Shown here: positions 1-38,078 of the stretch, piece by piece
Numbering within the stretch: position 1 is the first letter of the stretch
How the letters are laid out: every line of letters starts with the position of its first letter
Assembly: GCA_937922795.1 (NCBI GenBank)
Contig: CALAJK010000003.1
Coordinates: 1-38,078 of the forward strand
Length of the DNA stretch: 38,078 nt
Source of the DNA: an uncultured Anaerolineae bacterium
Lineage (GTDB): Bacteria > Chloroflexota > Anaerolineae > Aggregatilineales > Phototrophicaceae
Reading direction: 5' to 3'
Program-made: the position numbers and the translations under genes
Notes under the pieces: model-generated
Databases searched by the model: none
Seen by the model: only the letters and a program-made list of their open reading frames with translations
Told to the model about the DNA's origin: nothing

Positions 1-957
1 TTCCAGCCGGATGGCCAGCGCCACCAGGGCGAAGATCACGGCCAGCGCCGGCAGCGCCAGCAGGATCAACCCCAAGTCGAGCGCCCGCTTGATGAGATAG
101 CTGCGGTTGGAGAACTGCACGTTGCCGGTCACGCCCAGCAGCGGGATGCCATCTAGGCTCTCCACATGCACTTGGCGCAGGTTGAGCTGGAACACGTCCG
201 GCACTACCCGCACGTCAGCGCCGGCGCGGCGGCAGGTCTGCACCAGCTCCAAGATGCGGTCATGCTGCGACCACGGCAGGGTGATGACCACCAGGTCCAC
301 CCGGTGTTTGGCGATGGTCTTGCCCAGGTTCTTCAGCCCGCCCAGACCTTTCACCCGCCCCAGGTCGACGCTGGCGCGCTCTGGGTCATCGTCCACATAC
401 CCGACTGGCAGGTAGCCCAGCTCTTTGCGGGCGATCATCGTCCGCAGCACCGCCCGGCCCACCTCGCGGCCGCCCACCACCAGCACCCGCTGCACGCCGA
501 TGCCCTTGGCGCGCAGATGCGCCTGCACCACGCGCCGCGCCAGCCGCACCAGCGCCAGCAGCCCGAAGCTGATGACCGCCACATACAGCAGCATCAGGCG
601 GCTGAACACCAGCGGCTGGAACACAAAATACAGCCCCAGCACCACCACCGTGGCGTTGGTGATGCCGTTGAACAGGCTGTACAGCTCCTCCATGTAGGAA
701 CGACCGCGGTTGCTGCGGTACAGCCCGCTGCCCTGGTAGTTCAGGTACAGCAGCAGGGCGAACACGATCGCATACGGCAGGTAGGGCAGGAACGGGGCGC
801 GGTTCGCGCCGTCCACCGCGCGGATGATCTGCAGCTCGTAGCGCAGATAGTACGCCAGCGCGAACGCGATGAACACCAGGGCGGCGTCTAACGCCGGGTA
901 GAAGCCGGGCGGCATATAAAGTTTTCGGACAGAAGGTTGTAATTCAGCCATCATCAT
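1..957 (-). CDS. Polyprenyl-phosphate sugar-1-phosphate transferase, 3' end missing
   Basis: The minus strand is open from an ATG at 957 (alternatives at 954 and 951, giving Met-Met-Met) to base 1 with no stop, so the gene runs off the window. The visible 319 residues look like the N-terminal half of WbaP/WcaJ-type transferases: about four hydrophobic segments in the first 140 residues, then a Rossmann-like CoA-binding_3 domain with VLVVGGREVGR and VGYVDDDPER. It ends in the hydrophobic segment that precedes the catalytic domain. Known members transfer a sugar phosphate from a nucleotide sugar to undecaprenyl phosphate at the inner membrane, starting exopolysaccharide or O-antigen units. The catalytic C-terminal domain is outside the window, so sugar specificity cannot be judged. 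It follows a GT4 glycosyltransferase on the same strand after a 67-bp gap, suggesting one polysaccharide operon. Confidence 0.88.
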   Translation of the reverse strand, partial: MMMAELQPSVRKLYMPPGFYPALDAALVFIAFALAYYLRYELQIIRAVDGANRAPFLPYLPYAIVFALLLYLNYQGSGLYRSNRGRSYMEELYSLFNGITNATVVVLGLYFVFQPLVFSRLMLLYVAVISFGLLALVRLARRVVQAHLRAKGIGVQRVLVVGGREVGRAVLRTMIARKELGYLPVGYVDDDPERASVDLGRVKGLGGLKNLGKTIAKHRVDLVVITLPWSQHDRILELVQTCRRAGADVRVVPDVFQLNLRQVHVESLDGIPLLGVTGNVQFSNRSYLIKRALDLGLILLALPALAVIFALVALAIRLE

Positions 958-1024
958 CTTGCTCAAGTCATCTAGACGTCAGCGCTGACAGCGATCCTGG
1001 ACGGCACTTCCTCCGCGCCGGCCG

Positions 1025-2152
1025 TCACATGCCGGCCAGCGCCCGCTGGTAGCTGGCGATGGTCTGGCGCGCCGTCTCGTCCCAGTCATAGCGCGCCGCC
1101 TGGTGCAGCCCCGCCTCGCGCGCTGCCGCCCGCCACGCGGCATCCGCGCCCGCCCGGCGCAGCGCCGCCGTCCAAGCGGCCGTCTCCTGCGGCGGGACGC
1201 GCAGCCCGGCTGAACCGACCACCTCCGGCAGCGACGCGCTGTCCGAGACGATCACCGGCGTGCCGCAGGCCATCGCCTCCAGCGCCGGCAGCCCGAACCC
1301 CTCGTACACCGAGGGGTAGATGAACGTTTCGGCGCTATTGTACCAGAACGGCAGCTCATCGGCGGGCAGAAAACCGGGGAACTGCACCCAGTCCGCCAGC
1401 CCCAGGCGTTCGGCCGCCGCGAAAATGGCGTCATACCCCCAGCCCCGGCCGCCGGCCAGCACCAGGGGCAGCCGTTCGGCGGGCGGCAAAGCGGCATAGG
1501 CTTCCAGCAGCGCCGGCAGATTCTTGCGCGGCTCCAGCGTGCCGATGAACAGCCAGAAGCGATCTGGCAGCCCGCGCCGCGCCCGGAAGGCGGCTGTCGC
1601 CGCCGCCGGCAGCGGGCGGTAGGCGCTTGCGTCGTAACCGGGAGCCGCCACGTCAATGCGCGCCGGCGGGATGCCGAACGCCGCCGCCACGTCGCGGGCG
1701 GTGCTGTGCGAGATGGCGATCACCCGGCGAGCGCGGCGGCAGGACAGCGCCGTGAACAGCCGCAGATACAGCCGCCGCGACGCCGGCAGCACCTGCGGGT
1801 AGTGGATGAAGCTCAGATCGTAGACAGTGACGACGCTGGGCAGGCGCAGCCACAGCGGCGACACGAACGCCAGCGCGTGGTACAGGTCGAAATCGGCCAG
1901 CGCCCACGGCTGGAGCGCCTGTTCCCACAGGATGCGGCGCAGCGGCGCTTCAGTATCCAGGCGGGCGCGGCGCAGCGCCACGCCGGGGAAGGCCGCCGGG
2001 CTGTCCCGACCGACCAGCGCCGTCAGCCGCCAGCCGGGCGGCGCGGCGGCGGCCAAGTGCGCCAGCGTGTGCCAGATGTAGCCGTGAATGCCGGCGGTTC
2101 GGTAGCCTGCTCGGCGCGACAGCAAATGCGCGTTCAGCCCCACGTGAACCAT
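1025..2152 (-). CDS. GT4-family glycosyltransferase
   Basis: This is a GT-B fold glycosyltransferase of 375 residues, the usual length for family GT4. The N-terminal acceptor domain begins [11 protein letters not shown]. The C-terminal donor domain contains [11 protein letters not shown] and the E-x7-E signature in [19 protein letters not shown], which binds the nucleotide sugar. It probably adds a sugar, often mannose-like, to a surface polysaccharide, consistent with the sugar-1-phosphate transferase downstream; the exact sugar cannot be read. I chose the ATG at 2152 rather than the in-frame ATG at 2161. The protein family normally starts at this point, and a TATAAT hexamer overlaps the 2161 codon and sits seven bases before 2152, implying a leaderless mRNA. 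Confidence 0.9.
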
Positions 2153-2159
2153 GCGGCGC

Positions 2160-2165
2160 ATTATA
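2160..2165 (-). promoter_or_regulatory. -10 box of the GT4 gene (leaderless start)
   Basis: A perfect TATAAT on the minus strand lies seven bases before the ATG at 2152, so transcription would begin at or next to the start codon. No good -35 hexamer is visible 16-18 bp upstream. Confidence 0.45.
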
Positions 2166-2242
2166 CCATGCCGTCCGCGCCGGCTTGCGCTATAGTCGAA
2201 TCGAACATCACCTCGATCTCATGGAGAAACCGCCTGCCTACT

Positions 2243-3142
2243 ATGACGCCCCGCATCACCCGCGACACGCTCGACGGCCTGCATGAACTAGCGCGCGCCC
2301 GACGCGGCTGGATCAGCGATCTGGCCTGGTCGCCCAACGGGCGGGCTTTGGCCGTCGCCAGCGCGGACGGCATCACGCTGCACGCCGCCGACACGCTCCA
2401 GGTGCTGGGCACGCTGACCGGCCACGGCGGGCCGGTCAAGCGCATCGCCGTCAGCCGCGACGGGACGCAAATCGCCTCTGCCAGCGCCGACACGACCGCC
2501 CGCCTGTGGCATCTGCGCCGCGGCGGGACGTTCACCGAGTTTCGCGGCCATGCCGACTCGGTGGACGCGGTAGCCCTCAGCCCGGACGGCGCGCGGCTGG
2601 CCACCGGCAGCGCCGACCGGACGGCGCGGATTTGGGACGCTGCCGCCGGCGCGCTTCTGCGCACCCTGGCCGGGCACGCCGCCGAGGTCGTCCGCGTCAT
2701 CTTCTGCGGCGAAGGCCAGTTGGTCTCCGCTAGTTGGGATCGATCGGCGATCATCTGGGACATTGAGGCCGGCGCGGCGCGGGCGACGCTGGCGCACGAC
2801 GACTGGGTGCGGTCGCTGGCGCTCAGCCCAGACGGTACGGCGCTGGCCACGACCAGCAAAGACGGGAGCGTGCGGCTGTGGGAAACGACGACCGGAGTCC
2901 TGCGCTGGCGCGCGCCGGCGCACTTCGGCGGGGCGGACGCGGCGGCCTTCAGCCCGGATGGGACGCTGCTGGCGACTTCAGGCCGCGATCTGGCCATCCG
3001 TTTCTGGGAAGCGGCCTCCGGCGCGGCCGTGGGCGTCCTGCGTGGCCACGACCGCCCGACGCTGGCGCTGGCTTTCAGCCCAGATGGGACGCGGCTGGCG
3101 TCCGGGAGCGGCGATAACACCGTCCGCCTGTGGGGGCTGTAG
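2243..3142 (+). CDS. Seven-bladed WD40 repeat protein
   Basis: The 299-residue protein consists almost wholly of seven WD40 repeats of about 41 residues, each with variants of SPDG.LA(T/S)GS.D....LWD and most with a GH dipeptide near the start of the repeat. Seven repeats make a closed beta-propeller, a scaffold for protein interactions. There is no signal peptide, membrane segment or fused kinase or effector domain, so it is probably cytoplasmic and its partner is unknown. The ATG at 2243 is preceded by GGAGAAA about 14 bases upstream. An in-frame ATG at 2168 would add 25 residues of low-complexity sequence and lacks a ribosome site. It is divergent from the GT4 gene and converges on the phosphatase gene. 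Confidence 0.85.
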   Translation: MTPRITRDTLDGLHELARARRGWISDLAWSPNGRALAVASADGITLHAADTLQVLGTLTGHGGPVKRIAVSRDGTQIASASADTTARLWHLRRGGTFTEFRGHADSVDAVALSPDGARLATGSADRTARIWDAAAGALLRTLAGHAAEVVRVIFCGEGQLVSASWDRSAIIWDIEAGAARATLAHDDWVRSLALSPDGTALATTSKDGSVRLWETTTGVLRWRAPAHFGGADAAAFSPDGTLLATSGRDLAIRFWEAASGAAVGVLRGHDRPTLALAFSPDGTRLASGSGDNTVRLWGL

Positions 3143-3160
3143 ACGGCGGGCGGTGCGGCC

Positions 3161-3889
3161 TCATGACACTTGGTCGCCATCCAGATGGTCAACCCGGTTC
3201 ACGTAGCGCAGCATCAGCCGGCCATCCTTGTCGAAGTCGAGCCGGGTCAGGCTGGCGTTGTACAGCCAGTGTTGCAGGTCGTCGCCGGGCAGCATGTTGT
3301 AGAGCGCTTTCAGCAGCTTATCGGCGAAAGTGCCGTGCGTCACCAGCGCTACCCGCTCTTGGATCTCGGCCCAGCCGCGCAGCCGGGCGGCGACTCGCAC
3401 CGCTCGCGCCATGCAGCCAGCCAGGTCTTCCTTGCCGCGCGCCGGCTCCCACCAACCGCGGTCGGTGACTTCGGGCGGCAGGATGCAGCCCGGAAACTGC
3501 GCCCGCATCTCGGCGGCGGTCAGGCCGGGGAAACCGCGCCCCTCGCCGTCCGGGCTTTGCAGGTACAAGCCGCCGTGCTCGTGCAGATCTACCCACACCT
3601 CGACCGGCAGGCCGAGCGCGGCGCTCAGCGGCTGCGCCGTCTGCAGCGCCCGCCGCATCGGGCTGCACAACAGGCGCGTCAGCTTGTGGCCGCGGGGCAC
3701 GCCCCGTTCGCCGGGCATCTGCATCACCCGGTCTTCCAGGTTTGGGCCGCCCGCCAGATACGCCGCCAGCCGCTCCGCCTGCTCCTGACCGAGTTCGGTC
3801 AGCGGCGGGTCGGCTTCGCGGGCGAAAGGGTCGGCCATCATGGTGACGTTGTTCGTCGATTGGCCGTGGCGGATGATGTACAGTTCCAT
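3161..3889 (-). CDS. Histidine phosphatase (phosphoglycerate mutase-like)
   Basis: This is a 242-residue member of the histidine phosphatase superfamily. RHG at residues 7-9 (MELYIIRHGQSTNN) supplies the histidine that becomes phosphorylated. SPMRRALQTA carries the second active-site Arg, and VTHGTFADKLL the second catalytic His. Such enzymes act on small phosphate esters or proteins; the substrate cannot be deduced, and true cofactor-dependent phosphoglycerate mutase is unlikely because its longer signature is absent. It lies 30 bp downstream of the Nudix gene on the same strand and probably shares its transcript. AGCGAGG precedes the start. Confidence 0.88.
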   Translation of the reverse strand: MELYIIRHGQSTNNVTMMADPFAREADPPLTELGQEQAERLAAYLAGGPNLEDRVMQMPGERGVPRGHKLTRLLCSPMRRALQTAQPLSAALGLPVEVWVDLHEHGGLYLQSPDGEGRGFPGLTAAEMRAQFPGCILPPEVTDRGWWEPARGKEDLAGCMARAVRVAARLRGWAEIQERVALVTHGTFADKLLKALYNMLPGDDLQHWLYNASLTRLDFDKDGRLMLRYVNRVDHLDGDQVS

Positions 3890-3919
3890 AGTGGCCTCGC
3901 TTCTGGGGGCGGCGTTGAG

Positions 3920-4363
3920 CTACGTCTCTTCGTCCAGCAGCGCCAGCAGGCCGTCGGGGTACAGTGGCGGCGCGCCGGGGCGGCGAAAATCGTCCAAAGG
4001 CAGCCAGCGGGCGACGAACAGCAGCTCATCGCCGTCGCGGCCTTCGATGGTCTCGCGCTGGTACAGCGCCTCATCGGTCAGCACGCCGTCGTACACCCGC
4101 ACGATCTCATGGCCGGGCTGGCCGTCGTAGGTGAAGATATTCTCCAGCGTGCCCAGGTAGCGCAGCTCAGCCGCTTCCGCGCCGATCTCCTCGCGTATTT
4201 CGCGGATGACGGTTTGCGCGCCGGTCTCGCCGAACGCGATGCCCCCGCCCAACGGCCGGTAGAACGTCTGCCGCTTGACGCGGTCGTAGCCTTCGGCGAC
4301 CAGGATACGCCCGTCCCGCCGGAAGACGCACACCGCCAGCGGCCGCACTTTACCCGGTTTCAT
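3920..4363 (-). CDS. Nudix hydrolase
   Basis: The 147-residue protein contains a textbook Nudix box (G-x5-E-x7-RE-U-x-EE-x-GU) beginning GGIAFGETGAQTVIREIREE, which binds divalent metal and hydrolyses nucleoside diphosphates linked to another group. An N-terminal MKPGKVRPLAVCVFRRDGRIL forms the first strands of the fold. The start at 4363 gives a normal family length and overlaps the DUF427 gene by 14 bases, indicating translational coupling. Longer upstream readings in this frame merely cross the DUF427 gene. The substrate (damaged nucleotide, nucleotide sugar or dinucleotide) is not evident. Confidence 0.9.
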   Translation of the reverse strand: MKPGKVRPLAVCVFRRDGRILVAEGYDRVKRQTFYRPLGGGIAFGETGAQTVIREIREEIGAEAAELRYLGTLENIFTYDGQPGHEIVRVYDGVLTDEALYQRETIEGRDGDELLFVARWLPLDDFRRPGAPPLYPDGLLALLDEET

Positions 4364-4703
4364 CGGCGACGCGTTCCGCGGTTGTGCCGGACGTGCTGCG
4401 GGCGTAGAACCCGATGTAGTCTTTGATGAACTCGTAGCCCGGTTTGGGGTTCTGGTACACCCAGGCCACGTTGCGCGTGTGGTGGCTGCCGGACACCAGG
4501 TCAATCCAGTAGCACATCCCCTTGTAGGGGCAAACATAGGTGCGGTCGGTGATGACCAGATAGTCCATATTGACGGCTTCAGGCGCGAAGTACCAGTTGC
4601 CTTCGAGTTCCAGCGCAGTGTCATTTTCGCGGCCGCTGGCGATGATCGCGCCGGTGGCGCGGTCTTTGATGATGAGATTCACACGCTGCACATCCTTGCT
4701 CAT
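4350..4703 (-). CDS. DUF427 domain protein
   Basis: This is a 117-residue single-domain protein matching DUF427. It shows the typical order of NWYFAPEAV, a TYVCPYKG turn, a YW tract, AWVYQNPKP and a closing IKDYIGFYA. Family members are small all-beta proteins of unknown function, found in bacteria and fungi, often near hydrolases or methyltransferases. A TGAGGTGAC sequence about six bases before the ATG supports the start. It is the first gene of a leftward trio with the Nudix hydrolase and the histidine phosphatase, so a role in small-molecule or nucleotide clean-up is possible but only an inference from context. Confidence 0.85.
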   Translation of the reverse strand: MSKDVQRVNLIIKDRATGAIIASGRENDTALELEGNWYFAPEAVNMDYLVITDRTYVCPYKGMCYWIDLVSGSHHTRNVAWVYQNPKPGYEFIKDYIGFYARSTSGTTAERVADETG

Positions 4704-4770
4704 AAATTCGTCACCTCAGCCGTTCATTACGATTGATCGCACTACTCAGACTCATCATCTGCGCCGAACC

Positions 4771-5502
4771 TTACACGCGCCGCAGTACGCTGTAACAATT
4801 GGCGCCGTCCGCCCGGTAGCGCGCCAGCTCGCGCAGGCCGCAGGCCGCCACCAGCGCGTCGTGTTCGGCGTCGTCTATGTAATGGCAGTAGCGCAGCGCT
4901 GGTTCGCCCCGCCGCCAGTCGAGCAGGTAGTCATGCGGCTCCACCTGCCCGGCCAGGTCATCCGGCCAGGGGACGATGCGCTCGCGGAAACGGGGGTGCT
5001 CGTAGAAGCGCCAGGCGGTGAAGACCAGCAGTCCGCCGGGGGCCAGCCGCGCCGCCAGCGCCTGCACCAGCCGGCGGCGGTTGGCCGCGCCGGGGACGTG
5101 GTGCAGCACGCCCAGCAGCGCCGCCAGGTCGTACTCGCCGGCGGCGGGCGGGCTGTCCAGCAGGTCGCGCTCCTCTAGATGAACCGCCAGCCCCGGCCGC
5201 CCGGCCAGCGCCGCCCGCGCCCGCGCCAGCAGCGCCGGGCTGCTGTCCAGCCCGTGGTACGTCAGCCAGATGGACGCCGCCGCCGCGTCGTCATCCGCAG
5301 GCCGCAGCCGCTCCCACAAATAGACGCCAAAGCGCCCGTTGCCGCAGCCGGCGTCCAGCACGCGCAGCGGCGGGCGCAGGCAGGGCAGCAGGCCGTCCCA
5401 GCCCGACCACGGCGTCTGGCGCGTCTGGTCGAACGCGTCCGCTGTGACGCGGTAGAAAGCGCGGTTGAGGGCGTTCAGCCGCTGGACGGTATCAGCGTTC
5501 AT
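4771..5502 (-). CDS. Trm9/ALKBH8-like tRNA methyltransferase
   Basis: This is a 243-residue class I SAM-dependent methyltransferase with motif I at residues 50-58 (DAGCGNGRF). It resembles eukaryotic Trm9 beyond the general fold. FDQTRQTPWS (24-33) matches the Trm9 FSQTRYKPWP segment, followed by VLHH and a conserved Trp after the PGG loop, then VPW, a late YCHY resembling the Trm9 YYH element, and a short C-terminal strand. Trm9 methylates 5-carboxymethyluridine at tRNA position 34, the product of Elp3 chemistry. Here elp3 is the divergent neighbour, supporting the same role; this is inference from motifs remembered, not an alignment. The ATG at 5502 follows GAGGGGAC at good spacing; a longer reading adds 25 unlikely residues. 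An ordinary small-molecule methyltransferase is the alternative. Confidence 0.72.
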   Translation of the reverse strand: MNADTVQRLNALNRAFYRVTADAFDQTRQTPWSGWDGLLPCLRPPLRVLDAGCGNGRFGVYLWERLRPADDDAAAASIWLTYHGLDSSPALLARARAALAGRPGLAVHLEERDLLDSPPAAGEYDLAALLGVLHHVPGAANRRRLVQALAARLAPGGLLVFTAWRFYEHPRFRERIVPWPDDLAGQVEPHDYLLDWRRGEPALRYCHYIDDAEHDALVAACGLRELARYRADGANCYSVLRRV

Positions 5503-5543
5503 GCGCGTCCCCTCAGCGGGTGGGCATGTTCTGTGAGCGCCGG

Positions 5544-5560
5544 CGCGCTGGGACAGCGCG
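5544..5560. other. Short hairpin in the methyltransferase-elp3 gap
   Basis: CGCGCTG and CAGCGCG form a perfect 7-bp stem with a 3-base loop. It lies just upstream of the elp3 -35 box and in the probable leader of the methyltransferase gene. It could affect either transcript or be chance in GC-rich DNA. Confidence 0.3.
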
Positions 5561-5563
5561 GGC

Positions 5564-5591
5564 TTGTCACAACCCATATTCCGTTTACAAT
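5564..5591 (+). promoter_or_regulatory. elp3 promoter
   Basis: TTGTCA (5564-5569) and TACAAT (5586-5591) are separated by 16 bp. Each hexamer matches five of six sigma-70 consensus bases. Transcription would start near 5598, giving a leader of about 25-45 bases depending on the start codon. Confidence 0.55.
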
Positions 5592-5619
5592 GCGCTGCAT
5601 GCGTGTAATATTGTGAGGG

Positions 5620-7461
5620 ATGGCAGATGGGAAGTCAACGATGAGACCGCGCGCCGCTTTAGATTTGGACGCCCACCGTGAGCCGCTGCTGGCCATCCTG
5701 CGGACGGTGGTCAGCCAGCCCGGCCTGCCCCGCAAACGGCTGGAACAGCTTCTGCGGGAATACCCTAAAGGCGGCGACGGCGCTTACAGCCGCGATGAAC
5801 TGATCGCCGCCTACCGCGCCTTCGCCGGCACGCATCTGCCCCCGTTCGACCCCGGCGTAGTCGAGTACCTGCGCCGCAAGCCGGTGCGCACCAGCTCCGG
5901 CGTGACGCCGGTGACGGTGCTGACCAAGCCGTTCCCGTGCCCTGGCGAGTGCATCTTCTGCCCCAACGACGTGCGCATGCCCAAGAGCTATCTCTCCGAC
6001 GAACCGGGAGCGCAGCGCGCCGAGCAGAACGCCTTCGACCCGTATTTGCAGACCTACACCCGCCTGCTGACCTACCACCACACTGGCCACCCGACCGACA
6101 AGATCGAGGTCATCATCCTGGGCGGAACCTGGTCTTTCTACCCGGAAACCTACCAGATCTGGTTCATCAAGCGCATCTTCGACGCGCTGCACGACTTCGG
6201 CCAGGGCGTTGACCGCCGCGCCGAGGTCGAGGACGCTCTGCGCCGGGTTTCGCAGCTCCACCCGGAGCGCAACACGGTGAACGCCCCGATTGACGGGGCG
6301 CGGCTGGAGCGCCGCTACAACGCTGTGGTGCAGACCGTCTACCGCGACGAGATGGCGCGCTCGCACGAGCTGGCCGAGGCGGTGGCGCGGGGCGAGCGCC
6401 CCCGGTCGCCGGTGGACGAATACGCGACCTGGGAGGAACTGGAGGCCGCCCACCGCCAGAACGAGACGGCCGCCTGCCGCTGCGTCGGCCTGGTGATCGA
6501 GACGCGCCCCGATCACATCAGCCCGGAGGAAGTGCTGCGGGTGCGGCGGCTGGGCTGCACCAAAGTCCAGATCGGCTTCCAGAGCCTGGACGACCGCGTG
6601 CTGCGGCTGAACAAGCGCGGCCACACCGTCGCCGCCACCCGCCGGGCGGTGCGGCTGCTGCGGCAGATGGGCTTCAAGATCCACGCCCATTGGATGCCCA
6701 ACCTGTACGGCTCGTCGCCGGAAGCCGACATCGCCGACTACCGCCGGCTGTTCGATGACCCGGATTTCCGTCCGGACGAGCTGAAGGTCTACCCCTGCTC
6801 GCTCATCGAGAGCGCCGAACTGATGGCGCGCTATCAAGATGGTTCGTGGCGGCCGTACACCCATGACGAACTGTTAGACGTGCTGGTCGCGTGCTTCCGC
6901 CTGACGCCCGAATACTGCCGACTGACGCGCGTCATCCGCGATATCCCCTCGACCGACATCGTGGCCGGCAACAAGCTGACCAACTTCCGCCAGATCGTTG
7001 AGGATGAGCTGGCGCGGCGCGGCGAACGTGGGCGCGACATCCGCGCCCGCGAGGTGCGCTTCCGCCAGGTGGCGGCGGCAGAATTGATGCTGGACGAGCT
7101 GGAATACGCCTCGGGCGTCGGGCAGGAGATCTTCCTACAGTACATCACGCCGGAACGCGACATCGCCGGCTTTCTGCGGCTGGCGCTGCCGGCCGCGCCC
7201 GCCCTCACCGATGAGCTGGACGGCGCGGCCATCATCCGCGAGGTGCACGTGTACGGCCAATCGCTGGAGATCGGCGAGACGGCCCCCGGCCGGGCGCAGC
7301 ACGCCGGGCTGGGCCGGGCGCTCATCGAACGGGCGGCGGCGATCGCCCGCGCGCGCGGCTTCCGGCGGCTGGCGGTCATCTCGGCCGTGGGCACGCGCGC
7401 ATACTACCGCAAGCGCGGCTTCGAGGACGGCCGCCTGTACCAGACGCGTCCGCTAGATTGA
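5620..7461 (+). CDS. elp3: Elp3 tRNA U34 carboxymethyltransferase (radical SAM/GNAT)
   Basis: This is a full-length (613-residue) bacterial Elp3. The radical SAM domain has the 4Fe-4S Cys triad at about residues 107, 111 and 114 (CPGECIFC), preceded by VRTSSGVTPVTVLTKP, an Elp3 hallmark. The C-terminal GNAT-type acetyltransferase domain has QHAGLGRALI for acetyl-CoA binding and ends AYYRKRGFEDGRLYQTRPL. Elp3 uses acetyl-CoA and a 5'-deoxyadenosyl radical to make 5-carboxymethyluridine at the wobble base of tRNA. A homologue from Dehalococcoides, also Chloroflexota, has been studied structurally. The ATG at 5620 directly abuts TGAGGG, too close to serve it; the ATG at 5641, six bases after GGGAAG, may be the real start. 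No other Elongator subunit is nearby. Confidence 0.95.
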   Translation: MADGKSTMRPRAALDLDAHREPLLAILRTVVSQPGLPRKRLEQLLREYPKGGDGAYSRDELIAAYRAFAGTHLPPFDPGVVEYLRRKPVRTSSGVTPVTVLTKPFPCPGECIFCPNDVRMPKSYLSDEPGAQRAEQNAFDPYLQTYTRLLTYHHTGHPTDKIEVIILGGTWSFYPETYQIWFIKRIFDALHDFGQGVDRRAEVEDALRRVSQLHPERNTVNAPIDGARLERRYNAVVQTVYRDEMARSHELAEAVARGERPRSPVDEYATWEELEAAHRQNETAACRCVGLVIETRPDHISPEEVLRVRRLGCTKVQIGFQSLDDRVLRLNKRGHTVAATRRAVRLLRQMGFKIHAHWMPNLYGSSPEADIADYRRLFDDPDFRPDELKVYPCSLIESAELMARYQDGSWRPYTHDELLDVLVACFRLTPEYCRLTRVIRDIPSTDIVAGNKLTNFRQIVEDELARRGERGRDIRAREVRFRQVAAAELMLDELEYASGVGQEIFLQYITPERDIAGFLRLALPAAPALTDELDGAAIIREVHVYGQSLEIGETAPGRAQHAGLGRALIERAAAIARARGFRRLAVISAVGTRAYYRKRGFEDGRLYQTRPLD

Positions 7462-7468
7462 GCGTCGA

Positions 7469-8653
7469 TCACGGGACCAGCCGCAGCTCGCGCAGCCACA
7501 GCGCCAGCCGGTCGGCGGCGACCGCATGCCCGCGCGGGTTGAAGTGGCCGTCGCCAGCGTAGTACAAGCGCTCTCCACGATTGGCGGCGGCCTTCAGCGC
7601 CCAGGTCAGGTTGAGCGCCGGCACGCCGTTTTCGCCCAGGAAGCGCTCCAGCCGGGCGGCGGGAGCCAGCGGATCGGACGCCCGCAGGCCGGGCAGCCGG
7701 CCGCCGTACTGCGCCAGCGTCGCCGCCCAATCTTCCACGTGCACCGCCCGCCGGTCGGGGATGATGACCGCCGCCAGCCGGGTCCCCTGACTGTGAACGA
7801 GATCGCGGAACGTCAGCAGCAGCCGCTCGGTGAGCGCCCAGGCCGCCGCCCAGTGGGCGTCCGGCGGCAGATAGACGCCCAGCTCCACCGGATACTCGAT
7901 CTCATACGGCTCGGCCCGCGTCACCGCCGGCCGCAGGGGCGGGTTGGGCGGCGGCGGCGGCGCCTGCCGCGCCTGCATCCCGGTCAGCCAGCCAAAGGCC
8001 GGCGCGGAGTACAGCGCCGGGTCAAAGATCGGGCTGTTGTGCAGCGTCAGCCCGCCGCGCAGCGTGAAGAACGGCCGGTCGAGCCGGTAGCCGTAGCGCC
8101 GCTCTTCCAGATCGACCGCGTTGTCCAGCACGTCGTTGCCCGCGTACACTGACAGCAGCACCACGTCCGGCTGAAAGCGCCAGCCCAGCAGCGCGTACAG
8201 CAGCAGCTCGCGATCCGTGCCGTAGGCATCCACGCTCAGATTGATGACCTCGACCCGACGGCCGCTCGCCTGGCTGAGGCGCTCGCCCAGCCGGTACGGG
8301 AAGCCCTGCTCGATCTCAACCTGCAAGCCCTGGGGGAACGAGTCGCCCACCAGCAGCACGCGGAAGACGTCCGACGGCTTATCAAGAGTTAGAGGGGGGG
8401 CGTGCAGGCCGAAATTGTTCAGCCGCACCAGGATGTGATACTCGCCGCCGGGATCGGGCAGCCAGAAGAAGCTGGAGCACGGCGGACGGTAGTGGCGCAG
8501 CAGCCGCTGGACGAGCGTCAGCCATTCGCCGGGAGCGGGCGCGCAGCCGGAGTCCACGACCTGGCCGGCCAGCCGCAGGCCGATCAGCCCGGCGGCCACG
8601 GCCATCCCCGCCCCCAGCAGGGGCAGCAGCAGCGCCCACCAGCGCCGGCGCAT
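7469..8653 (-). CDS. Membrane-anchored SGNH/GDSL hydrolase
   Basis: The 394-residue protein starts with RRR and a single hydrophobic helix (residues 5-30), suggesting an N-terminal anchor or uncleaved signal with the domain outside the cell. SGNH blocks are visible: VGDS (residues 102-105) with the nucleophilic Ser, AGND supplying the oxyanion Gly-Asn, and DGHFNPRGH near residue 368 with the catalytic Asp/His. A Pro-rich insert (AP-rich run, then PPPPPNPP) interrupts the domain. Such enzymes are esterases, often O-acetyl esterases acting on polysaccharide or cell wall; the substrate is not evident. It starts 4 bp after the M28 peptidase stop and so lies in the same operon. Confidence 0.87.
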   Translation of the reverse strand: MRRRWWALLLPLLGAGMAVAAGLIGLRLAGQVVDSGCAPAPGEWLTLVQRLLRHYRPPCSSFFWLPDPGGEYHILVRLNNFGLHAPPLTLDKPSDVFRVLLVGDSFPQGLQVEIEQGFPYRLGERLSQASGRRVEVINLSVDAYGTDRELLLYALLGWRFQPDVVLLSVYAGNDVLDNAVDLEERRYGYRLDRPFFTLRGGLTLHNSPIFDPALYSAPAFGWLTGMQARQAPPPPPNPPLRPAVTRAEPYEIEYPVELGVYLPPDAHWAAAWALTERLLLTFRDLVHSQGTRLAAVIIPDRRAVHVEDWAATLAQYGGRLPGLRASDPLAPAARLERFLGENGVPALNLTWALKAAANRGERLYYAGDGHFNPRGHAVAADRLALWLRELRLVP

Positions 8654-8657
8654 ACGG

Positions 8658-10028
8658 CTACGGGATGGGATATTCCGCCGACGGCAGCCCCATCAGCCCG
8701 CTGCCGTCGACCGCCGCCACCGCTAGGCCGGCGAACTGCGAGGCGACGAAGCCGTCCCATTCCACCTGGTTGCCCGTCCACGGGAACTGCTGGTCGTAGA
8801 TCAGCGAATTGGGGCGGCGCAGGACGACCACGTAGCTGGCCGCCCCTGGGCTGGGCTCCCACACCAGCGCGCGCGTGCCGCGGCCGGTGTCGCGCAGGCT
8901 GATGTTGCGCGGGGGCGGCGGACCGTCGGCCAAGACCGCTGCCGCCGCCAGCGCCGTCTGGGTGGCGCGGGTCAGGTAGGTGGCCTGGATGGTGTCAATG
9001 GTGTCCTGCGGGGTGTGGTGCAGCGTCTTGTTCTCGTTCATCTCGATGATGCGAACCGCCGGAAAGCCGGCTTCGCTGAACGACAAATGGTCGCCGTAGC
9101 GCCCCTGCCGGTCGGGCAAATCCTGCACCACCACCTCCATGAACGGTAGGTACTGGAAGCTGACCAGGTTCAGCGCCCGCGCCAACTGGCGCGAAGGCGA
9201 TTCGTTCGGCCCCTGGGAGAAAGCGCGGATCTGACGGTCGTTCATCTCGCCGTTGGGCCCGAACTGGCTGCCGATGATGTCCAAATTGAGCATGGCGTTG
9301 ACCGGGATCTGGCGCTCCTGCAGGTATTTGACGAACTCGATGCTGCCGCGCCGCCCCACTTCTTCCGCCGCAAACGCCACCAGCATGATCGTCGCCCGGT
9401 GTGGACGCGCGCTGAGGATGCGCGCCAGCTCGATCAGCGCGGCCACGCCGGAGGCGTTGTCGTTGGCCCCCGGCGCGTAGTACTGGCCATCGTCCGGGTT
9501 CATCGAAATGCTGTCGTAGTGGGCTCCGATGACGATCACGCCGCCGCCCACCTCTTTGCCCTGGATGATGCCCACGATGTTGTACTGCGTCGTTTCCACG
9601 CCCGCCCAGTTGAGGCGAAATGGATGATCGAAAACGGTGAAGTTCCCGCCGGAATCCTTCTGGAAGCTCTCGAACTGGGAGCGAATGTAGCGGTAGGCCG
9701 CCATGATGCCCCGGTTGGGCGCGTCGCCGGAATTGACATGGCGGGTCTGAAAGCGCTGGAGCGTGTCCACATGCAGGAACAGGCGGTCCGATTCGACGCG
9801 GTTGAGCAGGTTGGACAGGTTGGCATCGGCGGGCGGGGCGGTGGCGGCCGGCTGCGGCAGCTCTTCCGGGCTGAGCGTGGCGTAGCCGATAGTCGGCAGG
9901 GGGGTGTCGGTCGCGCGCGGCACCAGGGTGGGCGGCGCCTCCGGGCTGCCCAGGTTGCAGGCCAGCGCGGCGGCGGCCAGCGACGCCAGCGCCAGGAACG
10001 AAAAAAGCCAATGACGTTTCATCACCAC
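8658..10028 (-). CDS. M28 family metallopeptidase, lipoprotein
   Basis: This is a secreted aminopeptidase-like enzyme of 456 residues. It has a lipoprotein signal with the lipobox Cys at residue 24 (AALAC), followed by a low-complexity linker rich in Pro, Thr and Ala. The two-zinc M28 ligands are in order: GAHYDS, GANDNASG, FAAEEVGRRGS, LDIIG and LHHTPQDTID. The last 80 residues resemble a small beta domain. Members release N-terminal residues from peptides at the cell surface. A methionine two residues later (10022) is an equally plausible start. A promoter is visible 60 bp upstream, and the SGNH hydrolase gene follows immediately. Confidence 0.92.
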   Translation of the reverse strand: MVMKRHWLFSFLALASLAAAALACNLGSPEAPPTLVPRATDTPLPTIGYATLSPEELPQPAATAPPADANLSNLLNRVESDRLFLHVDTLQRFQTRHVNSGDAPNRGIMAAYRYIRSQFESFQKDSGGNFTVFDHPFRLNWAGVETTQYNIVGIIQGKEVGGGVIVIGAHYDSISMNPDDGQYYAPGANDNASGVAALIELARILSARPHRATIMLVAFAAEEVGRRGSIEFVKYLQERQIPVNAMLNLDIIGSQFGPNGEMNDRQIRAFSQGPNESPSRQLARALNLVSFQYLPFMEVVVQDLPDRQGRYGDHLSFSEAGFPAVRIIEMNENKTLHHTPQDTIDTIQATYLTRATQTALAAAAVLADGPPPPRNISLRDTGRGTRALVWEPSPGAASYVVVLRRPNSLIYDQQFPWTGNQVEWDGFVASQFAGLAVAAVDGSGLMGLPSAEYPIP

Positions 10029-10088
10029 AATCTACACATGTCGAACCATGATCGTCCAGGGCGGCTGCCCACCGCCCGGCCTGCTGTT

Positions 10089-10117
10089 ATTCTACGCGGG
10101 TTAGCGCTGCACGTCAC
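10089..10117 (-). promoter_or_regulatory. Promoter of the M28 peptidase gene
   Basis: On the minus strand GTGACG (10112-10117) and TAGAAT (10089-10094) are separated by 17 bp. They match four and five of the six consensus bases. The rest of the 291-bp gap to the M23 gene shows only a doubtful 53-codon reading frame. Confidence 0.45.
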
Positions 10118-10319
10118 CTGCGATCTGAAGCCAGTCCGCCTCTGACTACGCTGCCTCATCAAATGGACATAAAACCTACAACCTGGGGAAGCTGATGTTT
10201 ACAAAGCGCCGCCGCAAAACATGGCCTCTGACGTCTGAGCCGGTGATTTTGAACCGGCGCGCTATCTTTGTGCGCTTTGAGACCGCCCCACGCCCACGAT
10301 CGCGGCAGCGGCTCAGGGT

Positions 10320-11882
10320 TCAGCCGCAGCCCTGGCCGAGCGCAGCCCAGTCATAGGCGGCGATCTGCGCGCCAACCATCAGCCGCAGGATGCCATCGCT
10401 GCCCACCTGGCTCCAAGCGGGTGTGCGCCCGTCCCCGTGCAAGCTGACCTGCCCGCACAGCGCCCCATCCGCCGCGCGGGCGGTCACCAGGTCGCCGCCG
10501 CCGCTGACCAGATACAGCAGCGCACCGTGTTGAAACAGCGCTGTCTGGCCGCGAATGAGCGGCGTCGGCGTCGTCCACAGGGGCGTCCCATCCGGGCGAT
10601 ACGCCCGCAGCGCCGGCACGTCGGTGACGCCGTACAGGATTAGATTGCCCTGCGCGTCTTGCAGCGCCGCTGCGCCCGCGCCGCCGGGGGGAGCCTGGTC
10701 AGCCAGCAGCGGCGTCCAGACGCCGGCGGCGTCAATGCGCCACAGGCCGGCGCGCGTATAGGCCAACAGCCCGCCGTCCGGCGCGGCGGCCAGCGCGGCC
10801 GGCTCGCGCAGTTGAGCGCGGTCGAGCAGCCGCCCGTCGGCGGAGAGGATGAGCAGCGCGCTGTCGGCCGTCAGCGCCCCGATCACGCCCGGCGCGGCGG
10901 CCACCCGCATGACCGGCGGCAGCCCCTCCAGCCGCCAGACGACGGCCTGCAGGTCGCCGCTCAAGCCGATGAGCGCGCCGGCGGCCGTCTGGGCCAGCCG
11001 CTGGCTCCCCGCTTCGAAGATCGCCCGCAGCGGCTCGTTGAGCGCCCAACGCTCCAGCGGCGCGCCATCCAGCCCCACCGCCTGCAAGCTGCCGTCGGCG
11101 TAGATGATGACCGGCTGGCCAGCGCGCGCCATCACGCCGATCGCCGGCCGGTCAAGGCTGAGCCGCCACAGCACCCGGCCGTCGGGCGTGACACGGCGGA
11201 CTCGGTCGCCATCCACCACAACCAGACTGCTGTCGTCTAGGACGGTGGGCGGAGGCGCGCCCGCCGCGCGCAGTTCCAGATGCCAGCGGTGCGCCGGGTG
11301 CAGCCATCCTCGCCAGTTGGCGAGCATCGCCGACGGCGGCCGCCAGCCGAGCGCCGTCGGGTCAGCCCAGGTATAGCCTGGACCCGGCACGTCCGGCTGG
11401 CTGACGCGCATCTCGAAGTGCAGGTGCGGCGCGGGGCGGACATCGCCTACCCCGCCAATGACATCACCCATGCGCACGCAGCTGTAGCGCGGCGGGAAAG
11501 GATAGCCGCTGACCTCCTGCATGTGGCCGTACTGGCTGTACATGACGCTGCCGTCGGGCAGCGTGTGCTCGATGATGACGACGCCGCCGTCGCGCCCCCA
11601 GCCGGTCGGCGCTGAGTAGGTCACCCGGCCGGCGGCGATCGCCCGCACCGGCTGGCCGTAGCTCGTCCCGCGCCCGCCGTACCAGTCTTCGCCGGTGTGA
11701 TAGCGCCCTTGATGGCGCGGGCTGGGGACGCCGAAGCGCTGAACCAAACGGAAAGCGGTGGTATCGACTGGGGGCTGCACCGCCGCGACTAGGCCGCAGT
11801 CGCCCTGCGCCCGCAGCGCTGGCTCCGCCAGGGACAGGCTGGCGATCAGCAGGCAGATGGCGAGACCTACGCGGGCGCGCAT
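10320..11882 (-). CDS. Secreted M23 peptidase with C-terminal beta-propeller
   Basis: A 26-residue signal peptide precedes an M23 (LytM-like) zinc peptidase domain with H62-x3-D66 (YHTGEDW) and the HLHFE motif around residue 145, the standard metal and catalytic residues. M23 enzymes cut peptidoglycan cross-links or act on other peptides outside the cell. The remaining 350 residues are repeated short beta strands of the form DG.VLWRL and ADGRLLDRA, which look like a PQQ-type propeller, possibly for substrate or wall binding. I prefer the ATG at 11882; an in-frame TTG at 11891 would overlap the upstream stop. The fusion of M23 with a propeller is less common than M23 alone. Confidence 0.88.
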   Translation of the reverse strand: MRARVGLAICLLIASLSLAEPALRAQGDCGLVAAVQPPVDTTAFRLVQRFGVPSPRHQGRYHTGEDWYGGRGTSYGQPVRAIAAGRVTYSAPTGWGRDGGVVIIEHTLPDGSVMYSQYGHMQEVSGYPFPPRYSCVRMGDVIGGVGDVRPAPHLHFEMRVSQPDVPGPGYTWADPTALGWRPPSAMLANWRGWLHPAHRWHLELRAAGAPPPTVLDDSSLVVVDGDRVRRVTPDGRVLWRLSLDRPAIGVMARAGQPVIIYADGSLQAVGLDGAPLERWALNEPLRAIFEAGSQRLAQTAAGALIGLSGDLQAVVWRLEGLPPVMRVAAAPGVIGALTADSALLILSADGRLLDRAQLREPAALAAAPDGGLLAYTRAGLWRIDAAGVWTPLLADQAPPGGAGAAALQDAQGNLILYGVTDVPALRAYRPDGTPLWTTPTPLIRGQTALFQHGALLYLVSGGGDLVTARAADGALCGQVSLHGDGRTPAWSQVGSDGILRLMVGAQIAAYDWAALGQGCG

Positions 11883-11887
11883 ACCGC

Positions 11888-12643
11888 TCAAGAATGCTTC
11901 TCGGCCAGCGCCCGCTGGGGGAATACAAACCGATCGAGCGAGCGCGTGCCGCGTTCCAGGGCGGCGCGGTTGGCGCGCTCAAAGTCGGCATGTAGATCGC
12001 GCACCAGGTTAGCTTGGGCGGCGGATGGCTCCAGCGAGTACATCCCCAGCGTGACGGCATGCTCGCCCATCGCCAGGATGAGCCAGCGGCCTGAGCCCAT
12101 GTTCTTGCGCGCCAGCCCCACCTTGGGGCGGTTGGGCATAGACCATAGCGTCTTCAGCACCTGGCTGATCTGGTTGATGTCCGGCTGCTGTTTGCCGCCC
12201 ATCATCAGCGGCACCGGGATGTTATGCTGATAAACTAGATAGTACAGCAGACGCGCTTCGAAGTGCTCGCGCAAAAATGAGGTATGGCCGGGGGCGGCGG
12301 CCTGCCTCCAGGCGGGATTGGACGGGTCGCGCTGGATGAGACGCTCGATGATGGCGCGCTGCTCGCTGTAGCGCCCGTAGATGGCGTTGAACTGGGCGCG
12401 GTTGATCTTGCCCTGATGAAACTCGTTGGCGACGGCTTCCATCTTACGGCGCAGCGCCTCCAGCGCCGCCTGCGGGTCCTGCGGCATAGGGCCGCCGCCC
12501 GACGCCGGCGCGCCGGCCGGCGACACGGGCGAGGCGATCGGCCGGGCGGCCTCTGGCGGCGCCTGCTGGGGGCGAACAGGCGAGCGCAGCGGTTGGGTTG
12601 TGTCCGGTTCGGGCGGGACCGGGGGGCGTTCCTGATCGTTCAC
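11888..12643 (-). CDS. Proline-rich protein of unknown function
   Basis: I do not recognise this 251-residue protein. Residues 1-55 are low-complexity and rich in Pro, Ala and Gln, probably disordered. Residues 60-105 form a charged amphipathic helix (ALEALRRKMEAVANEFHQG followed by INRAQFNAIYGRY) resembling short SHOCT-like or coiled-coil segments. The C-terminal half alternates predicted strands and helices (GRWLILAMGEHAVTLGMYSL), compatible with a small roadblock- or profilin-like fold, but this is only an impression. There is no signal peptide or membrane segment. The start is a GTG. It lies 5 bp upstream of the M23 gene, so the two are co-transcribed. Confidence 0.75.
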   Translation of the reverse strand: MNDQERPPVPPEPDTTQPLRSPVRPQQAPPEAARPIASPVSPAGAPASGGGPMPQDPQAALEALRRKMEAVANEFHQGKINRAQFNAIYGRYSEQRAIIERLIQRDPSNPAWRQAAAPGHTSFLREHFEARLLYYLVYQHNIPVPLMMGGKQQPDINQISQVLKTLWSMPNRPKVGLARKNMGSGRWLILAMGEHAVTLGMYSLEPSAAQANLVRDLHADFERANRAALERGTRSLDRFVFPQRALAEKHS

Positions 12644-12812
12644 GGTGTCTGCTCGCTCACATCGCTCGCCAATTCATCCCGTCTACACGGGTTGTCCCCG
12701 CCGCTTCACTCACCGCCCTGAGGCGCACACTGCCGGGATAAACGCCTCCGACAGCCGGTGAACGCAGCCTAGCAGTATCCTATCATATTCCCAATTCGTG
12801 CGAAAATCACGC

Positions 12813-12818
12813 TATACT
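12813..12818 (+). promoter_or_regulatory. Possible -10 box of the alginate-lyase-like gene
   Basis: TATACT lies 68 bp before the ATG at 12887, in the most A+T-rich part of the divergent gap 12,644-12,886. No convincing -35 hexamer accompanies it. Confidence 0.3.
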
Positions 12819-12886
12819 CAGCGCGATGTGCAGCCCAGGGCGCCGGCGCTGGCGACAGGCCGGCCCGTCAGGATCAGTGTAACGTC

Positions 12887-13807
12887 ATGTCTGCTTTCAC
12901 GCACTTTGGCCTGTTTTTCGGCCCGGAACACGTCCGCGCGGCGCGGCGCGACCACGACCGCAGCCCGCTGCGCGAGGCCTGGGCGCGGCTGCAGGAGCCA
13001 GCGCCGGCGGGGGCGCTGGCCGCCGCCCACTGGGACGGCCTGCGCTGGCGCTTCAGCGATGATCTGGACGCCGGCGAACGCGCCGTTCAGGCGCTGCAGC
13101 AGGGCGCGGGTTGGGAGGATGCGCCGGCTTCAAGCTTCGAGCAGTGCGGCCGGGCGCTGGCGTTGGCGCAGACCTTTGAGATGGTGCGCGACCATCCGGC
13201 GTTTCCGGCGTCCGCAAGCGCCGCCTGGCTGGAGCAGTTTGCCGACTACGTCGCCGCCCTCAGCGCGACGCCGCCCGCTTCGCTGGTCGAACAGATCGGG
13301 CTGGGGGCGGTCGCCGCCGCCGCCGGCGTCGTGCTGGAGCGGTCGGATCTGCTGGAGGCCGGGGCCGACATCTTCCGCCGGACGGTGCGCGATGAGGTAC
13401 GGCCTGAGGGCTACCTGCCCGCCCTGGTCGAAGCCGGCGACGGGCGCGGCATGGAACGGCAGTTGCAGGCGGTAGCGGCGCTGACGCTGACGGCTGAGGC
13501 GGCGGCCCAAGCTGGTCTCGACTTGTGGGGCTACAGCGCCCGCGGCGTGTCGCTCGTCACCGCCGGCGCCTACCTCATCTACTACTACTATTATCCCGAA
13601 GCCTGGCGCTGGGACGCCGGCCAGACGCCGGACGCGCCCGGCCTGTTCCGGCGCTGGGGCGGTTTCTTGGAGATGCTCAACCGCCGCGCCCGTCCGCGCG
13701 ATATCCGGCTGCTGCTGGACGAGCTGCGCCCCATCTACCAGCTCGACGGCGGCGGGCTGACCACGCTCACCCACGGCGTCAGCGCCCGGCGCGGCTGGTT
13801 CGGCTAG
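12887..13807 (+). CDS. Alginate-lyase-like alpha-toroid protein
   Basis: The 306-residue protein is nearly all helical and resembles the alginate-lyase superfamily (alpha/alpha toroid, PF05426-like). Repeated helices lead into AAAQAGLDLWGYSARGVSL, a hydrophobic helix and a run of five Tyr (LIYYYYYPEAW). It closes with LDGGGLTTLTHGVSA. Family enzymes cleave uronic-acid polysaccharides by beta-elimination, usually after secretion. No signal peptide is visible here, so it is either cytoplasmic or exported otherwise, and I cannot identify the catalytic Asn/His/Arg/Tyr set with confidence. It could be a non-catalytic relative. Its TAG stop shares the palindrome CTAG with the stop of the convergent histidine kinase. 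Confidence 0.62.
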   Translation: MSAFTHFGLFFGPEHVRAARRDHDRSPLREAWARLQEPAPAGALAAAHWDGLRWRFSDDLDAGERAVQALQQGAGWEDAPASSFEQCGRALALAQTFEMVRDHPAFPASASAAWLEQFADYVAALSATPPASLVEQIGLGAVAAAAGVVLERSDLLEAGADIFRRTVRDEVRPEGYLPALVEAGDGRGMERQLQAVAALTLTAEAAAQAGLDLWGYSARGVSLVTAGAYLIYYYYYPEAWRWDAGQTPDAPGLFRRWGGFLEMLNRRARPRDIRLLLDELRPIYQLDGGGLTTLTHGVSARRGWFG

Positions 13808-14952
13808 GTCGCTGGCAGTTCCAGCGGGTAGCGGGCGAAGAAAGTCGTCCCGTCTTCAGGCGTGCTGACGAAACTCACGCTGCCGGCCAGGTAGCGCTCG
13901 CTGAGCAGTTTCATGCTGTACGTGCCCAGGCCGCGGCCCGCGCCTTTGGTCGAGAACGAGCGTTGAAAGACCTGGAGCTGCACCGTGCGCGGCATGTAGG
14001 TCGGGTTGTGCACGCTGAATTCGACCGCCATCTCCACGAGAGCACAGCGCAGCGTCACAGTCTGCCCCGGTTTGCAAGCCTCCAGGGCGTTCTTGATCAT
14101 GTTGCCGATCACCCGGCGCAGCAGCGTCGGGTCGGTGTAGAGCTCGACCGGCTGGCTGTCGGGCGCGATCACCAGCCCGCGCTCGTGGGCGAGTTCGTGG
14201 GCGGCGTACTGGTCGCGGAGTTCGCGCAGCAGCGACCGGCTGTCCACCAGATCGGGACGGACGCGCAGCTCGTCATTCTCCGCCTCGGTCAGCTCGCGGT
14301 AAGCGTTGATCTCGTCAATCAACCGCAGCGACAGCGTGAACACCCGGCTGCGAACCAGCTCGATCTCGTCAGGAGAGGCGTCTTGCAGCACTTCTGCCAG
14401 CCCCATGACTACGCCGGCCGTGTTCAGGAGGTCGTGGAAGAACAGACGCTCCAGCACCCGCCGGCGCTTCTCGCTGCTGATGTCTTTGACGGCGAACAGC
14501 GTGAAGGCTTCGCCGTTGATCTCCAGCGGGGTAGCCGTCACCTGCAGATCAAGCGCCGAGCCGTCGCGGGTGCTGATGCGGCACTCTTTGGTCGCCCTAG
14601 TCCCATGCAGGCTGGTGATGACCGCCTGGTGCGCGCCGCAGATGCGGCAGAACTCGGTGGTGCCGCAGCCTCCGTCAGCTTCGGCGGCGTGCACACAGCC
14701 GAACAGCTCGCCCGGCCGCAGCCCTAGGCCGAATTCCTCCCGCCGGACGCGCATCTTCTCCAGCAGGACATCGTTGGTGTAGACCACCTGGCGGTGGGCG
14801 TTGAGGATGAGGAAGATGTCCGGCACGGCGTTGAGCAGCCGCCCCAACAGCGCATCATGGGCGAAGTAGGCGGCCTGTCGTTGTAGATCGGCTGGGGCAG
14901 CCCGGTCAGCGGGGGCAAAGGCGGCGGACGCAGCAGGAAACGCGATCTCCAT
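13804..14952 (-). CDS. Soluble PAS histidine kinase with Cys-rich PAS domain
   Basis: This is a 382-residue sensor kinase without membrane segments. A PAS domain (about 33-158) contains five cysteines, four spaced C86-x9-C96-x5-C102-x2-C105 plus C124, in ELFGCVHAAEADGGCGTTEF and the following CRICG; they suggest a redox-active or metal-binding pocket. The phosphoacceptor is probably H173 (LFFHDLLNTAG). The ATPase domain shows the N box NMIKNALEA and a G2 box GRGLGTYSMKLL, while a classical DxGxG box is not evident. No response regulator adjoins it, so it is an orphan kinase. Cytoplasmic redox or gas sensing is inference from the cysteines. Confidence 0.9.
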   Translation of the reverse strand: MEIAFPAASAAFAPADRAAPADLQRQAAYFAHDALLGRLLNAVPDIFLILNAHRQVVYTNDVLLEKMRVRREEFGLGLRPGELFGCVHAAEADGGCGTTEFCRICGAHQAVITSLHGTRATKECRISTRDGSALDLQVTATPLEINGEAFTLFAVKDISSEKRRRVLERLFFHDLLNTAGVVMGLAEVLQDASPDEIELVRSRVFTLSLRLIDEINAYRELTEAENDELRVRPDLVDSRSLLRELRDQYAAHELAHERGLVIAPDSQPVELYTDPTLLRRVIGNMIKNALEACKPGQTVTLRCALVEMAVEFSVHNPTYMPRTVQLQVFQRSFSTKGAGRGLGTYSMKLLSERYLAGSVSFVSTPEDGTTFFARYPLELPAT

Positions 14953-15015
14953 AGGCAGCTCGATTCCTCGATGAGCGGACGATGATCAACCATGACGACA
15001 GCGCTTTTCGACTTC

Positions 15016-15021
15016 ATTATG
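15016..15021 (-). promoter_or_regulatory. Possible -10 box of the Cys-rich kinase gene
   Basis: CATAAT on the minus strand lies 64 bp upstream of the kinase ATG. The surrounding 150 bp are unusually A+T-rich for this genome and must hold promoters for both divergent genes. Confidence 0.3.
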
Positions 15022-15196
15022 CACGGATTCAGGCACATAGAGTCTTAAGAATTTTTAGTCATCAAATAAACTCCAGCAAAATGCTACTGAAGCTGTTAAT
15101 AAACTGTTAGTTGCTAATCTTCAACCGCGGCGTTATGGTTGGAATGGGAGTCCCTCCCGCCATATCAAAAGAAGATTGTGTAGAGGGGAAAAGGTT

Positions 15197-15600
15197 ATGA
15201 AACGCAAGACGCTCATTCTCGTCCTGATGGTGGTGCTGGTGGCGCTGCTGTCGGTCTCGGTGACCAGCGCGCAGAATGCCCCGCGCCGCTACATCGTGAT
15301 CTCTCAGATCGAAGGCCAGGTCGGCAGCGCGGCGGCCATGCAGTCGCAGTTGGCGGGCGGGCGCGTCGTCCGCAACCTGCCGCAGATCGGCGCGGCTGTC
15401 GTCACCAGCGCCGATGCCAATACTGGGCAGCCGGCACGAGCATGGCCGCGCCGCATGTGGCCGGCATCGCCGCCCAGATTGTGGGCGCCAACGGCGGCAG
15501 CATGCATCCGGCGCAGGTGACGGCGCAGCTCCGCCACTACGCCGAGAAGCTCAGCCCGAAATCGTTCTACGGCAAAGGCTTCGCCCGCGCCAAACGGTGA
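15197..15600 (+). pseudogene. Collapsed S8 subtilase gene (internal deletion and frame change)
   Basis: An ATG at 15197 after a strong ribosome site (AGGGG, 15184-15188) opens a signal peptide and an I9-like propeptide (RRYIVISQIEGQVG through GAAVVTSADAN). At about 15420 the reading frame changes by two bases. From 15421 another frame encodes YWAAGTSMAAPHVAGIAAQI and on to a stop at 15600. GTSMAAPHVAG is the catalytic-Ser motif of subtilases. The Asp and His parts of the catalytic triad, normally some 200-300 residues, are absent. In the original frame translation continues out of register to a stop at 15520. The likeliest history is a deletion of the catalytic core; an assembly collapse is possible. 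A typical intact relative exceeds 380 residues. Confidence 0.82.
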
Positions 15601-15630
15601 TCGCAAGCCGGCATTGCGATGAGATGAAGT

Positions 15631-15660
15631 CCAGGAGCGGGGCGCGCGCCTCGCTCCTGG
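15631..15660. terminator. Strong hairpin between convergent genes
   Basis: A 13-bp stem (one G.T pair) closes on a 4-base loop, with outer arms CCAGGAGCG and CGCTCCTGG. It sits between the subtilase remnant and the convergent NTPase gene. No T-run follows on either strand, so it may act as a bidirectional terminator or mRNA-end stabiliser. Confidence 0.5.
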
Positions 15661-15712
15661 CGTTTGCGGGGGCGGCCACCCGATGCCGGCCGCGCCGATG
15701 GCAGGCGGGGCA

Positions 15713-16240
15713 TCAGACGGCTTGAAGGTCAATCACCTGCGCCAGAGGAAAAAGCTGCTGGAAGCGAGCCAGAAGTCCTGGGCGCACCACGACGCACGCC
15801 AGCATGTAGCAGCGCCGTTCGAGCAGGGGCAGCGCATAATGCCAGCCCTGACCGTGAAGCAGCTCCAGCGGGCCGAGTTCATCAATCACCAGCAGATCGC
15901 AGCTCGCGATCCGCTTCAGCACCGCCTCCCCCCATGCCAGCGTCTCAGCGTTGAACTGCCAGTTAGGCGTGGGCGAAGCCTCGTCCCGGATGAGCCGGCG
16001 CGTCGCCAACTGCCGGCGCTCGCCGGACGCGAGGTCTACCAAGCCGATGCCCGTCTTCTGCCCGTCCACAAATACCCCGGGCGATGACAAGCCGGCGACC
16101 TGCAAACCTAGACCGCGCACATAGGCCGCCAGCTCCGCGCACCAGGTCGTCTTGCCCGCGCCGCTGTCGCCGGTCACCACGATCTGGTTTCCCTGGGTTG
16201 GGCTGAACTTCGCCCAGACGGCTGCTGGAGATAGGCTCAT
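15713..16240 (-). CDS. THEP1-like P-loop nucleoside-triphosphatase
   Basis: The 175-residue protein has a Walker A motif with Lys30 (TGDSGAGKTT) and a Walker B-like LLVIDELGPLEL. These fit the NTPase_1/THEP1 family, in which the strand-Asp-Glu-Leu-Gly-Pro signature is typical. Between them lies an AGLSSPGVFVDGQKTGIGLV segment also characteristic of that family. Known members hydrolyse nucleoside triphosphates in vitro, with an unclear biological role. Its ATG overlaps the stop of the upstream ABC ATPase as ATGA, so it is the last gene of the uptake operon and may assist cofactor handling after import; that link is inference. Confidence 0.8.
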   Translation of the reverse strand: MSLSPAAVWAKFSPTQGNQIVVTGDSGAGKTTWCAELAAYVRGLGLQVAGLSSPGVFVDGQKTGIGLVDLASGERRQLATRRLIRDEASPTPNWQFNAETLAWGEAVLKRIASCDLLVIDELGPLELLHGQGWHYALPLLERRCYMLACVVVRPGLLARFQQLFPLAQVIDLQAV

Positions 16241-17031
16241 CGTGTACGCCGGCGCGGCAGGACAGCGCGCGGGACTCGCTGGTCGTCAGCGCCATCGTAG
16301 ATCACATCGGCCTCCAGATCATAGGCGTCTGAGAGCAGGGGGGCGGTCAGGGTATCCGCCGGCGCGCCGGCAGATAACACGCGCCCCGTCTTCATCAGCA
16401 GCACCCAGTGGGCGTAGGCCAGCGCGTTGTTCGGCGCATGCGACGACACGATGAACGACAGACCCTGACCGGCCAGCCGCGCGACGATCTCCATGACCTT
16501 TTGCTGGTTGTGAAGGTCGAGGTGCGCGTCCGGCTCATCCATCAGCAGCACTTGGCAGCGCTGCGCCAGCCCGCGCGCGATCAAGACGAGCTGGCGCTCG
16601 CCGCCGCTGATCTGGGTGTACGGGCGGTGGGCGTAATGCGCCAGCCCTACGCTTTCGAGCGCCTCATCGGCGATGAGGTAATCGCGTTTACCCGGCGAGC
16701 CGAACAATCCCAGGTGCGGCGCGCGCCCCATCAGGACGATCTCCCGGACGGTGTAGGCGAAGGCCGGCGTGTGGATCTGCGGGATGAGGCCGATCTGCCG
16801 CGCGCGCTCCGCCGGCGCGTAGCTGTGCAGGTCGCGGCCGTCAAGCGTGATCTGCCCGGCGTTCGGCCTCAGCCCGCCGCTGAGGCACTGCATCAGCGTT
16901 GTCTTGCCGCAGCCGTTGCGTCCCAGCAGGTACAGGATCATTCCCCGTTCGAGCGTCAGCGAGACTCGGCGCAGCACAGGGACGCCCGCGGCGTAGGCAA
17001 AAGTGACGTTTCGCGCTTCCAGTATCATCAC
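16237..17031 (-). CDS. ABC transporter ATPase (FecE/BtuD type)
   Basis: This is a 264-residue ATPase of the iron-siderophore/cobalamin/molybdate class of type II importers. It has Walker A with Lys43 (GRNGCGKTT), the Q-loop (IPQIHTPAF), the signature QISGGERQ, Walker B VLLMDEP, a D-loop DAHLDL and the switch His in SSHAP. A second Met directly follows the first. Four-base overlaps with the permease gene upstream and the NTPase downstream show tight operon packing. It powers uptake through the FecCD-type permease at the cytoplasmic membrane. Confidence 0.94.
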   Translation of the reverse strand: MMILEARNVTFAYAAGVPVLRRVSLTLERGMILYLLGRNGCGKTTLMQCLSGGLRPNAGQITLDGRDLHSYAPAERARQIGLIPQIHTPAFAYTVREIVLMGRAPHLGLFGSPGKRDYLIADEALESVGLAHYAHRPYTQISGGERQLVLIARGLAQRCQVLLMDEPDAHLDLHNQQKVMEIVARLAGQGLSFIVSSHAPNNALAYAHWVLLMKTGRVLSAGAPADTLTAPLLSDAYDLEADVIYDGADDQRVPRAVLPRRRTR

Positions 17032-18083
17032 CAGCCTGTCTGGTTGCGGCGCAGCAGCAGGATCAAGAGCGGCACGCCCACTAGCCCGGTCAAGACGCCG
17101 AGCGGCACTTCTGTCGGCAGCAGCGCGCGCGACAGGTTGTCAATGGCCAGCAGAAAAGAAGCGCCCAGAGCCAGCGAGACCGGGATCAACCGCTTGTGAT
17201 CCGGACCGACCAGGATACGGCCGGCGTGCGGGATGACGAGGCCGATCCAGCCGATGACCCCGCCGACGGCGACCGCCGCTGCTGTCATCAAGGTGGCGCA
17301 CACGATGATGATCAGTTTCAAACGATTCGGGTTCATGCCCAGCGTCACCGCTTCGGCGTCGCCGAGCGACAGAATATTCAGCCGCCAGCGCACCAGCCAC
17401 AAAAAGGCGCCGCCCACCAGCGTGATGACCGCCAGGCTGGGCACGCTGCTCCAGGTGACGCCCGTCAATCCGCCCAGCAGCCAGAAGGTGATGGCGGGCA
17501 GCGTGTTCAGCGGGTCGGCGACATACTTGATCAGCGAGGTCATCGAGCCGAAAAAGGAGCCGATCAAGATACCCATCAACGTCAAGACGATCATCGGGGC
17601 GGTGCTGTACAAGCGGCTGCCCACATAGGCCAATGAGACGGCCAGCAGCCCGAAGCCGAAGGCGAAACCCTGCACCAACGCCGCTGTGCCCCCCAGCAGC
17701 AGCGCCAGCGCCGCGCCGAAGCCAGCGCCCGAAGTCACCCCCAGCAGGTTAGAGTCTACCAGGGGATTTTTGAAAATCCCCTGGAAGGCCACGCCGGTGC
17801 TCGCCAGCGCCGCGCCGATCAAGGCGGCTGAAAGCACCCGCGGCAGGCGAATGCGCAGGACGAGCGTCAGCTCAGTTTGGGGCACGCTTTCCGCCATCGC
17901 CGGCGCGATGGACGACAGCAGGGCGCGCCCCACGTTTTCCACGCTGATGCTGTACAGCCCCAACATCAACGAGAGCACGATCAGCGCGAATGGCAGCAGC
18001 AGCAGGACGACGTAGAGGACATCTCGTCCGCTAACCTGTACGTCCGCGCCCTGCCACAATCGCCTGAGCGTTACGACCCGCAT
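17028..18083 (-). CDS. FecCD/BtuC-type ABC permease
   Basis: This is a 351-residue integral membrane protein with about ten helices, as in BtuC and MolB. Conserved elements include ALASTGVAFQGIFKNPLVD near residue 90, the coupling region and GVIGWIGLVIPHAGRILVG before the last helices. Proteins of this family form homodimers that carry metal chelates, haem, cobalamin or molybdate across the membrane. The gene overlaps the binding-protein gene by 13 bp and the ATPase gene by 4 bp. The substrate cannot be read from the permease alone. Confidence 0.94.
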   Translation of the reverse strand: MRVVTLRRLWQGADVQVSGRDVLYVVLLLLPFALIVLSLMLGLYSISVENVGRALLSSIAPAMAESVPQTELTLVLRIRLPRVLSAALIGAALASTGVAFQGIFKNPLVDSNLLGVTSGAGFGAALALLLGGTAALVQGFAFGFGLLAVSLAYVGSRLYSTAPMIVLTLMGILIGSFFGSMTSLIKYVADPLNTLPAITFWLLGGLTGVTWSSVPSLAVITLVGGAFLWLVRWRLNILSLGDAEAVTLGMNPNRLKLIIIVCATLMTAAAVAVGGVIGWIGLVIPHAGRILVGPDHKRLIPVSLALGASFLLAIDNLSRALLPTEVPLGVLTGLVGVPLLILLLRRNQTGW

Positions 18084-19384
18084 ACCGCCGCGATCTCATC
18101 TGATGGCAGATCGTAGTCGTAAAAGGTTTTGTAGAAGGTCATCGCTTCGGCGGCGCAGTCTAGGCTAACCCGGTCTGGGAACAGCGTCTGCGCCAGCCAG
18201 ATGATGCCCAGCACCGAGTCGGGCACGGGCGTATCCCAGGGCGCGACCCAACTGGGCATCTTGTAGACCCGGCCGTTCTGCACCGCGGCGACGACCTGCC
18301 ATTCCGGGGAGTCGACGAGAGTCGCGGGCGTCACGCTGCCATAGGGCACGATCACGATCACATCCGGGTTCCACAGCACCACCTGTTCCAGGTTGACGTC
18401 GTTCCAGGAACCCGTCAGGTCGGCGCTGACCGACTGCCCCCCGGCGGCGGCGATGATGTCCGTCTGATACATGTCCCCGCTGATCACCCGCAGCGCCTCT
18501 GTGCCCACCATCAGCAGCCGTGGGCGTTCGTCGGCTTCCAGGTCGTCTGTGACGTCCATCACCTGCGAGAAGATGCGGTCGTAGTATGCAGACCAAGCGG
18601 CCGCACGGGCAGCCGCGTTCGGGCCGAAGACCTGCCCGGCAATTTGCATCGACTGTTTGAGCAGTTCGGGCGACTCGCCTTGGAAGAGCACGATCGGGAT
18701 GTCGAGCTCCGCGACTGTGTCGAGCCATGCCGATCGGGCGCTGGTGAAGATCACATCGGGCTGGAGGTTGGCGATCTCTTCGATGTTGATCTCGCGCTGG
18801 TTCATCACATAGCCGCTGAGCTGCGGAAAGCGCGGGTCGATCGCTTCCATGCGCGCCGCGCCGATGGGGTCGCGCGCGCCCAGATAGCCCCCCGCCACCA
18901 GCCGGTCAGCCGCGCCAACGCCGTAGACCAGATAGGTGGCGATGCTGTATGGGGTGATGACTCGCCGCACCGGCTGGGGGATCACCACCGAGTTGCCCGC
19001 CTGGTCGGTGATGGTCACGCTCGCCGGCAGGAAACCAGCATCGATCAACGCCTGCTGACCGTCGGGCGACACGGCGAAATCGATGAATGCTGATGCCCGC
19101 TCCGATTGAGCGATGAAGAAAGCGTCTGGTAAGAAGTGCGGCGGCACACCCTGGAAATCGTCCGGCAGAGAGGCGCGATCGGTCGTCGCCACCAGATCGC
19201 CATCCGCGGCGACGAAGCCAGGCTCCGCGTTGAAAAAGGCCTTATACAGCGCCGCCACAGCCGGCTGTAAATCCTCATCCGCTTGGATCGTCAACGCGTC
19301 CTGGGCGGCGATTAAGCCAACATTTCCGTTCAGTATCAGTAACCCTAGCAGGACAAGCATGACCAGCCGATAGTTCCACTTCAT
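18071..19384 (-). CDS. Hybrid ModA-fragment/BtuF-type substrate-binding protein
   Basis: The 437-residue exported protein has a signal peptide of about 27 residues (ending GLIAAQ) but no lipobox Cys. Residues 28-120 resemble a shortened molybdate/extracellular solute-binding protein: LTIQADEDLQPAVAALYKAF at one end and ASAFIDFAVSPDGQQALIDA at the other, with the middle missing. Residues 121-437 are a complete Peripla_BP_2 (FecB/BtuF) domain with IEEIANLQPDVIFTS and NLEQVVLWNPDVIVI. The partner is the adjacent type II permease and ATPase. Because H. influenzae MolABC imports molybdate or tungstate through this architecture, an oxyanion substrate is an attractive inference; iron chelates or cobalamin remain possible. 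A good ribosome site, GGAGA, precedes the start. Confidence 0.86.
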   Translation of the reverse strand: MKWNYRLVMLVLLGLLILNGNVGLIAAQDALTIQADEDLQPAVAALYKAFFNAEPGFVAADGDLVATTDRASLPDDFQGVPPHFLPDAFFIAQSERASAFIDFAVSPDGQQALIDAGFLPASVTITDQAGNSVVIPQPVRRVITPYSIATYLVYGVGAADRLVAGGYLGARDPIGAARMEAIDPRFPQLSGYVMNQREINIEEIANLQPDVIFTSARSAWLDTVAELDIPIVLFQGESPELLKQSMQIAGQVFGPNAAARAAAWSAYYDRIFSQVMDVTDDLEADERPRLLMVGTEALRVISGDMYQTDIIAAAGGQSVSADLTGSWNDVNLEQVVLWNPDVIVIVPYGSVTPATLVDSPEWQVVAAVQNGRVYKMPSWVAPWDTPVPDSVLGIIWLAQTLFPDRVSLDCAAEAMTFYKTFYDYDLPSDEIAAVCGS

Positions 19385-19429
19385 ACAGGTTCTCCTTTCG
19401 ATGATGGCATCGTAGCTAAATGAGCTGGT

Positions 19430-19960
19430 TCAATTGAACAGCATCATCGTCTCGCAGCGCTCCAGACACGCTAGGATGGCTTCCAACTGGGCGATGTGCA
19501 GTTCCAGCGACAAACGCGCCAGCCCCGCCGGCGTCTCGCGCAGCTGGGCGTTCAGCAGGCTCAGTTGGCGCTGGCAGGCCGCCCGCTGGCGCTGCACGAT
19601 AGCATCAGCAGCGATGTTCAGCAACTGAGCGATGAACAGCCGGCTGAGGAATTCAACCCGAATGCGCCGGATGCTAGCCGAGGGATTTGGATCGTGCAGC
19701 CATTCCAGCAGCCGGTCGTAGCCCGCCGGCGTGATCTGGTACTCCGTGCGCGGCGGCGCGTTCTCAACCTCCAGCTTGTGCCCTACGATCCAGCCTTTGC
19801 CCTCCAGGCGCTTCAGCACGTTGTAGATCTGACTGGCGCTGATACGCCACACCCGCCCCAACTGAGCGGGGTCGGTGAAGCAGGCCAGCAGTTCGTAGCC
19901 GTGCCGGCTGTTGGCAGCCAACAGGCCGAGGATCGTCTCATCCGGTGTGAGGGCGCTCAT
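19430..19960 (-). CDS. PadR-family transcriptional regulator
   Basis: This 176-residue protein has an N-terminal PadR winged helix (residues 6-80) with the family pattern HGYELL, ISASQIYNVLKRLEGKGWI and PPRTEYQITPAGYDRLLEWL. A helical C-terminal region with two long amphipathic helices is probably used for dimerisation. PadR proteins are usually repressors released by a small ligand. As the first gene of the uptake operon, 45 bp ahead of the binding protein, it probably controls its own operon through the palindrome that overlaps its promoter. The ATG sits six bases after the -10 box, so the transcript is expected to be leaderless. Confidence 0.92.
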   Translation of the reverse strand: MSALTPDETILGLLAANSRHGYELLACFTDPAQLGRVWRISASQIYNVLKRLEGKGWIVGHKLEVENAPPRTEYQITPAGYDRLLEWLHDPNPSASIRRIRVEFLSRLFIAQLLNIAADAIVQRQRAACQRQLSLLNAQLRETPAGLARLSLELHIAQLEAILACLERCETMMLFN

Positions 19961-19964
19961 GGGG

Positions 19965-19983
19965 CTATTCTATCGTGGAATAG
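19965..19983. promoter_or_regulatory. Probable PadR operator palindrome
   Basis: CTATTC and GAATAG form perfect 6-bp inverted arms with a 7-base centre. The site covers the -10 box and part of the spacer of the padR promoter, the usual place for an autorepressor. Confidence 0.55.
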
Positions 19984-19995
19984 GGAGCGTGTCAA
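19967..19995 (-). promoter_or_regulatory. Promoter of the PadR/ABC uptake operon
   Basis: A perfect TTGACA (19990-19995) and TAGAAT (19967-19972) are separated by 17 bp on the minus strand. This is the best sigma-70 promoter in the window. The -10 box ends six bases before the padR ATG. Confidence 0.75.
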
Positions 19996-20131
19996 CGTGG
20001 GTGGATGTTTCTGGGCGCGTTCGACTTTAGAGGCGAAATCGGCGCGCGCGGACGGGCAGAGACTTCGGCCGGCCGCTGCTGGCCGATGCGCTAGGCCGGC
20101 GGCGATCTTTTTGGCCGGTATGGGCGCGCCC

Positions 20132-21748
20132 TCAGCCGCCGGCCTGGGCCAGCGCTTCGGCGGCTTGGCGGGCATACTGTGACAACTGCGTCTGGCCGAT
20201 CTCGCCGCGGTAGGTGCTCCAGGTGTACAGCTCGCCGACCATGGCGGGCACGTCGTCCAGGCGGGCCAGCGTGCGGGCGGCATCCTCAATGCGCCCGACC
20301 CATACGTAGGCCAGCCCCAGCCCTTTGACGGCCGCCTGGTAGTCCGGCTCGGCAGCGGCGGTGGCCTCCAGCGGGGCGATGGCAGCGGCGTAGTCGCCGG
20401 TGGCCACCAGCAGATTGCCCAACCGCCGGCTGGCGTAGGCGGCATCCGGGTCAACCGCCAGCGCCTGGCGGTAAGCCTCCAGGGCGAACCGCCGCCGGCC
20501 ATCGCGCTCAGCGTCGGTCAGGTTGGGCGCCAGCTCGGCGTGGGTCTCGGCGACTGCGCCCTGGTTGGTGTGCCAGCGCGCCAGCAGCGGCCGCTGCCAC
20601 AGGAAGACGGCCGTGGCCGCCACCAGCCCCACCCCAGCGGCGGCGGCCAAGCCGCGCAGCAGCAGCCGGCCCAGGCGGACGGGCGCTCCACGCAGCGCCA
20701 GCCGCGCCCAAGCGGCGGCCAGCCCGAACACCATGAACAGGACGGGCATGGCCCACGGGCTTTCGGTGTACTGGCGGGCGTCGGTCAGCCCGTGCATCAG
20801 CGAGACGGTCACGCCCAGCCACGCGCCGTGAAAGCCGGCTTCCGGCGCGCCCAGCCGCAGGGCGCGGTAGACCAGCCCGTAGAAGGCGATGACGATGCCG
20901 GCCAGCGCCGCCAGCCCTAACAATCCCTGCCCCAGCCACACCGTCAGCGGCAGATTGTGCGAGTAGGTGAGGTACGGCACAAAGATCAGCAGGCTGAAGC
21001 GCGAGTAGACCATGCCGAAGGTATCGCCCAGCCCGATGCCGGTGAAGGCGTAGTCGCCGGCCAGCCGCAGGCTGTTGCGGTACAGCTCCAGCCGGCTCTC
21101 GGCGGTCGCCAGCGTGGAGGCCAGGGCGGGCACTTGCTGCAGACCGCCGGTCAGCGCCCACCACGCGCCCGCAGCCAGCAGCGCCAGGACGAGACCGGTC
21201 AGCGCCAGCGCCGCCGCGCGCGGCAGCCGCAGCAGCAGCGCCAGCAGGCCCGCCGCCGCCAGCCCAACCCAAGCGCCGCGGGAAGCGGTCAGCAAGACGG
21301 CGTAGCCCAGCACGGCCAGGCACAGCAGCCCCGCCGCGCGAAAGATGAGCCGCCGTCCGCCCAGAGCAGCCGCGGCCGCCAGCGGCAGCAGCGCTTCTAA
21401 CAGGGTGGCCACGCCGTTCGGATGAAAGCGCATCAATCCCAGGTTCGGCAGAAAGGTGGTGGCCACGCCCCACTGCTGGATCAGGGCGGGCGCTTCGGGA
21501 TCGCCCTGGTGGCCGTACTGGCCGATGTACAGCAGGGCGAACAGCGTCCCCGCCGTGACCAGCAGGCTGCTGAGGACGCGGACGATGAAGGCCGTGCGCG
21601 CTAGATAGGCGAACGCCAGGAACAGACCAACGCTGGCCACAATCGCCCACAGCGTCCCCTGCGCCAGCGCCGGGTCATAGGCCGGCGCGACGCCTAGGAC
21701 GGCGCTCAGCCCGAACAGCAGCATCCATAGGGTCAGCGGCAGGAGCAT
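20132..21748 (-). CDS. O-antigen ligase/polymerase-like membrane protein with TPR tail
   Basis: The protein has 538 residues from the ATG at 21748, which follows GGTGAGG at ideal spacing; a TTG 42 bases upstream is less likely. About eleven hydrophobic helices include the Wzy_C (O-antigen ligase) core with TASRGAWVGL and, after the large outside loop, TYSHNLPLTVWLGQGLLG. The C-terminal 120 residues are TPR-like helix pairs (AYRQALAVDPDAAYASRRLG and following). Members polymerise or ligate polysaccharide repeat units, or glycosylate proteins, outside the membrane. It fits with the transferase genes at the left end of the window, although it is 18 kb away and stands alone. Confidence 0.88.
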   Translation of the reverse strand: MLLPLTLWMLLFGLSAVLGVAPAYDPALAQGTLWAIVASVGLFLAFAYLARTAFIVRVLSSLLVTAGTLFALLYIGQYGHQGDPEAPALIQQWGVATTFLPNLGLMRFHPNGVATLLEALLPLAAAAALGGRRLIFRAAGLLCLAVLGYAVLLTASRGAWVGLAAAGLLALLLRLPRAAALALTGLVLALLAAGAWWALTGGLQQVPALASTLATAESRLELYRNSLRLAGDYAFTGIGLGDTFGMVYSRFSLLIFVPYLTYSHNLPLTVWLGQGLLGLAALAGIVIAFYGLVYRALRLGAPEAGFHGAWLGVTVSLMHGLTDARQYTESPWAMPVLFMVFGLAAAWARLALRGAPVRLGRLLLRGLAAAAGVGLVAATAVFLWQRPLLARWHTNQGAVAETHAELAPNLTDAERDGRRRFALEAYRQALAVDPDAAYASRRLGNLLVATGDYAAAIAPLEATAAAEPDYQAAVKGLGLAYVWVGRIEDAARTLARLDDVPAMVGELYTWSTYRGEIGQTQLSQYARQAAEALAQAGG

Positions 21749-21951
21749 CAATAACCTCACCAAGGTGTGAATAGATGCATTGTAACCCAACTGGCGTCAC
21801 GAGGTAATGCCCGGCTTGCACACGGCGTCTAGTTACCGTAGCGAAGTTGTTGAGATACCTGCGAAGCCGGGGCAGCCGGACTGTGCAGCGCGCGCTTTCG
21901 TTAAAAGCGCCCCGGCCGCAAGCGTACCCCACAGTATTGGGAGAGACGTGT

Positions 21952-22725
21952 ATGCCCGAACCTATCATCCTGACCGATGCTGCGCTTGACAGCGTCCTGA
22001 ACGCTCGCCAGCCCGCTTTGATCCTGTTCTCGAACGGCGACGGGCTGCGCGGCGATTTCCTGACCGCCTTCAAGAAAGCCGCTGAAGAACATTCCCAGAT
22101 CGTGTTCGCCCGGATTGACCCGGCCGACAACCCGCGCGCAGCGGCTCGGTTCGAGGTCGGCAGCAAACCGGTGCTGGTCGCCTGGTTGGGCGAGGAACTC
22201 GCCCGTCGGGTGCGTCCGTGGGGCAGCGATGTGCCGCTGGCGGTTGAGATGCTGCTGGCGAAATGGCAGGAACTCAACCCGAAACCTGCGGTTCAAAACC
22301 AGAATGGAGAAACCCCTGTGACTGACCAAAGCCCGAAAACTGTCTACAGCGCGCCGGTTCATGTGACCGATGCCACCTTTGAAACCGAAGTGCTGGAGTC
22401 CGATCTGCCGGTGCTGATTGATTTCTGGGCGGAGTGGTGCGGTCCGTGCCGGATGGTGGCACCGATCCTGGACAAACTGGCGAAGGAATTCGCCGGCCAG
22501 GTGAAGATCGTCAAGGTCAACGTGGACGAGAACCCCGGCCTGGCGCAGGCCTTCCGCGTCATGAGCATCCCGACGATCATGCTGATCAAACAGCGGACGA
22601 TCGTCTTCAGCCAGCCGGGCGCGCTGCCGGAATCGGCCTTCCGCGACCTGCTCAAGCAGTTGATCGCGCTGGAGCTGCCGCCGCGCGAGGCGGAGCCGGA
22701 CGGGGCTAAACCCGCAGCGCAGTGA
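21952..22725 (+). CDS. Double thioredoxin-fold protein
   Basis: The 257-residue protein has two thioredoxin-like domains. The first (about 1-105) lacks a CxxC pair (LILFSNGDGLRGDF occupies the site). The second (about 130-240) is a full thioredoxin with C163 and C166 in WAEWCGPCRM and the cis-Pro in MSIPTI. The tail is Pro- and charge-rich. It should reduce or exchange disulfides in the cytoplasm, with the N-terminal domain possibly giving substrate or chaperone specificity. The start follows GGGAG. An internal GTG at 22318, eight bases after GGAG and in frame, could yield the thioredoxin domain alone. A clear terminator follows the stop. Confidence 0.9.
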   Translation: MPEPIILTDAALDSVLNARQPALILFSNGDGLRGDFLTAFKKAAEEHSQIVFARIDPADNPRAAARFEVGSKPVLVAWLGEELARRVRPWGSDVPLAVEMLLAKWQELNPKPAVQNQNGETPVTDQSPKTVYSAPVHVTDATFETEVLESDLPVLIDFWAEWCGPCRMVAPILDKLAKEFAGQVKIVKVNVDENPGLAQAFRVMSIPTIMLIKQRTIVFSQPGALPESAFRDLLKQLIALELPPREAEPDGAKPAAQ

Positions 22726-22741
22726 GCTTCATCCTACCTGA

Positions 22742-22766
22742 GGGCGGCCGGCGAGCCGCCCTTTTT
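22742..22766 (+). terminator. Rho-independent terminator of the thioredoxin gene
   Basis: GGGCGGC and GCCGCCC form a perfect 7-bp stem with a 6-base loop, followed by five T. The last T is also the final base of the convergent EcsC gene's stop codon region. Confidence 0.88.
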
Positions 22767-23389
22767 CATGACTTGTTTTTCCGGCCGTACCAGCGCGCCG
22801 CCATGCGCCCGACGGCCTGCATCATGGCGTAGTTGACGCCGAAGCTGACGGCCGCCCCCACCACGGGGATCAGCTTGGCGAACGACTTGCCGATCACCCG
22901 CAGCAGCAGCTTGAGCGTGAGGCTGGTGGCCGTTTCGGTCAGCTTGCCGCCGCCGTGCAGGATGAGCGAGGTGCGCGCCCAGGCTTCCAGCCCGCCAGTT
23001 TTGGTGTGGCCGTAGGCGCGGGCGATGAAATCCACCAGCGCGGCCTGCTGGCGCAGCGACAGCACGATGTCGATCGGCAGCGTGACCGGCAGCGTGATAA
23101 AACCGCCCAGGCCGGTGATCGCCCCGATCAGCCCGCCGCGCACGGCCTGCCCGTCGATGATCTGCTGGATGAGCTGGTCGCGGGGGGCGTTCGGGCGGGC
23201 GGCGCGCAGCGCTTCAAATCGGCGCTCCAGCCGGCTGACATCCGGCGTGACCAGTTCGGTGTACGTCCGGCGGCCGATCCAGAAAACGAAGGCCGCCGCC
23301 GCCAGCGTGATGACCAGCGGCAGCAGGCACAGCAAGATCAGCCCGCTCACTAGAAGTGTGTTGAGAGTGACGTTCCAGTCGATGTCCAT
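22766..23389 (-). CDS. EcsC family protein
   Basis: A 207-residue protein with one strong N-terminal membrane helix (residues 10-38) followed by an EcsC-like domain: GAITGLGGFITLPVTLPIDI, a helical region, and KLIPVVGAAVSFGVN near the C-terminus. B. subtilis EcsC is encoded with an ABC exporter, but the function of the wider family is unknown. The C-terminus is basic (RWYGRKNKS). The start is preceded by GAGG. The gene stands alone between convergent thioredoxin and divergent peptidase genes. Confidence 0.85.
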   Translation of the reverse strand: MDIDWNVTLNTLLVSGLILLCLLPLVITLAAAAFVFWIGRRTYTELVTPDVSRLERRFEALRAARPNAPRDQLIQQIIDGQAVRGGLIGAITGLGGFITLPVTLPIDIVLSLRQQAALVDFIARAYGHTKTGGLEAWARTSLILHGGGKLTETATSLTLKLLLRVIGKSFAKLIPVVGAAVSFGVNYAMMQAVGRMAARWYGRKNKS

Positions 23390-23435
23390 GCGGCCTCATT
23401 CGTCTCAGCAGGTGCGCGTCCAGGGTTGAATGCAG

Positions 23436-23464
23436 ATTGTAACACCGGCTGGCCGCCATGTCGC
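23436..23464 (-). promoter_or_regulatory. Promoter of the EcsC gene
   Basis: On the minus strand GCGACA (23459-23464) and TACAAT (23436-23441) are separated by 17 bp, about 47 bp upstream of the ATG. They match four and five of six consensus bases. Confidence 0.45.
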
Positions 23465-23607
23465 GCGGGCAGCGAAGGTCAATCGGGCTGTCACATGACA
23501 TTTGTCCTGCGAGTCTGACCTCATCCCGCCCCATTTCCTCATCCTGGATCCCTGTCACAAACCAACGCCCCCACCGCGGATGAACGGCGCGCCGGCGGGC
23601 GGCAGGG

Positions 23608-23613
23608 TATAAT
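23608..23613 (+). promoter_or_regulatory. -10 box of the P1 peptidase gene
   Basis: A perfect TATAAT lies 41 bp upstream of the ATG at 23655. The -35 position is GC-rich and shows no recognisable hexamer. Confidence 0.45.
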
Positions 23614-23654
23614 GCGGGAGCTGTCGCTCCTGCGCGCCTGAAGGATGGTTGCTC

Positions 23655-24755
23655 ATGCCTCGACTGCGCGATCTGGGCGTGACGCCCGGATTTTTGCCCA
23701 CTGGTCCGCTCAACGCCATCACCGACGTGCCCGGCGTGCGCGTAGGGCACGTCACCCTCATCCACGGCGACGGCCCCCTGCGCGAGGGGGTCGGCCCGGT
23801 GCGCACCGGCGTGACCGCCATCCTGCCCCACGGCGGCAACCTGTTCCGCGATAAACCGGCCGCCGGCGTGTTCACCATCAACGGCTTCGGCAAGGCCTGC
23901 GGCTTCGAGCAAATCCGCGAACGCGGCGTCCTGGAGACGCCCATCCTGCTGACGAATACGCTCAACGTCGCCCGCGCTGCTGACGCGCTGGTGACCTACA
24001 TGCTGCGCCAGAACCCGGATATCGGCCTGACGGCCGGCACGCTCAACCCGGTAGTGGGCGAATGCAACGACGGCTTCCTGAACGACCTGCGCGGGCGGCA
24101 TGTCTGCGAGGAACACGTCTTCCAGGCTGTCGAAACCGCAGCCAGCGGCCCGGTGACCGAAGGCAACGTCGGCGGCGGGACAGGCACGAGCTGCTACCAG
24201 TTCAAAGGGGGCATCGGCACGGCCTCGCGCCTGGCGCTGGAGCCGTCGTTCACAGTAGGCGCACTAGTCCAGACCAATTTCGGGCTGCGGCGCGAGCTGC
24301 GGCTGCTGGGCGCGCCGGTGGGGCGGCTGCTGCTGGAGGAGGCGCTGCCCGCGCCGGGACCCGGCTCGATCATGATGGTGCTGGCCACCGATGCGCCGCT
24401 GGACTCGCGCCAGCTCACGCGGCTGGCGGCGCGGGCGGCCTTCGGGCTGGCACGCACCGGCTCAACTTGCCAGGACAGCAGCGGCGATTTCGTGATCGCC
24501 TTCTCGACCACCAACCGCTGGCCGCACTTCAATCCCGGCGAACGTCCAGCCGCTGACGTCGCCGAAGCGCCCCGCTTCCTCGAAGCCGGCCAGAGCATGG
24601 ACGCGCTGTTCGCGGCGGCGGTCGAGGCAGTTGAGGAAGCGATCCTGAACGCGCTGACCGCTGCCCAAACGCTGACCGGGCGCGACGGCAACACGCTGTT
24701 CGCCCTGCCGCTCGACCGGCTGGAAGCCCTGCTGGACGCCTATCATCTGCGATGA
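23655..24755 (+). CDS. P1 family (DmpA-like) aminopeptidase
   Basis: This is a 366-residue member of peptidase family S58 (P1, DmpA/BapA). It has the typical N-terminus GPLNAITDVPGVRVGHVTL and the glycine-rich EGNVGGGTGTSCYQFKGG followed by IGTASR, the conserved region around the autoprocessing site. GSIMMVLATDAPLDSRQL and a RTGS segment follow. Such proteins cleave themselves into two chains, exposing an N-terminal nucleophile that removes N-terminal residues, including D- or beta-amino acids, from short peptides. No signal peptide is seen, so it is cytoplasmic. AAGGATGG six bases ahead supports the ATG at 23655. Confidence 0.92.
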   Translation: MPRLRDLGVTPGFLPTGPLNAITDVPGVRVGHVTLIHGDGPLREGVGPVRTGVTAILPHGGNLFRDKPAAGVFTINGFGKACGFEQIRERGVLETPILLTNTLNVARAADALVTYMLRQNPDIGLTAGTLNPVVGECNDGFLNDLRGRHVCEEHVFQAVETAASGPVTEGNVGGGTGTSCYQFKGGIGTASRLALEPSFTVGALVQTNFGLRRELRLLGAPVGRLLLEEALPAPGPGSIMMVLATDAPLDSRQLTRLAARAAFGLARTGSTCQDSSGDFVIAFSTTNRWPHFNPGERPAADVAEAPRFLEAGQSMDALFAAAVEAVEEAILNALTAAQTLTGRDGNTLFALPLDRLEALLDAYHLR

Positions 24756-24910
24756 GGCAAAAAGGCGGGCGGCGGGCATCCGCCCCGACAGGCGCGCCGC
24801 GCTCGATGGAACGCCGAAGCCGTTATCACGAGCGCATGCTGGCCGCGCCGCGCGACACAGTCGCTGGCTGAGCGGCAAACTATCGGTCGGGCCTGGGCGG
24901 CCAGCGGTCG

Positions 24911-25693
24911 TCAGTAGATGTCGGTGCGGCGATCCTCAAACACCGGGATGCGCTTGCGCACCGCCACAATCTCATCCAGTTCGATCTCAGCGGTCAGCAG
25001 GTTCGGCGATTCGCCGGCCTCGATGACGATCTTGCCCCAGGGATCTACGATCATCGAATGGCCGCCGAAGACCGTCTCGCCCGTCTTGCCGGCGGCGTTG
25101 CAGGCCACGATGAAGCACTGGTTTTCGATGGCGCGGGCGATCAGCAGCGCCCGCCAGTGCTCGATGCGCTCCAGCGGCCACTCCGCCGGCAGGATGACTA
25201 GCTTCGCGCCCTCGACGGCGTAGCGCCGGAACAGCTCTGGGAAGCGCAAATCGTAGCAGATGGCCAGGGCGGTGCTGCCCCAGGGCAGATCCATCGCCAG
25301 CGGAGCTTGACCGGGTTGAAGCCAGCGATCTTCCTCCATCAGCCGGAACAAGTGGAGCTTGCGGTAGACGCCCAGCATACGGCCGTTGGGGGCGAAGAAA
25401 GGCGCGCTGTTGGCGACTTCCTGGCCGCGCTTCTCTAGGATCGAGCCGACGATGCAGATTTTGTACTGCTGGGCGATGGCGCTGGTCTGGGCGAACAGGC
25501 CGCTGTTGAGGACGTGCGCCAGCTCGCTCGCCCGTTCCAGGTCATAGCCGGTTGACCACAATTCGGGGAACACTACCATGTTAGAGCCGCGCCGGGCCGC
25601 CTCGGCCGTCCAGCGCTCAACCGTGGAAAAATTTTTGCGCTCGTCGCCCAGGGCAATCTGCATCTGCCCGAGGCTGATCACCAGTTTAGCCAC
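24911..25693 (-). CDS. Nitrilase-superfamily carbon-nitrogen hydrolase (Nit2-like)
   Basis: This 260-residue C-N hydrolase has all three catalytic residues: E44 (VFPELW), K112 (YRKLHLF) and C146 (ICYDLRFPELFR). The spacing and the YRKLHLF and CYDLRFPE motifs resemble omega-amidases (Nit2, YafV), which hydrolyse alpha-ketoglutaramate or similar amides to the acid and ammonia. The substrate is inferred from this resemblance only. It is the last gene of a leftward operon, six bases after the shikimate-kinase-like gene. The 155-bp gap to the convergent peptidase gene has a GGGCGG/CCGCCC hairpin but no T-run. Confidence 0.92.
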   Translation of the reverse strand: MAKLVISLGQMQIALGDERKNFSTVERWTAEAARRGSNMVVFPELWSTGYDLERASELAHVLNSGLFAQTSAIAQQYKICIVGSILEKRGQEVANSAPFFAPNGRMLGVYRKLHLFRLMEEDRWLQPGQAPLAMDLPWGSTALAICYDLRFPELFRRYAVEGAKLVILPAEWPLERIEHWRALLIARAIENQCFIVACNAAGKTGETVFGGHSMIVDPWGKIVIEAGESPNLLTAEIELDEIVAVRKRIPVFEDRRTDIY

Positions 25694-25699
25694 GCTTCG

Positions 25700-26296
25700 C
25701 TACCTCAGACTTATGCTGCTGCCATTGCCGTTGCCGTTCGTCAGCGCATAGGCCGCGCCGAGCGTGAGCTCCTGCCAGCGGCGGATCACGGTCTCAACGG
25801 CATCCGCCTCGGTCAGGTAGGTCAGGTCGAGTTCGTGAATGCCGTCTAACCGGCGCACCGCCCACTCCCGCTTCAGGTGGCCAATCGCCAGCGCGCGCTC
25901 ATGCGGATTATGATAGCGCGCCCCCAGCGTCAGATGCAATCGCTGCAGCGCCGCATCCAGCGCCACCACCAGGCATAGGATCGTCCCGTTCTCCTGCAGC
26001 CGCCGAGCGTAGTCGCCGTGCATCAGCGTCTGCCCGCTGATGCGAATGACCGCGCCGCGCAGCAGCAGCACATCTTGCAGCACTTCTGTCTCCATCGCCT
26101 TGAGCCGCGTCTGGCCATAGCGGGCGCGCAGCTCCTCCACGCTCATCTCGGCTCGCGCCTCCAGCTCGCGCTCCACGTCCACAAAGCGCAGCTTCAGCCG
26201 GTCGGCCACCCGCTGCGCCATCAGCGGCTGGTCAGGGCCGATATAGCCGGTCAAGATCAGGTTCTGGTCGGTGGGTAGAAAGGGGTAACCGTTCAT
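25700..26296 (-). CDS. Shikimate-kinase-like protein with lost P-loop
   Basis: The 198-residue protein follows the shikimate kinase pattern (LILTGYIGPD, LKLRFVDVERELEARAEMSV, a helix with ARYGQTRLKAMETEVLQ, then a strand GAVIRISGQTLM). The nucleotide-binding loop is degenerate: where GxxGxGK(S/T) is expected the protein has G17-Y-I-G20-P-D-Q-P, so the essential Lys is Gln. The GGG of the shikimate site is SGQ. ATP-dependent kinase activity is therefore unlikely; a binding or regulatory role is possible. The C-terminus is a short Asn/Gly-rich tail. Its ATG overlaps the HAD gene stop as ATGA. Confidence 0.75.
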   Translation of the reverse strand: MNGYPFLPTDQNLILTGYIGPDQPLMAQRVADRLKLRFVDVERELEARAEMSVEELRARYGQTRLKAMETEVLQDVLLLRGAVIRISGQTLMHGDYARRLQENGTILCLVVALDAALQRLHLTLGARYHNPHERALAIGHLKREWAVRRLDGIHELDLTYLTEADAVETVIRRWQELTLGAAYALTNGNGNGSSISLR

Positions 26297-27054
26297 GCGC
26301 GCCAACCTGGATACCAATCGTCAAGGACGGCGGGGAGTTCATCCAGCGTGTTGATGACGGCGTCGGGGACGATCAAGCCGCTGAGCGGCGACGGCGGCGC
26401 GACGGCCCGCAGGACGGCGCGCAAACCCACCCCTTGCGCGCCGGCGATGTCGGCGGTCGGGTTATCGCCCACGAACACCGCTGAGGCCGGCGCCAGCCCC
26501 AGACAGTTCAGGGCGGCGTGGAAGATGGCCGGGTGTGGTTTGAGGTGACCAACGTCCGCGGCCGAGATACGGCACTCCGGGAAGAACTGCAGCAGCCCGT
26601 GCTGTTCCATCTCAGTATCGCGCATCCACATCGGTTGGAAGGCGTTGGTGACGATGCCCAGGCGCAGCCCCGCCCGCTGAAGCTCCGCCAGCGCGCGCGG
26701 CGCTTCGGGGAAGGCTCGGCAGCCGGGGACGGCACGCCAGCCGTATGCTTCCATCAAGGCGCGCCCGTCGACCGCGCCGGGCGGCGCGCCCAGCGCCTCA
26801 GCCGCCTGGAGCAGGATTTTGCCCAGATGGGGCGCGATCAGACTGCTGCGGCCGTGATTCCAACCGTCGCGCGTGCGGCAGCGAAATTCTTCGACGAAGG
26901 CCTCAAAACTGCTGGATAGGCCGGCGGCGCGGCGGACGTAATCGAAAGCGCGCTCCAGAAACTGGACTTCATAAGTCAGCCAGTCTTCGCGCACGGCGCT
27001 CCAGTCGAGGAGCGTATCATCCAGATCAAAGAGGACTGCTTTGAGCATCAGCAT
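26293..27054 (-). CDS. HAD-family hydrolase
   Basis: This is a 253-residue haloacid-dehalogenase superfamily phosphatase. Motif I is FDLDDTLLDW (nucleophile Asp near residue 10), motif II is IVTNAFQP, motif III carries a Lys in the HLKPHPAIF segment, and motif IV is VFVGDNPTADIAGAQ. The helical cap between motifs I and II places it with subfamily I phosphatases acting on small phosphorylated metabolites. An alternative ATG two codons later is possible. It is translationally coupled to the shikimate-kinase-like gene downstream and 12 bp after the SDR gene. Confidence 0.93.
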   Translation of the reverse strand: MLMLKAVLFDLDDTLLDWSAVREDWLTYEVQFLERAFDYVRRAAGLSSSFEAFVEEFRCRTRDGWNHGRSSLIAPHLGKILLQAAEALGAPPGAVDGRALMEAYGWRAVPGCRAFPEAPRALAELQRAGLRLGIVTNAFQPMWMRDTEMEQHGLLQFFPECRISAADVGHLKPHPAIFHAALNCLGLAPASAVFVGDNPTADIAGAQGVGLRAVLRAVAPPSPLSGLIVPDAVINTLDELPAVLDDWYPGWRA

Positions 27055-27066
27055 CCCGGTCGCAGT

Positions 27067-28029
27067 TTATGTGACCGCCGGCTGTTCGGCGCGCCAGGCC
27101 AGCAGCGTCTGTTCCAGGCCGGCGGCATAAGACGGATACCGCGGCGCCCACCCCAGGCCGCTCTTGGCGCGCACGTTCTGGACGCGCGCCGAAGCGCCCA
27201 GCAGCAGGCGCTGGAACATGCTGATGGGCGACAGCAGCGGCAGATCGGGCAGACGCGCCGGCGCCGGCAGCCCCAGATTGACCGCCAGGTGGTCAACGAC
27301 CGCCGCCGCCGGGGCGGGCTGGTCGTCCACCACGTTGAACAGCGCGCCGCCGGGCATCTGTTCGGCGGCCAGCACTACCGCCTGCGCCAGATCGGCGAGA
27401 TGCACCCAGTTGTGGAAGGCATCCTCGCGCCCGACGTAGACGCCGCGCCCGCGCCGCAGCGCCTCGCCCAGCATCCGGGTGCTGGGCTCGTCCGGCCCAT
27501 AGATGAAGCCGGCGCGCAGGATACAGGTCGGGACGGGATGATGCCGTGCCAGCTCTTCCGCCGCCAGCGCCGCGCCGAACAGCGGCTGCTCAGCCAGCGG
27601 GGTATCTTCGGTGACCCACTCGCCGCCCTGGTCACCGTACAGGAAAGCGTAGCTGAGGATCACGACGCAGCCGACGCCGGCCGCCTGAGCCGCCTCCAGC
27701 AGCGCATAGCTGCCCTCGCGCAGGCCGCGCTGGCCGGCTTCCCAGTCCGTATGGCGGTTGGGGAAGCCGTTCAGCGTCTGCGGCGCTAGGTGCAGCGCCA
27801 CCTCGGCTTGGGCGCTGTGCAGGACGCTCCGGATTTCGCCCACTCGCAGCGGGTCAGAGAACGCCGGGATGCCGCCGGCCTGACGCACTAGGGCCGCGCC
27901 AGCAGCGCCTTCCGTCAGGCCAGTGACGCGGTGGCCGCGCGCGACCAGCATCCGGGTCACTTCCCGACCCAGAGCGGTGGCCGCGCCGGTGAGAAACACG
28001 TTCCGTGTGGCAGAAGCAGGTGGCAGCAT
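27067..28029 (-). CDS. NAD-dependent epimerase/dehydratase-like protein, atypical active site
   Basis: This is an extended short-chain dehydrogenase of 320 residues. The Rossmann motif is FLTGAATALGREV near the N-terminus, with later family landmarks CILRAGFIYGP and HNWVHLADLAQAV. The usual catalytic Tyr-x3-Lys appears to be replaced: the segment that aligns by eye reads LFGAALAAEEL, giving Phe and Leu. It may therefore bind NAD(H) and a nucleotide sugar without standard chemistry, or use other residues. GGAG before the ATG supports the start. It is the first gene of the SDR-HAD-kinase-like-nitrilase operon. Confidence 0.83.
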   Translation of the reverse strand: MLPPASATRNVFLTGAATALGREVTRMLVARGHRVTGLTEGAAGAALVRQAGGIPAFSDPLRVGEIRSVLHSAQAEVALHLAPQTLNGFPNRHTDWEAGQRGLREGSYALLEAAQAAGVGCVVILSYAFLYGDQGGEWVTEDTPLAEQPLFGAALAAEELARHHPVPTCILRAGFIYGPDEPSTRMLGEALRRGRGVYVGREDAFHNWVHLADLAQAVVLAAEQMPGGALFNVVDDQPAPAAAVVDHLAVNLGLPAPARLPDLPLLSPISMFQRLLLGASARVQNVRAKSGLGWAPRYPSYAAGLEQTLLAWRAEQPAVT

Positions 28030-28232
28030 GTCTGTTCTCCGCCGCAGCGCGCGGTCTGTGGATGAGTGAGCCAGCCGAACGCGACTTCGCCCGTCTCATG
28101 GACGCCAGCGAAGCGTAGACTAGGACTGGCTGACAAGTGTAACGCAAGGATGGCCAGGTGTCCAGACATGCGCCACATGCGCACATGCGCCCGCGCCCAG
28201 GGCAATTGCATGTAAATGATTTTTGGGTTTAG

Positions 28233-28315
28233 AACGGTTCTCAACGGGTGTTTGGGGCTTAGGGACATGGCATGCCATGCCCTTAAAGAACCGTTACGTC
28301 CTTTTAAGACCCCAA
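28233..28315. repeat. Nested and interleaved inverted repeats
   Basis: AACGGTTCT (28233-28241) pairs with AGAACCGTT (28287-28295). TTGGGG (28252-28257) pairs with CCCCAA (28310-28315), so the two pairings interleave. In the centre CATGGCATGCCATG (28266-28279) is a perfect 14-bp palindrome, extended to about 31 bases (28258-28288) with one mismatch, one G.T pair and one bulge. The DNA could form a cruciform, or the RNA alternative structures. It may be a decayed miniature element or a regulatory site. Confidence 0.6.
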
Positions 28316-28353
28316 TTTTGGATTTGATGCGATTGCCCTGCGCCGCGCCCTGG

Positions 28354-28383
28354 TTGACGTACGACGGCTGTTAACGGTACGAT
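28354..28383 (+). promoter_or_regulatory. Promoter of the DinB-dtd gene pair
   Basis: TTGACG (28354-28359) and TACGAT (28378-28383) are 18 bp apart, 35 bp upstream of the ATG. They match five and four of six consensus bases. Confidence 0.5.
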
Positions 28384-28417
28384 AAAGGCCGAAGTTCACG
28401 GAGCAGGGGTGGGTTGT

Positions 28418-28963
28418 ATGCCAAAAGATGTGAAGCGCGCGTATCGTTTTCTGGACACCGAGGCTGACCGCCAGGCGCTGATCGACGACATCCGCCGCGT
28501 CCGGCGCGAGGTGCTGACGCTGGCGCGGCAAACGCCGGAGGCGCGCTGGTACGAGCCGCGCTACCACGGCTGGTCGCTGGCGGCCATGCTCGGCCATTTG
28601 CAGTTGATGGATGCCCTGTCGCTGCGCCTCATCCAACTGGCGCTGGTCGGCATCCGGCTCCCGATCTCGGAGGGGACGCTGAACGCCTTCAATGATGTGA
28701 TGGCGCGGGTCTTTCGCAGCCGGCTGGTGACGACCACCGTACAGGGGCTGGAACGCAGCGAGCAGCGGCTGGCGGATTTCATCATGCGGCTGCCGATGGA
28801 TCGCTTCAGCCGCATGGTATACGATCCGGCCATCAGCGCCTATCTGACGGTCGAACAGGCGGTGCAGGAGCTGTTCCTGTATCACTGGCAGGATCACCTG
28901 GAAACGCTGCGCCAGGCCGAGGACACCTTCTATGAGCCGCCCGCCCGCAGCAGCGAAGTGTAG
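28418..28963 (+). CDS. DinB-family four-helix protein
   Basis: This 181-residue DinB/YfiT-like four-helix-bundle protein shows the expected metal-site histidines: H60 in [14 protein letters not shown], and H156 and H160 in [12 protein letters not shown]. The first helix carries many charged residues. Family members include thiol-dependent S-transferases that use bacillithiol or mycothiol, but most are uncharacterised, and no thiol or substrate can be assigned here. The ATG follows AGGGG at 8-base spacing. dtd begins 35 bp downstream and is likely co-transcribed. Confidence 0.87.
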
Positions 28964-28998
28964 CCAGCGCGGGCGCTCCCCCGCTTGAGGAGGCCGGC

Positions 28999-29451
28999 GT
29001 GCGCGTGGTGCTGCAGCGGGTGAAGCGCGCCCAGGTGACAGTGGAAGGTCGGCTGGTCGGCGCTGTCGAGACCGGCTTCCTGGCGCTGGTGGGCGTGACC
29101 CACAGCGACACGCCCGCCCACGCCGAACTGCTGGCGCGCAAGACCGCCCACCTGCGGGTGTTCGAAGATGACGCTGGCAAGATGAACCGTTCGGCGCTGG
29201 AGGTGGGGGGCGGCGTGCTGGTGGTGTCGCAGTTCACGCTGTACGCCGACGCCCGCCGGGGCCGGCGCCCCAGCTTCACCGACGCCGCCCGACCGGAGCA
29301 GGCCGAGCCGCTGGTGGCGCACTACGCCGCCTGCCTGCGCGCCGAAGGCATCGCGCGGGTCGAAAACGGCCAGTTCGGCGCGCTGATGCAGATCGAACTG
29401 GTCAACGACGGCCCGGTGACCATCCTGCTCGATACAGCGGAACTGCGCTAA
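28999..29451 (+). CDS. dtd: D-aminoacyl-tRNA deacylase
   Basis: The 150-residue protein is a complete Dtd. It begins [17 protein letters not shown] and carries the two signature motifs: SQFTLYAD near residue 78, and [10 protein letters not shown] near the C-terminus with the Gly-cisPro pair that excludes L-amino acids. It hydrolyses D-aminoacyl-tRNAs and glycine mischarged on tRNA-Ala, protecting translation. The start is GTG, supported by a strong TTGAGGAGG five bases upstream. Its stop codon overlaps that of the convergent PII-like gene within the four bases CTAA. Confidence 0.96.
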
Positions 29452-29819
29452 CGCTGGTCCGATGACGGCTTGACCGCGCGCAGCCCGATGATCTGCCCGA
29501 TGTCTAGCGCGAACAGGATGCCCGCGTTGGGCGCGTACATATCGCCCATCAGGTTCTCCGCCACCCGGATCAACCGGTCAACCAGGTGATCTTCAACCGC
29601 CGACAGCACGATCAAGCTGTTTTCTTCGTTCTGACGCAGCACCTCGGTCATGGACAGCGTCCCCGGCAGCACTTCTACCGATTTGGAAGCGCGCTGGTAG
29701 TTGTGCAGCCCATAGCCTTCCAGAAAGGTGACGCCGGGCGCGCCCTCCTCCTGCCAGGCTTCGCCGACGGCATGGCCTTCCGCCACGCGGGCGGTGATGA
29801 GGACGACCAGTTTAGCCAT
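29448..29819 (-). CDS. PII-like regulatory protein coupled to an antiporter
   Basis: A 123-residue protein with the layout of the PII/CutA superfamily: strand [12 protein letters not shown], helix, [17 protein letters not shown], then a T-loop-length linker, [20 protein letters not shown], and [15 protein letters not shown] at the end. The classical PII uridylylation and ATP signature sequences are not recognisable, so it is PII-like rather than GlnB or GlnK. PII-like proteins often sit beside membrane transporters and regulate them in response to nucleotides or metabolites. Here it overlaps the CPA2 antiporter gene by 8 bp, suggesting direct control of that transporter. AGGAGG nine bases upstream defines the start at 29819. 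Confidence 0.78.
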
Positions 29820-31074
29820 AAGGAGCGGCCTCCTGTGCAACCGTCTCAGGCTCAACCGCGACCTGAAACGCTCGGCGAACCAGCGGCGGCGTCAGCACGG
29901 TGGTCAGCAGGATCACCAGAAACAGCGTGGCGAACAGCGGCTCATCCGCGCGAAAGACGCGGGCGCTGAGGCCGAGCGAGGCGATGATGAGGCCGACTTC
30001 GCCGCGCGAGATCATGCACACGCCCAACTGGAGCGACTCGCGGTTGGTGAACCCCGCCAGCCGCGCGCCCAGGCCGCAGTCGATGACCTTGGCGGCCACC
30101 GCCAGCCCCAGGACGACGGCCGCCAGCGGCAGCGCGCCGGGCGAGAACGCGCCTAGGTCAATCTCCAGGCCGATGCTGACGAAGAACACCGGCACCAGAA
30201 AGGCGTAGGCGATGCTGTTGACCGCCCCGTCCACCTGCCGCTTGACCGCCTCGCGCCCCCGGCTGAGGCCGACGCCGGCGATGAAGGCGCCAGTGATAGC
30301 CGCCACCCCGCCCAGGTACTCCGCTGACCAGCCGAACAGCAGCGCGATCACCAGGCCGATGGCCGGGATGCCGTAGGATTGCACCAGGTTGGGGTAGTTC
30401 TCCAGGCGCTCCATCAGGCGGGGGACGATCCACCAGGCGACTGCGACCGCGCCGCCGATGTACACGAACATCCGCAGCATGATCAGCGTTAGCTGCGCCG
30501 GGTCCGCCCGCTGCGCCGGCCCGGTCACCGCCATCGTCAGCGACACCAGCAGGATCGCCACCACATCGTCAATCAGCGCGGTGGCCAACAGCGCGCTGCC
30601 GACGCGGGTCTTGAGCACCCCCAGCTCCAGCAGCACCTGCGCCGAGATGCTCACCGAGGTGGCGGCCAGCGTGACGCCGGCGAACAGCGCCGGCCGCCAG
30701 TCGTAGCCGAAGGCCAGCAGCGCCGGCAGCGCTAGGACGACGGGCAGCAGCGCCCCAGCCACCCCGGCCACCAGCGCCGCCCGCCCCACCTGCAGCAGTT
30801 CGTCCAGGTGCACGTCCAGCCCCACCTTGAACATCAGCAGCAGCACGCCTAGCTCGGCCAGCTCGATCACCGTCTCTTCCAGGTGCGCCGCCCGCAGGCC
30901 GAAGGCCGAAGCGTGCAGCAGGTCAATCAGCGACGGCCCCAGCAGCACGCCCACGATCAGCTCGCCCAGCACGCGCGGCTGGCCGAAGCGTCGGGCCAAG
31001 CCGCCGCCGACGCGCGCCGCCAGGATGATGACGCCCAGCGCCAGATACAGCGCGATGACCGGGTTAGCCGTCAT
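29812..31074 (-). CDS. CPA2-type cation:proton antiporter
   Basis: This is a 420-residue membrane protein with about 12-13 helices, of the Na+/H+ exchanger family CPA2 (KefB/NapA type). Features include FGQPRVLGELIVGVLLGP in the early helices, VLLLMFKVGLDVHL, and the ion-binding pair in LIDDVVAILL. It ends soon after the last helix, with no cytoplasmic TrkA-N nucleotide-binding domain as in KefB or KefC. That missing regulatory domain may be replaced by the PII-like protein encoded immediately downstream. The upstream glutaminyl cyclase gene overlaps its start by 11 bp. Ion preference (Na+ or K+) is not readable. Confidence 0.92.
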   Translation of the reverse strand: MTANPVIALYLALGVIILAARVGGGLARRFGQPRVLGELIVGVLLGPSLIDLLHASAFGLRAAHLEETVIELAELGVLLLMFKVGLDVHLDELLQVGRAALVAGVAGALLPVVLALPALLAFGYDWRPALFAGVTLAATSVSISAQVLLELGVLKTRVGSALLATALIDDVVAILLVSLTMAVTGPAQRADPAQLTLIMLRMFVYIGGAVAVAWWIVPRLMERLENYPNLVQSYGIPAIGLVIALLFGWSAEYLGGVAAITGAFIAGVGLSRGREAVKRQVDGAVNSIAYAFLVPVFFVSIGLEIDLGAFSPGALPLAAVVLGLAVAAKVIDCGLGARLAGFTNRESLQLGVCMISRGEVGLIIASLGLSARVFRADEPLFATLFLVILLTTVLTPPLVRRAFQVAVEPETVAQEAAPYG

Positions 31075-31921
31075 TCTGGCCTCGTTTCACCGATACGAAC
31101 TGGACCTGGAACAGCTTCGGCCAGTATTTGCCGGTCAGCAGAAAGGTCTCGTCTTTCGGATCGTAAGCGATGCCGTTGAGCACCGCGCCGCTGGCCAGCG
31201 CCGCCTGTTCCTCTGTGGTCAGCAGCATGCCGGCGTAGATCAGGGCGGTGACAGCGCCGGTCTTCTTGTCGATGCGCAGGATGAAGTCGGTATACCACAC
31301 GTTGGCGTAGATGACGTCGTCCACGCATTCTAGTTCGTTCAGCCGGTCGAGCGTCAGATCTGGCCGCCCCTGGAGCGACAGCCGGCTGACCGGCGTCCCC
31401 TCCAGCCTCACCTGCACTTCGTCCACGACCTCAAATGTCCGCGGGTCGCGCACCGTCAGCCGTTCCGTGCCATCGCTCATGTAGAGCTGCTGACCGTCGT
31501 AACACAGCCCCCAGCCCTCGCCCTCGTACCGAAACTCGCCCAGGCGCTCGAACGTTTGGCGGTCGTAGACGAAGGCCGTCCCCTCGCGCCAGGTGAGCTG
31601 GATCAACCGGTCGTCCACCAGCGCCAGCCCCTCGGCGAAGTAGGCTTCCGGCACCCCCACCTGCTGCACGACCGCGCCGGTCTCCAACTCCACCCGCCGC
31701 AGATCGGATTGGCCGTACTGCCCGGCGCTCTCGTATAGGGAGCCTTCATGCAGCAGCAGCCCCTGCGTGAACGACGCGGTATCGTGGGGGTAGTCGGCCA
31801 GCGGTTCGGCGATCAAGATTTCGACGGCGGGGGGCGGCGTAGGGGTGGGCGTCTGGGCGGCGGCAGGCAGCAGGCTCAGGGCGGCGGCCAGGGCAGCGAA
31901 CAGACCATAGAAGAGTCGCAT
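31064..31921 (-). CDS. Secreted glutaminyl-peptide cyclotransferase
   Basis: The 285-residue protein resembles the plant/bacterial-type glutaminyl cyclase (five-bladed propeller). Family motifs are DTASFTQGLLLHEGSLYES, GEGWGLCYDGQQLYMSDG, LNELECVDDVIYANVW and AVLNGIAYDP. It has a cleavable signal (MRLFYGLFAALAAALSLLPAAAQ region) followed by a Thr-Pro linker. It converts N-terminal Gln of exported proteins to pyroglutamate. I favour the ATG at 31921 for the shorter signal. An ATG at 31954, ten bases after a CATAAT box (31965-31970), is possible as a near-leaderless start. It overlaps the antiporter gene, although the link between the two functions is not obvious. Confidence 0.88.
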   Translation of the reverse strand: MRLFYGLFAALAAALSLLPAAAQTPTPTPPPAVEILIAEPLADYPHDTASFTQGLLLHEGSLYESAGQYGQSDLRRVELETGAVVQQVGVPEAYFAEGLALVDDRLIQLTWREGTAFVYDRQTFERLGEFRYEGEGWGLCYDGQQLYMSDGTERLTVRDPRTFEVVDEVQVRLEGTPVSRLSLQGRPDLTLDRLNELECVDDVIYANVWYTDFILRIDKKTGAVTALIYAGMLLTTEEQAALASGAVLNGIAYDPKDETFLLTGKYWPKLFQVQFVSVKRGQNDG

Positions 31922-31964
31922 GGCGATTTTCCGTTGGGCGCAAAAGTCGGTCATGGTTATCTCT

Positions 31965-31970
31965 ATTATG
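31965..31970 (-). promoter_or_regulatory. Possible -10 box of the cyclase-antiporter-PII operon
   Basis: CATAAT on the minus strand stands out in GC-rich surroundings 44 bp upstream of the preferred ATG and ten bases before an alternative ATG. No clear -35 box is seen. Confidence 0.3.
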
Positions 31971-32042
31971 CCCCCGCCCCTGCGCCGCGCCTAGTGCCGC
32001 CGGGGCGCAGCCGGCTAGGCCTGCCCCGCACGTTGCCGCGAC

Positions 32043-32097
32043 AGCTTTAGGATCCGTCAGGACGCGCCTCGCGCTCAGCGTCGTCCTGCGTTAAGCT
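32043..32097 (+). other. Structured leader upstream of moaB
   Basis: AGCTT (32043-32047) pairs with AAGCT (32093-32097), enclosing a perfect CAGGACG/CGTCCTG stem (32058-32064 with 32082-32088). Three more pairs continue inward past a bulge. A CTCC/GGAG hairpin follows before the ribosome site. Transcribed rightwards this would fold ahead of moaB. Whether it is a regulatory RNA, such as a molybdenum-cofactor riboswitch, cannot be judged by eye. Confidence 0.35.
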
Positions 32098-32160
32098 CCT
32101 GCGCGGAGATCGCTCCCTACAGCAGGCAGAGGATAGAGAGAGCTACAGGAGACGCCGCAT

Positions 32161-32673
32161 ATGGGCGCAGACGAGCATCGCCAGCAGGCCGGCCGCGGGC
32201 CGGTGACGGTCGCGATCGTCACCGTCAGCGACACGCGCACGCCGGAGACCGACCAAAACCGCCTCTACATTGAAGGCCAAATGGCTGCCCTGGGACACCG
32301 GGTGGCGACTTACCGACTCATCAAAGACGAACCCGACCAGGTAGCGGCTGTCATCGATGAACTGACGGCGCTGCCCGACGTGCAGATCATCCTCTTCAAC
32401 GGCGGCACCGGCATCAGCCCGCGCGACACGACTTATGACGTCGTCAGCCGATATCTAGAGAAGACGCTGCCCGGCTTTGGGGAACTGTTCCGGCTGCTCA
32501 GCTACCAGCAGGTGGGCGCGGCAGCCATGCTCAGCCGGGCGACCGCCGGCGTATGCCGGGGCAAGGTGATCGTGTCCATGCCCGGCAGCCCCAACGCCGT
32601 GCAGACGGCGCTGGAGCAACTCATCCTGCCGGAGATCAACCACCTGGCCTGGGAGATCGCCCGCGCCGGCTGA
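32161..32673 (+). CDS. moaB: MoaB/MogA-type molybdopterin protein
   Basis: A 170-residue protein with the MoaB/Mog fold: [17 protein letters not shown] at the N-terminus, [17 protein letters not shown] binding molybdopterin, [15 protein letters not shown], and [20 protein letters not shown] near the end. Proteins of this family adenylylate molybdopterin ahead of molybdate insertion (Mog and some MoaB), though MoaB of E. coli is dispensable. AGGAG nine bases ahead supports the ATG. No other cofactor-synthesis genes are nearby; the possible oxyanion importer at 16-20 kb is the only functional link in the window. A hairpin follows the stop. Confidence 0.93.
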
Positions 32674-32707
32674 CGGCCATTTTATCCCAACCCGGCTTGT
32701 GAAATCG

Positions 32708-32746
32708 ACGGCGGCCGGCCGATATCCCAACCGCGCTGGCCGCCGT
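32708..32746 (+). terminator. Hairpin after moaB
   Basis: ACGGCGGCC (32708-32716) and GGCCGCCGT (32738-32746) form a 9-bp stem extended by three further pairs, with a loop of about 15 bases, followed by TATTT. It probably ends moaB transcription before the origin-like region. Confidence 0.5.
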
Positions 32747-32793
32747 TATTTCCCCACTTTTACCAAGTAAGCGCAGCGGTAACTGAAGATGCC

Positions 32794-33087
32794 TGTAGAT
32801 AACTGGTCGAAAACATTACCCAAATTGTCGATAACCTGTCGAAAACTAGGGCGCGCCTGTCGAAAACTTTCGGTTCAGAAAACGGTTTACGCTGCGCCGG
32901 CCGGGGTGAACTGTCGAAACTGTCGAAACAGCTGCCAGTTTTCGACAGGCAGGCTGTCGAAAACTTGAATCCCACATATCCCGCAAATTTTGGAAATGTC
33001 TGGGTTATCGCCGCGGCTCAGCGCGCTGATTGGGAAAAGTATCCCACATCCTCGCCGTTCGATCGGAAGTTTTCGACAGTTTCGACA
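32794..33087. repeat. Eleven DnaA-box-like 9-mers
   Basis: Read in box orientation the sites are: TTATCTACA at 32794-32802 (-), TTTTCGACC 32805-32813 (-), TTATCGACA 32826-32834 (-), TTTTCGACA 32837-32845 (-), 32858-32866 (-), 32939-32947 (+), 32955-32963 (-) and 33070-33078 (+), and GTTTCGACA 32912-32920 (-), 32921-32929 (-) and 33079-33087 (+). TTATCTACA and TTATCGACA each differ from the canonical TTATCCACA at one base and TTTTCGACA at two. The first five starts are spaced 11, 21, 11 and 21 bp, about one and two helical turns. Most copies extend to GTTTTCGACAG. Confidence 0.85.
32937..32965. repeat. Palindrome of two facing boxes
   Basis: AGTTTTCGACAG and CTGTCGAAAACT form perfect 12-bp inverted arms around the 5-base centre GCAGG. 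Two box-like 9-mers face each other within it. Confidence 0.85.
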
Positions 33088-33125
33088 GGCCCTACTAATA
33101 CGACTATTTTGATTCAGAAAGAGAC
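33070..33125 (+). other. Unwinding-region-like element: tandem boxes, GC spacer, CTA triplets, A+T-rich tract
   Basis: Two abutting 9-mers, TTTTCGACA and GTTTCGACA (33070-33087), are followed by GGCC (33088-33091). In register from 33092 come CTA, CTA, ATA, CGA, CTA and TTT, then A+T-rich sequence. CTA on this strand is 3'-GAT-5' on the other, the DnaA-trio unit described in the B. subtilis origin, where it also lies next to tandem boxes and a short GC-rich spacer. The match is by eye and two of the five triplets deviate. Confidence 0.5.
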
Positions 33126-33244
33126 TCTACGAGGCTGATTCACCTCGACCCTGTGAGCACGCGACTGATACCGTGATATCCCAAGCGATGTTACACTTCT
33201 TCGGCGGCGATGATCACAAAAACCATGTGCGAGGGTGTAGATTG

Positions 33245-34513
33245 ATGACGCGTTCATCTGAAGAAGGATCGACGGCGCGGCTGGAGCGCCGGGCGGCCGT
33301 CCTGGCGCGGTTGGCGGAGATCAGCCTGGCGCTGAACTCCACCCTGGAACAAAGCGATCTGCTCAGGCTACTGATGGATGCCGCCGCAGAAATCACCGAC
33401 TCGGAAACCGCCTCCGTGCTGCTGTGGGACCCGCGCACGCGCGAGCTGCGCTTCGTGGCCACCACCTCGCAGCAGTCAGAATTGAATCTGATCGGCCAGC
33501 CGGTGCCGCTGGAAGGCAGCATCGCCGGCACAATCCTGCTGGAGAACCGTATCGTGCAGGTGGACGATGTCCGCGGCGATCCGCGTCACTACAGCAAGGT
33601 CGGCGAGCAGTTTCAGTTCTACACCCGGTCGCTGCTGGGCGCGCCCATGACTGTGCAAGACCGGGCGATCGGCGTGCTGGAAGTGATCAACAAGCGGACG
33701 CTGCCCTGGACGCCGGATGACCACGAGTATTTGTCCGTGTTGGCAGCGCAGGCGGCGGTGGCGATCGAACGCGCCCAGTTGGTGGCGGCGCTGCAGCAGG
33801 CCAACGCGGAATTGAGCGAGCTGGATAAGCTGAAGAATGACTTCATCGCCATCGCGTCGCACGAGCTGCGCACGCCGCTGGCGGTCATCATGGGCTACGC
33901 CAGCTTCCTGCAGGATGAGGCGGAAGGCGAGACCGGCGAGCTGGTGGCAAAAGTGCTGGCCAGCGGGATGCAGCTCCGACACATCATCGAAGACCTGACT
34001 AACCTGCGCTACTTGCAGCAGAAGCCGTCCGAGCTGCACCGCGAGCGCCTGCTGCTAGCCAGCTTGGTGCACGACGCCGTCCAAGATGTCGCCAGCCTGG
34101 TAGAGGCCAAAGGCCACCGTCTGACGTTGGAGCTGCCGGCGGACGCTCTAGAGATCGACGGCGATCAGATTCGGCTGGTGATGGCGCTGACCAACATCCT
34201 GCATAACGCGGTGCGCTTCACGCCCGATGGCGGCCAGATCACCGTGCGCGCCGCGCGCCGCGCGTCCGATGAGGCCTGGGTGACGATCACCGACAACGGC
34301 ATCGGCATCCCGCCCGACAAGCTGGAACGCATCTTCGACAAGTTCTACCAGGTGGAAGACCATATGACCCGCCGCTACGGCGGCCTGGGGATCGGCCTGA
34401 GCATCGCGCGGGCAGTGGTCGAGGCGCACGGCGGCCGGGTGTGGGCTGACAGCCCTGGACTCGGCCAGGGAGCCTCCTTTTTTGTGGCGCTGCCGCTGGC
34501 AGAGACGGGCTAA
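33245..34513 (+). CDS. Soluble GAF-domain histidine kinase
   Basis: The 422-residue kinase has no membrane segment. A GAF domain (about 25-175) ends GVLEVINKRTL, a typical GAF closing strand. It is joined by a short coiled coil to a HisKA domain with phosphoacceptor H206 (IASHELRTPLAVIMGY) and a HATPase domain with NILHNAVRFTP, DNGIGIPPDKL, FDKFYQ and GLGIGLSIAR. It should sense a cytoplasmic ligand or redox state, but there is no response regulator beside it. The ATG at 33245 follows GAGGGT at eight bases. Longer in-frame starts at 33188 (ATG) and 33173 (GTG) lack ribosome sites and begin with sequence unlike a GAF kinase. Confidence 0.93.
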   Translation: MTRSSEEGSTARLERRAAVLARLAEISLALNSTLEQSDLLRLLMDAAAEITDSETASVLLWDPRTRELRFVATTSQQSELNLIGQPVPLEGSIAGTILLENRIVQVDDVRGDPRHYSKVGEQFQFYTRSLLGAPMTVQDRAIGVLEVINKRTLPWTPDDHEYLSVLAAQAAVAIERAQLVAALQQANAELSELDKLKNDFIAIASHELRTPLAVIMGYASFLQDEAEGETGELVAKVLASGMQLRHIIEDLTNLRYLQQKPSELHRERLLLASLVHDAVQDVASLVEAKGHRLTLELPADALEIDGDQIRLVMALTNILHNAVRFTPDGGQITVRAARRASDEAWVTITDNGIGIPPDKLERIFDKFYQVEDHMTRRYGGLGIGLSIARAVVEAHGGRVWADSPGLGQGASFFVALPLAETG

Positions 34514-34565
34514 ACCGACTACACTTGGAGCCATCAACGGTTGTCTAACGGCGGGAGGAACGGCC

Positions 34566-35255
34566 ATGAGCCTTGCGTTTACCTGGTTGGGACACTCCGC
34601 TTTTGCGCTGGACATCGACGGCCACGCCGTGCTGTTCGATCCGTTTCTGACGGGCAATCCGCTGGCTGCCGCGTCAGCCGACGAAGTGCGGGCGGAGATC
34701 ATTTTCCTGTCGCACGCGCACGGCGACCACGTGGGCGACACGGTGGCGATCGCCCAGCGCACCGGCGCTAAAGTGGTCGCCAACTTCGAAATCTGCAACT
34801 GGTTGAGCCACAAGGGCGTGCAGAACACGCACGGCCAGAACCCAGGCGGCGGTTACAACCACGGCTTCGTCCATGCGAAGTGGACGGTGGCGTTTCACAG
34901 TTCGTCGTTCCCGGATGGCAGCTACGGCGGCGAGCCGAACGGCTTCGTCCTGACCACGCCCGGCGGCCAGCGGCTGTACTTCGCCGGCGACACGGCGCTG
35001 TTCAGCGACATGAAGCTCATCGGCGACATGGGGCTGGATGTCGCCTTCCTGCCCATCGGCGACAACTATACCATGGGGCCGGACGACTCGATCCAGGCTG
35101 TGCATTTCCTGCGGCCGCGGCTGGTCGTGCCGATGCACTACAAGACCTTCCCAGTGATCGACCAGGATCCCGGCCGGTGGGCGAATCGCATCAGCAACGA
35201 GACTGACGCCACCCCGATCGTGCTCGATCCCGGCCAGACGTATCACCTGGCGTAG
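34566..35255 (+). CDS. UPF0173-type metallo-beta-lactamase-fold hydrolase
   Basis: A 229-residue protein of the UPF0173 group (YtkL-like): N-terminal FTWLGHSAFALDIDG, metal motif H50-A-H52-G-D54-H55, a second metal region YFAGDTALFSDM, and PMHYKTFPVI carrying the last His. Such proteins bind two metal ions and hydrolyse ester- or amide-type bonds in an unknown metabolite. The conserved HKGVQNTHGQNPGGGYN insert is typical of this group rather than of lactamases. GGGAGGAA five bases before the ATG defines the start. It lies 52 bp downstream of the GAF kinase and converges on the CHASE4 sensor gene. Confidence 0.92.
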   Translation: MSLAFTWLGHSAFALDIDGHAVLFDPFLTGNPLAAASADEVRAEIIFLSHAHGDHVGDTVAIAQRTGAKVVANFEICNWLSHKGVQNTHGQNPGGGYNHGFVHAKWTVAFHSSSFPDGSYGGEPNGFVLTTPGGQRLYFAGDTALFSDMKLIGDMGLDVAFLPIGDNYTMGPDDSIQAVHFLRPRLVVPMHYKTFPVIDQDPGRWANRISNETDATPIVLDPGQTYHLA

Positions 35256-35271
35256 GGGGCTGCCGGGCGTC

Positions 35272-36843
35272 TCAGTTCGCGCGCTCGAACAGCGACTGGA
35301 CGAACATCAGGTAGTCGCGCATTTCAGCCGCGGGCGCGCCGCGCTCGACGACAGTCAGCATCTGCTCTAGGGTCGTCTGGAACAACTGCTGGACGCGCTC
35401 AAGCTGCTGATTGCGATGGGCCAGCGTCTCATGTGCCGCCCCCAGCGCTTCTTCCGCCAGTATGCGCTCGGTGATGTCGGTGGCCACGCCGATCATGCCG
35501 GTGATCGTCCCGCTGACGCCGCGCAGCGGGACGCAGCGCGTGTCGAAGGTGTATTCCTTGATGGGCAGCACCACGCTGAACTCGTCGCCCCACAGCGCCC
35601 GGTGAATCTGCTCCGTCATCTGCGGCAGGTTGCGGAAGACCACGCTGGCCGGCTGGCCGACATCTTGCGGGTTCAGCCCCACGTACTCCAGGCTCTTGCC
35701 CTCCAGCAGCGTCAGCTTGCCATCGCGGTCTACCATCCACAGGATGATCGGCACGCCGTTGACGATCATGCGCAGGCGCGCGTCGTTTTCGCGAGCCAAA
35801 GACTGAGTATGCTCCAGGACTTGCAGCATGCCGTTGATGTCCTGCCCCAGGCGCGCCAGCTCGTCGTCGCCGGCGGTCGGCACGCGCCCGCTGCCATCGC
35901 CGCTGCTGGCGATGGCATTCACGCCGGCGCTCAGGTGGGTCAGCCGCGCCAGGATGATGCGTTCCAGCACCAGCAGGCTGGCGCCGCCGAAGATCACGCC
36001 GGCCATGACCATCAGCGCAGTGAACAAGTTGATGGCGGTGAGGCCTTGGGCGTAGATGGTACGCGGCTCATCCACCCGCAGCAGCAGCGCCGGCCGGCCG
36101 GTCAGGTCATCAAAGGCGGCATACGCTGCGATGCGGTCGCCCGGCAGCGGCGTGACGAAGGCCGGCTGCTCCGCCAGCGCGGCCTGCGCCCCCTGGAAGT
36201 CCTCCGGCAGGCTGCGGCCGGCCATCTGCAGGCTGATGGACAGCCGCAGCGCCTCCGACAGCCACTGAATGAGCGCGTCGTCCAGCAGCGCGGCGAAGAC
36301 CAGCGATCCCCTCGGCGGCTGCCGCGCCTCGCTGTCTTGAATCGGGCGGGCGGCGACCAGCACCGGCCCCTCATCCGTCAGCAAGATGCCCTGCGGCGTG
36401 TCACTGGCCTGCAGCTTGACCAGCGGGCTGCCGGACGTGAGAGCCGCCAGCAGGCCGTCGGGCAGCGGTCGTTCCTGCCCTGACTCCAGATTAACCGCTT
36501 TGGCGAACACCACCCGGCCATCGGTATCCAAGAAAACTACGGCGTTGATATCTAGATTAGTCAGCGTGTTGGCGGACATATTGAGCTCGATGTATTCCGA
36601 CGTGGGCGACTGGATGAAGACATAGGTATCATCCCAGCGGGCATAGTCTTGGGCGGAAGCGCCGATGCGTTCAAGCTCGCGGGCGAGGCCATTTTGGGCG
36701 CGTTCCAGGTCGCGCAGGATGGCCTGGCGCTCCAGCGCTTCCAGGTTGGTTAGCAGGACGGTCTGCGCGGTCAGCAGCAGGGCGGCGATTAGACCGACGA
36801 GGACGGCCAGCAGGATGACGAGCGTTTTCAGTCGAAGCGACAT
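35272..36843 (-). CDS. CHASE4-HAMP-PAS sensor lacking an output domain
   Basis: The 523-residue protein has an N-terminal membrane helix (6-28), then a CHASE4-like extracellular domain (about 35-265) with WDDTYVFIQSP, and a second helix (about 275-300). A HAMP segment follows, then a PAS domain (about 355-470) ending IGVATDITER. The C-terminus is a coiled coil of about 60 residues that simply stops. There is no histidine kinase, GGDEF, EAL, methyl-accepting or phosphatase domain, and the stop lies in normal sequence before a convergent gene, with no decayed kinase remnant visible. It may signal through a partner protein. GAGGG before the ATG at 36843 supports the start; a longer reading is mostly leader. 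Confidence 0.88.
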   Translation of the reverse strand: MSLRLKTLVILLAVLVGLIAALLLTAQTVLLTNLEALERQAILRDLERAQNGLARELERIGASAQDYARWDDTYVFIQSPTSEYIELNMSANTLTNLDINAVVFLDTDGRVVFAKAVNLESGQERPLPDGLLAALTSGSPLVKLQASDTPQGILLTDEGPVLVAARPIQDSEARQPPRGSLVFAALLDDALIQWLSEALRLSISLQMAGRSLPEDFQGAQAALAEQPAFVTPLPGDRIAAYAAFDDLTGRPALLLRVDEPRTIYAQGLTAINLFTALMVMAGVIFGGASLLVLERIILARLTHLSAGVNAIASSGDGSGRVPTAGDDELARLGQDINGMLQVLEHTQSLARENDARLRMIVNGVPIILWMVDRDGKLTLLEGKSLEYVGLNPQDVGQPASVVFRNLPQMTEQIHRALWGDEFSVVLPIKEYTFDTRCVPLRGVSGTITGMIGVATDITERILAEEALGAAHETLAHRNQQLERVQQLFQTTLEQMLTVVERGAPAAEMRDYLMFVQSLFERAN

Positions 36844-36939
36844 GGTGTCCCTCACGAATAGATGGCGCTGGAAGATCAGCGCCCAGCCCGCGCCTGATGA
36901 TCGTTCAGGCCGGAAAATCGCCGGGCGCATCGCTTCCGC

Positions 36940-36948
36940 TGTATACCA
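36940..36948 (-). promoter_or_regulatory. Extended -10 promoter of the CHASE4 sensor gene
   Basis: TGGTATACA on the minus strand (TATACA at 36940-36945 with an upstream TGn) lies about 97 bp before the ATG. The 45 bp to the insertion sequence retain space for a -35 region. Confidence 0.45.
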
Positions 36949-36994
36949 GCGTAATATGGTTTCCTCGTCCAGAGCGTAAATGATCTATTTGATT

Positions 36995-37008
36995 AGGACT
37001 TACGCAAA
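36995..37008 (+). repeat. Left terminal inverted repeat of the IS
   Basis: AGGACTTACGCAAA, an exact inverse of bases 38064-38077. The transposase stop codon (37000-37002) lies inside it. Confidence 0.9.
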
Positions 37009-38016
37009 TTGCATTCGGATAGCGGGTGAACGCAATTGGGAGCGCATGTAATCATCCAGCAAGCCTTGTTTAAGCTGATAAACGGTAGAAGCGGTTTCTT
37101 GAGCCACTTGTTTAAGACGAACCCAAACCAGGATGGCGCAGGCGATGTGGTTGCGCTGGATACGAGCTAGGCGGCACTGACAGCCTTCAATGCCAGTGGT
37201 TTGCTTGGTTTCCCGGTGAAACTGCTCGATCTTCCAACGTAGGTCACACACCTCTTGCGTGGCCTGCGAGGAGTCCTGAGCCATATCGTTAGTGGCGATA
37301 TAGTCCGTGCGCTGGGCAGACAGCACCAACCGGAACAGTTTCACCTGATGACCTTTGGGGAAGTCCTTGATGTGCAGTAGCTTGCCATGCTGGATTTCAT
37401 GTTCGCTCCACGTCAAGCTATCCACCCGCTGATAGCCGCGTTCGCCGCCGGTCTCGTCCACCTGGCGATTGTCCTTGAGGGGACAGTAGTAGACCTTGCC
37501 CAAGCGTTCGATGTGCAGCATCAGCTTGCGTTCAGCATACCAGCTATCCATCAAGACCCCGCGAAACGGCAAGCCCTTATCAGTCAGCGCATGATCCAAC
37601 ATCTCGCGCACATGGTCGAGCTTGCTTTTGCCATCCCGATCCGGGTCATAAATGCGGTAGTCAATGATCCAGAACTGCCGCGTGTCCGGGTTGAGGTACA
37701 CGCAGGTCACGACCCCGATGCCCTTAATCACGGCGTGCGCATTCCCACTGTATTGCCGTCGTACCAGTTCGATCTTGAACGAACTGCGATGATCCAGCAC
37801 CGTGTCGTCGAAGACCAGGTAGCCATGCTCACTCCGCACCACGTGCCCTCGCACACTCTCCCACACCATCCGGGCGGTGAGTTTGTCCTCCTCCAAATAG
37901 CGTTTCACCGCGTCGTGGCTAAAGCCTGGGCTGTGCTCAGCAAAATAGGTCAGCGTGTAGTTCGTTTGGCTCACCAACAGAAATTGACAATAATCCAGTC
38001 GCGTGACTTTGCTCAT
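37000..38016 (-). CDS. DDE transposase (IS4/IS701-like)
   Basis: The 338-residue transposase has a recognisable DDE triad: D70/D71 in LVFDDTVLDH, a second Asp in GVLMDSWYAERKLM near residue 160, and Glu in DLRWKIEQFHRETKQTTG near residue 270, followed by CQCRLARIQRNHIACAILVW. The Glu sits in an IS4-type context with a following helix. It excises and reinserts its element using the 14-bp end repeats. Codon use is less GC-extreme and AT content higher than in neighbouring genes, consistent with recent arrival. The reading frame is complete, starting 62 bp inside the right end, so the copy is probably active or recently so. Confidence 0.92.
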   Translation of the reverse strand: MSKVTRLDYCQFLLVSQTNYTLTYFAEHSPGFSHDAVKRYLEEDKLTARMVWESVRGHVVRSEHGYLVFDDTVLDHRSSFKIELVRRQYSGNAHAVIKGIGVVTCVYLNPDTRQFWIIDYRIYDPDRDGKSKLDHVREMLDHALTDKGLPFRGVLMDSWYAERKLMLHIERLGKVYYCPLKDNRQVDETGGERGYQRVDSLTWSEHEIQHGKLLHIKDFPKGHQVKLFRLVLSAQRTDYIATNDMAQDSSQATQEVCDLRWKIEQFHRETKQTTGIEGCQCRLARIQRNHIACAILVWVRLKQVAQETASTVYQLKQGLLDDYMRSQLRSPAIRMQFA

Positions 38017-38063
38017 CCTTTGAGTTTATCGTTTCGTTCTTATTTTTGCCTTATTTTTGCTCG

Positions 38064-38077
38064 TTTGCGTAAGTCCT
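38064..38077 (-). repeat. Right terminal inverted repeat of the IS
   Basis: TTTGCGTAAGTCCT, the exact inverse of the left repeat, ending one base before the end of the window. Confidence 0.9.
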
Positions 38078-38078
38078 G

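Follow-up and report, generated by a model that had tools for sequence, protein, structure and literature searches.

A candidate chromosomal origin of a Chloroflexota bacterium whose DnaA boxes appear recoded in step with the DnaA recognition helix

Introduction

Is the 499-bp gap between a moaB-like gene and a histidine-kinase gene of an uncultured Anaerolineae bacterium the origin of chromosome replication, and if so, what does it mean that its DnaA-box-like sites depart from the familiar word? The search for bacterial origins mostly rests on boxes resembling TTWTNCACA and on an invariant Asp of the DnaA helix, and the pairing of DnaA with its box is usually treated as near-universal. A first-pass annotation of the window, by which we mean the whole stretch of DNA analysed (38,078 nucleotides, the whole of contig C3 in an assembly of 127 contigs), had proposed that the gap is the oriC of the host, with a TTTTCGACA-type word as its main box. 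Here we examine the gap itself, its counterparts in 151 genomes of the order and the DnaA proteins of these genomes.

Results

An array of eleven DnaA-box-like sites

The gap follows moaB, which ends at 32673, and precedes a kinase ORF that starts at 33173 or 33245. Its GC content is 0.52, compared with 0.595-0.725 in 2-kb windows across the whole window. It contains exactly eleven box-like 9-mers, which span 32794-33087 (Table 1), eight on the minus strand and three on the plus strand, and the left group has start-to-start distances of 11, 21, 11 and 21 bp. The core TCGACA is found in nine of them, with TCTACA at 32794 and TCGACC at 32805. An exact listing thus reproduces the cores, orientations and spacing that the first-pass annotation had reported for eleven 9-mers in 294 bp, and the array lies far above chance: the pattern NTWTNNACA has 10 matches in the 499-bp gap against 0.40 expected, with a maximum of 5 in 5000 first-order Markov simulations. 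The core TCGACA occurs nine times inside the gap and 10 times across the remainder of the window, with at most two copies per 294 bp among the stretches examined outside the array. Allowing one mismatch, TTTTCGACA has 14 matches in the window, 10 of them within the array, a total reached in none of 100 whole-window shuffles, and all four matches to paired TGTCGAAA sites no more than 30 bp apart in the organism's own genome (3.6 Mb, 85% complete) fall at the array.

The frame formed by TTWT (positions 1-4) and ACA (positions 7-9) is exact in seven of the eleven sites, three of the others starting with G and one ending with C. Two copies, TTATCTACA and TTATCGACA, differ from TTATCCACA by a single base, as had been noticed before, and in both the sole difference is at position 6. 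This position is never C in the array (0/11; G in ten sites and T in one), and the E. coli-type pattern TTWTNCACA is accordingly absent from it. Judged by its sequence, the box in the window is a recoded one, in which the frame TTWT..ACA has been kept and the central CC has become CG. The array is made up of TTTTCGACA and near-TTTTCGACA words, which supports the main box proposed for the host.

Table 1. Coordinates of the predicted origin features and of neighbouring genes in the window
Feature	Position	Strand	Basis
moaB-like gene, local neighbour only	32161..32673	+	PF00994
Candidate oriC intergenic region, moaB to histidine-kinase gene	32674..33172	.	Sequence; similar layout in relatives
DnaA box (predicted) TTATCTACA	32794..32802	-	Sequence; position kept in five congeners
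Box (predicted) TTTTCGACC	32805..32813	-	Sequence
Box (predicted) TTATCGACA	32826..32834	-	Sequence; congener alignment
Box (predicted) TTTTCGACA	32837..32845	-	Sequence; congener alignment
Box (predicted) TTTTCGACA	32858..32866	-	Sequence; congener alignment
Box (predicted) GTTTCGACA, abutting pair, first	32912..32920	-	Sequence; pair kept in relatives
Box (predicted) GTTTCGACA, abutting pair, second	32921..32929	-	Sequence; congener alignment
Box (predicted) TTTTCGACA, opposite orientation	32939..32947	+	Sequence; congener alignment
Box (predicted) TTTTCGACA	32955..32963	-	Sequence; congener alignment
Box (predicted) TTTTCGACA, unwinding module, upstream	33070..33078	+	Sequence; module pattern in relatives
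Box (predicted) GTTTCGACA, unwinding module, downstream	33079..33087	+	Sequence; module pattern in relatives
GC-rich spacer GGCC	33088..33091	.	Sequence; average for the element 4 bp (PMC8287927, accessible text)
DnaA-trios CTA CTA ATA CGA CTA	33092..33106	+	Sequence; TAGTAG-plus-tandem-box pattern in relatives
GAF histidine kinase gene, conserved neighbour, unwinding side	33245..34513	+	Pfam GAF, HisKA, HATPase_c
Metallo-beta-lactamase-fold hydrolase, often next neighbour	34566..35255	+	Pfam; relatives' loci
DDE transposase ORF near contig end	37000-38016		Pfam scan

Two further words recur in the gap. A 12-bp block, CATTACCCAAAT, lies between two boxes at 32814-32825 and is identical in six aligned genomes; words of this block are found again in 14 or all of the 15 genus origins. 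The second word, TATCCCA/TGGGATA, is found at 32683, 32723 and 33040 in the window, in all 15 genus origins (59 copies) and in 32 of 33 other origins of family f1 (131 copies), and is absent from the 40 top words of eight f7 origins. It possibly marks the sites of a second origin-binding protein.

A predicted unwinding module at the right end of the array

At the right end of the array (33070-33106), TTTTCGACA and GTTTCGACA abut exactly with a 9-bp spacing and are followed by GGCC and then by trios that read 3'-GAT GAT TAT GCT GAT on the other strand. The upstream box lies 13 bp from the trios, and GC over 33088-33130 is 0.395. The rules for a basal unwinding system, in the accessible text of PMC8287927, ask for one or two boxes, a spacer of up to 16 bp and at least three NAN trios; the commonest box-to-trio distance is 13 bp, the GC spacer measures about 4 bp on average, and a species-specific box is allowed for divergent species. 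With such a box, all of these elements are present in 33070-33106, and by the published rules the right end of the array is predicted to be a complete basal unwinding module (PMC8287927). The incC/BUS origins of Bacillus subtilis likewise have tandem DnaA boxes, a short GC spacer, 3'-GAT trios, distal boxes upstream and 13 bp between the upstream box and the trios, as far as described in the accessible parts of PMC6669920 and PMC8287927. The window differs from them in the box centre, which is CG and not CC, in the exact abutment of the proximal pair and in the position of the origin, which is not beside dnaA in its own genome.

Conservation of the array and of its neighbourhood

The module was sought in the 151 genomes of the order with a pattern that leaves the box centre open (TAGTAG, up to 8 bases, TGTNNAAANTGTNNA). 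This tandem box plus TAGTAG was found in 42 of them, including 15 of the 16 congeneric genomes, the host among them, and a looser pattern found the module in 61 of the 151. The congener arrays keep the order of sites, from the left group through the abutting pair, the inverted box and a further box to the module; an array absent or unconserved in close relatives, the outcome named beforehand as telling against an origin, did not appear. A scan of a genome collection, which may omit records very near the window, gave seven matches to the CG-type module, six of them in Chloroflexota assemblies titled Anaerolineae, Anaerolineaceae or Chloroflexi. The seventh, in Enterococcus alcedinis, lies inside an open reading frame and was treated as chance.

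As the first-pass annotation had stated, the array is not next to dnaA: the host gene (PF08299, E 3e-28) is on contig C63, and adjacency to dnaA, a common but not required trait of oriC, is thus absent in the own genome. In family f3, dnaA adjoins the array at all five module loci found (G018, G024, G064, G070 and G072), which come from 5 of 18 f3 genomes, the remaining ones having given no module, and the gene order in G070 and G024 is kinase, array, dnaA. Since dnaA lies beside the f3 arrays and the kinase is shared, the simplest reading is that the array in the window's family occupies the f3 locus and that its dnaA flank was lost or relocated. The f7 origins, compared by eye, closely resemble the window in box number, order, orientation, the 11- and 21-bp spacings, the tandem pair and the trios. 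They differ from it in having mostly canonical TTATCCACA boxes and, in six of the seven f7 genomes with a known residue among the 64 tabulated below, Asp433 in DnaA, the other (G020) combining Asn with CG. The f4 origins have a related layout, again by eye, in which the box pair falls on the opposite side of the inverted box.

The moaB/kinase junction, which had been proposed as a landmark, is conserved on one side. By tblastn, the kinase adjoins the array at 10 of 17 relatives' loci in a first set and at 27 of 53 in a later one, where many loci are short, so that a miss does not amount to absence. No match to moaB was found at E 1e-8 across the 17 loci, and adjacency to moaB was therefore dropped as an origin marker. 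The GAF kinase, often with the metallo-hydrolase gene (33245-35255 in the window), adjoins the origin in families f1, f3 and f4, which suggests a tie to the control of initiation or simply an effect of gene dosage near the origin.

GC skew

The cumulative skew of the window has its minimum at 33,202, which is valid as a minimum only within 38 kb because the own assembly is in 127 contigs. The skew was also examined in relatives. In G119, on an 863-kb contig, 17 of 17 pieces to the left of the array are negative and five of five to the right are positive. Within the contiguous 60 kb of this contig, the cumulative skew is lowest at 675,682, and the module lies about 0.5 kb away (675,137). A local minimum in G124 (596,211) lies about 0.4 kb from the module (596,652), in a contig where the skew changes sign several times far to the left of the array, and G089 has a local minimum 5 kb from its array. 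Eight shorter loci (10-20 kb) were mixed: the skew changes sign across the array, negative to positive, in G150, G116, G140 and G129 and does not in G061, G115, G130 and G143. The sign change expected of an oriC is thus clear in G119, local in G124 and not clean everywhere. A rival minimum elsewhere, accompanied by a different box cluster, did not appear.

Box centres and DnaA residues across the order

The host DnaA keeps the equivalents of R399, P423, H434 and H439 (E. coli numbering) and has Ala in place of D433 and Ser in place of T435. The changed positions are among the base-contacting residues listed in the accessible text of PMC7561715, and residues 433-434 are called a highly conservative pair in that of PMC5043019. 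Two centre-agnostic patterns picked out 64 of the 151 genomes, and in these TTWT-NN-ACA boxes were counted over a stretch of at most 620 bp running from the module; the 87 genomes matched by neither pattern include 28 of genus g6 with no DnaA match. Residue 433 is lacking for five of the 64 (G026, G089, G129, G146 and G148). The resulting table holds 722 boxes, with a median of 11 per genome and a mean share of the commonest centre of 0.67. The centres are GA (266), CG (131), CA (96), GC (67), CC (64), CT (48), AG (23) and others (27), and the 64 origins favour lineage-specific ones, namely CG, GA, GC, CT, AG or CA. CC accounts for 49 of 61 boxes in the six genomes with Asp433, all from f7, for 8 of 604 in the 53 genomes with another residue and for 7 of 57, all in G026, in the five genomes where the residue is lacking.

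Individual residues go with particular centres to differing degrees. Asn433 is found with CA in five of nine genomes; of the others, G020 and G070 favour CG, and G018 and G064 have mixed centres led by CC. Lys433 is found with GA in eight of nine genomes (tied with CA in G094) and with CT in G024, and Arg433 with GA in two genomes and GC in one (G044). One Asp433 genome, G007, is an exception with seven CA boxes and four CC, the Ser433 genomes have four different commonest centres and the Thr433 genomes two. In a first table of 56 genomes, the link between residue 433 and the commonest base at position 6 exceeded all 10,000 label shuffles, in a test that ignores kinship and on rows of which part had been found by box word; finds specific to a box word occur only in that table (G012 and G031 in f4; G008, G015, G021, G027 and G038 in f8; and G014, G137 and G023). 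A one-residue code (Asp-CC, Asn-CA, Lys/Arg-GA, Ala-CG) was near-perfect in this partly box-selected table and holds only in part on the centre-agnostic set, where G020 pairs Asn with CG, not CA, and the f3 genomes with Asn are mixed. The link between residue 433 and box centre is a weaker association, and no simple code.

Close pairs of genomes give a finer view. The DnaA proteins of G028 and G116 differ at four of about 165 C-terminal residues, one difference being in the recognition helix (S435T) and the other three outside it. In an alignment of their origins, all seven CG sites common to G116 and G061 are CT in G028, and four CT sites are unchanged. The f7 sisters G042 and G020 (support 99 in a quick tree) have Asp433 with CC in 10 of 10 boxes and Asn433 with CG in seven of nine, respectively. 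On a tree of 59 DnaA C-termini, built with the helix columns removed, residue 433 must have changed at least 16 times and the box centre at least 20 times. Independent pairs on this tree ran on average 1.6 times the same way and 0.0 times the other way for Asp-CC, 1.5 and 0.0 for Asn-CA, 1.1 and 0.3 for Lys/Arg-GA, and 1.8 and 0.0 for Ser435 with CG, CA or AG; with two or three independent pairs per test, none of these can reach 0.05, and none is significant.

DnaA itself varies in number. Two matches to the DnaA C-terminal family were found in each of G036 and G042; the G042 copies, of which that on C4 was used here, differ in the helix and both have Asp433. Genus g6, in the window's family, has 34 genomes (for example G039, G058 and G065), and 28 of them lack the DnaA C-terminal family. 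A full DnaA query found nothing at E 1e-5 in 18 of these and weak matches to the AAA+ part only (E 1e-7 to 1e-5) in the other 10. The module patterns match none of the 28, and among the six g6 genomes with DnaA the open-centre pattern matches all and the looser one four. The dnaA-less assemblies hold 3.2-4.9 Mb, so that this looks like dnaA loss in non-reduced genomes. Such a loss is to our knowledge known only from cyanobacteria and symbionts. The cyanobacterial case is described in PMC7198777.

Discussion

The proposal that the gap is the oriC of the host is supported by the conservation of the array, by the skew switch in relatives, by the neighbouring dnaA at the f3 loci, by the closely similar f7 layout with canonical boxes and by the unwinding module. 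We put at about 0.88 the probability that 32674-33172 is the chromosomal oriC of this Chloroflexota bacterium, with a DnaA-box array, DnaA-trios and boxes recoded in step with the DnaA helix; that the region is a start site of chromosome copying is, from comparative sequence evidence, almost certain. As an origin it is of a known type; what is new is that a nearly universal box has apparently been recoded repeatedly, and often in concert. Across the order, the centre appears to have changed many times, often over most boxes of an origin at once, and in step with the replacement of Asp433 and with changes at T435.

Asp433 would read the amino group of the cytosine, a chemical reading that we partly infer and that partly belongs to general background; a direct statement of the base contacted by D433 was sought in the literature text and not found. 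Loss of Asp433 would remove the demand for C6, neighbouring residues would set a new preference, and the sites would converge on it. At the origin, DnaA would bind the phased array of about eleven boxes. Its loading would proceed from the tandem pair (33070-33087) over the GGCC spacer to the trios (33092-33106), where the duplex would open towards the kinase gene. The distal boxes would raise local DnaA and help to build the complex, as described for B. subtilis in the accessible part of PMC6669920.

It is reasonably probable, if clearly less so than the origin itself, that the pairing of DnaA with its box was recoded repeatedly within one order, the loss of Asp having freed position 6 and origins of about 11 sites having switched together (to CG, GA, GC, CT, AG or CA), giving related species different initiation specificities. 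The most serious competing account accepts the oriC and regards its boxes as degenerate: DnaA would tolerate any two central bases, mutation bias or gene conversion would make the centres drift, and the changes in DnaA would be unrelated. This we consider unlikely while giving it some weight, since many origins do mix two or three centres (G124 has four CG, four CA and two AG), one residue at 433 can pair with several centres and the test on the tree lacks power. Free drift, however, should leave CC and other dinucleotides common, whereas CC makes up 1 of 550 boxes in the 48 genomes of f1, and six non-CC centres account for 631 of all 722 boxes. Single origins, moreover, are uniform at 10/10 to 13/13 boxes (G088, G133, G138 and G089), and near-identical origins differ at every CG site.

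Two other readings, each very improbable, would deny the array its role as an origin. In one, the sites are operators at which a regulator controls the kinase and hydrolase genes downstream; the kinase does adjoin the array at many loci, but arrays are also present with no kinase detected in the examined stretch, and with dnaA (G072, G064 and G018) or the hydrolase (G086, G091 and G063) there instead, and operators would leave unexplained the skew switch, the trio module and the canonical TTATCCACA boxes in the similar layout of f7. The other takes the array for a DnaA-titrating or DnaA-reactivating cluster; such clusters do hold DnaA boxes at a distance from dnaA, but trios next to tandem boxes, a switch in skew and, in f3, a neighbouring dnaA are features of origins, and the own genome, at 85% completeness, contains no second cluster of paired TGTCGAAA sites. 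Least probable of all are iterons of an integrated plasmid-like replicon, which would fit repeated phased sites in both orientations and a transposase at 37000-38016 (itself a possible reason for the assembly break at that point), but no Rep or other replication-initiator family was found among the 24 window ORFs scanned with Pfam, similar arrays adjoin dnaA in f3 and the array persists across the genus.

The words TTTTCGACA, TTATCGACA, TGTCGAAAA, TGTCGATAA and TTTTGAACA do not occur in the literature full text searched, which excludes most subscription papers, and TTATCAACA is present there in two papers, in one of them as a predicted Cyanothece box; no account of Chloroflexota boxes of the recoded kind was found in the same literature. 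The origin of Thermotoga maritima is reported to have 12-bp boxes. There, as in the window, box and contact residues together depart from E. coli (residues in the accessible text of PMC7561715), but the motif is a longer one of another kind, whereas the order studied here keeps the 9-bp frame. The Epsilonproteobacteria have origins with boxes of the core TTCAC and a DnaA with an altered helix 5 (PMC5043019, accessible text). There, too, a clade-specific box is accompanied by changes to the same motif of the recognition helix, Ser435 included; A is said to be tolerated in place of C6, but a TTATAGACA site was not bound (PMC5043019). They differ in having a fixed T at position 5 and, mostly, an unchanged C6, as far as that text describes them, whereas in the window position 6 is the one replaced, and within its order the centre has apparently changed repeatedly.

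The order thus offers a natural series of origins of similar layout and different box words, each with its own DnaA gene and some in pairs a few residues apart. This opens to direct test how an essential initiator changes specificity jointly with its dozen or so sites. It also supplies the box words with which origins may be located in a large and mostly uncultured group.
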